A stretch of DNA of 46,766 nt, taken from a bacterium. Lineage in GTDB: Bacteria; Pseudomonadota; Alphaproteobacteria; Rhizobiales; JAKIUO01. The stretch lies in the NCBI GenBank assembly GCA_024228495.1, contig JAAETJ010001059.1, forward strand, positions 1-46,766, given 5' to 3'. Position 1 is the stretch's first letter. Every line of letters begins with the position of its first letter. Made by a program: the position numbers and the translations under genes. The notes below the pieces were generated by a model. That model was not told the DNA's origin, ran no database searches, and saw only the letters and a list, made by a program, of their open reading frames with translations. Below, one piece after another: positions 1 to 46,766 of the stretch.

Positions 1-411
1 AACGGTCGCTCAAGGCATATAACCCGCGGTTTCGTCCCTTGGGGGTTTTCGAACGCCGACCTGATAGGCTGGCGCAGAACGAGAGCTTGCCCAATCGGCA
101 TCCGAAAACCTGAACATAACCAGACTTAGCTGCAACATGTTTTCGGCCTCGAAAAAATGAATATACGAGCGTCCATTCATGATGATTGCCCGAAATCAGG
201 ACGACCGTGCTTGAATTATGCTAACATTCAAAGAATTATAGAAAGAGATAGCAAGGAAACACAAAAACTGACCCTACGAAATACTGGTAGGCAGTCAGCG
301 CTTGAGTGGGCCAACGGTGCAGATTAGGGAATGAATTCAGCGTTTTGGAAAAGTGGCAAGCCTGGAGATTTCATCCACTGCCCGACCCAACCGTTCATAT
401 GAAAGGCTAAG
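1..411. other. Left-edge intergenic region, no gene called
   Basis: This stretch of about 410 bases has no reading frame I can defend. Two short frames are open from the left edge (stops near 107 and 131), so the tail of a truncated gene is possible, but neither translation resembles a family I know. An 8-bp inverted repeat (CCGAAAAC at 102-109, GTTTTCGG at 139-146) and a 6-bp repeat (ATGAAT / ATTCAT, about 157-180) lie in tandem and could form RNA hairpins. No tRNA, tmRNA or other familiar RNA signature is visible. The last part must hold the promoter and leader of the gene starting at 412. Confidence 0.4.
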
Positions 412-1650
412 ATGTCCAGATTACGATTCTTAACTATTTTGTTCTCGATCAGCGCCGTTTTTGTATTTGGCGTTTCCCCATCACCGAGCTTTGGAGATGA
501 AAATAAATCATCTGTGCCCGCAAGAGGTTATTATAAAGTTGAGGCATTCGTTGAATGCCTAACCCATGATCGAACTGTGTGGGCTATCAATCTTGGCCTT
601 CCGAAGAGTGAACTGAACAGGTATTTAGACCGAAAAGACAAGACACGCGCGCCTAAAGACAGGTATCTAAAATATTTAGCGTCGAAGGTAAAAAGGAACG
701 ACTTCAATACAATCAAATTCCCCTTCCGCAAGAGCTACCCTTGCCCCAGACTTAGTAATGGACACTCTCTCAAAGGCCGGAAAGTATGCGAGATTTGGAC
801 AGGCCTAAAGTCTGCTGGAGTGAAGCAGTTTGATAACGGCGGAACTTATTGTGAGTTCCAATCGGGTGGTAGCGGCATCGCCGCCCAGCCGGTTGTGGTC
901 TGCGAACGATATGGAAAAACCAAGCTTGGATTTAACATGGGGGAGACGTCAACATTCGTTCGCTGGAACGGCAACAGTTACGATGCCGTTTGCTTCTATC
1001 TGGATAAACTGGATGTCGAGGCCACTCTAAAACACTTTGCAGAGAGAATAGAAGAGAATTTTGAAAAACCGGGTTTTGGCCGGATGAATAAAGCCTACAG
1101 GATTAGTTCTCACGGTAATAAATCTTTGATGGAGGAAATTTATAAAGCGACAAACACGGATTTCACTATAACAATTGATAATACTACGCCACTGGTTGGA
1201 AAACGTATTGTAGAGTTAGCCCAAGCTGATCCAAAATATGCCGAAAAATATGCTGACTGGCTCAGCGACGCAATATCCTCGAAATCTGTTATTTTTGATC
1301 CAGAGATGAGGGGGAAGATCAAGAATCGTGTACTCGGCCATGGATACAATACCCGATTATTCCAGCAGACTCTGCAAGAAATAGTGAAAGATAGAAAGCT
1401 TCACAGAACAATTCTTGAAGATAAGTACAATGATTATTTTCATGAAAAGGATGTTGAGAGAAAAAAAATTAAAAGGGACATTTATGAAAATCATACCAAA
1501 ATCCACAAAGCTTTAAAAAATTTTGAAGCAGCTACAAGTGAGCTTCATAAACTAACATTAGTAGAAAAGAAAAAAGACGATGCGTTAGCTGAAAATAAGC
1601 GAAGAGCAAAAGTGAAAAAGCGCCTGAAGTCGCTAGTAGGTGCCGATTAA
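412..1650 (+). CDS. Hypothetical exported protein, Cys-rich middle and C-terminal coiled coil
   Basis: I do not recognise this 412-residue protein. It starts with a clear Sec-type signal peptide (basic SRLR, hydrophobic stretch to about residue 21, likely cleavage near 28), so the product is probably periplasmic or secreted. The mature part has six cysteines, at 49, 111, 126, 147, 164 and 194, and none later, which fits three disulfides in an exported domain. Residues about 330-405 are strongly charged (Lys/Glu/Arg) and helical, with a probable coiled coil. The ATG is preceded by GAAAGG with 5-nt spacing. Codon use is AT-richer than in the core genes downstream, especially in the last 250 bases. 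It lies 99 bp before an SH3-domain exported protein on the same strand; the two look like an accessory pair. No function can be assigned. Confidence 0.8.
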   Translation: MSRLRFLTILFSISAVFVFGVSPSPSFGDENKSSVPARGYYKVEAFVECLTHDRTVWAINLGLPKSELNRYLDRKDKTRAPKDRYLKYLASKVKRNDFNTIKFPFRKSYPCPRLSNGHSLKGRKVCEIWTGLKSAGVKQFDNGGTYCEFQSGGSGIAAQPVVVCERYGKTKLGFNMGETSTFVRWNGNSYDAVCFYLDKLDVEATLKHFAERIEENFEKPGFGRMNKAYRISSHGNKSLMEEIYKATNTDFTITIDNTTPLVGKRIVELAQADPKYAEKYADWLSDAISSKSVIFDPEMRGKIKNRVLGHGYNTRLFQQTLQEIVKDRKLHRTILEDKYNDYFHEKDVERKKIKRDIYENHTKIHKALKNFEAATSELHKLTLVEKKKDDALAENKRRAKVKKRLKSLVGAD

Positions 1651-1749
1651 TAAAAATCGACTGGGAATCTAAATCTTAATGGATGCGTCTTTTCGACCGT
1701 GATCTAGATGAAAAGGCAGATATTGCAACAGAAATAATTGGAACAATCA

Positions 1750-2502
1750 GTGAAATACCTCTCCGTTGTCAGCCTCCTTCTCCTAACCGCATGTTTCTCG
1801 GTTAATGCCCGCGCAACTGACACCTACGAGCCTGTTCCCGTCACAATTGCTCACTCCGTTGAGTTGCCCATTCCTCTTGCAAGGCTCCTGGCTGCTTTGA
1901 TGTCGGCCGCCGACACCAAGGACCTGACGACCGTTCGATCGCATGTTGGCAGAAGTTTCTTCTGGGATAGCGACCATGGTGGGGGCTTTCAGGCCTCGCT
2001 TTCACCAGAAGATAATTTGACCAATGCGTTGAGTCTGGATCCTACACAGATCAAGGTCGAATACCTGTCGGCAAATTGGATGGTCTTCAAAACACTGCTA
2101 GAAGGGCACATCGCCAGCCGCCACAAACGGGGTTCGAACATTTTGTGTTTGCCAGGAAAAGGTAAAATCCTAAACCGGAATGCCGCTGAAAAGGCGGCCA
2201 AAAAGTTCGGTACTGACCCATGGTACGGCATGATGTTCAGTTTTGGCTTTCCCGCCGTTGTTCGATCGGCTCCGGAACCCGGTGCAAACATTGTTGGCAC
2301 AATCATCGATGAAGCCGTCATTGTGCGGCATGACCTGCGAACCGATCCCGATAAAAAATGGGAACCGGTACACTTGGCAAACGGTGCCCGAGGATGGGTT
2401 CGAAAGGACGGCATTCGCACTTTTCTCGATCCGCAAATGTGTTTTGCCAAAGGCGCCGATGAAACCTGGATGATCGTCGGTTACAATGGCGGAGGGGACT
2501 AA
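1750..2502 (+). CDS. Exported SH3-domain protein, probable lipoprotein
   Basis: A 250-residue protein with an N-terminal signal sequence and a C-terminal bacterial SH3-like domain (about residues 160-235: a PAVVRSAPEPGANIVGTI-type start, then a Trp-Glu-Pro-Val strand and GARGWVRKDGI). That pattern is typical of periplasmic SH3_3-type domains thought to bind peptidoglycan or proteins. LTAC at residues 12-15 fits a lipobox, so the mature protein may be anchored through Cys15; alternatively signal peptidase I cuts after ARA near 22. I chose the GTG at 1750 because GGAA sits 6 nt upstream and it gives a standard MK-initial signal peptide; a TTG at 1738 adds four residues but has a poorer ribosome site. 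The middle of the protein (about 40-150) has no family I recognise. It is convergent with pncC. Confidence 0.75.
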   Translation: MKYLSVVSLLLLTACFSVNARATDTYEPVPVTIAHSVELPIPLARLLAALMSAADTKDLTTVRSHVGRSFFWDSDHGGGFQASLSPEDNLTNALSLDPTQIKVEYLSANWMVFKTLLEGHIASRHKRGSNILCLPGKGKILNRNAAEKAAKKFGTDPWYGMMFSFGFPAVVRSAPEPGANIVGTIIDEAVIVRHDLRTDPDKKWEPVHLANGARGWVRKDGIRTFLDPQMCFAKGADETWMIVGYNGGGD

Positions 2503-2689
2503 CTTCGTCAGTTGGGTTTAACAAACTCAGAGTTAGCCGCCTTAGGGTCAATTGCCGACTTGCATCGGACGTTTATAACATATCCCAATCATACCCGCTT
2601 CACCTTAGATAGCCGACGTTTGGAGAGTTGCAGAAACGAGGGTTATTGCAAACTGATAAAGTTCCCGTGTCGCGTTATGTACCTGTATG

Positions 2690-3199
2690 TCAGATGATCC
2701 TGTCTTCGGTTTCAATGGAACTGTTGAGCAATTTGATCGCCGCACTTATTGTCGCTTCGCGTACTTTCGAGCGGCCAATATCCCCAAATTTGCATGTCTT
2801 GCCGATCACCAGCCCGTTTTTACGTGCAGCCGCCAAGTAGACAAGGCCCACCGGTTTTTGCTTTGACCCACCACCTGGACCAGCGATGCCGGTGACAGAA
2901 ATAGATAAGCCCGCAAGGGAGCGGGCAAGAGCACCACTGGCCATCGCGGCTGCAACCTGCGGGCTAACGGCGCCCCATTGGTCAATGAGTTCCATCGGCA
3001 CACCTAGCAATTCAGATTTAGCTTCGTTGGAATAGGTCACAAAGCCGCGCTCAAATACATCCGATGATCCCGCGATCTGGGTGAACAGGCCCGAGATGAG
3101 CCCACCGGTGCACGATTCGGCGCTGGCGATCATCAGTTTTTTGCTGCGGCAAAGCACTAATAACTGGCTCGCATCATCTATAAGCTGCGGACTAAACAT
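2690..3199 (-). CDS. pncC: Nicotinamide-nucleotide amidase (CinA C-terminal domain)
   Basis: A 169-residue stand-alone CinA C-terminal domain. The family deamidates NMN to nicotinate mononucleotide, recycling the pyridine nucleotide released by NAD-consuming reactions. Family signatures are visible: AESCTGGL near residue 27, the GFVTYSNEAK segment, GAVSPQVAAAMA, SVTGIAGPGGG, and a KPVGLVYLA strand. The N-terminal molybdopterin-binding-like domain of full CinA is absent, as in many proteobacteria. A longer upstream frame exists but is the opposite frame of ispDF; the ATG at 3199 has GGAGTAAAAGG directly upstream and follows the ispDF stop by 4 bp. The two genes are therefore one transcription unit, and the ispDF stop lies inside the ribosome-binding site, which suggests coupled translation. 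Confidence 0.92.
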   Translation of the reverse strand: MFSPQLIDDASQLLVLCRSKKLMIASAESCTGGLISGLFTQIAGSSDVFERGFVTYSNEAKSELLGVPMELIDQWGAVSPQVAAAMASGALARSLAGLSISVTGIAGPGGGSKQKPVGLVYLAAARKNGLVIGKTCKFGDIGRSKVREATISAAIKLLNSSIETEDRII

Positions 3200-3203
3200 C
3201 CTT

Positions 3204-4385
3204 TTACTCCAAAGCGGTGGGTAGCGCAATCGTTGCAACGGCCTGCGCGGCGATACCTTCATTGCGTCCCGTAAATCCAAGTTCCTCGGTGGTGGTTGCC
3301 TTGATGGCGATGCGCGAAATATCAATTTCCATAATCGTAGAGAGTTCTGCGCGCATAGCCTCGCGATGGGGGCTTATTTTGGGCTGCTCACATATGATCG
3401 TCACGTCGACATTAACCATTTTCCCGCCACGCTCACGCACCAGTCCAACAGCATGCTTAAGGAAAACACTGGAGGCAACTCCTTGCCATTTGGCTTCATT
3501 GGGAGGGAAATGCGAGCCGATATCTCCTGCTCCGATCGTTCCATATATGGCATCGGTCAAAGCGTGCATAGCGACGTCAGCGTCTGAATGACCTTTCAAG
3601 CGCTTGCCGAAGGGGATTTTAATGCCACACAATATCACGCTATCACCGGGGTCAAAGCGATGAACATCAAAACCGGATCCCATGCGAGTCTCAAAGGTCT
3701 GTTGATCGGAAAGAACGAGTGCGGCTATTTTCATATCTCTACTTGTTGTTAGCTTGTGATTGTCGAGTCCGCCATCGACACAAAGAACATCAATGCCAGC
3801 ACCTTCGGCAATCGAGACATCGTCGGTAAAGGCAGAGTTTCCATCATTTTGCGCTTGTTCGTGCAATTTCAGTATAAGCGGAAAATTAAACCCTTGCGGG
3901 GTCTGGGCGGCAAACAGATCTGCGCGTTTAACGGTGGCGCTAACAAGGTGATCGGCGACCTGCTTGATGGTATCAGTGACCGGGATAATCGGTAAAACGG
4001 CATCGTGACTGTACAGCCCCTGCATGACCTGACCAATAAGCAATTCTTCGACGAACGGTCTGGCTGCATCGTGGATTAGCACGCGTTCAGGTGCATATTT
4101 TTGTAAAGCTTTGAGGCCGTTGTGAACACTTTCCTGACGCGTTTTCCCACCGCTGATCGAGGGCAGCAGCTTATCGCCAAATTCATCCGTTGCCTGACGA
4201 TATAAATCAATATCTCGGGGCCTGATGACGGTCGCAATCCCGGCAATGAGTTGATGACCGATAAAAGCATCAATGGTGCGTGAAAGAACCATGCGACCGG
4301 CAAGATCGACATATTGTTTGGGAATGCTTTTCCCGGCTCGCGAACCTTTTCCAGCGGCAACGATGAGAACAATTGTTTTGGGCAT
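3204..4385 (-). CDS. ispDF: Bifunctional IspD/IspF enzyme of isoprenoid synthesis
   Basis: A fused 393-residue enzyme of the MEP pathway. The N-terminal part (about 1-230) is IspD, which makes CDP-methylerythritol from MEP and CTP; it shows VAAGKGSRAG, SIPKQY and the HDAARPFV block. The C-terminal part (about 235-393) is IspF, which cyclises the later intermediate to MEcPP; it shows the metal-binding GSGFDVHRF, LKGHSDADVAMHALTDA, GAGDIGSHFPP and the ATTTEELGFTGRNEGIA block. The fusion is common in alphaproteobacteria. I set the start at the ATG at 4385, with GGAAAG 6 nt upstream, rather than a longer frame beginning at 4439, because IspD proteins begin at this hydrophobic strand. It is divergent from dusB and co-transcribed with pncC. 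Confidence 0.95.
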   Translation of the reverse strand: MPKTIVLIVAAGKGSRAGKSIPKQYVDLAGRMVLSRTIDAFIGHQLIAGIATVIRPRDIDLYRQATDEFGDKLLPSISGGKTRQESVHNGLKALQKYAPERVLIHDAARPFVEELLIGQVMQGLYSHDAVLPIIPVTDTIKQVADHLVSATVKRADLFAAQTPQGFNFPLILKLHEQAQNDGNSAFTDDVSIAEGAGIDVLCVDGGLDNHKLTTSRDMKIAALVLSDQQTFETRMGSGFDVHRFDPGDSVILCGIKIPFGKRLKGHSDADVAMHALTDAIYGTIGAGDIGSHFPPNEAKWQGVASSVFLKHAVGLVRERGGKMVNVDVTIICEQPKISPHREAMRAELSTIMEIDISRIAIKATTTEELGFTGRNEGIAAQAVATIALPTALE

Positions 4386-4512
4386 TTGCAGCTTTCCATA
4401 TCGAGCGAAGGGCCAGGGACAGAATAGGGGGTTGATCACACTATTCCAAGTATGTTTTGTCGCATATGCAGTGCATTATTTGCATTTTTCAAGTGTAATG
4501 CTTAAAGATTGA

Positions 4513-4530
4513 GCAGGCCTGTGAGCCTGC
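4513..4530 (+). repeat. Short hairpin in the dusB leader
   Basis: GCAGGC at 4513-4518 and GCCTGC at 4525-4530 form a perfect 6-bp inverted repeat with a 6-nt loop, ending 24 nt before the first usable dusB start. It lies in the 169-bp divergent region between ispDF and dusB. It has no T-tract and is not a terminator. It may be a small 5'-UTR hairpin or chance. Confidence 0.35.
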
Positions 4531-4554
4531 ACAGAAATTATGCACACCACCTGA

Positions 4555-5559
4555 TTGACTGAATTTATGATCAAGCTGAGAAACAGGGCGCTGTTAGCCC
4601 CCATGTCTGGCATAACAGACTTGCCTTTCCGCCGCATCGTGCACCGGATGGGAGCTGGATTGGTGATTGCTGAGATGGTCGCTAGTAAAATGCTGGCGGG
4701 CGAGCAGAAACAGACTTTGAAGCGGGTCATGGGGGCAGCTGATATTTTCCCTTATGTGATCCAGATATCAGGCCGTGATCCCGTTGAAACAGGAGAAGCT
4801 GCCAAGGTTGCCGCTGATCTTGGCGCCGATATGATCGACATCAATATGGGTTGTCCGGCGCGCAAGGTGGTCAAGGGGCTTGCTGGTTCGGCTCTCATGA
4901 AAGAACCAGACCTGGCGCTTGATATTATTGAAAGTGTGGTTGGGGCAGTAGGTATACCGGTTTCGCTTAAAATGCGCCTTGGCTGGGACGAGCATCGTCT
5001 CAATGCGGTAGATATAGCCATCCGGGCTGAGCAAGCTGGCATTCAACTGTTTACGGTGCATGGGCGCACCCGCAATCAGTTTTACAAGGGCCGGGCCGAT
5101 TGGCTGGCCATATCTGATGTTGTGAAGGCGGTCGGCGTTCCCGTTATCGCCAATGGCGACATTATCAGCTTCTCGGCTGTTGAAAATTGTCTGGCGCAAT
5201 CACAAGCTCATGGCGTGATGATTGGACGGGGCGCACAGGGGCGCCCCTGGATCGTTGGGCAGTATGGAGAGCGCCTTGCAACCAGCACTTTTCCAGCAAC
5301 GCCCTCTCTTGATGAAAAACGGGCCATCATTCTTGAGCATTATGAGGATATGTTGAGCTTTTATGGCAAAGAACTCGGGTTGCGTAATGCTCGCAAGCAT
5401 TTGGGCTGGTATGTGGATAATCTGTTCAACCAGCGGTGCGATGCATTAATCTGGAGAGCCAGACTATGCCGTGAAGACCTGCCTGCAAATGTCCTCAAGT
5501 CTATAAATGAAATGTTTGTGGTGATTGATGGTGATGATGAAGGTGAAGTCGCGGCATGA
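4555..5559 (+). CDS. dusB: tRNA-dihydrouridine synthase B
   Basis: A 334-residue FMN-dependent enzyme that reduces uridine in the tRNA D-loop. The TIM-barrel signatures are all present: LLAPMSGITDLPFRR near the start, INMGCPARKV with the catalytic Cys, KMRLGWDE, VHGRTRNQFYKGRADW, ANGDI and GRGAQGRPWI, followed by the helical C-terminal domain. The start is uncertain: TTG at 4555 or ATG at 4567 (330 residues), with no clear ribosome site before either and a stop directly upstream of 4555. Homologues usually have about ten residues before LRNR, which slightly favours TTG. It overlaps ntrB by ATGA at 5556-5559. A dusB (nifR3)-ntrB-ntrC order is the classical alphaproteobacterial arrangement. Confidence 0.93.
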   Translation: MTEFMIKLRNRALLAPMSGITDLPFRRIVHRMGAGLVIAEMVASKMLAGEQKQTLKRVMGAADIFPYVIQISGRDPVETGEAAKVAADLGADMIDINMGCPARKVVKGLAGSALMKEPDLALDIIESVVGAVGIPVSLKMRLGWDEHRLNAVDIAIRAEQAGIQLFTVHGRTRNQFYKGRADWLAISDVVKAVGVPVIANGDIISFSAVENCLAQSQAHGVMIGRGAQGRPWIVGQYGERLATSTFPATPSLDEKRAIILEHYEDMLSFYGKELGLRNARKHLGWYVDNLFNQRCDALIWRARLCREDLPANVLKSINEMFVVIDGDDEGEVAA

Positions 5560-6713
5560 GCTTAAAAAAACGCAAACTGGCTTCGGGTGTTTCTTCAAGC
5601 CTGCAAATACAATTGCTGCATGCCTTGCCGCAAATCGTATTGGCGGTGGGAGAAAATAATCGCATCCAATATGTCAATGCGCGCGCCGAGCTGTATTTTA
5701 ACACCAGCAGCCCGACCCTGCGAAGAATGGTGTTGGAGGATTTATTCCATTTCGACAGCCCCATTCTTTCCCTTGTCAATCAGGTGCAAAGGGGCAAGAG
5801 TGGCATCACCGAATATAATGTTGAGATTGGCTACATCCGGCATAAGGCCAATGAGTTGATGGATTTGCAAGTGGACCGCATGTCACTTGACGAAGAGACT
5901 GTGATTGTCGTCATGCAGCCTAGAACCATTGCCCAGAAAATTGAGCGCCAGCTCGCCCACCGCGGCGCGGCGCGATCCGTGACTGGTCTCGCATCAATAC
6001 TGGCCCACGAAATTCGCAACCCGCTTTCGGGCATTAGAGGAGCCGCACAGTTTCTTGAAGGCTCAATTGAACCAGAAGATCATCCTCTTACGACCTTGAT
6101 TGTTGATGAAACAGACCGGATTTCCCGGCTGGTCCGGCGCATGGAAATATTTGGCGACAATAATCTCCTGGATCACAAGGTGATCAATATCCATGAAGTG
6201 CTCGGCCATGTATTGCAGGTTGCCAACAATGGATTTGCCCGGAACATTGAACTGATTGAAGATTATGATCCCTCGCTACCCAAGCTATTGGGAAGCCGTG
6301 ACTTGCTGGTACAGATGTTTATCAATCTGGTAAAAAATGCGGCCGAAGCGGTCTCGGCATCGCGCACACATGCTAAAATCTGGGTCACGACATCCTATCG
6401 CCCCGGGGTGAGCTTTACAGTTCCTGGGTCACGCACCAAAACAAGTCTGCCCCTGCAAATCACCATTGAAGATAATGGACCAGGGGTGCCAGATGATATC
6501 CGATCCTTTTTGTTTGATCCCTTCGTGACGACCAAGGCCAGTGGCACCGGGCTGGGACTCGCATTAGTCGCCAAGACAATCAAGGATCATGGTGGAATTA
6601 TTGAATATGATCGCCTCAATGAACGCTCGGTCTTTAAACTTCTGTTTCCTCATCAAAAGCTGGTTCGAACTTCAGCCAAGAAAAACAAACCGCAAGTGCT
6701 TTCCAAAGGATAA
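5556..6713 (+). CDS. ntrB: Nitrogen regulation sensor histidine kinase NtrB
   Basis: A 385-residue soluble kinase/phosphatase that controls NtrC in response to the PII protein. It has an N-terminal PAS domain (about 15-130) with no membrane segments. The HisKA phosphoacceptor helix is LAHEIRNPLSGIRGAAQF with His151. The ATPase domain has the N box NLVKNAAEAV, the G1 box DNGPGVP, the F box FDPFVTTK and the G2 box GTGLGLALV. It overlaps the end of dusB by four bases, so its translation is probably coupled. ntrC follows after 9 bp. Length and domain order match the alphaproteobacterial NtrB family. Confidence 0.95.
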   Translation: MSLKKRKLASGVSSSLQIQLLHALPQIVLAVGENNRIQYVNARAELYFNTSSPTLRRMVLEDLFHFDSPILSLVNQVQRGKSGITEYNVEIGYIRHKANELMDLQVDRMSLDEETVIVVMQPRTIAQKIERQLAHRGAARSVTGLASILAHEIRNPLSGIRGAAQFLEGSIEPEDHPLTTLIVDETDRISRLVRRMEIFGDNNLLDHKVINIHEVLGHVLQVANNGFARNIELIEDYDPSLPKLLGSRDLLVQMFINLVKNAAEAVSASRTHAKIWVTTSYRPGVSFTVPGSRTKTSLPLQITIEDNGPGVPDDIRSFLFDPFVTTKASGTGLGLALVAKTIKDHGGIIEYDRLNERSVFKLLFPHQKLVRTSAKKNKPQVLSKG

Positions 6714-6722
6714 TTCAAGAAT

Positions 6723-8171
6723 ATGAGCAAAGGTCAGATCCTTATCGCAGACGATGATGCTGCGATTCGCACGGTTTTGCAGCGTGCCTTAGCCCGCGCA
6801 GGTTTTGAGCCACAGATCACCAGCAATGCCACAACACTCTGGCAATGGGTATCTCGGGGCGAGGGAGATGTTGTGGTAACGGATGTGGTCATGCCGGACG
6901 AAAATATTTTTAATCTGTTGCCGCGGATAAAAAAATTGCGCCCTGAGTTACCAATCATTGTCATGAGTGCGCAAAATACGTTTATGACTGCAATTACGGC
7001 GACCGAGCTGGGGGCTTATGATTATTTGCCCAAGCCATTTGACCTCAACGAGTTGCTGGCGATTGTTGATCGCGCCATGTCGGATATCAAAAACAATGTC
7101 AGCGCCGCGCCACCAGAAACCAAAGAGATGGATGTGTCACTAATTGGCCGCTCAGCTGCCATGCAGGAAATTTACCGCGTGCTTGCCCGGTTGACGCAAA
7201 CGGATCTGACGGTGTTGATAAACGGCGAGTCCGGGACGGGAAAGGAGCTGGTCGCGCGCGCGCTTCACGATTACTCCAAACGAAAAAAAAACGGGGGCTA
7301 TGTGGCCATCAATATGGCAGCCATTCCCAAAGAATTGATCGAATCAGAATTGTTTGGACATGAAAAAGGTGCCTTCACCGGTGCTGTCACCAGAAATTCT
7401 GGACGTTTTGAACAGGCCAAAGGGGGGACATTGTTTCTCGATGAAATCGGAGACATGCCGATGGATGCCCAAACCCGTTTGTTACGCGTTCTGCAAGAAG
7501 GGGAATATATGACGGTGGGCGGTCGCACACCCATCAAGACCGATGTGCGCATCATTGCGGCTACCCATCGCGATCTGCGCAGTCTTATTTCGCAAGGCCT
7601 GTTTCGAGAAGATCTGTTCTATCGCTTGAATGTTGTGCCGCTTAATCTACCACCTTTGCGCAATCGCAAGGAAGATATACCCGACCTCATCAATCATTTT
7701 CTCGGCAAGGTCGCAGAAGAGGGAGGCAACTCCCAGACAAGGACGTTTACGACAGAGGCAATTGAAAAGCTACAAGCCTATGATTGGCCTGGCAATGTGC
7801 GAGAGCTCGAAAACCTCATCCGGCGGATCGGTGCCCTTTACGTTCATGATGTGATCACCGAAGAACTGGTTTTACAAGAATTGTCCTCACAGACCACGGG
7901 GCAACCACATGCGGCCAAAGATGAATATGATATTTGCGAAGCTGTTGAACAATACCTTGCTGGATATTTTCAAGGCTTCGGCGATGACCTGCCACCAGCG
8001 GGGCTCTATCAGCGCGTTTTGCAGCAAATGGAAAAGCCGCTGCTAACAGCCTGCTTAACCGCCACAAGAGGCAATCAGTTGCGGGCCGCAGAATTACTTG
8101 GTCTCAACCGCAATACCCTGCGCGACAAGATCCGCAAGCTGGATATTAAGGTCATAAAAACTACTGAATAG
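6723..8171 (+). CDS. ntrC: Nitrogen regulation response regulator NtrC
   Basis: A 482-residue sigma54-dependent activator. The receiver domain (about 1-120) carries DDD at residues 10-12, the phosphoacceptor Asp54 (VTDVVMPD) and KP in YLPKPFD. The AAA+ domain (about 140-380) has Walker A GESGTGKE, the sigma54-contacting loop GAFTGA, and Walker [13 protein letters not shown]. The C-terminal Fis-type helix-turn-helix includes [20 protein letters not shown]. All the residues needed for sigma54 activation are intact, in contrast to the NtrX paralogue downstream. It is the partner of NtrB immediately upstream, and the unit is followed by a 206-bp gap before ntrY. Confidence 0.96.
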
Positions 8172-8244
8172 CCCAGAAAGAGCGTTCACTGGTCGCATTC
8201 TTCAAAGATAAAAATTTGTCTCATAAATGTCACGTTTTCGTTGC

Positions 8245-8272
8245 TTGTCCGTACCAAACAGGACAATATAAG
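8245..8272 (+). promoter_or_regulatory. Candidate ntrYX promoter with inverted repeat
   Basis: TTGTCC at 8245-8250 and TATAAG at 8267-8272 are separated by 16 bp and resemble sigma70 -35 and -10 hexamers. TTGTCC and GGACAA (8261-8266) also form a 6-bp inverted repeat with a 10-nt centre that overlaps the spacer, a layout expected for an operator. The element lies about 105 bp upstream of the ntrY start and would give the NtrYX unit a promoter separate from NtrBC. This is pattern reading only. Confidence 0.35.
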
Positions 8273-8377
8273 AATCCGAGATGATTTCTGTTGCAAGCGG
8301 GATACAGTTCGAAAGCGACAAGCCCATCGCCTTTTTCGATAATCATCTCTCGTTTTCGGTATTTGGATGGAACCACA

Positions 8378-10732
8378 ATGACCAGTGTTGACGACACCAA
8401 CCGCATATATAAAGAGCCGGGACATTCCGCTGATGGTCCCTTTAGCAAGAACAGAAAGCTACTGTTTTATGTCGGTCTGATTTTAGTTTCCCTGTCTCTG
8501 GTTTTTGGGATAACCACCTATCTCATCTTGACAGGACTGACCCCTATACAACCGCGCCATAGTGTCGTTGTCACCGTGCTATTGATCAATAGTTTTTTGA
8601 TCGGTGGCATGATTCTACTGATTGCATGGCATGTGATCGAACTCTGGATAAACTTTCGCAGCGGCAAGGCTGGTTCAAAGCTGCATGTCCGGTTTGTTTC
8701 GCAGTTCAGTCTGGTGGCAGCATTGCCAGCCATTTTGCTGGCAATCTTTGCCAGTATTTCCCTTGATCGTGGCCTCGATCATCTGTTTTCCACTCATACC
8801 AAAGCGTTGGTAAGAGACAGCCTTGAGGTGGCAACCACATACATCAAAGAGCATAGTGAAGTGATCAGGGCGGATATGATAGCTGTTGCAGCAGCCGCTG
8901 AAAAACGATTGCCGAAAATTGGCAGGAGGCCAAAGAGATTGGCAAAAATGCTGCGTTTCCAATCTGCGTTACGTGCCTTGCCCAGCCTTTATCTGATCCG
9001 CAAAAATGGCAAACTGATCGCCAAAGGGGGCAGCGCGCCAGATGCCTATCAAAAACCTCAGGCAGGCTCGCTGGGAGCAGCGCAAGATGGTACTGTTATT
9101 ATTATTCCGCCCACAAAAACCAACAAGATCGGAGCAATCAAGAAGCTGTTCAAATCGGCAGATATTTATCTGTATGCCCTGCGCCCGGTTAATCCAAAAG
9201 TGATCCGGCATTTCCAGCGGGCTCAGGCGAACGTATCCGAATATAAAGAACTCGAACAACGTCGGGCCGGTGTGCAGATAGCGTTTGCTCTGACGTATGT
9301 AGCAATCGCCTTGACGCTACTATTGGCGGCCATCTGGCTTGGATTGTGGTTTGCAAACCGGCTGAGTGATCCGATCAGACGATTGATTGTCGCTGCGCAA
9401 AATGTACAGCAAGGTGACCTTGAAACGGTTATCAATTTGCAATCCCATCATGGCGAACTTGCTCAGCTCGGGTCGACCTTCAACAATATGACGGCCGAGT
9501 TGAAAAGTAATCAAAACGAACTCATCGATACCAATCTCATGCTTGAAGAGCGGCGCCGATTTATCGAGGCCGTGTTATATGGCGTGAGTGCGGGGGTCAT
9601 TGGACTGGATGCTTTTGGCATTGTTGATCACGTCAACAGATCGGCTGAACAAATGCTGGGGCGCTCTGGTGAGGAATTAAATGGCAAACGGCTTGAAATA
9701 GCTGTGCCTGAATTTCTACCTTCGATCACGATGGCCAAACAAGACCCTGACGGGTCTGATACGCTTATTCAAGATGATATCGATATGTCCGTCAATGGCG
9801 TCGAACGACATTTTGCTGTAAGATTAACAAGGGAAAGCAGTATCGATCACGAATATGGATTTGTTCTCACCTTTGACGATACGACGGAACTTGTGAAGGC
9901 ACAAAGATCATCTGCGTGGGCGGACGTGGCGCAACGTATAGCCCATGAAATGAAAAACCCCCTCACGCCCATTCAACTGTCTGCTGAACGTATTCGCCGC
10001 AAATATGAAAAAATCATAGGGAATGACCGAAAAGTACTTGATGACTGCACGGACACAATTATTGGTCGGGTTGCCGATATCAAACGAATGGTGGATGAGT
10101 TTTCTGATTATGCCCGCATGCCTGAGCCCGTCATGGAACTTTACGATATTCGCGACATAATTCATGAAGTCGCCACTCTTTACGAGAATTCTAAGCAAAA
10201 GGTTTCGCTGGCCGTTTCCGTTCCAGACAGTCCAGTGATTTCACTTTGTGACAAAGGACTGATCTCGCAGGCGCTGATAAATCTGGTAAAAAATGCGACG
10301 GAAGCTGTGGTTTGCGCCTATGAGAGAAAACCTCTGTTGAAAACTTATCAAGGGCATATCGAGATAGGTTTGAAAGGGGGTAACAATAACTATAGAATCA
10401 CGGTGACAGATAATGGGTGCGGTTTACCGAAAGAACAGCGCAACAGACTTCTTGAACCATATATGACAACAAGGGATAAAGGTACGGGCCTTGGATTAGC
10501 TATCGTTCAAAAAATCACCGAGCAGCATGATGGCCACATCATGCTGGAAGACGCCCCTGCAACAAAAAAAAACAAGTCGGGAGCTCGGGTCAGATTGGTC
10601 ATTCCCTACAAGAAGAAAAATCGCTCGAAAGTGAAGCCCACAACAATTTCAGTTACCACCAAAAGTCTTGGAATCGGTGACAAGAATTCAGACACAGACC
10701 CGCGGATTGAGGGAGAGAATTACGGTGTATGA
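8378..10732 (+). CDS. ntrY: Membrane sensor histidine kinase NtrY
   Basis: A 784-residue membrane kinase, the partner of NtrX. The N-terminal third has three closely spaced membrane segments (starting LLFYVGLILV, VVVTVLLINS and FVSQFSLVAA), then a periplasmic region of about 150 residues, and a fourth membrane segment (ALTYVAIALT) leading to a HAMP domain. A PAS domain follows (about 395-500), then HisKA with RIAHEMKNPLTPIQLSAERI (phosphoacceptor His523), and the ATPase boxes NLVKNATEAV, DNGCGLP and GTGLGLAIV. The start was set at the ATG at 8378 because GGATGGA lies just upstream; the frame is open back to 8291. It ends in an 8-bp overlap with ntrX. Confidence 0.94.
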   Translation: MTSVDDTNRIYKEPGHSADGPFSKNRKLLFYVGLILVSLSLVFGITTYLILTGLTPIQPRHSVVVTVLLINSFLIGGMILLIAWHVIELWINFRSGKAGSKLHVRFVSQFSLVAALPAILLAIFASISLDRGLDHLFSTHTKALVRDSLEVATTYIKEHSEVIRADMIAVAAAAEKRLPKIGRRPKRLAKMLRFQSALRALPSLYLIRKNGKLIAKGGSAPDAYQKPQAGSLGAAQDGTVIIIPPTKTNKIGAIKKLFKSADIYLYALRPVNPKVIRHFQRAQANVSEYKELEQRRAGVQIAFALTYVAIALTLLLAAIWLGLWFANRLSDPIRRLIVAAQNVQQGDLETVINLQSHHGELAQLGSTFNNMTAELKSNQNELIDTNLMLEERRRFIEAVLYGVSAGVIGLDAFGIVDHVNRSAEQMLGRSGEELNGKRLEIAVPEFLPSITMAKQDPDGSDTLIQDDIDMSVNGVERHFAVRLTRESSIDHEYGFVLTFDDTTELVKAQRSSAWADVAQRIAHEMKNPLTPIQLSAERIRRKYEKIIGNDRKVLDDCTDTIIGRVADIKRMVDEFSDYARMPEPVMELYDIRDIIHEVATLYENSKQKVSLAVSVPDSPVISLCDKGLISQALINLVKNATEAVVCAYERKPLLKTYQGHIEIGLKGGNNNYRITVTDNGCGLPKEQRNRLLEPYMTTRDKGTGLGLAIVQKITEQHDGHIMLEDAPATKKNKSGARVRLVIPYKKKNRSKVKPTTISVTTKSLGIGDKNSDTDPRIEGENYGV

Positions 10733-12116
10733 TATCCTAATAGTTGATGATGAACCCGATATCAGGGAACTTATCGCAGGCATAATGGAAGATGAAGGCT
10801 ATGAGACCAGACAGGCCTCCAACAGCGATGACGCCCTGATCGCTATCGAAGAACGTCGCCCTTATCTTGTTATTCTTGATATCTGGCTGCAGGGAAGCCG
10901 GCTTGATGGCCTAGAGGTTCTTGATCGCATCCAGAAAATGCACCCCGATATCCCTGTGGTGATTATTTCGGGGCATGGCAATATCGAAACAGCTGTGACA
11001 GCGATGAAGCGTGGGGCATATGAGTTTATTGAAAAGCCCTTCAATACCGACAAGTTGATCAATATTACCGAACGGGCAATCGAATCTTATCGATTGAAGA
11101 AAGAAGTAGAGCAGTTGCGTGAGCAAAGCCCGATAAGTCAGGAAATAATTGGCAACTCGGCGGTTATCAATCAATTACGCCAATCCATCGAGAAAGTTGC
11201 GCCTACGAATAGCCGCGTTTTGATTGCCGGTCCCTCTGGTTGTGGCAAGGAATTAACAGCGCGTATGTTGCATTTGCTATCCCACCGCACCAACGCTCCA
11301 TTTGTAGCTCTAAACGCCGCTGCCATTACACCTGATCGCATGGAAATGGAGCTGTTTGGGACCAATGAACAAAAAGGGTCTCCCAGCAAGGTGGGAGCTC
11401 TTGAGGAGGCGCATCTTGGAACGCTTTATATTGATGAAATAGCCGAGATGCCGCTCGAGACACAAAGTAAAATATTGCGCGTGCTCGTTGAGCAAAAATT
11501 CCAGCGACTCGGCAGTGGCACCAAGGTTGAGGTCGATGTGCGTATCGTCAGCTCTTCAAGCCGTGATCTGGAGGCGGAGCGCCGCGGCGGCAATCTGCGC
11601 GAAGATTTGTTTCACCGCCTCAATGTGGTACCTCTTGAAGTCCCGGGATTGTCAGAGCGCCGCGAAGATATAGCGACCCTTGTAGATCACTTCATTGCCC
11701 AGATCTCTATTTCTACCGGTCTTGTGCCGCGCATTATCGGTGAGGATGCCATGGCCATTTTACAGTCCTATGAGTGGCCGGGCAATGTGCGTCAGCTGCG
11801 CAATATCATAGAACGCCTCATGATCCTTTCTGAGGGGGATGCAGACACCATTATTACCGCTGAAATGTTGCCCGAAGAACTGGGAGGATCTGTTAATCTC
11901 AATTCAGATGGCAGCGGCGGTGAGCATTTGATGTCTTTGCCATTACGAGATGCCAGAGAGATATTCGAGCGAGAGTATTTGATGGCGCAGATCAACCGGT
12001 TTGGCGGTAATATTTCACGAACTGCCGAGTTCATCGGCATGGAGAGATCAGCATTACATCGCAAATTGCGAGTGCTTGGTGTTAATTCCTCAGATCGTAA
12101 GAAAGAAACGATCTGA
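10725..12116 (+). CDS. ntrX: Response regulator NtrX
   Basis: A 463-residue response regulator paired with NtrY, linked in alphaproteobacteria to nitrogen metabolism, redox control and the cell envelope. The receiver domain has VDDEPDIRE at the start, phosphoacceptor Asp52 (ILDIWLQGSRLDG) and a FIEKPF lysine. The AAA+ domain keeps a Walker A (AGPSGCGKE) and Walker B (GTLYIDEIAEMP), but the GAFTGA loop is replaced by a segment with GTNEQKGSPSKVGALEEA. A Fis-like HTH closes the protein (SRTAEFIGMERSALHRKL). I chose GTG at 10725: it has GAGGGAGAG 8 nt upstream and directly precedes YDILIVDDE. It overlaps ntrY by 8 bp. Loss of GAFTGA is typical of NtrX and argues against direct sigma54 activation. 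Confidence 0.94.
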   Translation: MYDILIVDDEPDIRELIAGIMEDEGYETRQASNSDDALIAIEERRPYLVILDIWLQGSRLDGLEVLDRIQKMHPDIPVVIISGHGNIETAVTAMKRGAYEFIEKPFNTDKLINITERAIESYRLKKEVEQLREQSPISQEIIGNSAVINQLRQSIEKVAPTNSRVLIAGPSGCGKELTARMLHLLSHRTNAPFVALNAAAITPDRMEMELFGTNEQKGSPSKVGALEEAHLGTLYIDEIAEMPLETQSKILRVLVEQKFQRLGSGTKVEVDVRIVSSSSRDLEAERRGGNLREDLFHRLNVVPLEVPGLSERREDIATLVDHFIAQISISTGLVPRIIGEDAMAILQSYEWPGNVRQLRNIIERLMILSEGDADTIITAEMLPEELGGSVNLNSDGSGGEHLMSLPLRDAREIFEREYLMAQINRFGGNISRTAEFIGMERSALHRKLRVLGVNSSDRKKETI

Positions 12117-12370
12117 CCAAGGCCTCTTTCAGGCATAAAACACCCTGGATAAAGGATTTAATTCCTATTGTGCCAGTTCTTTTTGGTCTGTGGTCCCGTT
12201 TTGTGACGATCAGCCACCAAAAGTTTATGACATGGATACGTCTTTATTATATTTGTCTGCTATAACAATCTGTTAGATATGGAGTGCTTGACGTAAAAAC
12301 AGATTGACAGTTTTGAACGTGGAAGCGCGGCTTACCAATGTTTTAGACACACCGTGAATGGGAGCGTGTC

Positions 12371-13747
12371 ATGAAAGTCATAATTTGTGGTGCCGGCCAG
12401 GTGGGGTACGGGATTGCCGAACATCTTGCCACTGAAGGCAATGACGTGGCGGTGATTGATACCGAACCAGATCTTGTTCAACAGATTAGTGATAATCTGG
12501 ATGTGCAAGGATTTGTCGGACATGGTGCTCATCCCGACATGCTTGATCGGGCTGGAGCCAACGAATGTGATATGCTGATCGCCGTCACCTATCATGACGA
12601 AGTGAATATGGTGGCCTGCCAAATCGCTCATACCATGTTCAATATCCCGCAAAAAATTGCTCGGATCCGTGCGCAAAGCTATCGTGAGCCTCATTGGGCC
12701 GATCTGTTTACCCGCAATCACATGCCCATTGATGTGATCATTTCACCCGAGATCGAAGTGGGGGAAGCAGTGTTGCAACGGCTCAATTTGCCAGGAGCCC
12801 TGGATGCGTTCAGTTTCGATGAGGGGCGCATTACGGCGATTGGCATCAGTTGCACTGACGAATGTCCCATTCTCGATACGCCGCTCGATCAACTCACCGA
12901 TTTGTTTCCAGACCTATTTGCGATGATTGTTGGCATTTCACGCGAAAATGTGCTGTTCGCTGCAGGGCGTCAGGATCAGTTGCAAGCTGGTGACAGCGTC
13001 TATTTGATAGTACGCGCCGATCAGGTCGAGCGCACTATGAAAATCTTTGGTCACAAGAAAGATCGCGCCAATCGCGTGGTCATAGCCGGTGCAGGTAATA
13101 TTGGCCTTTATGTCGCGCAACGACTGGAGCAACTGCATCCCTTTACCAATCAAAAACTCGTTGAAATTGATCGTTCGATTGCGGTTAAAGCCGCGGAGCA
13201 ACTTGATCGTACAATCGTCTTGAATGGCAGTGTGCTCAATGAGGATATTCTTAACGAGGCTGATATCAGGGATGCGGACATGATGATTGCTGTGACCAAT
13301 GATGATCAGGTTAATATTTTGTCGAGCGTGCTAGCCAAGCGGTTGGGTTGTCGGCACAATCTGTGCCTCATCAATAATCGAAGCTATATGACCATTGTCG
13401 ATGGTTTGGGAATTGAAGCTCATCTCAATCCGCGATCCATTACCATTTCTCGTATTCTTGAACATGTCAGAAGAGGGCGCATTAATGGGGTTTATTCGAT
13501 TGAAGACGGGGCTGCAGAAATCATCGAAGCCGAGGCGCTAAATACTTCACCCTTGGTTGGTAAGCCCCTTAAAGAGCTAGATCTACCAAGTGGGGTGAGA
13601 ATAGGAGCCATCATTCGCGAAAATGAGATGATACGGCCAGATGGCCAATTTACGATTAAGCGAGGAGACCGCGTGATCATTTTTGCGCTTGGTGAGAATG
13701 TTCACGAGGTAGAACAATTGTTCCGGGTCAGTCTTGATTATTTTTAG
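12371..13747 (+). CDS. trkA: Trk potassium uptake regulator TrkA
   Basis: A 458-residue cytoplasmic NAD(H)/nucleotide-binding subunit that gates the Trk potassium channel. It contains two tandem RCK units, each with a Rossmann nucleotide motif: GAGQVGYGIAEHLA at the N-terminus and AGAGNIGLYVAQRLE near residue 240. Each Rossmann fold is followed by a TrkA-C domain, the last one ending with GDRVIIFALGENVHEVEQLF. The ATG is preceded by GGGAG with 6-nt spacing. trkA directly after ntrX is conserved in many alphaproteobacteria. Here its membrane partner trkH follows 34 bp later, so the two are probably one operon. Confidence 0.96.
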   Translation: MKVIICGAGQVGYGIAEHLATEGNDVAVIDTEPDLVQQISDNLDVQGFVGHGAHPDMLDRAGANECDMLIAVTYHDEVNMVACQIAHTMFNIPQKIARIRAQSYREPHWADLFTRNHMPIDVIISPEIEVGEAVLQRLNLPGALDAFSFDEGRITAIGISCTDECPILDTPLDQLTDLFPDLFAMIVGISRENVLFAAGRQDQLQAGDSVYLIVRADQVERTMKIFGHKKDRANRVVIAGAGNIGLYVAQRLEQLHPFTNQKLVEIDRSIAVKAAEQLDRTIVLNGSVLNEDILNEADIRDADMMIAVTNDDQVNILSSVLAKRLGCRHNLCLINNRSYMTIVDGLGIEAHLNPRSITISRILEHVRRGRINGVYSIEDGAAEIIEAEALNTSPLVGKPLKELDLPSGVRIGAIIRENEMIRPDGQFTIKRGDRVIIFALGENVHEVEQLFRVSLDYF

Positions 13748-13781
13748 GGCGCGCGTGATAGAGTCCGAAGGGTCTTAGGGT

Positions 13782-15248
13782 ATGCTAGCCACGACATATA
13801 TTATGGGTTGGTGTCTGGGGGGGGTGTCCCTGTCGATGATGATTCCTGCCTTTTTTGCTTTGGCAATCGGCGAAGAAGCGCAGGCGATGGCGTTCATGAA
13901 CTCGTCTGTATCACTTTTTTTCCTGGCTGGTGGTCTGATCTTTGCTCTTCATCAAGAAAAACTTGCCATTGGTCGCAAACAACAATTGCTGATTGTGTTG
14001 GGTATTTGGTTTTTACTGCCGATTGGCGCTGGTTTGCCTTATTATCTGAGCGGTGTGAATAGTGATTTTACCGGGGCCTATTTTGAAGCGGTGTCGGGGT
14101 TTACGACCACTGGATCATCGCTCATTCAGAATCTTTCCGATATCCCAAAATCTGTTATTTTGTGGCGTGCAATGCTGCAATGGCTGGGGGGATTGACGAC
14201 GTTGCTGATGTTGTCATTCATCATCGGTAAAATCATGGGAGTTGAGCTGTTTGGGCGTGATACAAGATCAATCATTCAATCAAACAGTGGTAGCTCGGCA
14301 GATCTGGAAAATACTGTCAGGACGATATTGCCGCTTTATCTTGGATTGACCATACTTTGCTATTTGTTTTTAATGTTGTTCGGCATTGCCTCTTTTGATG
14401 CACTTTGCCTGTCTCTGTCGACGCTGTCGACCGGCGGATATATGCCCAGAGAAGGCTCGATTGCTCTTTACGGTAGCCCACTGGCGGAGATCACCCTAGC
14501 GATATTCATGTTTCTTGGAGCCGTTAGTGTTATTTGGGTCAAGGCCCTCATGGAGCGGAATAAAAATGTGCTGGTACGCACCAATGAGCCTTTGTGGATC
14601 GTTATGATCATCCTTGTTCTAGGGGTTTCCCTCGCGGGGGCAAGTATCTTTAGAAACTTGGCTCCTGACTTTTGGGCGATCATTCGTGGCTTGACCCTGG
14701 GGCTGGCAGGCGCTGCTTCTTTGGTCAGCACGACGGGATTTTTATTTGGTAATCCCAATCAGGTTGTCGTACCATATCTTTTACTGTTGGTGATTGCACT
14801 GGTTGGCGGTGGGCGTTATTCAACGGCTGGGGGGCTCAAATTCAGCAGGGTACTTGCCATGCTTGATCTTTCTATACGCGAGTTGCAAAACCTTCTCTAT
14901 CCTCACGGCATACATCCAACCGTATACGGCAACAAGAGCCGTGATGAGACCGTGCACAGCTCCATCTGGGGTATCTTTTCAATTACAATATTGTTTCTCG
15001 TATTCTTAATATTGTTTCTGTCATATCTTGGCATTCCACTGAATGCCGCCCTTATGGTTTCCGTTAGCTCTTTTAGTAATTTTGGACCAGCATATGACAT
15101 GGCGCGCCCCATTAATCCTGACAGCTTTCCAATGATTGCCTCGATGGGGTCAACAGCACAATTACTATTGTGTGTGGCGATGATTATCGGGCGCGTAGAA
15201 ACATTGATTCTTCTGGGGCTGCTCAATCTGGCTATCTGGCGTAAATAA
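13782..15248 (+). CDS. trkH: Trk potassium uptake channel subunit TrkH
   Basis: A 488-residue polytopic membrane protein forming the potassium pore. All four pore-loop segments of the SKT superfamily are visible with their filter glycines: GFTTTGSS, STLSTGGYMP, LVSTTGFLFG and SSFSNFGPAY. Hydrophobic helices fill the rest, as expected for four M1-P-M2 repeats plus two N-terminal helices. The ATG follows AAGGG by 9 nt. The position next to trkA suggests coordinated production of channel and regulatory ring. ktrB-like proteins are close relatives, but the length and the N-terminal extra helices favour TrkH/TrkG. Confidence 0.94.
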   Translation: MLATTYIMGWCLGGVSLSMMIPAFFALAIGEEAQAMAFMNSSVSLFFLAGGLIFALHQEKLAIGRKQQLLIVLGIWFLLPIGAGLPYYLSGVNSDFTGAYFEAVSGFTTTGSSLIQNLSDIPKSVILWRAMLQWLGGLTTLLMLSFIIGKIMGVELFGRDTRSIIQSNSGSSADLENTVRTILPLYLGLTILCYLFLMLFGIASFDALCLSLSTLSTGGYMPREGSIALYGSPLAEITLAIFMFLGAVSVIWVKALMERNKNVLVRTNEPLWIVMIILVLGVSLAGASIFRNLAPDFWAIIRGLTLGLAGAASLVSTTGFLFGNPNQVVVPYLLLLVIALVGGGRYSTAGGLKFSRVLAMLDLSIRELQNLLYPHGIHPTVYGNKSRDETVHSSIWGIFSITILFLVFLILFLSYLGIPLNAALMVSVSSFSNFGPAYDMARPINPDSFPMIASMGSTAQLLLCVAMIIGRVETLILLGLLNLAIWRK

Positions 15249-15668
15249 GGGACTTGAGCGCCATCGGGTGCCGATATGTCGCTTCAACATAACCATGTCG
15301 ATAGCGTACTATTAGTATCAAAATTGAGAGATAAAACAAAATGCTGCCCGTGTCATTTGAGAGTTTCTTGCCTGACGCCGCCCTTGCTGGCAGGTTGATA
15401 TATCTAGACATTTGAATGTTATTGATCTAGATTTAGTTACACTTACAATATGTTTTGATGTGAGTAATCGCGATTGATGCCATTGTTAATCAAGTGCAGA
15501 CATTTGGTTATCGCTGGGTTTACTCGACTAATTGTCGTGCGGGAATTGTATTTTATATATTTTTGTGTCATTTCTTGACCATATTAATCAAGAATTGGGA
15601 TGAACAACTAATAATGGGCTCAAACACATGTGTTTAGGGCGCAGACGAAGATCATGAACGGATAAATA
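15249..15668. other. trkH-hfq intergenic region with three dyads
   Basis: No gene is visible in these 420 bases, which are AT-rich towards hfq. Three perfect inverted repeats occur: ATCTAGA / TCTAGAT (15402-15408 and 15426-15432); TTCTTGA / TCAAGAA (15572-15578 and 15588-15594, 9-nt centre); and the uninterrupted palindrome AAACACATGTGTTT (15622-15635). The last is 33 bp before the hfq ATG. The hfq promoter or promoters should lie here; a TTGACC at 15575 is a possible -35, but I see no convincing -10 at the right distance. Confidence 0.5.
15622..15635. promoter_or_regulatory. 14-bp palindrome upstream of hfq, candidate operator
   Basis: AAACACATGTGTTT is a perfect 14-bp palindrome without a spacer, 33 bp upstream of the hfq start codon. 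Zero-spacer palindromes form poor RNA hairpins, so a DNA-binding dimer site is the more natural reading. No known factor can be named from the sequence. Confidence 0.3.
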
Positions 15669-15923
15669 ATGGCTACGGATCGAACAAAAAACTTACAGGA
15701 CACGTTTCTAAATCACATTCGCAAGCAAAAGACACCGGTTACCATCTTTCTCGTTAACGGCATCAAGTTACAAGGTGTTGTAACCTGGTTTGATAATTTT
15801 TGTGTTTTGTTGCGCCGAGATGGTCAATCGCAACTAGTGTACAAACATGCTATTTCAACCATAATGCCTGGACAGCAGATACAACTATTTGACAAGCTGG
15901 AAAATGAAGACAACGACGAATAA
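15669..15923 (+). CDS. hfq: RNA chaperone Hfq
   Basis: An 84-residue Sm-like protein that forms a hexamer and pairs small RNAs with mRNAs. The Sm1 motif (about residues 28-45, with [18 protein letters not shown]) and the Sm2 motif [10 protein letters not shown] are both intact. The proximal-face residues Gln9-Asp10 region and the basic KQ segment are as in the family, and a short acidic tail (ENEDNDE) ends the protein. ACGGA lies 7 nt before the ATG. hflX follows 66 bp later, the conserved hfq-hflX pair. Confidence 0.97.
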
Positions 15924-15989
15924 AAATTACGCGCAAAATCAATGCTTTAAGGGTGAGATTCTATAGGAACCAAAGATCAAATCGCTGCT

Positions 15990-17324
15990 ATGGTGTTGGC
16001 ACCTGTCATACCATATCAATCCAGTATTAGACACCCGTTGGACAAGCGCAAGGACGTCATCGCATCAGTTCAGAAGCACTCGCCGCAAGCCAGGCTAAAA
16101 GAAGCGATTGGCTTGGCTCATGCGATTTCCCTTGATATTTGCCACAGTGAAAACATCACTCTTAAGCACCCCCGACCGGCCACATTGTTTGGGGAAGGTA
16201 AAATTACAGAGCTGCAGGCGATCATCGATAGCCAAGATATTGAGCTTGTTATTGTCGATCATATTTTGACCCCTGTGCAGCAACGCAATCTTGAAAAAAA
16301 ATGGGACCTGAAAGTGCTGGATCGCACGGGGCTTATTCTCGAGATATTTGGTGAACGGGCGCGTACCAAAGAGGGGCGCTTGCAAGTCGAATTTGCTCAC
16401 CTTGAATACCAGAAAAGCCGATTGGTACGCTCCTGGACGCATTTGGAGCGGCAAAGAGGTGGTTTTGGCTTTCTGGGTGGCCCTGGCGAAACCCAGATTG
16501 AAGCAGACCACAGGCAAATTCGCAACCGTATTGATAAAATCAAACGTGAAATCAACAAGATAAAAAGAACGCGCGAGCTGCACCGCAAAGCGCGTAAAAT
16601 GGTACCCTATCCGATTGTGGCGCTGGTGGGATATACGAATGCCGGCAAATCGACTCTGTTCAACTATCTGACCGGGGCTGATGTCATGGCGCAAGACATG
16701 TTGTTTGCGACGCTTGATCCAACCATGCGCGAAGTGAAGCTACCAAGTTTTGGCAAGGTTATTTTATCTGATACGGTAGGCTTTATATCGGATTTGCCAG
16801 TCACATTGGTGGCCGCTTTTCGCGCAACGCTTGAAGAGGTCCTTGAGGCCGACGTTTTATTGCATGTGCGCGATATCTCTCATCAAGATACCGATGCGCA
16901 GCGAAATGACGTGATCGATGTTTTGCACGAACTTGGTATTGATGCGCGGAACGAAGACACCTCGCTCATTGAAGTCTGGAACAAGGTAGATCTATTGGAT
17001 GAACAAAGCAAACAGGCCCGCCTCAATGAAGCGTTGATGCACCCGGATCGAACCATAGCGATATCAGCTGTAACCGGAGACGGTCTGAAGGATATGTTGG
17101 TGCTGGTGGAGCGCAAACTGACGCAAACGTTTAAAGAAGTCAGGCTCAGAGTTGCGCCAGAAGATGGCGCTTTGCTGCATTGGCTCATTGAGCATACACA
17201 GCTTGTGTCAAGGCAGCTGAATCAAGAGACCGGTTTTAGTGATCTGGTTGTCCGGGTATCACAACAAAGCATCGGGCAGCTGGAGAACCGGCTAGAGGGG
17301 GTTCGTACGAAAAAGAGCGACTAA
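15990..17324 (+). CDS. hflX: GTPase HflX
   Basis: A 444-residue ribosome-associated GTPase that helps split or rescue stalled 70S ribosomes. The N-terminal HflX domain (about 1-200) includes the glycine-rich FGEGKITEL and RGGFGFLGGPGETQIE segments and a coiled-coil helix rich in Lys/Arg. The G domain starts near 205 with G1 GYTNAGKST (214-222), a G3 DTVGF, and NKVD as G4. The ATG at 15990 has no good ribosome site, but a stop codon 36 bp upstream leaves no alternative further out. It is the second gene of hfq-hflX and ends 7 bp from the convergent mazG stop. Confidence 0.95.
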   Translation: MVLAPVIPYQSSIRHPLDKRKDVIASVQKHSPQARLKEAIGLAHAISLDICHSENITLKHPRPATLFGEGKITELQAIIDSQDIELVIVDHILTPVQQRNLEKKWDLKVLDRTGLILEIFGERARTKEGRLQVEFAHLEYQKSRLVRSWTHLERQRGGFGFLGGPGETQIEADHRQIRNRIDKIKREINKIKRTRELHRKARKMVPYPIVALVGYTNAGKSTLFNYLTGADVMAQDMLFATLDPTMREVKLPSFGKVILSDTVGFISDLPVTLVAAFRATLEEVLEADVLLHVRDISHQDTDAQRNDVIDVLHELGIDARNEDTSLIEVWNKVDLLDEQSKQARLNEALMHPDRTIAISAVTGDGLKDMLVLVERKLTQTFKEVRLRVAPEDGALLHWLIEHTQLVSRQLNQETGFSDLVVRVSQQSIGQLENRLEGVRTKKSD

Positions 17325-17331
17325 GGCTCGC

Positions 17332-18162
17332 CTATCCTAGACTAGATTTTTCGCGCTGCTTGGCGACTTGCCAGAACTGTTCCATCAATTCAAAACTGGA
17401 GTCTTGTGGTGTCTTTCCAGCCTTGGACAATAGTTCTTCGACGACTTTGAACCGGCTTGTAAACTTGTTGTTGGCGCGCCGCAGGGCCTGTTCAGGGTCC
17501 AGTTTCAAATGGCGTCCCACATTAGCGATGACAAATAAAACATCGCCAAACTCATCTTCAATGCGATCTATGTCAAGGGGTAGATCACGGTCGGTCAACT
17601 CTTGTTCGAGTTCACCAATTTCTTCTCGCATTTTGTCAAATACGGGAGCCAGAGATGGCCAGTCAAAACCAATGCGTGCCGCCTTGTTTTGCAGCTTGAT
17701 GGCGCTGCTCAAAGCTGGCAGGGTGATCGGTACACCATCAAGAATACTGTCCGGTTCATTCCTGTCGTAAGCACCGGCAGCAGCTTTTTCGCTTTCCTTG
17801 ATACGCTCCCATTGATCAACGATTTGCTCATTGGAGAGGGGGGCTTTTTGATCCCCAAAAACATGGGGGTGACGGCGGATCATTTTCTCATTAATGGCGT
17901 CTACGACATCGGCAAAATCAAACAGCTCTTGCTCTTGCGCGAGGCGGGCATAAAACACCACCTGAAAGAGCAGGTCACCCAGTTCAGACTTAAGCCCCAC
18001 CATGTCATCATTCTCGACACTCTCGGCGACCTCGTGAGCTTCTTCTAACGTATAGGGAACGATGGTTTTAAAGTTCTGCTCGAGATCCCACGAACAACCA
18101 GTGTCGGGCGTGCGCAGCGCGTCCATAATCTCCAGCAGCTTGTTGATGTTGTTGGATGCCAC
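17332..18162 (-). CDS. mazG: Nucleoside triphosphate pyrophosphohydrolase MazG
   Basis: A 276-residue house-cleaning enzyme that hydrolyses NTPs and dNTPs to monophosphates. Two tandem MazG domains are visible. The first has GCSWDLEQ, the EEAHEVAE metal-binding helix and the KSELGDLLFQVVF helix; the second has REEIGELEQE and EDEFGDVLFVIANV. I chose GTG at 18162 because GGAGG sits exactly 8 nt upstream and the protein then begins just before NNINKLLEIM, as in homologues. An ATG at 18186 would add eight residues without a ribosome site. It is convergent with hflX and lies downstream of pepA on the same strand (147-bp gap). Confidence 0.94.
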   Translation of the reverse strand: MASNNINKLLEIMDALRTPDTGCSWDLEQNFKTIVPYTLEEAHEVAESVENDDMVGLKSELGDLLFQVVFYARLAQEQELFDFADVVDAINEKMIRRHPHVFGDQKAPLSNEQIVDQWERIKESEKAAAGAYDRNEPDSILDGVPITLPALSSAIKLQNKAARIGFDWPSLAPVFDKMREEIGELEQELTDRDLPLDIDRIEDEFGDVLFVIANVGRHLKLDPEQALRRANNKFTSRFKVVEELLSKAGKTPQDSSFELMEQFWQVAKQREKSSLG

Positions 18163-18309
18163 GGCGAGAACCTCCAGAGAAAGCATAGTTTATATACAGC
18201 TAGTTGCTGGCTATCATCATAATATATCGTTTTGTATCAAATAGATATTCACACCAACACCATTCGCATAAGAGATATTATGTAAAGCGAGTTATCTGCC
18301 ACATCGAAT

Positions 18310-19815
18310 CTATTCGTAGTTTTGAGCAATGAATTCATTCAGCAATTGCACACCAAAGCCTGAGCCCCAGCCTGAGCTGAGTTCCGTTTTTGGCGACCCC
18401 ATTGCGGTACCAGCAATATCCAGGTGCGCCCATGGAGTCTCGCCGACGTAGCGTTGCAGGAATTGTGCTGCTGTGGTTGAGCCAGCCAGTCGTCCACCGG
18501 TATTTTTCATATCGGCAATGCGCGAATCAATCAGTTTATCATAGGGCTTGCCAAGCGGCATCCGCCATAGCTTCTCACCGCTTTTTTCACCCGCCTTCAA
18601 TAGACGTTTGGCCAGCTGATCATTGTTGGAAAACAAGCCCGCATATTCCTTGCCGAGCGCGACGAGAATGGCACCGGTCAATGTTGCCAGGTCAATTACC
18701 AGCCTTGGTTTGTAGGTGTTGATTGTATAGGTCAGCGCGTCAGCAAGAACAAGCCGCCCCTCTGCATCGGTATTGATCACTTCTATGGTTTGTCCCGACA
18801 TGCTGGTGACGACATCACCTGGTCGTTGCGCCTTGCCATCAGGCATGTTTTCCGTGAGGCCAATGACGCCAATGACATTTGCCTTGGCTTTACGAAGAGC
18901 CAATGTCTTCAGGAGACCGGTAACGCAGGCCGCGCCTCCCATGTCGCCCTTCATGTCTTCCATGCCAGCAGATGGCTTGATGGATATGCCACCGCTGTCA
19001 AATGTCACGCCCTTGCCAACTATCGCCAATGGCTTGTTTTTGCTGTTATCGGCTCCGTTCCATCGCATGATCGCCAACCTCGATTCGCGTTCGGATCCTT
19101 GCCCAACCGCTAGCAAGGCACTCATACCCTTGGCGGCCATTTCCGTCTCGTCCAGGATGGTCACATCGACACCCAGCTTTTCGAGTTCTCTGGCTCGCAG
19201 AGCAAACTCGACCGGTCCCAATATATTGCCAGGTTCGTTGACAAGATCGCGGGCCGTGAATACCCCCGCACGCAAAGCGTCAAAATCCTGATAGGACCGG
19301 GCGACTTTTCTGTGGTCGCGACAAGCTATAGCAAGTGTTTTGATATCACCTTTTTTATCGACATTTTTGTCCTTGGTTTTGTACAAATTAAAATCATAAC
19401 GTTTCATCAAGAACCCGGTCGCGATGGCCGCAATATAGTTGGCTGTGAAAACGAAATCTTTGCCGATATCCTCGACAAGAACCGTCACGACGCCTGTAGG
19501 GTCATCTTTGACCAGGCCGCAAATACGTCCTCCTACCTTCATCCACTCCCTTGCTTCCTCGATGGGTTCATTACCCAGCCCCACGACAATTAATCGAGAC
19601 TGTGTGAGATTGGCAGGTGAAATGATTTCGATGTTGTCACTTTTGTCTCCTTCGAAAGAGGAAACACCAATGGCATTGCCGATCTGCCCACCACTTTGCT
19701 TGTCGAGTTTTTTTAAGCTGACTCCCCATTTTTTTTTACTGGCAGCCAGCAGGATGATGGTGCCGGTTTCCGGGATCGTTTGACCATGAAATTCAACTGC
19801 GATTTGGATTTCCAT
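18310..19815 (-). CDS. pepA: Leucyl aminopeptidase PepA
   Basis: A 501-residue cytosolic M17 family metallopeptidase that removes N-terminal residues from peptides and in some bacteria also binds DNA. The C-terminal catalytic domain has the two-metal site and the family signature NTDAEGRLVLADAL. It also has the VGKGVTFDSGG strand with the ligand Lys/Asp and the MGGAA segment. The N-terminal alpha/beta domain spans about residues 1-170. GGAG lies 5 nt before the ATG. The gene is divergent from lptF, with 289 bp between their starts. Length is standard for the family. Confidence 0.95.
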   Translation of the reverse strand: MEIQIAVEFHGQTIPETGTIILLAASKKKWGVSLKKLDKQSGGQIGNAIGVSSFEGDKSDNIEIISPANLTQSRLIVVGLGNEPIEEAREWMKVGGRICGLVKDDPTGVVTVLVEDIGKDFVFTANYIAAIATGFLMKRYDFNLYKTKDKNVDKKGDIKTLAIACRDHRKVARSYQDFDALRAGVFTARDLVNEPGNILGPVEFALRARELEKLGVDVTILDETEMAAKGMSALLAVGQGSERESRLAIMRWNGADNSKNKPLAIVGKGVTFDSGGISIKPSAGMEDMKGDMGGAACVTGLLKTLALRKAKANVIGVIGLTENMPDGKAQRPGDVVTSMSGQTIEVINTDAEGRLVLADALTYTINTYKPRLVIDLATLTGAILVALGKEYAGLFSNNDQLAKRLLKAGEKSGEKLWRMPLGKPYDKLIDSRIADMKNTGGRLAGSTTAAQFLQRYVGETPWAHLDIAGTAMGSPKTELSSGWGSGFGVQLLNEFIAQNYE

Positions 19816-19982
19816 GCTGTCTCCAGTTTGAGTGATTTACGAGCTTGGTGCTGATTGGGACGGATATCTGACATAGATAGCGCTTGAACATCTAAATTAG
19901 AAGAGTTTTAAATCGGAATTGTCTGTCAGACTAATGCTTTGCTATTGCGATGCAAGTTGAAATAAGCTGTTTTGTCCAATTT

Positions 19983-20005
19983 CCAACAACTTGTCATGTT
20001 GTTGG
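19983..20005. promoter_or_regulatory. Inverted repeat in the pepA-lptF divergent region
   Basis: CCAACAAC at 19983-19990 and GTTGTTGG at 19998-20005 form a perfect 8-bp inverted repeat around a 7-nt centre, about 100 bp before lptF. A shorter dyad, GTCTG-T-CAGAC, lies at 19921-19931. Either could be an operator serving both divergent genes or a leader hairpin of lptF. The binding factor is unknown. Confidence 0.35.
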
Positions 20006-20104
20006 CTAACGGAGCAAGTCTTGGCTTGATCAGCTTTGCCTGTGTTCGTAAACTTGAGGATCAGCGTGATCCCGCCTTGTTTTGAGATGCAAAAGGTTTT
20101 TTTG

Positions 20105-21256
20105 ATGTGTGTCTATAGCCGATATGTATTTCGCCAGACCGGTCAAGCTGTTGTCATGATCCTGGCAACACTGATGGTCATTATCTGGGTTTCCGTGGCG
20201 CTCAAAGATATTAAATTAATGACCAGTGAAGGGCAAACATTGAGCGTTTTTCTCAAAATGACCATGTTGGCGATGCCGCAGATCATAGGCATTGTCATGC
20301 CGATGGCGCTATTGATTGCTTGCGTTCATAACCTCAACAAGTTTAGCGGTGATAGTGAGATAATTGTCATGGCAGCCTCTGGCGCAGGGCGCTGGAAATT
20401 TGCCTCCCCCTTATTGATTCTTGGTGCCATCATCATGGTGCTGATCATGGCCAATAACGCCTATGTCCAACCAACCGCGCAAAGAGAATTGCGCAGCTAT
20501 ATCATCAAGGTGCGTACAGATCTAATCGCACATGTGTTGCAACCTGGTCGGTTCACCACGCCCATTACCAACCTCACATTCCATATTCGCGAGCGAGAGG
20601 ACAATGGTGATATTCTAGGCTTCATCATGCATGATTCCAGAGATAAAAATCAGATAATGTCGTATATGGCGAACCGGTCGCAACTAATCAAGCGAGGTGA
20701 AAACGCCTATATGGTGATGTATGATGGTCATATTCATCGCCGCACACCCAAAAGCCCTGATGTTCAGGTGATTGCTTTTGATCAATATATCTTTGATTTA
20801 TCGCGGTTTGAGAGCGGCAAGGGCGGCAAAACCCATTACAAGACATATGAGAGCTATATCGGTGAGCTCTATGCACCATCTCCTGACAATTCCCATTACA
20901 AAAAACGGCCTGGCACTTTTCGCGCCGAACTGCATGACCGTTTGTCAAATCCGCTTTATCCCATTCTTTTTGTACTCGTGGCTTTGGCCATGCTGGGATT
21001 TCCGCGTACCACACGCGAGGACCGCATACTCAGTATTGTGGCGGCGTTTGGATTGGCGGCAGGCGCACGGCTTGGAGGGTTGTTGTCAGTCAATTTACTG
21101 GCCAAAAATGAGGTGGCTATCTACCTGGTCTATGGCATTCCCATCGGGGGCATACTTCTGGCAGCCTACATCATTCAATCCCGTGGCACGGGGCTTAAAA
21201 TAAGTATCCACAGGCGGAGTGGTTCCATCGATCCTGAACAAGGGTCGGCATCATGA
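20105..21256 (+). CDS. lptF: LPS export permease LptF
   Basis: A 383-residue inner-membrane subunit of the LptB2FG transporter that extracts LPS from the inner membrane. It has the YjgP/YjgQ architecture: an N-terminal membrane segment (VVMILATLMVIIWVSVAL), further helices with LAMPQIIGIVMPMALLIA, a periplasmic beta-jellyroll (about 130-270), and three C-terminal helices starting at LSNPLYPILFVLVALAML. The ATG at 20105 has AAAAGG 8 nt upstream; in-frame starts at 20036 and 20087 would extend it without better signals. It overlaps lptG by ATGA, so the two subunits are translationally coupled. Confidence 0.92.
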   Translation: MCVYSRYVFRQTGQAVVMILATLMVIIWVSVALKDIKLMTSEGQTLSVFLKMTMLAMPQIIGIVMPMALLIACVHNLNKFSGDSEIIVMAASGAGRWKFASPLLILGAIIMVLIMANNAYVQPTAQRELRSYIIKVRTDLIAHVLQPGRFTTPITNLTFHIREREDNGDILGFIMHDSRDKNQIMSYMANRSQLIKRGENAYMVMYDGHIHRRTPKSPDVQVIAFDQYIFDLSRFESGKGGKTHYKTYESYIGELYAPSPDNSHYKKRPGTFRAELHDRLSNPLYPILFVLVALAMLGFPRTTREDRILSIVAAFGLAAGARLGGLLSVNLLAKNEVAIYLVYGIPIGGILLAAYIIQSRGTGLKISIHRRSGSIDPEQGSAS

Positions 21257-22332
21257 ATACATTATCGCGCTATATATTTCGCAAATTCATGACATCAATT
21301 TTGTCAGTATTTTTTCTGTGCCTGGGGCTGATCTTTTTGATCGATCTGATCGAGATGATGCGCAAAGTGCTGAAAACGGGCGGCACTTTGATTGAAGCTA
21401 TGTTCATTTCCATGTTGCGGGTCCCGTCTTTTGCCGAGCTATCATTACCGTTCGCCGTACTCATTGGCAGTATCGGAGCGTTTTTAATGCTCTCGAAAAG
21501 TTCAGAACTGATTATTGCCCGATCCTCTGGCATGAGCGTTTGGCAATTTACCCGTCCGGCAATCCTTGTTGGCGTGCTGATTGGCATCTTTGCCTCGACG
21601 GTCTACAATCCGCTTGCCGCTAGTTTTCGGGCTTATTCCGAAGTGTTGCAAGCTGAACTTAGCAGTAAGAAGAAAGGCTTGCTGCCAACGGAAAGCGCCG
21701 CCTGGTTGCGTCAGGACGGACCAGATGGGCAATCGATTCTAACAGCTCAGCATGTATCCCGGCAGGGTTCTTTTCTGGCTGATGTGATCTTTTTTCAGTA
21801 TGATAATCTGAAATTATTCAAAGAGCGCATCGATGCTCAATCTGCCCTGTTGACGGAGGGACGCTGGATTTTAACGGATGCAAGGGTGTCGGCGGCCAAT
21901 GAAAAAACCCGGCATTTCAAGAAATATCTTGTTGGCACTTATCTGACGCGAACGCAGATAGAAGATTCGATTGGTACCGCGGAAAATATCTCCTTCTGGC
22001 ACCTCCCCAGGTTCATCAAAATCGCGGAAAAGGCAGGCCTTCCCGCTCGTCAATTTCGTCTTCAATTTCAGGCTTTATTGTCCCGCCCCCTGTGGATGAT
22101 TGCCATGGTGCTACTAGCAGCCACCTGTTCGCTGCAATCCTTCCGATTCGGAAATGTTCAAAAAAAGATATTCTTTGGGCTGATTTCGGGGTTCATTTTC
22201 TTCGTTTTCGCCCAAATGTCGAGGAATATGGGGCTATCAGGACACACTTCGGCAATACTTGCTGCCTGGGGGCCTGCCACTATTGCTTGTTTGGTCGCTG
22301 CAAGCGTATTAATACAACAAGAAGATGGTTAG
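21253..22332 (+). CDS. lptG: LPS export permease LptG
   Basis: A 359-residue partner of LptF in the LPS transporter. It starts with TLSRYIFRKF and a membrane helix (SILSVFFLCLGLIFLIDLIE), followed by the FAELSLPFAVLIGSI and SKSSELIIARSSGMS segments typical of the family. A periplasmic jellyroll domain follows, and three helices close the protein, including LIQQEDG at the end. The start overlaps the lptF stop by four bases. lptD follows after 18 bp, which places permease and outer-membrane translocon genes in one operon, a common alphaproteobacterial layout. Confidence 0.93.
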   Translation: MNTLSRYIFRKFMTSILSVFFLCLGLIFLIDLIEMMRKVLKTGGTLIEAMFISMLRVPSFAELSLPFAVLIGSIGAFLMLSKSSELIIARSSGMSVWQFTRPAILVGVLIGIFASTVYNPLAASFRAYSEVLQAELSSKKKGLLPTESAAWLRQDGPDGQSILTAQHVSRQGSFLADVIFFQYDNLKLFKERIDAQSALLTEGRWILTDARVSAANEKTRHFKKYLVGTYLTRTQIEDSIGTAENISFWHLPRFIKIAEKAGLPARQFRLQFQALLSRPLWMIAMVLLAATCSLQSFRFGNVQKKIFFGLISGFIFFVFAQMSRNMGLSGHTSAILAAWGPATIACLVAASVLIQQEDG

Positions 22333-22350
22333 AATGCGTGGGGCATTTCG

Positions 22351-24675
22351 ATGAATTTGCAGTTTGCCAACCGGGCCACTTCTGGCCTCAAGGTCGGAGG
22401 AGTGTTTTCGCGTATGCGGATAATTGCACGCTTGTGCCTTGCTATAGGTATTCTGGCCTTTGTTACTCTGCCAGCTTCGCTTTCTTACGCACAGCAAAAC
22501 CCTCTGCTCGACCCCTCCCTGAACTCTAATCCAGACGCCCCCATGCTTCTGCAGGCGGACGAGCTTATCTATGATAATAAAAACAACAAAGTGCGTGCCC
22601 AAGGCAATGTGGAAGTTTTCTATAACAAGCACACCCTTCTAGCTGATCGTATCATTTATGATCGCAATCAGAATATTTTGATCGCCGAAGGCAATGTGAG
22701 GATCAAGGAGCCAGGAGGTGCGATCATCAAAGCTGACCGGATCCGCCTCACCGATGACTTCCGCGAAGGTTTTATCAATTCCCTGAAAATTCGTACCATT
22801 GAAAATGCGACCATTACCGCTGATCGAGCAACGCGCGTTGCGGGTAATAGCACAATTTTTGAAAATGGATCTTTTACCCCATGTAAAATCTGTAAAAAAC
22901 ATCCCAACAAGGCGCCGATCTGGCGGATCAAAGCTGAACGGGTTATTCACGACAAAAACGCCAAAACCATCGAGTATGAAAATGCTGCCTTCGAATTTCT
23001 CGGTGTGCCAATCGCCTATGTGCCCTACTTCAAGCACGCCGATCCCAGCAAGAAAAGGCAATCCGGCTTTTTAACCCCGTCCGCCTCCTACTCAGGTGAT
23101 CTGGGTTATATTCTAGAGACCCCCTATTTTATCGCATTGGCACAAAATTATGATATGACTATCACGCCGGTTGTGACCACTAGGGCAGGTCAGATGCTGA
23201 AAGGTGAATGGCGACACCGTCTGGCCAACGGATCTTATAATATCACACTTGATGGTGCCTATGACGACACCCCGGATGTTGACACTCCTGAAAATCGCAA
23301 ATTCAGAGGTAGTCTTGTCACCAAGGGCAATTTTGAACTTGGTAGCTTTTGGAATTTTGGCTGGGATGCGACCCTTGAAACGGATAATAAATATCGCAGG
23401 TTCTATAAGCTTGATGATGTCAAGGCGACTGACCGTGTTTCTCAGGTCTATCTAACGGGGCAAAGCGAACGAAGTTATTTCTCTATGCGTTCCTACTATT
23501 TCGTCGGTTTGGTAGACGATGATGATTCCAATTCTAACTCCTGGGTGCATCCTGTCGTTGATTATAATTATATCCTGAACAATCCGGTACTGGGCGGTGA
23601 GCTTAGCTTTAATGCAAATGCCGTGTCGCTTTCGCGTGATGATGCGCTTGTCGAAACTGACGGCTGGCGCAAGGTTGGTGTCAAATCCAACCGGGTGAGC
23701 GCTGATCTTGGCTGGCGACGTGAACTGGTTGACCGTGTGGGGCAGGTTTTTACGCCCTTCGCTCAAGCGCGCGGTGACATCTATCACTATACCGATACGG
23801 ATGATAACAATACGGAGCGCACCGAGACCAGGGGCACGGCGCTTGCCGGCCTCGAATATCGTTATCCGTTTATCGCTAATTTGGGTCGTAGCACACATAT
23901 TGTCGAGCCTGTTGGTCAGATCATTTATCGTCCTGATAATAAGAAGCTGCAAAACCGGCTGCCAAATGAGGATGCCCAAAGCCTCGTTTTTGATGACACT
24001 TTGCTGTTCAACAGCAATAAGTTTTCTGGATATGATCGTCTTGAAACAGGTGCGAGAGCCAATGTAGGTGTACGCTATACGGTCAATCTTCCTGATGGTG
24101 GCAATGTGCGTACGGTGTTTGGTCAAAGCTATCAGTTAAATGGGTCCAACCCCTTTCAGGAAGCAGAAGCCAGCGGTCTTGATACCACGCGCTCTGACTA
24201 TGTTGCGGGCTTCTATTTTGAACCCTCCTCGCATTTCGGGCTTATAGCTCAGGCACGCTTTGATCAGGACAGTTTTGAACTCCGGCGCACAGATATTCAT
24301 TCCTGGATGAATTATGGCCCCTTCTCGGCAAGTGCAAACTATGTCAAACAAGCGCCAAAACTTGGCATTAACAATACGGATTCCAATAATCTGATCGGTG
24401 AAGAGATTTTAGGTGTCGCTGGTGTCAAACTCAGCCAGTACTGGTCTTTGACGGGTAAAATCCGATATGATCTCGAAGAATCAGAAGTAGACCGCCACGG
24501 TGTTGGCCTGACCTATGCAGATGAGTGCTTCTTGTTCGGCATCAACTATGACCATACAACACCGATTGATGGGGTCGTTGATTCCGATACAACGATTTCC
24601 TTCAGAGTGGAATTCAAGCATTTGGGCGGAGCGACGACTTCAACGGATGTAAGCGATTTGGTCTCCGACCAATAG
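22351..24675 (+). CDS. lptD: LPS assembly outer-membrane protein LptD
   Basis: A 774-residue outer-membrane beta-barrel that inserts LPS into the outer leaflet. A signal peptide ends after YAQ (about residue 49 from this start). The N-terminal LptA-like jellyroll (about 65-150) shows ADELIYDNKNNKVRAQGNVE. FTPCKICKKHP provides Cys residues near the barrel entry, and DECFLFGINYD near the C-terminus provides the other conserved Cys, consistent with the disulfide that matures LptD. The rest is alternating beta-strand sequence ending in a membrane-strand motif. The start is ambiguous: ATG at 22351, or ATG at 22414, which gives a more standard signal peptide but has GGAGG 13 nt away. Confidence 0.94.
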   Translation: MNLQFANRATSGLKVGGVFSRMRIIARLCLAIGILAFVTLPASLSYAQQNPLLDPSLNSNPDAPMLLQADELIYDNKNNKVRAQGNVEVFYNKHTLLADRIIYDRNQNILIAEGNVRIKEPGGAIIKADRIRLTDDFREGFINSLKIRTIENATITADRATRVAGNSTIFENGSFTPCKICKKHPNKAPIWRIKAERVIHDKNAKTIEYENAAFEFLGVPIAYVPYFKHADPSKKRQSGFLTPSASYSGDLGYILETPYFIALAQNYDMTITPVVTTRAGQMLKGEWRHRLANGSYNITLDGAYDDTPDVDTPENRKFRGSLVTKGNFELGSFWNFGWDATLETDNKYRRFYKLDDVKATDRVSQVYLTGQSERSYFSMRSYYFVGLVDDDDSNSNSWVHPVVDYNYILNNPVLGGELSFNANAVSLSRDDALVETDGWRKVGVKSNRVSADLGWRRELVDRVGQVFTPFAQARGDIYHYTDTDDNNTERTETRGTALAGLEYRYPFIANLGRSTHIVEPVGQIIYRPDNKKLQNRLPNEDAQSLVFDDTLLFNSNKFSGYDRLETGARANVGVRYTVNLPDGGNVRTVFGQSYQLNGSNPFQEAEASGLDTTRSDYVAGFYFEPSSHFGLIAQARFDQDSFELRRTDIHSWMNYGPFSASANYVKQAPKLGINNTDSNNLIGEEILGVAGVKLSQYWSLTGKIRYDLEESEVDRHGVGLTYADECFLFGINYDHTTPIDGVVDSDTTISFRVEFKHLGGATTSTDVSDLVSDQ

Positions 24676-24861
24676 TGAAGCACGTTCTGGCCATATTTTC
24701 TGATTAGATATTAATGAGACACGAGAGTTTTTCAGATCTCTTTTGCTTTGCAATAAATGCCTGTTCAAAGTGGATCGTTGAGTTTCCGGTTTCTATAGTC
24801 TGAAGGATAGATCACCATCATTTCGCTGCTTAATTGCAATGAACAGGTCTGTAATGTCGCT

Positions 24862-25980
24862 ATGATCATACGCTTTACTAAAATTGGATTGGGTTGCTGT
24901 TTTGCCACATTAACGGCTGTGCTTACCATCGGCACCCAGGCAACGGCGCAAAGTACAACATCCATAGTAGCTCTGGTAAATGACGAACCCATCTCCAATC
25001 ACGATATCAATATGAGAATTAAGCTGTATCTGGCCAATTCCAAAGAGTTGCGCACGCGCCTGCAAAAGAAGCTCAGGAGTGAAAGCACGAAGAAAAAATG
25101 GCGTAAAATGATTGACGAATATCGTCCACAAAATCAGACCGAAGCAAATGATTTGCAAAAGAAACTCGTCAGCAAAATCAGGGCGCAAGTGCAAGCTTCC
25201 ATGAAGGGAAAATTGAAAAAAAGGATTCTAAAGGAACTCGTCGACGAACGCATTCAATTGCAGCAGGCCAACAAGCTAGGAGTTGCGTTGACGGATGAAG
25301 ATTTGGATACCCGATTGGATAGTATTGCCAAAAGGAACAAAAATAAAAAAACCGGCAAACCTTTGACAAGGGACCAGTTTACAAAATCACTTCGGAGCAT
25401 GGGTATTCCGATACGCGAGTTTCGTAGTCGTATGAAAGCAAAAAGCTCGTGGATAAGGGTTGTCAGGCGGAAATTCCAATATCAGATCAATATTGGTGAT
25501 CAGGATGTTGATCGTCTTATCGACACACAGACCGATGCTGCTGTAAAAATGAAAACTGTATACAAAATAAAACGTATCAGATTGTCATTGGCATCGAATG
25601 CCAGCGAATCAAACAAGAGCCAGCGTCTGGTAAGAGCTGACAAATTGAGACAGTCCATTACCTCTTGCAAGCAGTTGGAAAAAGCCGTTGGTCGTGTTGA
25701 CGGCGCATCGCTGAAGTCACTTGGTACGAAAGCTGGTGATACCTTCCCCCATACTATGCGCAGCTATTTGAGCCACACCAAGGATGGGCATTTAACGCCC
25801 GCCACATTGACCTCGTCTGGTGTTGAGCTTTATGCTGTTTGTGAACGTAAGCAGCGACGTATTGCTGACAAGACGAAGCGACAAGCTGTGAAGGAAAAAC
25901 TGCGCCAGCAGGAATTCGAGATTTTGGCGCGCAGGCATCTGCAAGACCTGAGGCAAGACGCTTCCATTGAATATAGATAG
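24862..25980 (+). CDS. surA: SurA-like periplasmic chaperone / peptidylprolyl isomerase
   Basis: A 372-residue exported protein of the SurA family, which escorts outer-membrane proteins. A signal peptide (to about residue 30) is followed by SIVALVNDEPISNHDINMRI, the usual SurA N-terminal helix. Residues about 50-115 are a very basic, helical stretch (KKLRSESTKKKW and following) longer than I expect in this family. It is followed by LVDERIQLQQANKLGVALTDEDLD and a second helical segment. The C-terminal region looks like one degenerate parvulin domain rather than two. The neighbours lptD upstream and pdxA-rsmA downstream give the classical lptD-surA-pdxA-rsmA order, which supports the call despite the weak isomerase domain. 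Confidence 0.85.
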   Translation: MIIRFTKIGLGCCFATLTAVLTIGTQATAQSTTSIVALVNDEPISNHDINMRIKLYLANSKELRTRLQKKLRSESTKKKWRKMIDEYRPQNQTEANDLQKKLVSKIRAQVQASMKGKLKKRILKELVDERIQLQQANKLGVALTDEDLDTRLDSIAKRNKNKKTGKPLTRDQFTKSLRSMGIPIREFRSRMKAKSSWIRVVRRKFQYQINIGDQDVDRLIDTQTDAAVKMKTVYKIKRIRLSLASNASESNKSQRLVRADKLRQSITSCKQLEKAVGRVDGASLKSLGTKAGDTFPHTMRSYLSHTKDGHLTPATLTSSGVELYAVCERKQRRIADKTKRQAVKEKLRQQEFEILARRHLQDLRQDASIEYR

Positions 25981-25988
25981 ACCCATCT

Positions 25989-27050
25989 ATGCCGTCATCT
26001 CAATCTCTACAAACGTCTCTCCCTATTGCGCTGACGATGGGAGATCCAGCTGGCATTGGCACTGAGATAACGGTGCTTGCCTGGAAGAAGCGTCAGCAAC
26101 ACAAACTGGCGCCGTTTTTCGTTCTTTCTCGAAAATCACTATTTGAAAAACTTGCTATCCTTGATGGATTTGAGATACCTCTTGAGATGATCAGCTCCCC
26201 GGAGCACGCTAACGAGGTCTTTTCACAAGCATTGCCAGTATTGGAACTTCCTCAAGAAGTACCCGCAATAGCGGGCAAATCAGACCCATCGAATGGTGCC
26301 ATGACCATTCTTTCTATTTCGCAAGCAGTTGAACTGGTCAAGAAGGGCCAGGCCGCAAGCGTTGTGACGAACCCGATCAACAAGCATGTGCTCTATGAGG
26401 CAGGATTTGAATTTCCAGGACACACTGAATATCTCGCAAAACTTGCCGAGCAATGGGGCAAGGGCTCTGTGCGACCGGTCATGATGTTGGCCTCCAGGCA
26501 ATTGCGAGCCGTGCCACTGACCATTCATATCGCATTGTCGCAGGTGGCCGAACATATTACCAGCGCATTGATCATGGAAACCGCCCGTATCATATCCAAT
26601 GATTTGACCCGATTTTTTGGTCTGAAGTCGCCGCGAATTGCTGTTGCGGGCCTCAATCCGCATGCCGGTGAAAATGGGACCATGGGAACGGCAGAGATCG
26701 ATATTATCGAACCGGCACTAAACACATTGAAAGGGGAAGGGATTAACGTATCTGGCCCTCATCCCGCTGATACCTTGTTCCATGCAGCAGCGCGTGAGAC
26801 CTATGATGTCGTGATCGGCATGTATCATGATCAGGCTTTGATACCCATTAAAACTCTGAGTTTTGATGAGGGGGTCAATACAACACTAGGGCTGCCATTT
26901 GTGAGGACCTCACCGGATCACGGTACAGCTTATGACATTGCGGGCAAAGGTGTGGCCAGACCAACAAGCCTGATCGAGGCCCTGAAACTTGCCAACGATA
27001 TGTCACATCAGTCCCAGATTTTTGATCAATCCACGGAGCACGGGGAATGA
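25989..27050 (+). CDS. pdxA: 4-hydroxythreonine-4-phosphate dehydrogenase PdxA
   Basis: A 353-residue cytosolic enzyme of pyridoxal 5'-phosphate synthesis. It oxidises 4-phosphohydroxy-L-threonine to the compound PdxJ condenses with deoxyxylulose phosphate. Signatures in order: [14 protein letters not shown] near the N-terminus, [24 protein letters not shown] with a metal-binding His, [13 protein letters not shown] with the second His, and [14 protein letters not shown] with the third. It starts 8 bp after surA and overlaps rsmA by ATGA, so it is within the lptF-rsmA operon. Length is standard. Confidence 0.96.
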
Positions 27051-27895
27051 TTGATGATCTTCCCCCTTTGCGTGATATTATCCGCACGCACGGTCTGGCT
27101 GCGCGCAAATCACTTGGTCAAAACTTCTTGCTCGATTTGAACCTCACAGCCCGGATCGCTCGCTTTGCTGGTCCACTTGAACAAAGCACGGTGATTGAAA
27201 TTGGACCAGGTCCGGGAGGGTTGACCCGGGCTCTTCTAAGCGCTGGCGCTGTCAAACTTATCGCCATTGAGCGAGACGCTCGCTGTTTGCCAGCCCTGCA
27301 AGAAATCTGTGATCATTACCCCGGCAGGCTGGAGGTTCATAATAGCGATGCGCTGAACTTTGACTACAAACTATTGAGCACAGACAAGAACGTCAAAATT
27401 GTCGCTAATCTACCCTATAATATAGCCACGAAATTGCTAATTGACTGGCTGCGTGTTCCACAACATCCACCCTTTTATCAGTCCATGACATTGATGTTTC
27501 AAAAAGAAGTGGCCCAGCGTATCTGCGCTGATTTTGGTTCCAGGGCCTATGGCCGTCTGGCCGTTATTTCACAATGGCGTACGCGCTCACAAATCGTTAT
27601 GACGCTCCCTGCCCGCGCTTTTACACCGCCGCCAAAAGTCGATTCAGCTGTTGTTCATTTCACGCCAATTAATCCCGTTGGCGAAGTATGTCGGTTGGAG
27701 GATTTGGAAGTTGTGAGTGCCGCCGCGTTTGGACAAAGACGAAAAATGCTTCGAAGTTCATTAAAGCAGATCAGCAAAAGACCGATTGAGCTGCTTGAAC
27801 ACGCAGGAATTGAGCCAAAGAAACGTGCCGAGCAGCTGTCAATCACCGAGTTTACAAGGCTTGCACAGGTCTATGGCTCTATGCGAGCAAATTAG
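27047..27895 (+). CDS. rsmA: 16S rRNA dimethyladenosine transferase RsmA (KsgA)
   Basis: A 282-residue S-adenosylmethionine-dependent enzyme that dimethylates two adjacent adenosines in the 3' hairpin of 16S rRNA during 30S maturation. [17 protein letters not shown] starts the fold, [14 protein letters not shown] is the SAM-binding loop, and [11 protein letters not shown] is the catalytic NxPY motif. The C-terminal helical domain with [15 protein letters not shown] is complete. Translation is coupled to pdxA through the ATGA overlap. It ends 13 bp before the convergent gmk stop. Confidence 0.97.
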
Positions 27896-27908
27896 CTGGT
27901 TCAACTCT

Positions 27909-28553
27909 CTACAGATTTGCCAGCATATCGTCGACAAAATCTTGTAAAAACAGCATGCGTTGTTTTTTTGCGCGCTCGGCGATGAGGATCGCATTGATCT
28001 CCGTTTGCGCCAACTGCAGATCGTCATTGATGATGATATAGTCATATTCGGACCAGTGGCTGACCTCACGGGCGGCTTCTGACATGCGTTGCGCGATCAC
28101 TTTTGAACTGTCGGTGCCGCGCCCTCTTAGACGTTCTTCCAAGACTTTGGCGGATGGTGGTAAAATAAACACCCGGCAAAGTTCATCGCCGCATGTTTGA
28201 GACAGTTGGGAAGCGCCCTGCCAGTCAACATCAAACAAGATGTCTTTGCCTTCGCTCAAAAGCTGTTCTACCGGCCCTTTGGGAGTGCCGTAATGGTTGC
28301 CAAAAACGCAAGCTGATTCCAGCAATTCCCCATCCGCTTGCATCTTCTTGAACTCCTCAATAGAGACGAAATAATAATTCTCGCCATGAATCTCTCCCGC
28401 ACGGGCATAGCGAGTGGTCACAGAAACGGACATTCTGAGATCGCGATGAGTTTTGCGCAGCCCATCGCATAATGTTGTTTTGCCAGCCCCCGATGGCGAT
28501 GAGACAACCAACATCACACCACGCCGGTTCGTCCATGTGGTCTCTTTATTCAA
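27909..28553 (-). CDS. gmk: Guanylate kinase
   Basis: A 214-residue enzyme converting GMP to GDP with ATP. The P-loop SSPSGAGKTTL is at about residues 18-28; the GMP-binding segment SVTTRYARAGEIHGENYYFVS follows, then LFDVDWQGASQL and the lid region with RLRGRGTD. The start is a TTG at 28553 that overlaps the yicC stop by 8 bp; no ATG upstream in frame fits, and the internal ATG at 28514 would remove the conserved RRG before the P-loop. The yicC-gmk pair is widespread. The overlap suggests coupled translation and a modest initiation rate. Confidence 0.95.
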   Translation of the reverse strand: MNKETTWTNRRGVMLVVSSPSGAGKTTLCDGLRKTHRDLRMSVSVTTRYARAGEIHGENYYFVSIEEFKKMQADGELLESACVFGNHYGTPKGPVEQLLSEGKDILFDVDWQGASQLSQTCGDELCRVFILPPSAKVLEERLRGRGTDSSKVIAQRMSEAAREVSHWSEYDYIIINDDLQLAQTEINAILIAERAKKQRMLFLQDFVDDMLANL

Positions 28554-29433
28554 TGTTTTGAACCTGTTCCTTCATTTGATCGATGATCGTTTTCAATTCG
28601 AGGCCGGCATTTGTCACGTCAATTGCGGTAGATTTTGAACAGATTGTATTCGCTTCGCGGTTAAATTCTTGTGTCAGGAAATCGAATTTGCGGCCCACCG
28701 CCCCTTCAACGAGCAGTAACTCGCGTGCCGAAATGATATGGGCTTTCAGCCTGACGACTTCTTCCTCCAGATCAGCTTTGGTCGCGAGTAATACGGCTTC
28801 CTGGTGCAGGCGTTCCTGGCTAAGCCCGGTATCTGTATCGAGTAATTTTTGCACCTGTTCTTGCAAGCGCGCCTGTATGGCCTTAACCGATCTGGTTTTC
28901 GAATTCTCGATCTCCGCGAGATGTGTTTCTATCTGTTCTATGTGTGCGGAAATGGCCTCAAATAAATGCTGGCCTTCGTCGTTCCGTGCCAAAACGACTT
29001 TGTCCATCGTCATATTCAAACTAGCAAGAAGCGCTTGTTCAAGCTCTTCACGTTCAGACGGGCTGTGCTCTGGTTCAACGACTTCAAGGACGCCACGTAA
29101 TGCCAGTATTCCATCGATACTAGGCTGGCTCGCATCAACAAACATGTCTGCTTTGCGAATCGCTTTTGCCACCTGCTTGAGGCCGTTTTCATTGATCTTG
29201 ATTTCCTGATTACCGGTAATGCAATTAACTTTCAGAGTGAGGTTGCAATTGCCCCTTATGATATTTTTGGCAACCAAAGATCGTGCCTCGGCTTCAAGCT
29301 TGTCATAGCCAGGCGGTAAACGCATCCGGATATCGCGCCCTTTGCCATTGACGGTACGGATTTCCCAATACCAGTTATAGCGACCAATGGCCCCATCATC
29401 TCTTGCAAAACCGGTCATGCTTTTGACAGCCAT
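28546..29433 (-). CDS. yicC: YicC family endoribonuclease-like protein
   Basis: A 295-residue member of the YicC/YloC family, of which E. coli YicC is reported as an endoribonuclease. It begins with the hallmark SMTGFAR and continues with a WEIRTVNGKGRDIRMRLPPG segment. The C-terminal DUF1732 part has GRKFDFLTQEFNREANTICSKS, a D-x-T-N-A-G-L-E-LK segment, and the terminal IDQMKEQVQNIE typical of the family. The middle is mostly helical. It overlaps gmk by 8 bp. Its role next to gmk is conserved but not explained by sequence. Confidence 0.94.
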   Translation of the reverse strand: MAVKSMTGFARDDGAIGRYNWYWEIRTVNGKGRDIRMRLPPGYDKLEAEARSLVAKNIIRGNCNLTLKVNCITGNQEIKINENGLKQVAKAIRKADMFVDASQPSIDGILALRGVLEVVEPEHSPSEREELEQALLASLNMTMDKVVLARNDEGQHLFEAISAHIEQIETHLAEIENSKTRSVKAIQARLQEQVQKLLDTDTGLSQERLHQEAVLLATKADLEEEVVRLKAHIISARELLLVEGAVGRKFDFLTQEFNREANTICSKSTAIDVTNAGLELKTIIDQMKEQVQNIE

Positions 29434-29552
29434 ATTGATCTGAAACCTTTAGAATTAAGCGAAAACGCTATTGTTAGGTAACAATTGCATAATTTGAAGG
29501 GGGTTGCCATATCGGGATTAGGCAATGGTGGAAAACGCAGAAGACCCGGAAA

Positions 29553-30923
29553 CTAGTGTGGTTTGCGGGCCGGTAATGGAATGTTGTTGCCCCAACCATT
29601 AGTGCTTTTTGCCTGTGCTGGCGCTTCTGTGTTCACAGCCACACCGGGAATCGCTTTCTCGATTTCTTTGGCTGGGGGTTTTTGCTTTTGCTCTAAAGCG
29701 GTGAGGCGCGCTTCTTCTGCTTGCTTGCGCTTTTTCTCAACCCGGCGTTTTGCTTCGATTTTACGCCATTTGCGCACATTATTATTATGACTTTTAATAT
29801 TCGGCGCGAAGGCATGCCCGCCGGTGCCATCAGCGACAAAATACAGATCCTTTGTGTCGGCTGGATTTAGCACAGCTTCGATCGCCTTACGGCCAGGATT
29901 GGCAATCGGTGTGGGTGGTAGCCCTTTGATCTGGTAGGTGTTGTAACCAGTTTTCTTGGCCATTTCACTGCGCCGCAAAGGATGTCCGAGTTTGCCTTTG
30001 CCGCCTACCAGTCCGTAAATAATGGTGGGGTCTGATTGCAACTTCATACCTTTGCGTAAACGATTGACAAATACACCGGCAACTCTTTTGCGCTCGCTTG
30101 AACGCCCGGTTTCCTTTTCAACGATGGAGGCCAGAATGAGTGCCTCTTTGGCTGTTTTGAATGGCAGGTTATCTTGACGAGTTGGCCACAGTTTTTTAAG
30201 ATATTTTTCCTGCGCGGCGGCCATCGTTACCAGCAATTCGCGCCGATTTGCTCCTTCTGAAAACTGGAACGTATCTGGCATCAAGCTGCCTTCTGGTGGA
30301 ATAGCGTCGATGCTGCCAGCCAGTTGGGGATGAGCTTTAAGCGCATTGACGACCTGTTCGCTGGTCCAGCCTTCTGGTAATGTCACCTGGTAAAAGATGG
30401 CTTTGCCCCGGACCAGAATATTCAGCACATCTTGCATGCTCGCGGCCTGTGGGATCGCGTATTTGCCGGCTTTCAGCTTTTTGGCAGATTTGCTGGCCAC
30501 GACATGCAACGCAAAAATACGTCGATTGCTGATGATTCCATTTTTTTGCAGTCGAGATGAGATCACACTTAGTCCTTGTCCTTTGCCTACCTCGAACAAT
30601 ACCTCACGTGTCAAGGGACCCGGTTTATCGATTTGCAGGTGCGTAAACATATAAAAGCCAGCAACGCCAATGGCCGCAAAAAAAGACAGGCTCATGAGTA
30701 ACTGCATCAGTTTGAGAGTACGATTACGTTTCTTTTTGGTTTTCAGGAGTCCTTGCTGCGGTTTTGGCTGGGTAATAACCGGTTCAAAATGTTGCGGCTC
30801 CGAGATGGGCTGATAGCCTGGTTCCTGAGCGTGCGAATGAGGCGGCACCTGCCAGTCGTGCTGCTGTGGCACAGAACTTGGAGGGGTGCCTGGTGGTAGC
30901 CCATTGTTTGAATGATCAGTCAT
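29553..30923 (-). CDS. mltG: Endolytic murein transglycosylase MltG
   Basis: A 456-residue membrane-bound lytic transglycosylase that cuts nascent glycan strands. The cytoplasmic N-terminus (about 1-70) is proline/glutamine rich and ends in KTKKKRNR before one membrane helix (LMSLSFFAAIGVAGFYMF, about 76-93). The periplasmic YceG domain contains LPEGWT, SLMPDTFQF, LASIVEKETG with the likely catalytic Glu269, QSDPTIIYGL, YNTYQIKGLPPTPIANPG, and FVADGTGGHAF. A basic, low-complexity tail of about 75 residues follows. Start signals are weak. The gene follows fabF after a terminator-like hairpin, so it may have its own promoter in 30924-31060. Confidence 0.94.
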   Translation of the reverse strand: MTDHSNNGLPPGTPPSSVPQQHDWQVPPHSHAQEPGYQPISEPQHFEPVITQPKPQQGLLKTKKKRNRTLKLMQLLMSLSFFAAIGVAGFYMFTHLQIDKPGPLTREVLFEVGKGQGLSVISSRLQKNGIISNRRIFALHVVASKSAKKLKAGKYAIPQAASMQDVLNILVRGKAIFYQVTLPEGWTSEQVVNALKAHPQLAGSIDAIPPEGSLMPDTFQFSEGANRRELLVTMAAAQEKYLKKLWPTRQDNLPFKTAKEALILASIVEKETGRSSERKRVAGVFVNRLRKGMKLQSDPTIIYGLVGGKGKLGHPLRRSEMAKKTGYNTYQIKGLPPTPIANPGRKAIEAVLNPADTKDLYFVADGTGGHAFAPNIKSHNNNVRKWRKIEAKRRVEKKRKQAEEARLTALEQKQKPPAKEIEKAIPGVAVNTEAPAQAKSTNGWGNNIPLPARKPH

Positions 30924-31060
30924 TGATTAAATTGCGGTTCCCAGATCAGCTGGTTTGACTACCCTAGCCTCACTAAAAGTCAGTTGTAAAATATTTACAC
31001 TATGTCCACCAACGTATCATGGAATATGGCCAAAGCGTGAGCGATTTGGCAAGGGTGGTG

Positions 31061-31081
31061 AAAACAACTTCTGGGAAGTTG
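31061..31081 (-). terminator. Terminator-like hairpin downstream of fabF
   Basis: CAACTTC / GAAGTTG (31065-31081) is a perfect 7-bp stem with a 3-nt loop. Read on the minus strand it follows fabF and is trailed by TTTT; read on the plus strand it is trailed by CATTTTTTC. It could stop fabF transcripts before mltG, and it is symmetrical enough to work in both directions. Confidence 0.6.
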
Positions 31082-31124
31082 CATTTTTTCAACGATTCGT
31101 AATGTAAAAAGCGCGCTGTCGGGC

Positions 31125-32390
31125 CTAGTTCTCAATATTTCGAATGATGATAGAGGCATTGGTGCCACCAAAACCAAATGAATTACTAAGCACCGTATTT
31201 ATCTGCATGGGCTTCTTGGTATGTGGCACCAGATCAATGCTGGTTTCTGCCGATGGATTGTCCAGATTGACGGTCGGCGGGGCGACATTGTCACGAATTG
31301 CCAGAGTTGAAAATATGGCTTCCACAGCACCTGCTGCGCCAAGCAAGTGACCAATGCTGGATTTCGTTGATGACATCGTGAGATCGCTCGCAGCGTCCCC
31401 AAATAGGCGTTCAACAGCACCAAGCTCAATTTCATCGCCCATCGGCGTCGAGGTGCCATGGGCGTTTACATAGTCGATATCAGAAGGCTTGATATTGGCG
31501 CGCTTGATCGCTGCTTGCATACAGCGGTAGGCTCCGTTTCCGCTAACGGCCGGGGCCGTGATATGAAAGGCATCCCCCGAAAGCCCATAACCAACAACCT
31601 CACCATAGATTGTGGCGCCGCGCGCTTTGGCATGTTCCAGCTCTTCGAGAACCATGACTCCTGCACCTTCTCCCATGACAAAACCATCACGCCCTTCATC
31701 ATAGGGGCGTGATGCTTTTTCCGGGCTATCATTATAGCCTTTGGAGAGGGCTTTGGCCGAGGCAAATCCCGCGATTGCAAGACGGCAAATCGGTGATTCG
31801 GTGCCGCCAGCGACCATCACATCGGCATCATCAAGGGCAATCAGACGCGCCGCATCGCCAATGGCGTGTGTGCCTGTTGAGCAAGCTGTCACAACAGCAT
31901 GATTGGGACCTTTTAGACCATGTTTGATGGAGATATAACCGCCAGCCAGATTGATCAGACGTCCTGGAATAAAGAACGGGCTAATACGGCGCGGCCCTTT
32001 TTCTTCCAATAGCAATGACGTGCTGGCGATGCCTTGCAGCCCACCGACACCCGAGCCAACAAGAACACCAGTTCTGAAGGCGTCTTCATCACTTTGGGGT
32101 GACCATTTTGAATCAGCCATGGCCTGATCGGCGGCAGCGATGGCATAGACAATAAAATCATCTACTTTTCGCTGATCCTTTTTGGGTACCCAGTCGTCGG
32201 GATTGAATGTGCCATTGGTGCCGTCACCTCTGGGAATAATGCCGCCGATCTGACATGACAGATCGTCAACCTTAAATTTATCGATACGCTTGATACCGGT
32301 TTTACCCGCTAACAGGCGTTCCCATGTTTCGCTGACTCCGCACGCCAGTGGTGTAACAAGACCAAGACCAGTAATGACGACTCGACGCAT
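31125..32390 (-). CDS. fabF: Beta-ketoacyl-ACP synthase II (FabF)
   Basis: A 421-residue condensing enzyme that elongates fatty acids, including the unsaturated series. The catalytic triad is visible: Cys170 in VVTACSTGTH, His in VNAHGTSTPMGD, and His in SSIGHLLGAAGA. The glycine-rich C-terminal NSFGFGGTNASI is complete. The start was set at ATG 32390, with AAAGGA 8 nt upstream; two in-frame ATG/near codons just upstream (32399 and 32408) lie on top of that site. It lies 138 bp downstream of acpP with a long hairpin between them. The acpP-fabF pair is nearly universal in proteobacteria. Confidence 0.97.
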   Translation of the reverse strand: MRRVVITGLGLVTPLACGVSETWERLLAGKTGIKRIDKFKVDDLSCQIGGIIPRGDGTNGTFNPDDWVPKKDQRKVDDFIVYAIAAADQAMADSKWSPQSDEDAFRTGVLVGSGVGGLQGIASTSLLLEEKGPRRISPFFIPGRLINLAGGYISIKHGLKGPNHAVVTACSTGTHAIGDAARLIALDDADVMVAGGTESPICRLAIAGFASAKALSKGYNDSPEKASRPYDEGRDGFVMGEGAGVMVLEELEHAKARGATIYGEVVGYGLSGDAFHITAPAVSGNGAYRCMQAAIKRANIKPSDIDYVNAHGTSTPMGDEIELGAVERLFGDAASDLTMSSTKSSIGHLLGAAGAVEAIFSTLAIRDNVAPPTVNLDNPSAETSIDLVPHTKKPMQINTVLSNSFGFGGTNASIIIRNIEN

Positions 32391-32453
32391 TTGAACCATC
32401 CTTTGCACTCAATGGATGTGACGATATATCTGGGAAATTTGCCGATTAGCAGA

Positions 32454-32501
32454 ACGTAAACACCTTTGGTGATCAAAATAGATCTCCAGTGGTGTTTACG
32501 T
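32454..32501 (-). repeat. Long hairpin between acpP and fabF
   Basis: CGTAAACACC (32455-32464) and GGTGTTTACG (32491-32500) form a perfect 10-bp inverted repeat, extended by an A-T pair outside. Inside, TGG/CCA and GATC/GATC pair again across a single T-T mismatch, closing on a 6-nt AAAATA loop. The whole element is about 48 nt with some 18 base pairs. On the minus strand it begins 28 bases after the acpP stop and ends 64 bases before the fabF start. It has no T-tract, so an RNA-stability or processing element fits better than a simple terminator. Confidence 0.7.
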
Positions 32502-32528
32502 GAGTATATTACTCGAAATGCTGGAACG

Positions 32529-32765
32529 CTAGGAAGCGTTCTTTTCAAGGAACTTGACCGCATCACCAACTGTCAGAATTGTTTCGGCGGCATCATCAGG
32601 GATTTCGCAGCCAAATTCTTCTTCAAAAGCCATAACAAGCTCAACTGTATCAAGGCTATCTGCCCCAAGATCATCGATAAAACTCGCATTTTCTGCGACT
32701 TTGTCTTCATCGACGCTTAGATGTTCGATTACGATTTTTTTCACTCGGCTGGAAACATCACTCAT
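32529..32765 (-). CDS. acpP: Acyl carrier protein
   Basis: A 78-residue acidic protein that carries growing acyl chains on a 4'-phosphopantetheine arm. The attachment site is Ser37 in [20 protein letters not shown], and helix IV ends with [10 protein letters not shown]. The start is ATG 32765 with GAGGAATT upstream; a frame open eight residues further out lacks a signal. It sits between fabG (261 bp upstream) and fabF (138 bp downstream). The long upstream gap probably contains its own promoter, as expected for such an abundant protein. Confidence 0.98.
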
Positions 32766-33026
32766 TTGCAATTCCTCGCTATAGTTCAACAGTAAAGGTT
32801 ATGTCCAAGGATCTGACGAGAGCGCCTTGAACGAAAGAACGGTTAAGGGCTGATACAATGAATAGTCCCGTTGGGAAAGTCTTTTTCATTTCTGTTGAAA
32901 ACTTCCTCTATCGTGGGCCTTCATGGCCTAAACCCAGTTACATCAGTTTTTATTGATCCAAAGTCGTTAGTGCTTAACAAGCAGGTCCTGCATAGGTTAT
33001 TCCCGCATATTTCGTCTAGGTCAAGG

Positions 33027-33764
33027 CTAGATCATGACCAATCCTCCATTAATATTGAGAGTCTGGCCCGTTATGTAGCCTGCTTCATCGCTGGCAAGGA
33101 ATAAAACGGCATTGGCGATGTCATCTGGTTCCCCTAGCGCCCCTGCCGGGATGATTTGCGTGATGGCGGTTTTTTGCTTCTCATTGAGCAAGTCGGTCAT
33201 GGGAGTAGTTATGAACCCCGGCGCAATACAATTGACGGTAATACCGCGAGGCGCGATCTCACGGGCCATGGCTTTCGACATGCCGATCATACCCGCTTTA
33301 GACGCAGAATAATTACCTTGGCCGGGGTTGCCGACGACGCCACTGATTGAGCTTATATTGATGATGCGGCCATAGCGGCGACGCATCATAGCTTTAAGCG
33401 CTCCCCTGCAAACCGCGAAAGCGGATGACAGATTGACGTTGATCACATCGTCCCATTCCTCATCTTTCATGCGCAGGAATAGATTGTCTTTGGTGATACC
33501 GGCATTATTGACGACGATATCGATCTGTCCAGCCAGCTCTTCGGCCCTTGCATAGAGACCGCTAACGGCTGCGCGGTCCATCAAATCACACGGAGCGGTA
33601 AAAACATTATCACCAAGCTCGTTTACCAGTTCAGCCAATTTTTCTTCGCGGGTTCCAGAGATCACTACTTTGGCGCCTTGCGCATGTAACAATCTGGCGG
33701 TTGCACCGCCAATACCACCCGTGGCACCCGTCACCAAGGCCCCTTTACCGCTCAAATCAAACAT
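33027..33764 (-). CDS. fabG: 3-oxoacyl-ACP reductase FabG
   Basis: A 245-residue short-chain dehydrogenase that reduces beta-ketoacyl-ACP with NADPH. The cofactor loop TGATGGIGGATARLL, NNAGITKDNL, the catalytic Ser (ISSISGVVGNPGQ) and the YSASKAG tyrosine-lysine pair are all present, and the C-terminus GYITGQTLNINGGLVMI is typical of FabG rather than other SDRs. The ATG at 33764 is preceded by AGGGAA with 6-nt spacing; the frame is open two codons further from a TTG. It lies 49 bp after fabD in the fabD-fabG-acpP-fabF series. Confidence 0.97.
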   Translation of the reverse strand: MFDLSGKGALVTGATGGIGGATARLLHAQGAKVVISGTREEKLAELVNELGDNVFTAPCDLMDRAAVSGLYARAEELAGQIDIVVNNAGITKDNLFLRMKDEEWDDVINVNLSSAFAVCRGALKAMMRRRYGRIINISSISGVVGNPGQGNYSASKAGMIGMSKAMAREIAPRGITVNCIAPGFITTPMTDLLNEKQKTAITQIIPAGALGEPDDIANAVLFLASDEAGYITGQTLNINGGLVMI

Positions 33765-33813
33765 GCTCAATTCCCTGTCTAGTTATTCGTTTGGGTTTTG
33801 TGATGAAACCAGC

Positions 33814-34749
33814 TTATTTGCTGGAAAATTCTTCGATTTCAGCTGGTGTGCCGATTGAGGGCGATAGCATGCTGCGCTCAATGCGTCGGGCCAAACCGCT
33901 CAATACTCTGCCCGCGCCAACTTCATATAGAGTGTCAACGCCGCTGGAAGCCATATAAGAGACTGTTTCGCGCCAGCGTACCGTCCCTGTCACTTGTTCA
34001 ACCAGGCGTTGTCTGATCTCGTCTGGTGAAGTGATCGGAGACGCCAACACATTGGCGATCAATGGTACGGCTGGCTCATTGATCGTCACATCGGCCAGCG
34101 CATCCGACATGGCATCGGCAGCTGGAGCCATCATTTGGCAATGGAAGGGAGCGCTGACGGGTAGCAACATGGCGCGCCGAGCCCCCGCTTTCGTAGCAAG
34201 TTCCATGGCGCGCTCAACGGCAGCTTTGCTCCCACTGACAACGACTTGCCCCGGCGCATTATCATTGGCCGCCGCACAAATATCTTCTTGTGCGGCCTGC
34301 TTGGCAATTTCAAGAACAGGTTCAAAATCCAGCCCAAGCAACACAGCCATGGCGCCTCCGCCCACCGGCACGGCTTGCTGCATGGCCTGCCCCCTGATTT
34401 GCAGCAGCTTTGCCGTGTCGGTCAGGCTGATGGCGCCACTTGCCGCGAGAGCTGAATACTCCCCCAGAGAATGGCCTGCCACGAATTTGAGGCTTGTAGC
34501 CATATCAAAGCCCTTGCCCTCAAGAACGCGCATGACTGCCATCGAAACCGCCATCAATGCGGGTTGAGCATTTTCGGTCAAGGTCAGCTCTTCGATGGTG
34601 CCATCCCAGATGATATTCGACAGTTTTTTACCAAGGGCCTCGTCCACTTCGTCAAACACACTTTTGGCAGCGGGATATTGCTCGGCCAGATCAAAGCCCA
34701 TGCCCATTTTTTGACTGCCTTGTCCAGGAAACGTGAATGCGGTGCTCAT
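33814..34749 (-). CDS. fabD: Malonyl-CoA:ACP transacylase FabD
   Basis: A 311-residue enzyme that loads malonate onto acyl carrier protein. FPGQGSQKMGMG begins the fold, the catalytic Ser93 is in AGHSLGEYSALAASG, and the catalytic His is in SAPFHCQMM. The remaining family blocks (VVSGSKAAVERA, EVGAGRVLSGL) are present. The start was set at ATG 34749, which gives the standard length; nine more codons are open upstream from a GTG. It is the first gene of the minus-strand fatty-acid cluster and faces the rpsF operon across a 421-bp intergenic region. Confidence 0.96.
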   Translation of the reverse strand: MSTAFTFPGQGSQKMGMGFDLAEQYPAAKSVFDEVDEALGKKLSNIIWDGTIEELTLTENAQPALMAVSMAVMRVLEGKGFDMATSLKFVAGHSLGEYSALAASGAISLTDTAKLLQIRGQAMQQAVPVGGGAMAVLLGLDFEPVLEIAKQAAQEDICAAANDNAPGQVVVSGSKAAVERAMELATKAGARRAMLLPVSAPFHCQMMAPAADAMSDALADVTINEPAVPLIANVLASPITSPDEIRQRLVEQVTGTVRWRETVSYMASSGVDTLYEVGAGRVLSGLARRIERSMLSPSIGTPAEIEEFSSK

Positions 34750-35170
34750 GGCTCGTTCAATCCTTGTTGTGCTCACTTAAAACTGGGGATTTTGAACTGA
34801 TAACGCAAATGATTATCGTGTCAAGAACATAGGGATGTATAACGATAAGGCGCAAAGCGTAATATGCCTCATATATATACAGGTTTTGCTTGCCAAAGGC
34901 CTATACATACATATATATAACCTGCTTTACGGTTATTGGCCGGTTGGAGGCTGAACGGAAGCATTATATTTTGTTATTGTTGCAGTTCGCAGCAAAATAT
35001 ATTTCATCCCGTGTCTTCACTCTTTTCGGAACTGAATTTTGAGCCTTTTCCCTCTGGGAAGCAGTTGCTCTAAGAGGCTCCGCACCGGACATTAGCGGTT
35101 TTGACAATCGTGTCACCCAAATATCTGGCGGACTTCTCGTTCGCTGGACATTAGAACAAGGCTCATACCC
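34750..35170. other. fabD-rpsF divergent region with TA-rich dyad
   Basis: No gene is visible in these 421 bases. Near the fabD side an imperfect dyad centred at about 34894.5 has CGTAA (34858-34862) opposite TTACG (34927-34931) and ATATATAT (34871-34878) opposite ATATATAT (34911-34918), in exact register. The region must hold promoters for both operons. On the rpsF side TATATT at 34998-35003 is a possible -10, but the nearest -35-like TTGTTG is only 15 bp away. The last 100 bases look like a structured leader and are listed separately. Confidence 0.5.
35076..35160 (+). promoter_or_regulatory. Candidate autoregulatory leader of the rpsF operon
   Basis: Just upstream of rpsF, CCGC (35080-35083) and GCGG (35095-35098) can pair around an 11-nt loop that begins ACCGGA. 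GGACATTAG occurs twice, at 35087-35095 and 35146-35154, the second copy ending 16 nt before the ATG. Many bacteria have an rpsF-leader motif bound by the S6:S18 complex with a key CCG element. The position and the CCG are suggestive, but I cannot fold the sequence reliably or match a consensus by eye. Confidence 0.3.
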
Positions 35171-35614
35171 ATGCCATTATACGAGCATATTTTCATTGCG
35201 CGCCATGATATCTCGGCCCAGCAGATGGAAGCTCTGACAGAGAAATTCACCAGCATTTTGAAAGAAAATGGCGGCAAGGTCCAGACTTACGAATACTGGG
35301 GCCTTAAAAACCTGTCTTACCGTATCAAGAAAAACCGCAAAGCGCATTACGGTTATTTCCAGCTCGAAACGCCCCATGCAGCACTTGCTGAAATGGAACG
35401 TCAGATGACGCTCACCAATGATGTGTTAAGGTTCATGACCATCCGCGTTGATGAGCATGAAGAAGGACCTTCAGCTATGATGCGCAAGTCCGATCGCGAT
35501 GATCGCAAACCTCGCGGCGGACCTGGCGGCGGACCTGGCGGCGGCGGACGATTTGGCGGCGGTGGCCGTGATGGTGGACGCCCACCGCGTCCAAACAATA
35601 GAGATGACAGATAG
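35171..35614 (+). CDS. rpsF: 30S ribosomal protein S6
   Basis: A 147-residue ribosomal protein that binds 16S rRNA with S18 at the platform. The conserved ferredoxin-like part (about 1-95) shows [12 protein letters not shown], the [21 protein letters not shown] block and a [14 protein letters not shown] end. The last 35 residues are a low-complexity glycine/arginine/proline tail ([16 protein letters not shown] followed by [11 protein letters not shown]), longer than in E. coli S6 but seen in alphaproteobacteria. AAGG lies upstream of the ATG. It heads the rpsF-rpsR-DUF2232-rplI unit. Confidence 0.98.
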
Positions 35615-35623
35615 GGATCAATC

Positions 35624-35869
35624 ATGAAAATCGAACAATTACCAGTCCGACGCCCTTTTCATCGTCGACGCAAGACCTGCCCTTTTTCTGGCGATAAAGG
35701 GCTAACCATCGACTATAAAGACGTAAAACTTCTGCAGCGCTATGTTTCAGAGCGCGGCAAAATCGTACCTAGCCGTATCACGGCAGTAACAGCAAAAAAA
35801 CAGCGGGAACTAGCCAAAGCCATCAAACGTGCTCGTTTTCTTGGCTTGTTGCCTTACGTGATTGGCTGA
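35624..35869 (+). CDS. rpsR: 30S ribosomal protein S18
   Basis: An 81-residue basic ribosomal protein that forms a dimer with S6 on the 30S platform. The family pattern is complete: [40 protein letters not shown], and the terminal [15 protein letters not shown]. It starts 9 bp after rpsF with AGGGA upstream. It is followed by a 118-bp gap with a strong inverted repeat. Confidence 0.99.
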
Positions 35870-35880
35870 AATTAAATAAA

Positions 35881-35977
35881 GAGCTGCTGTTTTGCGGTGG
35901 CTCTTTTAATATCAAGTGTTGGGATGAACGAATGAGGCTCAGACATTGAGCCTTCATCTCTAACCGCAAAACAGCGG
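35881..35977 (+). repeat. Nested inverted-repeat element between rpsR and the DUF2232 gene
   Basis: GCTGTTTTGCGGT (35886-35898) and ACCGCAAAACAGC (35963-35975) are a perfect 13-bp inverted repeat, and two more pairs (one G-U) extend it to 35884 and 35977. Inside the 64-nt loop, ATGAGGCTC (35932-35940) pairs with GAGCCTTCAT (35948-35957) with one bulged T. The left arm can instead fold locally (35881-35903, GAGC to GCTC, 8 pairs with wobbles), followed by TTTT: a terminator-like hairpin. The right arm ends at the GGGA that is the likely ribosome site of the GTG at 35988. The layout allows control of termination, RNA processing or translation of the downstream genes. Confidence 0.75.
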
Positions 35978-35987
35978 GACAGCGAAA

Positions 35988-36962
35988 GTGACAAAGAATC
36001 CATATATTGCGGGGTTGGCTGCAGGCTGCGTTGCGGCACTGCTTTATCTATCCCTTGCCACTGGATCGGGCATGGGCCTGTTGCTGTTCTATCTTGCCCC
36101 GCTACCTGGCTTTATCGCGGGATTTGGTTGGGGTGTTCGGGCGGCGGGCGTTGCCGCATTAGCTGGAACCGGACTTATTCTTGCAAGTCTTGGCTTTACG
36201 CCAGCAATCGCCTATGGCGTCTCACTTGCCGTTCCTTCCGTCATTATCACTAATTTTGCTTCTCTTTACCGTCTCTCGGGTGATCCAAGTCAACAACAAG
36301 AAGAGCCAGAACAGCGGCAAATCGAATGGTACCCGGTGGGCAATTTGATGCTCATAGTAGCGCTGTATGGCGGCCTGCTTGCCATGATGACAGTGCTCTT
36401 ACTGGGCACCTCCTATGAAGCCTATCTTGATAAAGTTGGATCGCAACTCGATTTGATCATATCCAAAGCCATTGAGGCCGGATTTTTCAAAAAGCTGAAA
36501 CCGGAGGTAATGGGCCAATACAAGAGCGTCGTGCAGGCCATACTGCCGGCTTCAACGGCGGTTCTATGGTGCCTGCTGGCGTATATAAATATGTGGATCG
36601 CCGCTCATATTGTACGTCTGTCAGAGAAATTGAGCCGTCCCTGGCCCGATCTTTCACGTATCGAATTTTCCTATAAAAGCTCATTCGCCCTGATCGGTTT
36701 GTTTTTCTTGTCGTTTTCCATGCCGGGAATCGGTGGGCTTATCCTGTCTGGCTTTGCCGGCGCGATGATGATTGCTTTTTTGCTAATGGGTTTGGCGGTG
36801 CTGCATTATCTGACGCGCCCTTATCCAGCACGTGGCCTCATTTTATTTGGCACTTATATCACCATCTTTTTCATTGGCTGGGGAGCGATCTTCGTGATCA
36901 TTCTTGGCGTAGTAGAACCTCTCGTACAGATAAGAAGGCGTGCCAACATCGCGCCTTCCTGA
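35988..36962 (+). CDS. DUF2232 family integral membrane protein
   Basis: A 324-residue polytopic membrane protein with about eight hydrophobic segments: an N-terminal pair, GFGWGVRAAGVAALAGTG, a NLMLIVALYGGLLAMMTVLLL helix, ILPASTAVLWCLLAYINMWIA, and a C-terminal group with GFAGAMMIAFLLMGLAVL. It resembles the DUF2232 family, whose members often lie between rpsR and rplI in alphaproteobacteria; its function is not known to me. The start is GTG at 35988, with GGGA 8 nt upstream, inside the right end of the inverted repeat described before it. rplI follows 65 bp later. Co-occurrence with ribosomal genes may be simple operon history. Confidence 0.88.
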   Translation: MTKNPYIAGLAAGCVAALLYLSLATGSGMGLLLFYLAPLPGFIAGFGWGVRAAGVAALAGTGLILASLGFTPAIAYGVSLAVPSVIITNFASLYRLSGDPSQQQEEPEQRQIEWYPVGNLMLIVALYGGLLAMMTVLLLGTSYEAYLDKVGSQLDLIISKAIEAGFFKKLKPEVMGQYKSVVQAILPASTAVLWCLLAYINMWIAAHIVRLSEKLSRPWPDLSRIEFSYKSSFALIGLFFLSFSMPGIGGLILSGFAGAMMIAFLLMGLAVLHYLTRPYPARGLILFGTYITIFFIGWGAIFVIILGVVEPLVQIRRRANIAPS

Positions 36963-37027
36963 GGCTAAAATCACACGTGCCTAAATTGAGCAATATAGAG
37001 ATTTAATCAAACCAAGGAGTAAAAATT

Positions 37028-37648
37028 ATGAAAGTTATTTTGCTGGAGCGTATCAAACGGCTGGGACAAATGGGTGATGAAGTCACCGTCAAGCCTGGAT
37101 TTGCACGCAACTATCTGTTGCCAGTTGGCAAAGCACTGCGGGCAAACAAAGCCAATCGCACGTTTTTTGAAACCCAGCGGGTGCAGTTGGAAGCTCGGAA
37201 CCTTGAAGCAAAAACTGAAGCTGATGCTGTTGCCAAAAAGATCGATGGTAAACATTTCGTCGCTATTCGCCAGGCCGGTGACACAGGTCAGCTTTATGGA
37301 TCTGTCGCTACCAGAGACATCACGGATGTCATTACTGAAAACGGCTATTCTATCTCCCGTAATCAGGTCATGCTTGATCGTCCGATTAAATTGCTGGGTC
37401 TTCATGACATACGTCTTAGCCTTCATCCTGAAGTTGAAATCAAGGTGATCATCAATGTGGCCCGCACGGAAGAAGAAGCCATGCGTCAGGAACGCGGCGA
37501 AGACGTCACGACGATGGACGATGGTGATGATGATGAAAATGAAGTGATCGCTGCTGAAGACATTTTTGAAGATGACGAGTTCGCAGAACAGGCCACCGCT
37601 GAATTGAGCGACGAAGAAGCAGGTGACGAAGATGCGAAAGATGACTAA
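37028..37648 (+). CDS. rplI: 50S ribosomal protein L9 with long acidic tail
   Basis: A 206-residue L9. The N-terminal domain has [32 protein letters not shown]-type sequence (positions 1-32) with the basic loop, a long connecting helix follows, and the C-terminal domain ends near 150 ([22 protein letters not shown]). The last 50 or so residues are extremely acidic (for example DDGDDDENE and [12 protein letters not shown]), an extension absent from the 149-residue E. coli protein. CCAAGGAG precedes the ATG. The operon ends here at a strong terminator. Confidence 0.97.
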
Positions 37649-37678
37649 GTCTGGATGAGCTTCTTATAGACGATCAAG

Positions 37679-37711
37679 CCGGCAATGCTCACTTGGCATT
37701 GCCGGTTTTTT
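37679..37711 (+). terminator. Rho-independent terminator of the rpsF-rplI operon
   Basis: CCGGCAATGC (37679-37688) and GCATTGCCGG (37696-37705) form a perfect 10-bp stem with a 7-nt loop, followed by six T's (37706-37711). It starts 30 bases after the rplI stop and separates that operon from dnaB. Confidence 0.95.
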
Positions 37712-37913
37712 ATTGATTTGCAAGTGACACGACTCTGTTGGCATTGCGCTGGTGTTGTTACAAGGACAGTGTCAAGCTTGCCTTTGGTGATGAGAGGGAA
37801 AATCTACAAATAAATATTTTCATGCACAGGCCGCTTGTGGATTGCGGGTATAGCTATACACATCTCAAATTGAGCTTTTGAAGCTGCATGCGAATCGTTT
37901 CACACTCTTTCTC

Positions 37914-39443
37914 ATGACACAGACAAATCCCCAGGACATCTCGTCCCCGGCCGCGCCGGGGACCCATGACAATGTAGTGCCGTTTCGTATGGCACCGCAT
38001 AATATAGAAGCCGAGCAAGCCCTGCTTGGTGCCATATTGGTCAATAATGAAGCTCATGATCGGGTTTCCTCTTTTCTCGAGGTCGATCATTTCTTTGAGC
38101 CTCTGCACGGACGCATCTTTCAAGTTGCCACGCGATTGATCCAAAGCAGCAAGCCGGCAACGCCGATTACGCTGAAAACTTTTTTTGATCATGAAGAGCC
38201 GATTGATGAGAAGTTGACAGTGCCGCAATATCTCGGGCGGCTGGCGGCAGGTGCTACTACCATTATCAATGCCAAGGAATATGGCCAGACCATCTATGAT
38301 CTGGCGCAGCGGCGTTCCTTGATCATTATTGGTGAGGATATGGTCAATACGGCCTATGTGTCATCGGTTGAAGAGCCACCTGGCTTGCAAATCGAAGATG
38401 CTGAGCAAAAACTCTATAAGCTGGCCGAGACCGGCAAGTATGGTCAAGGCTTTGAAAGTTTCTCGTCTGCTCTTCGTGGCTGTATCGAGATGGCGGATGC
38501 TGCTTATCGTCGGGGCGGTGGTTTGTCGGGGGTCTCCACGGGCCTTACTGACCTTGATCGTCAGATGGGTGGTTTGCAGGGATCTGACCTCATCGTTCTG
38601 GCCGGACGTCCCAGTATGGGTAAAACGGCGCTTGCCACCAATATCGCATTCAATATCGCCAAAGCATACAATATGGCTGCCAAGCAGCCAGAGAGCCCAG
38701 ATGGATCTCCCGGCGAGGAAGATGGGGCGGTCGTCGGGTTTTATTCTCTTGAGATGTCATCAGAACAATTGGCGACGCGTATTGTTTCCGAACAATCGCT
38801 GGTGCCGTCTGAAAAAATTCGCCGTGGCATGATCTCGGATGATGATTTTAGAGAGTTGGTCCGCGTTTCACAAGATCTGCAGGAGATCCCGTTCTTTATC
38901 GATCCCACCGGTGGTATTTCCATAGCGCAACTGGCAGCTCGTGCAAGGCGTTTGAAGCGCCAGCATAATCTGGGTGTGATCATTGTTGATTATTTGCAGC
39001 TTTTGACTGGCTCGGGTAATTCGAACGCCAACCGGGTACAGGAAATCACCGAAATTACTACGGGCCTTAAGGCGCTTGCCAAAGAGCTGGCAGTGCCAAT
39101 TATTGCTCTTTCCCAGCTTTCACGACAAGTGGAAACACGAGAAGACAAGCGGCCACAACTTTCTGATCTTCGTGAATCAGGCTCCATTGAGCAAGACGCC
39201 GATGTGGTACTGTTTGTGTTTCGCGAAGAATATTACGTGTCGCGCGCCGAACCACGTGAAGGAACCCCGGAACATCTTACCTGGCAGGATGAAATGGATC
39301 GCACGATGGGCCTCGCAGAAGTGATTGTCGCAAAACAACGACATGGCCCGGTGGGCACTGTGAAAATGCAATTTACTGGTGAATTCACTCGTTTTTCCGA
39401 CTATATCGACTACGATCACCTTCCCGAGCGTCGCGATTACTAG
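37914..39443 (+). CDS. dnaB: Replicative DNA helicase DnaB
   Basis: A 509-residue hexameric helicase at the replication fork. The N-terminal domain begins at PHNIEAEQALLGAIL. The RecA-like motor has Walker A in LAGRPSMGKTALA (about residue 229), a FYSLEMSSEQLATRI segment, Walker B GVIIVDYLQLL, LSQLSRQVE, LRESGSIEQDADVVLF, and an arginine-finger region with AKQRHGPVG. The ATG at 37914 has no good ribosome site; a TTG at 37878 would add twelve residues and is no better. I see no intein. It has its own terminators on both sides, so it is probably monocistronic. Confidence 0.96.
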   Translation: MTQTNPQDISSPAAPGTHDNVVPFRMAPHNIEAEQALLGAILVNNEAHDRVSSFLEVDHFFEPLHGRIFQVATRLIQSSKPATPITLKTFFDHEEPIDEKLTVPQYLGRLAAGATTIINAKEYGQTIYDLAQRRSLIIIGEDMVNTAYVSSVEEPPGLQIEDAEQKLYKLAETGKYGQGFESFSSALRGCIEMADAAYRRGGGLSGVSTGLTDLDRQMGGLQGSDLIVLAGRPSMGKTALATNIAFNIAKAYNMAAKQPESPDGSPGEEDGAVVGFYSLEMSSEQLATRIVSEQSLVPSEKIRRGMISDDDFRELVRVSQDLQEIPFFIDPTGGISIAQLAARARRLKRQHNLGVIIVDYLQLLTGSGNSNANRVQEITEITTGLKALAKELAVPIIALSQLSRQVETREDKRPQLSDLRESGSIEQDADVVLFVFREEYYVSRAEPREGTPEHLTWQDEMDRTMGLAEVIVAKQRHGPVGTVKMQFTGEFTRFSDYIDYDHLPERRDY

Positions 39444-39517
39444 TCGCCAGAAAGTCGTCAAGACGCAATCATGAGCAGCAAAACTTTGCAATCAGCTGCT
39501 TTGGTGCAATAGATATG

Positions 39518-39555
39518 CGGCGCTAGCCCCGCTTAAGCGGGGTTGGTGCCGTTTT
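39518..39555 (+). terminator. Rho-independent terminator after dnaB
   Basis: A 15-bp stem with three G-U pairs, 39518-39532 against 39537-39551, has the core CCCCGCTTAAGCGGGG (39527-39542), a TTAA loop and a following TTTT (39552-39555). It starts 75 bases after the dnaB stop and ends 36 bases before the alr start. Confidence 0.85.
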
Positions 39556-39590
39556 CGCATTTTACTAATCATGAGACAGGCTTTGAGTTT

Positions 39591-40730
39591 ATGTCTTCAA
39601 AATCGATGCCCGATTTAGCCTCTGGATCAACTGCTCTGTTGACGATTGACCTCGCGGCGATTGGTGAGAACTATATGCGGTTATGCGAGCTGGCCAAGGG
39701 CGCGCAGTGCGCGTCAGTGGTCAAGGCCGATGCGTATGGCCTTGGCGCGGCGCACGTGGTGCCTGTGCTATATGATCTGGGATGCCGTACGTTTTTCGTG
39801 GCGACCGTTCGCGAAGGTATTGCTTTGCGTGCCTCACATAGCGATATAAGAATCTATATTTTGGACGGCTTGTTCAAGGGAACTGGTCCCCTTTTTGTTG
39901 AGCATGAACTATCGCCGGTGCTCGGGTCATTGGCAATGCTCGAACATTGGGCGGCCTTTTGTGCCTTGCGAGACCAAAAACATCCTGCTGCTTTGCATTT
40001 AGATACCGGCATGAACCGTCTTGGACTTGGACCTGGCGAAATAATTGATCTTGTCGCACATCAGTCCAGCATTTTGAACGAAGTGAATATCGATCTTGTG
40101 ATGAGCCATTTGGCTTGTGCCGACGAGCCAGAACATGCGAGCAATCAAAAACAGCTTACCCAATTCCTTACTCACATGAACAACTTGCCTGCGATTCCCG
40201 CTTCGCTTGCCAATTCAGCTGGCATATTTCTGGGGCCAAGTTATGCGCTTGATCTTGTTCGACCGGGTATCGCTTTGTATGGCGGACAGCCCAATATAGA
40301 CGACACCAGCGCTATGCGCCCCGTGGTCACGTTGACAACTCATATTGCGCAATTGCGCACGGTTGAAAAAGGCGGTTCCATCGGCTATGGCGGTGCTTAT
40401 GTTGCAAAGCGTCATACCCGTCTTGCCACCTTGCCCGTTGGCTACGCTGATGGATATCATCGTATGCTTGGTTCCTCTAATGATCGAAGAGGCGCCAGTA
40501 CCTATATCGGTGGGCATGAGGCACCCCTTCTGGGCCGCGTCTCGATGGATCTCATCACCATAGATGTCACCGACATACCAGCGGAGTTGGCGATTGTTGG
40601 CGCGGAAGTGGAGCTGTTGGGTGCACATGTTCTCATCGATGATCTGGCGAAAATAGCAGGTACCATCGGCTATGAAATTCTAACATCGCTCGGCGCAAGA
40701 TATGAGCGCCACTATACAGGTGAAAAATAA
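39591..40730 (+). CDS. alr: Alanine racemase
   Basis: A 379-residue PLP enzyme that makes D-alanine for peptidoglycan. PLP binds Lys45 in VVKADAYGLGA; the TIM barrel continues with HLDTGMNRLG, MSHLACADEP and LANSAGIF, DLVRPGIALYGG. The C-terminal beta domain has the catalytic Tyr in GSIGYGGAYVA, LPVGYADGYHRML and LGRVSMDLITIDVTD. ATG at 39591 gives the standard length, with ACAGG about 10 nt upstream; sixteen more codons are open from an ATG-like codon at 39543 inside the preceding terminator, which rules that start out. The stop codon abuts the radA start with no gap. Confidence 0.95.
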   Translation: MSSKSMPDLASGSTALLTIDLAAIGENYMRLCELAKGAQCASVVKADAYGLGAAHVVPVLYDLGCRTFFVATVREGIALRASHSDIRIYILDGLFKGTGPLFVEHELSPVLGSLAMLEHWAAFCALRDQKHPAALHLDTGMNRLGLGPGEIIDLVAHQSSILNEVNIDLVMSHLACADEPEHASNQKQLTQFLTHMNNLPAIPASLANSAGIFLGPSYALDLVRPGIALYGGQPNIDDTSAMRPVVTLTTHIAQLRTVEKGGSIGYGGAYVAKRHTRLATLPVGYADGYHRMLGSSNDRRGASTYIGGHEAPLLGRVSMDLITIDVTDIPAELAIVGAEVELLGAHVLIDDLAKIAGTIGYEILTSLGARYERHYTGEK

Positions 40731-42152
40731 ATGGCTCGTGAGAAAAATAGTTTTACCTGCCAGAGTTGCGGAGCATCCACAGGACAATGGGCCGGTCGCT
40801 GCAATGCCTGCGGAGAATGGAACACCATTGTCGAGGAATTATCGAAAAACAGTGGCATCGCCGGAGGGCCATCAAAAAAGCAGGCCAAGGGGCTGACGCT
40901 AGAGCTTGAGGCCCTAGATACTGAAGTGGCTGATGTTCCACGTTTAATGACGGACATAGCCGAATTTGACCGTGTCACCGGAGGGGGACTGGTGGCGGGA
41001 TCTGCCATTTTGGTCGGCGGAGAGCCAGGGATCGGAAAATCAACCTTGCTTTTGCAAGTGGCGGCCGTACTGGCTAAGAAGGGCCACCGCGCACTGTATT
41101 TCTCAGGGGAAGAGGCAACGGCGCAGGTCAGGTTACGTGCCAGGAGGCTGAAGGTGACAGATGCGCCCGTTGATTTGGCGGCCGAGACCAATGTTGCAAA
41201 TATCTTGGCGACGCTGGAAGCTGGTGCCCCCCCTGCTATAGTCATTATCGATTCCATTCAAACCGTGTGGTCAGATAATCTTGATGCGGCCCCAGGTACG
41301 GTTTCGCAGGTGCGCGCCTGTTCACAGCATCTCGTTCGCTACGCCAAGCGCTCGGGAGCCGCTTTGTTGATCGTTGGCCATGTCACCAAAGACGGACAGA
41401 TAGCCGGGCCAAAAGTTGTCGAGCATATGGTTGATACGGTGCTCTATTTTGAGGGCGACAGCGGCCACCAGTTTCGTATTTTGCGGGCTGTGAAAAATCG
41501 TTTTGGCGCCACCGATGAAATCGGCGTGTTCGAGATGAAGAATGAAGGATTGGCTGAAGTTGCCAACCCTTCGGAAATGTTTCTTGGTGACCGCAACGAC
41601 GACAGCCCTGGATCGGCTGTTTTCGCAGGTATAGAAGGGTCAAGACCAGTTCTCGTGGAAATACAGGCGCTGGTTGCCGCCTCGTCCCTTGCAACCCCCA
41701 GACGCGCCGTGGTTGGTTGCGATTCCAATCGGCTTGCCATGATCATCGCAGTATTGAGTGCCAGATGCGGGTTACGCTTTGGGGCGCATGATGTCTACCT
41801 CAATGTGGCGGGCGGCCTGCGCATAACGGAACCGGCGGCGGATGTAGCGATCGCCGCTGCGCTTATTTCGGCGCTATCTGGTATCGCCCTACCGATTGAT
41901 CGTGTATTCTTTGGAGAGATCTCCTTGTCTGGAGCTGTTCGCAACGTGGGACATATGGGCGCACGTCTGAAAGAGGCCCGAAAACTAGGGTTTAAAACGG
42001 CCACAATGCCGATGCCGGTTGATGGTGAGACACCCGATAAAAAGATGTTGGTCGAAAATCTGCCGCATCTTAGTGCTTTAACAGCAAATATACTCGGATC
42101 AGAGGGCGAAAAAAGCCTCAATTCGGATGGAAAAGAAACAAAAAACAGTTGA
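40731..42152 (+). CDS. radA: DNA repair protein RadA
   Basis: A 473-residue RecA-like branch-migration helicase used in recombinational repair. An N-terminal zinc finger has Cys10, Cys13, Cys24 and Cys27 (CQSCGASTGQWAGRCNACG). The ATPase core has Walker A GGEPGIGKSTLL, a VIIDSIQTVWSD Walker B, and the RadA signature KNRFGATDEIGVFEM. The C-terminal third is a Lon-protease-like domain without need for catalytic activity. It begins directly after the alr stop (TAA then ATG), so translation is probably coupled. cvpA follows after 95 bp. Confidence 0.97.
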   Translation: MAREKNSFTCQSCGASTGQWAGRCNACGEWNTIVEELSKNSGIAGGPSKKQAKGLTLELEALDTEVADVPRLMTDIAEFDRVTGGGLVAGSAILVGGEPGIGKSTLLLQVAAVLAKKGHRALYFSGEEATAQVRLRARRLKVTDAPVDLAAETNVANILATLEAGAPPAIVIIDSIQTVWSDNLDAAPGTVSQVRACSQHLVRYAKRSGAALLIVGHVTKDGQIAGPKVVEHMVDTVLYFEGDSGHQFRILRAVKNRFGATDEIGVFEMKNEGLAEVANPSEMFLGDRNDDSPGSAVFAGIEGSRPVLVEIQALVAASSLATPRRAVVGCDSNRLAMIIAVLSARCGLRFGAHDVYLNVAGGLRITEPAADVAIAAALISALSGIALPIDRVFFGEISLSGAVRNVGHMGARLKEARKLGFKTATMPMPVDGETPDKKMLVENLPHLSALTANILGSEGEKSLNSDGKETKNS

Positions 42153-42247
42153 TCAATACTGTGTTAGTATGCCTTTTACGAAGCGTGAGGGGCTTTATAT
42201 TCACATGGTACGAACGCTGATAATTATAAAGAGGGGCAGGGAAACAA

Positions 42248-42790
42248 ATGCCATCATTAACGGTTCTTGATTTGGTTTTGGCTGCAGTCATGCTGATATC
42301 TGGCTTTTTGGCCATGATACGCGGCTTGACACGCGAGCTACTTTCAATTGCTGCTTGGATTGCTGCGGCTGGTGCCGCTGGTATTACCTATTTCTTCTAT
42401 CAAGAGGAAATTAAACAATTGGTGCCTATTCAACCGGAAATTGCGGCTGTTGGTGGCGTTTCTGTGCTTGTTTTTCTGGTTGTTCTCGTTGTTGTCAGCC
42501 TGTTGACAATCAAGATTGGCGACTGGGTGCTGGATAGCAGTATTGGCGCCCTTGATCGTACTTTGGGTCTTTTGTTTGGACTTGCTCGCGGCATGATCCT
42601 GTTGGGGATCATTTTCTGGTTTTTTATCAAGTTTACGGATGACAAGAGCCGTCCCGACTTTATCGAAGATGCCTATTCACGCGATGCGATTGAATGGACC
42701 AGTGACAAGCTAGAAAAAGTTGGTCACAATTTTGCGATTAAAATTATGGGTGTTCTTGGAAAAGGTGAACCTGAGGGCGAGCCGCAATAG
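42248..42790 (+). CDS. cvpA: CvpA family inner-membrane protein
   Basis: A 180-residue membrane protein of the CvpA family, known in E. coli from colicin V production and from membrane stress phenotypes. Four hydrophobic segments are visible: VLDLVLAAVMLISGFLAMI, LLSIAAWIAAAGAAGITYFF, GVSVLVFLVVLVVVSLLTI, and GLARGMILLGIIFWFFI, with the LDRTLGLLFGLARG block between the last two. The C-terminus is hydrophilic. AAAGAGGGGCAGGGAAA precedes the ATG. The radA-cvpA-purF order is common in alphaproteobacteria and suggests co-transcription with purF, although a 107-bp gap separates them. Confidence 0.93.
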   Translation: MPSLTVLDLVLAAVMLISGFLAMIRGLTRELLSIAAWIAAAGAAGITYFFYQEEIKQLVPIQPEIAAVGGVSVLVFLVVLVVVSLLTIKIGDWVLDSSIGALDRTLGLLFGLARGMILLGIIFWFFIKFTDDKSRPDFIEDAYSRDAIEWTSDKLEKVGHNFAIKIMGVLGKGEPEGEPQ

Positions 42791-42897
42791 ATCACAAATG
42801 ATCTGTATGGGCTAAAGTGTCACGATGTTTCGGCCTCGCCATAAATCTTGGATTGTGCTAAGAAATCGACTTCATTGGTCACGCAGAGGGTGCTCGC

Positions 42898-44409
42898 ATG
42901 TCACATCTTTTTGAAAAGAACGCGGCCGGGCGAACCGCGATGGCAATTGATTCTGATTCACAACCGTTCATTGATGACGACAAACTGCATGAAGAATGCG
43001 GTGTGTTTGGCATTTTCGATCATGATGATGCCGCCGCCTTTACGACGCTGGGGCTACATGCCCTCCAACATCGAGGTCAGGAAGCCGCCGGAATTATAAC
43101 TTTTGATGGTAAAAGATTTATATCAGAACGACACCTTGGCAAGGTCGGAGATTACTTCACCTCCTCAAAAGTCATTAAAAAACTGGTTGGCCGAACAGCG
43201 ATTGGTCATGTGCGTTATTCAACCACCGGCGATACCGTTTTACAAAACACCCAGCCGCTTTACGCAGACCTTGCGACAGGCGGCTTTGCCATTTGCCACA
43301 ATGGCAACCTGACCAACGCCATTACCCTACGCGAAGAACTGATCAAGGGTGGTGCTATTTGCCAAACGACCTCTGATACAGAGGTTCTATTGCACCTTGT
43401 TGCCCGCAGCCGGGAGCACCAGTTCGTCGATAAATTCATCGAGGCACTCAAGCAGATCGAAGGTGCTTTTGCCTTTGTTGGCCTTACCAACAAAAAGCTT
43501 GTTGGTGCGCGTGATCCTTATGGTATTCGCCCCCTGGTGCTTGGCAAGCAGGGCAATTCATATGTTCTGGCATCTGAAACCTGCGCCCTCAACATGATTG
43601 ACGCAGAATTTGTGCGCGAGATTGAAAATGGGGAAGTGGTCATCATCACCAAGGATGGCATTCAATCCTACAAGCCGTTTGGCGAAACAAAATCACGTCC
43701 CTGCATTTTTGAATATATCTATTTTGCGCGTCCCGACTCAATTGTCGGTGGGCACTGCGTTTATGATGTACGCAAGAAGATGGGAGCGGAGCTGGCACGA
43801 GAATCCAGCGTTGAAGCCGATGTGGTCATCGCCGTGCCAGATAGTGGTCTCCCCGCAGCAATTGGTTATGCCCAAAAATCATATATCCCGTTCGAACTTG
43901 GCATTATCCGCAACCATTATGTGGGGCGCACATTTATTGAGCCAGCTCAAAAAATTCGCGAGCTTGGGGTGCGACTGAAACATAGCGCCAACTGCGCGTC
44001 GATCGCTGGCAAACGCATTATATTGGTGGATGACAGTATTGTTCGCGGCACAACCAGCATGAAAATCGTCAAGATGATGTATGAAGCCGGGGCCAAAGAA
44101 GTCCATATGAGGATTTCCAGCCCACCGATTACCCATCCCGATTTTTACGGCATTGATACCCCTAGACGCTCTTCTCTTATTGCTGCGGGCAGATCGGTTG
44201 CCGAAATAAATGAGTTTATCGGTGCCGACAGCTTGGCTTTCCTGTCTATAGAGGGAATATATAAGGCGATGGGATATAAGAGCAGAAATAGCAAAAACCC
44301 TCAATTCACCGATCATTGTTTTACGGGAGATTATCCCACCAGATTGTTGGATCGTTCAGGGCAAGCCATTGATAAACAACTATCATTACTCGTTGAAGAG
44401 AGCGCTTAA
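42898..44409 (+). CDS. purF: Amidophosphoribosyltransferase PurF
   Basis: A 503-residue enzyme for the first step of purine synthesis: glutamine and PRPP to phosphoribosylamine. The N-terminal nucleophile is Cys34 in HEECGVFGIFDHDD, so about 33 residues must be removed, more than the 11-residue propeptide of B. subtilis. The glutaminase domain has LHALQHRGQEAAGI, GRTAIGHVRYSTTG and CHNGNLTNA; the phosphoribosyltransferase domain has RIILVDDSIVRGTTS for PRPP binding, and four Cys-containing positions that could support an iron-sulfur cluster are not obvious to me. GAGGGT lies 8 nt before the ATG at 42898. Confidence 0.96.
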   Translation: MSHLFEKNAAGRTAMAIDSDSQPFIDDDKLHEECGVFGIFDHDDAAAFTTLGLHALQHRGQEAAGIITFDGKRFISERHLGKVGDYFTSSKVIKKLVGRTAIGHVRYSTTGDTVLQNTQPLYADLATGGFAICHNGNLTNAITLREELIKGGAICQTTSDTEVLLHLVARSREHQFVDKFIEALKQIEGAFAFVGLTNKKLVGARDPYGIRPLVLGKQGNSYVLASETCALNMIDAEFVREIENGEVVIITKDGIQSYKPFGETKSRPCIFEYIYFARPDSIVGGHCVYDVRKKMGAELARESSVEADVVIAVPDSGLPAAIGYAQKSYIPFELGIIRNHYVGRTFIEPAQKIRELGVRLKHSANCASIAGKRIILVDDSIVRGTTSMKIVKMMYEAGAKEVHMRISSPPITHPDFYGIDTPRRSSLIAAGRSVAEINEFIGADSLAFLSIEGIYKAMGYKSRNSKNPQFTDHCFTGDYPTRLLDRSGQAIDKQLSLLVEESA

Positions 44410-44616
44410 AACAAGTTGTAAATGGTCTTTCAATTTTATTTGGACTACGATCTGCGTAAATCTATCTATACATACTAAGTTCGCTTGAAATAATGCTGCC
44501 TAATTTGGCTATTATAACATTTCTATGACGTCCAGATCTTCAGATTTGATACTGGAGATGACAACATGTGCTAATATGAGGATAGGCTTGTTTAGCGCAC
44601 AATAAGGAGAATAATA

Positions 44617-45750
44617 GTGTCTAGATCGACTGTTGCCTTCCTTGCTGCTGCTGGCTTTACGTTGGCAATAACGGGTGTTGCCCAGGCAAGCAAAATACAT
44701 ACGGGCGGAGCTCGCGGTTCTTACAATGGTGACTTTTGCCCGCCATTGGCAAAAGAACTGGGAACCGCAAAGTTCAACTATAAATGTTCGCCCTCGCTGG
44801 GCTCCAACGACAATATTCAAAAAGTTCAAAATAATCCGGCAGATGTAGGATTCTCGCAGTTTGACGTATTTGCCCTTAATGTTTCCCAGCAATATCCCAC
44901 TCAACCATTTCACGTTATTCGTAACGATATCGCTCGTGAATGTCTGTTCATGGTGACAAAAAACAAAGAGTTGTTGAGTTTTGGTGATGTTGCTGCTCGA
45001 GCCGATGAGCTTCACTTTGTTTTGCCACCACAAGGTAGCGGCAGTGCCTCTACATTTGATTATCTGAGACGCATTGATCCCGATGGTCTGGGACGTGCGC
45101 TCGATGTGACCCATGCAGAAAGCACCGACATAGCTCTGAAGAAGGCGCTGGCAAATGACAGCAAATCTGTTGCCCTGTTTGTGCAGTTTCCTGATCCCGA
45201 TAATGATCGTTTCAAGCTGATTGCCAAGCAAAAGGGGCTGTTCATCCCGGTTATTGATCGTAATATTTTACGTCAGACGATCGACGATCAGAAAATTTAT
45301 TTCGCGCAGGAAACAGATGTCAGCAATGGCAAATTCTGGAAGAAGGGTGCCAATGTCACAACAGCATGTACGCCTATGGTAATCTTTACGGGCAATCCGC
45401 GACTGATGAGCGATAATGATCAAAAACTTGATCACAAGGACATGATTAATACGGTCAATGATATTCCCTCTCAAAAGCTGCTGCCAAAACAGGGGTTTTT
45501 CAAAAAATATTGGGCTAAAACCAGAGCTCTGTCAGCTGATGCCGTCGATAAAATGATGGTGGCCTCGGAAAAGGCCCGCGAGAAGGCAGCGCCTATGCTT
45601 GATATGGCCAAGAAAAAAGCCCACGAATTAGGGGAAAAAGCCGCTCCCATGCTGGAAACCGCGAAGGAGAAAGCCAAGGAGCTTGGTGAAAAAGCCATGG
45701 ACAAAGCCAAAGACCTTGGTGATGCCGCAAGAGACAAAATGCAGCAATAA
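44617..45750 (+). CDS. Exported binding-protein-like protein with C-terminal charged helical repeats
   Basis: A 377-residue exported protein of uncertain function. The signal peptide ends at VAQA (residue 24). Residues about 25-295 resemble a periplasmic solute-binding fold of the TRAP-associated (TAXI) or phosphonate-binding kind: NPADVGFSQFDVFAL, RNDIARECLFMVTKNKELLSFGD, and VLPPQGSGSASTFDYL. I rate that as moderate similarity. Residues 317-377 are a highly charged amphipathic tail with two 18-residue units (EKAAPMLDMAKKKAHELG at 322-339 and its near copy at 340-357) and a partial third unit, resembling LEA-type sequence. The GTG start is well supported by AAGGAGA 8 nt upstream. No transporter membrane genes are adjacent. 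It lies between purF and an SDR gene, and ends at its own terminator. Confidence 0.8.
   Translation: MSRSTVAFLAAAGFTLAITGVAQASKIHTGGARGSYNGDFCPPLAKELGTAKFNYKCSPSLGSNDNIQKVQNNPADVGFSQFDVFALNVSQQYPTQPFHVIRNDIARECLFMVTKNKELLSFGDVAARADELHFVLPPQGSGSASTFDYLRRIDPDGLGRALDVTHAESTDIALKKALANDSKSVALFVQFPDPDNDRFKLIAKQKGLFIPVIDRNILRQTIDDQKIYFAQETDVSNGKFWKKGANVTTACTPMVIFTGNPRLMSDNDQKLDHKDMINTVNDIPSQKLLPKQGFFKKYWAKTRALSADAVDKMMVASEKAREKAAPMLDMAKKKAHELGEKAAPMLETAKEKAKELGEKAMDKAKDLGDAARDKMQQ
45580..45720 (+). repeat. In-frame 54-bp coding repeats (18-residue units)
   Basis: Two 54-bp units (45580-45633 and 45634-45687) and a 33-bp partial unit (45688-45720) encode EKAAPMLxxAKxKAxELG-type helices. Many codons differ synonymously between units, so the repeat is conserved as protein rather than as recent DNA duplication. 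Confidence 0.8.
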
Positions 45751-45773
45751 AATCTTGAGCAGATGATGAGATT

Positions 45774-45802
45774 AAAAGGCGGCCTGCGGGCTGCTTTTTT
45801 TT
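45774..45802 (+). terminator. Rho-independent terminator after the binding-protein-like gene
   Basis: GCGGCC (45779-45784) pairs with GGCTGC (45789-45794, one G-U) around a TGCG loop. AAAAG before and eight T's after (45795-45802) extend the stem and give the tract. It begins 24 bases after the stop codon. Confidence 0.85.
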
Positions 45803-45873
45803 GCTGTTTTTGCTATCCATCAAGGCGCGCAATTCATATAACAAGTCAAATAAATGCAAGAGAGTAAAACGAT

Positions 45874-46602
45874 ATGACAGATCCTGCACACCTCGCTGGC
45901 CGGGTGGCTCTGGTGACCGGAGCATCCAGAGGTATTGGCGAAGCAGCAGCGCTGGCAATCGCGAAGTCGGGTGCTCATGTAGTAGCCGTTGCCCGCACGA
46001 CCGGTGGGCTGGAGGCGCTTGAAGGTCAAATTCATGATATTGGTGGGGAGGTCACACTGGTACCGTTCGACCTGCTCGAGCTTGATCGCATTGATGATTT
46101 GGGTGCGGAGATTTTCAAGCGCTTTGAGCGTCTGGATATTCTTGTTGGCAATGCCGCCATACTCGGCCCCTTGTCGCCCCTTGGTCATGTCAGCACCAAG
46201 GATTGGAGTAAGGTGATCGATCTCAATCTTAACGCCAACTGGCGGTTGTTGCGTATTTTTGATCCGTTGTTACAGCGCTCCAAAGCCGGTCGGGCTGTTT
46301 TTGTGACTTCTGGTGCCGCTACTCACAATCGTGCTTATTGGGGTCCCTACTCTACCTCCAAGGCCGCCCTTGAAGCATTGGTCCGCACCTATGCGCAAGA
46401 AAACAATGCAACCAATGTGCGCGCCAATCTTCTGGACCCAGGCATAGTACGCACCACTATGCGGATGAAAGCCTTTCCAGGTGAAGATCCTCAGACTTTG
46501 CCAGCTCCTGGTGAACTCGGTCCCTTGTTCGTGCGGATGTGTTCAGAAGATTATGAGCAAAACGGACAAACAGAAAAGTTCAAGCGTATTAGCTCAGACT
46601 GA
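45874..46602 (+). CDS. Short-chain dehydrogenase/reductase
   Basis: A 242-residue classical SDR. The cofactor loop is TGASRGIGEAAALAI, followed by NAAILGPLSPLG, the catalytic Ser in VFVTSGAATHN, and YSTSKAALEAL with the Tyr-Lys pair. ARTTGGLEAL after the second strand suggests NADP(H) preference (Arg at the strand end). The C-terminus is short and hydrophilic. The substrate cannot be told from sequence; the nearest match in my memory is the YciK-like group. In alphaproteobacteria an SDR gene often follows purF directly; here the binding-protein-like gene separates them. No strong ribosome site is visible, but GAGAG lies in the preceding 15 bases. Confidence 0.9.
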   Translation: MTDPAHLAGRVALVTGASRGIGEAAALAIAKSGAHVVAVARTTGGLEALEGQIHDIGGEVTLVPFDLLELDRIDDLGAEIFKRFERLDILVGNAAILGPLSPLGHVSTKDWSKVIDLNLNANWRLLRIFDPLLQRSKAGRAVFVTSGAATHNRAYWGPYSTSKAALEALVRTYAQENNATNVRANLLDPGIVRTTMRMKAFPGEDPQTLPAPGELGPLFVRMCSEDYEQNGQTEKFKRISSD

Positions 46603-46766
46603 CACTCCAGGTCAACTGGTTCATGTCTATCTGAACCTACACAGGATATACATACCGATTTAGCTGCCATCAAACAGACAGTGTCCGTTGTCAGGGGTAG
46701 AGCGGTCTATGTGGCGGGCTTCAAAATACTGTATATAAAATACATCATTTTCTGCTGGTTGATCCT
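46603..46766. other. Right-edge sequence, no gene called
   Basis: These 164 bases have no credible reading frame. GGTTCA (46618-46623) and TGAACC (46632-46637) form a short hairpin just after the SDR stop, without a T-tract. The rest is AT-rich and may be promoter sequence for a gene beyond the window. Confidence 0.4.

Follow-up and report, generated by a model that had tools for sequence, protein, structure and literature searches.

The window analysed here is a 46,766-nt stretch of DNA from an alphaproteobacterium (GTDB order Rhizobiales). It contains a ribosomal protein operon in which rpsR is followed by a gene encoding a membrane protein of the DUF2232 family and then by rplI:

35624-35869, forward strand: rpsR, encoding bS18 (PF01084)
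35988-36962, forward strand: gene of the DUF2232 membrane protein, GTG start (PF09991, 34.4 bits at a cut-off of 27.8)
37028-37648, forward strand: rplI, encoding the presumed ligand bL9 (PF01281 and PF03948)

Between the end of the rpsR stop codon (35869) and the GTG of the DUF2232 gene (35988) there is a gap of 118 nt, the RNA of which folds better than 200 shuffled versions (z -4.4). The operon likely ends behind rplI, where a strong terminator-like hairpin of 14 pairs with a T-rich tail was seen (37676-37708). According to the translations, bL9 carries a long and acidic C-terminal tail (37466-37645), and the C-terminal tail of bS6 is rich in Gly and Arg (35498-35611).

A three-way-junction RNA in front of the DUF2232 gene

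Positions 35918-35983 of the gap form a conserved RNA with three helices and the general layout G(U/C)UGG..stem..CYCUAA-CCGC..GCGG-GACAGC. In the following, 23S rRNA numbering is given for the corresponding nucleotides:

35918-35983, forward strand: complete three-way-junction element, candidate bL9 operator and H75/H76/H79 mimic, based on covariance models and covariation
35918-35920, forward strand: 5' strand of H75' (GUU), pairing with 35981-35983; U35920 equals 23S U2092
35921-35927, forward strand: 5' strand of H76' (GGGAUGA), pairing with 35954-35960; G35921 equals 23S G2093
35935-35953, forward strand: apical hairpin on H76' with seven Watson-Crick pairs, variable among relatives
35954-35960, forward strand: 3' strand of H76', with covariation; C35960 equals 23S C2196
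35961-35963, forward strand: junction UAA, equal to 23S U2197, A2198 and A2199 in 72 of 72 aligned copies and 21 of 21 23S sequences
35964-35977, forward strand: H79' hairpin, CCGC-AAAACA-GCGG (C2200 to G2223), three of its four pairs changed on both sides
35978-35980, forward strand: junction GAC, equal to 23S G2224, A2225 and C2226 in 72 of 72 aligned copies and 21 of 21 23S sequences
35981-35983, forward strand: 3' strand of H75' (AGC), ending 4 nt before the DUF2232 GTG; A35981 equals 23S A2227

Just the sequence GAAA separates the element from the DUF2232 start codon. The window was matched by covariance model R1 (35915-35983) with 51.6 bits and by model R2 with 51.5 bits, and most copies of the element are 40-90 nt in size. 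Within H75' the U-A pair is invariant, and U-G and C-G alternate; in H76' changes on both sides occurred in four of the six counted pairs.

The structure was evaluated by counting three pairs of H75', six of H76' and four of H79'. In a MAFFT alignment of 38 rows (A1, 38 of 60 loci of the order, leaving out long-loop, divergent and near-duplicate loci), 98.0% of the cells were paired and seven pairs had changed on both sides; on each of five measures, none of 500 shuffles came out as high. A larger alignment (A3) was obtained by fitting loci to the model: 73 loci were submitted, with L034 (no match) and L016 (weak match) excluded, and 72 were retained as L024 fell below the threshold. With 71 distinct rows fitted in this way pairing amounted to 97.7%, eight pairs had changed on both sides, and 78 double-changed cells were counted as compared to 13.9 +/- 3.1 in shuffles. 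When the pairing partners were slid by 1-3 columns, every measure dropped in the 38-row as well as in the 71-row alignment. The pairs U6-A74, G7-C46 and C50-G70 are invariant and contribute no covariation support on their own. The element thus shares with ribosomal protein leaders that it is a conserved structured RNA, with covariation, inside a ribosomal protein operon.

A different structure, that of model R1, which contained a bulged pyrimidine in a long stem and paired GUU to AAC, was replaced by the rRNA-like one. With R1, two positions of the invariant stem were unpaired in 4 and 3 of the 38 rows; with the rRNA-like structure, which is free of bulges, both are paired in 38 of 38.

Distribution and placement of the element

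Of the order, 61 genomes were sampled; rpsR was matched in 60, each of which contributed its locus. With 38 of these loci used to build it, model R2 was found after rpsR in 59 of the 60; 55 matches were clear (E <= 4e-5) and four weak (L020, L042, L016 and L024, E 0.013-0.66). Clear matches were obtained also for 17 of the 22 loci that had not entered the model. Reading of the weakly matching sequences revealed the element with a long insert in L016, and in L024 its 3' half with no recognisable 5' strand. In the only locus for which R2 gave no match (L034), the first base of the rpsR stop codon lies 15 nt before the start of rplI. The element was present in each of 12 additional loci from the order (L120, L125 and L220-L229), some of which are congeners of model genomes, and in all three named Hyphomicrobiales (Sinorhizobium meliloti, at L204:2378-2432, Shinella sp. 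and Methylobacterium bullatum).

At rpsR loci of other alphaproteobacterial orders there was no match among 67 (0 of 27 and 0 of 40); these 67 were the better-scoring rpsR matches of 289 genomes of the class, and rare carriers elsewhere are possible. The rpsR locus of Sphingomonas parapaucimobilis (Sphingomonadales) likewise had no element. To judge from these four named bacteria, the order sampled is probably Hyphomicrobiales. Many of the rpsR-rplI gaps in other orders measure about 1 kb, which leaves room for a DUF2232-like gene, and do not contain the element.

The spread was judged from the searches at rpsR loci, and the following genome-wide searches are no measure of it. When R2 was run on the 289 class genomes as a whole, with at most 19 candidates scored in each, matches appeared in at least five genomes; two from other orders, in G322 (far from rpsR) and in G072 (far from rplI), were taken as chance. 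A strict sequence pattern occurred in 8 of the 289 genomes, namely beside rpsR in three genomes of the order, far away or on another contig in four others, and in G184. Among Rfam 15 families no match above gathering score was found in the window. At E up to 10 for the window stretch, or up to 5 for 18 loci of the order, only matches far below gathering were obtained, including one to sR14 on the minus strand that covers part of the element (E 8). By eye, GC-rich repeat-like sequence was seen between rpsR and the element in Methylobacterium (L206, 2180-2360), and similar-looking sequence surrounds the two stray R2 matches in other orders (L095 and L096).

In the 59 loci with a match, 7-196 nt separate the rpsR stop from the element. 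In 45 of them an ORF of 267-346 aa starts 2-13 nt behind the element, and 42 of these 45 ORFs matched DUF2232 at E <= 0.01. The 14 loci lacking an ORF of this size kept the element, with rplI directly after it. A bL9 start or signature was visible downstream in 41 of the 59 loci; in the remaining 18 the sequence stops 816-1249 nt past the element, inside the DUF2232-type gene or close to its end, with bL9 out of view. The next ribosomal protein gene 3' of the element is rplI, and bL9 is the sole large-subunit protein encoded by the five genes, rpsF through dnaB, that were scanned. That the element regularly lies 5' of the gene encoding its presumed ligand is a further feature shared with ribosomal protein leaders.

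Correspondence to the H75/H76/H79 junction of 23S rRNA

The element was compared with 21 sequences of 23S rRNA, the E. coli record and 20 sequences from the order that span the junction. The latter came from searches in 42 genomes (20 matched, 13 spanned the junction) and in 12 genomes (seven matched, all seven spanned it). In the window's own genome no 23S rRNA was found, and its genus yielded a partial piece without the junction (G003). Eleven nucleotides, corresponding to 23S positions 2092, 2093, 2196-2200 and 2224-2227, were identical in all 72 aligned elements and in all 21 23S sequences. The majority take part in the junction as seen in ribosome structures, for which Mohan and Noller describe a G2093-C2196 pair, a U2197-A2225 Hoogsteen pair, a sheared A2199-G2224 pair, A2198 packed in a groove and U2092 touching A2227 (PMC5309774). 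Through these 11 nucleotides the element resembles the rRNA site of its presumed ligand, as is common, if not universal, among ribosomal protein leaders.

A bipartite 16-letter consensus of the element had its best match at the homologous site in 13 of 13 23S sequences of the order, agreeing in 13-16 of its 16 letters. With shuffled letters, a score as high was reached in 0-19 of 400 cases for ten of these sequences and in 86-192 of 400 for the other three. In the E. coli 23S rRNA the pattern missed the junction and matched 12 of 16 letters elsewhere, a score equalled by 384 of 400 letter shuffles. Run on the 23S loci of E. coli and of 13 genomes of the order, model R1 gave only three weak matches, the best with 12.4 bits (E 0.056, L075). 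Because the L1 stalk makes a long insert in the rRNA, which explains the weak matches, the position-by-position comparison was used instead.

The pairs of H75' and H79' did not track those of the host's own 23S rRNA. In H79' of G386, G390, G404, G434 and G449 the element has U-A and the 23S rRNA has C-G; the reverse was observed in G015, G030 and G046, and G411 has U-A in both. As these pairs do not follow the host rRNA, the junction core alone is copied from 23S rRNA, and the arms drift with compensation.

Candidate ligands and possible regulation

We consider the element a candidate autoregulatory leader that binds bL9 by mimicking 23S rRNA, with a probability of roughly two in three. The choice of bL9 follows from the gene neighbourhood together with the published binding site, since the junction itself is a general feature of rRNA. 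Described as a primary 23S rRNA binder, L9 was placed by earlier toeprints with its N-domain just 5' of 2231 and its C-domain just 5' of 2179, as cited in PMC8730436. The GACAG copied in the element equals 23S 2224-2228, and the N-terminal domain of bL9 is reported to bind at the H75/H76/H79 junction, located at the base of the L1 stalk.

In the proposed mechanism, bL9 in excess over free 23S rRNA would bind the junction copy. The bound protein would stabilise the junction and hold GGGAC together with the start region, and ribosome entry would be blocked at the start codon of DUF2232 in most genomes, or of rplI where DUF2232 is missing. S18, translated upstream, would be spared. The control of L9 would be indirect in most genomes, because the nearby start is that of DUF2232 and rplI in the window has its own AAGGAG; here, polarity or mRNA decay might reduce the level of rplI. 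In genomes without DUF2232 the effect on rplI could be direct. By way of the junction mimic L9 may regulate its own operon. A more far-reaching version, to which we give slightly less than even odds, is that of an order-wide bL9 operator by which excess bL9 or unfinished 50S assembly would directly set DUF2232 translation and couple ribosome assembly to the envelope.

Ribosomal protein leaders with rRNA mimicry include the L1 and S15 operators. The element is like them in being a conserved mRNA fold, located at a translation start in a ribosomal protein operon, with resemblance to the rRNA site of the protein, but differs from them by its likely ligand bL9, its three-way junction, its position inside the operon after rpsR and the membrane protein gene that it usually adjoins. 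It is likely an rRNA-mimicking leader with bL9 as a new probable ligand. In the open-licence literature searched, no bL9 autoregulatory leader was found, no paper connected DUF2232 with RNA, and nothing useful turned up on Sinorhizobium meliloti transcripts of the rpsR-DUF2232 gap. In Pseudomonas aeruginosa, bL9 (RplI) was described as a translational repressor that binds the 5' UTR of exsA mRNA (PMC8730436). That target is encoded elsewhere and, according to its authors, has no obvious similarity to 23S rRNA, whereas the element lies in cis and copies the rRNA site, and the action of bL9 on it is what we infer here. The L17DE motif is likewise a conserved RNA located 3' of a ribosomal protein gene, but it is described after L17 genes in Firmicutes (PMC7247131). 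If bL9 binds, the class of ribosomal protein leaders would gain a new ligand, biophysics a small RNA that isolates the hinge of the L1 stalk, and DUF2232 a regulatory link to ribosome assembly.

The location within the rpsF-rpsR operon could also mean that the element is the S6:S18 operator of Alphaproteobacteria, relocated 3' of rpsR. Eckert and Weinberg call the S6:S18 leader conspicuously absent in this class and mention unpublished candidate motifs (PMC7247131), and a conserved CCG is present in the element. The known rpsF_leader resembles the element in that it belongs to the same operon, folds like an rRNA site and is described to control translation at a start codon (PMC4647458). However, its position is upstream of rpsF, and two unpaired cytosines serve as its mimic of 16S C719-C720, with the CC(G) located in a bulge (PMC4647458); the element precedes DUF2232 or rplI, not rpsF, and copies a junction of 23S rRNA. 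Its two cytosines are paired, C50-G70 in 71 of 71 rows and C51-G69 in 71 of 71, nine of them as U-A. Furthermore, a separate conserved element exists upstream of rpsF, and an S6:S18 operator at 35918-35983 is unlikely.

This second element was recognised in most of 30 loci of the order, in which a far-upstream segment pairs with one just before the rpsF start; a core similar to GAGGCTTTGCGCCGGA was present upstream of rpsF in 27 of the 30, allowing up to five mismatches (the L022 entry in this comparison is a wrong stretch). In the window it extends over 35040-35165, where the stem TGAGCCTT (35040-35047) / AAGGCTCA (35158-35165) closes beside the rpsF start and GAGGCTCCGCACCGGA (35074-35089) represents the core. 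It is a candidate S6:S18 leader. The unpublished motifs of Eckert and Weinberg could be this element or that at 35918-35983, and others may thus already have seen one of the two. With both elements at hand, their remark on the missing alphaproteobacterial leader (PMC7247131) becomes directly testable.

As the mimicked junction is generic and the ligand of a leader is often not the product of the next gene (PMC7247131), the element might sense another ribosomal protein or an assembly factor that recognises H75/H76/H79, with bL9 being only a regulated gene. We regard this as improbable, given that bL9 is the one large-subunit protein among the five genes scanned and that the junction is its reported site.

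The preliminary description had instead proposed a terminator-type switch that separates S18 production from DUF2232 and L9. It was built on the following features:

35886-35898, forward strand: left arm of a 13-bp inverted repeat, not kept in relatives
35963-35975, forward strand: right arm of this repeat, overlapping a junction A and H79'
35878-35906, forward strand: genus-level local hairpin AAAGAGC...GCTCTTT between the rpsR stop and the element, containing the left arm

The repeat is indeed perfect, its right arm ends 12 nt 5' of the GTG at the DUF2232 ribosome site, and among 2000 dinucleotide-shuffled versions of the gap the longest such repeat had 12 bp, in line with the claim that it is hardly due to chance. 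Moreover, the lowest-energy fold predicted for the window genome includes the 13-bp pairing (-43.5 versus -40.2 for the full mimic). Enforcing the full mimic gave energies 3.3, 2.6, 1.1 and 1.5 kcal/mol above the minimum in L001-L004; predicted folding alone thus does not favour the full three-way junction. However, in the same-genus genomes L002, L003 and L004 only 8, 11 and 11 of the 13 positions pair, with no compensatory changes, and divergence of this kind in relatives was what the preliminary description itself had named as speaking against it. Because the pairing decays uncompensated, the repeat is private to the window genome. The core of the right arm is retained within the genus; this arm is constrained since it overlaps the widely conserved three-way junction.

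The left arm can form the local hairpin as proposed, and this hairpin is shared by L001, L002 (with changes), L003 and L004; L005, the fifth same-genus genome, lacks it. Its candidacy as a terminator is weak, as the T-run is mostly the 3' strand of the stem itself. A terminator scan of a 3.2-kb stretch listed it merely in a 5-pair version, among eight terminator-like sites (mean 3.6 in shuffles). The hairpin is possibly a 3'-end or processing signal. The supposed inner 9-bp hairpin turned out to have seven Watson-Crick pairs (35935-35941 / 35947-35953) and one possible G-U, and the repeat listing contained no inverted repeat of at least 8 pairs inside the 13-bp repeat. An intrinsic terminator or attenuator combines a U-tract hairpin with a conserved competing fold; here the tail is weak and the 13-bp pairing is not conserved, which makes the switch very unlikely. 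What holds of the proposal is that the gap encodes a structured, probably regulatory RNA, located at the ribosome site of DUF2232-rplI, by which S18 production could be uncoupled from that of DUF2232 and L9.

Least probable of all is a control limited to DUF2232 and serving no role that involves L9, which the close spacing to this gene in 45 loci would suit but which conflicts with the 14 loci that retain the element before rplI and with the many gaps of about 1 kb in other orders that lack it.

As a minor observation, the 12 identical bases AAAACAGCGGGA occur both in the coding region of rpsR (35797-35808) and in the H79' hairpin (35968-35979), probably by coincidence of two constrained sequences.
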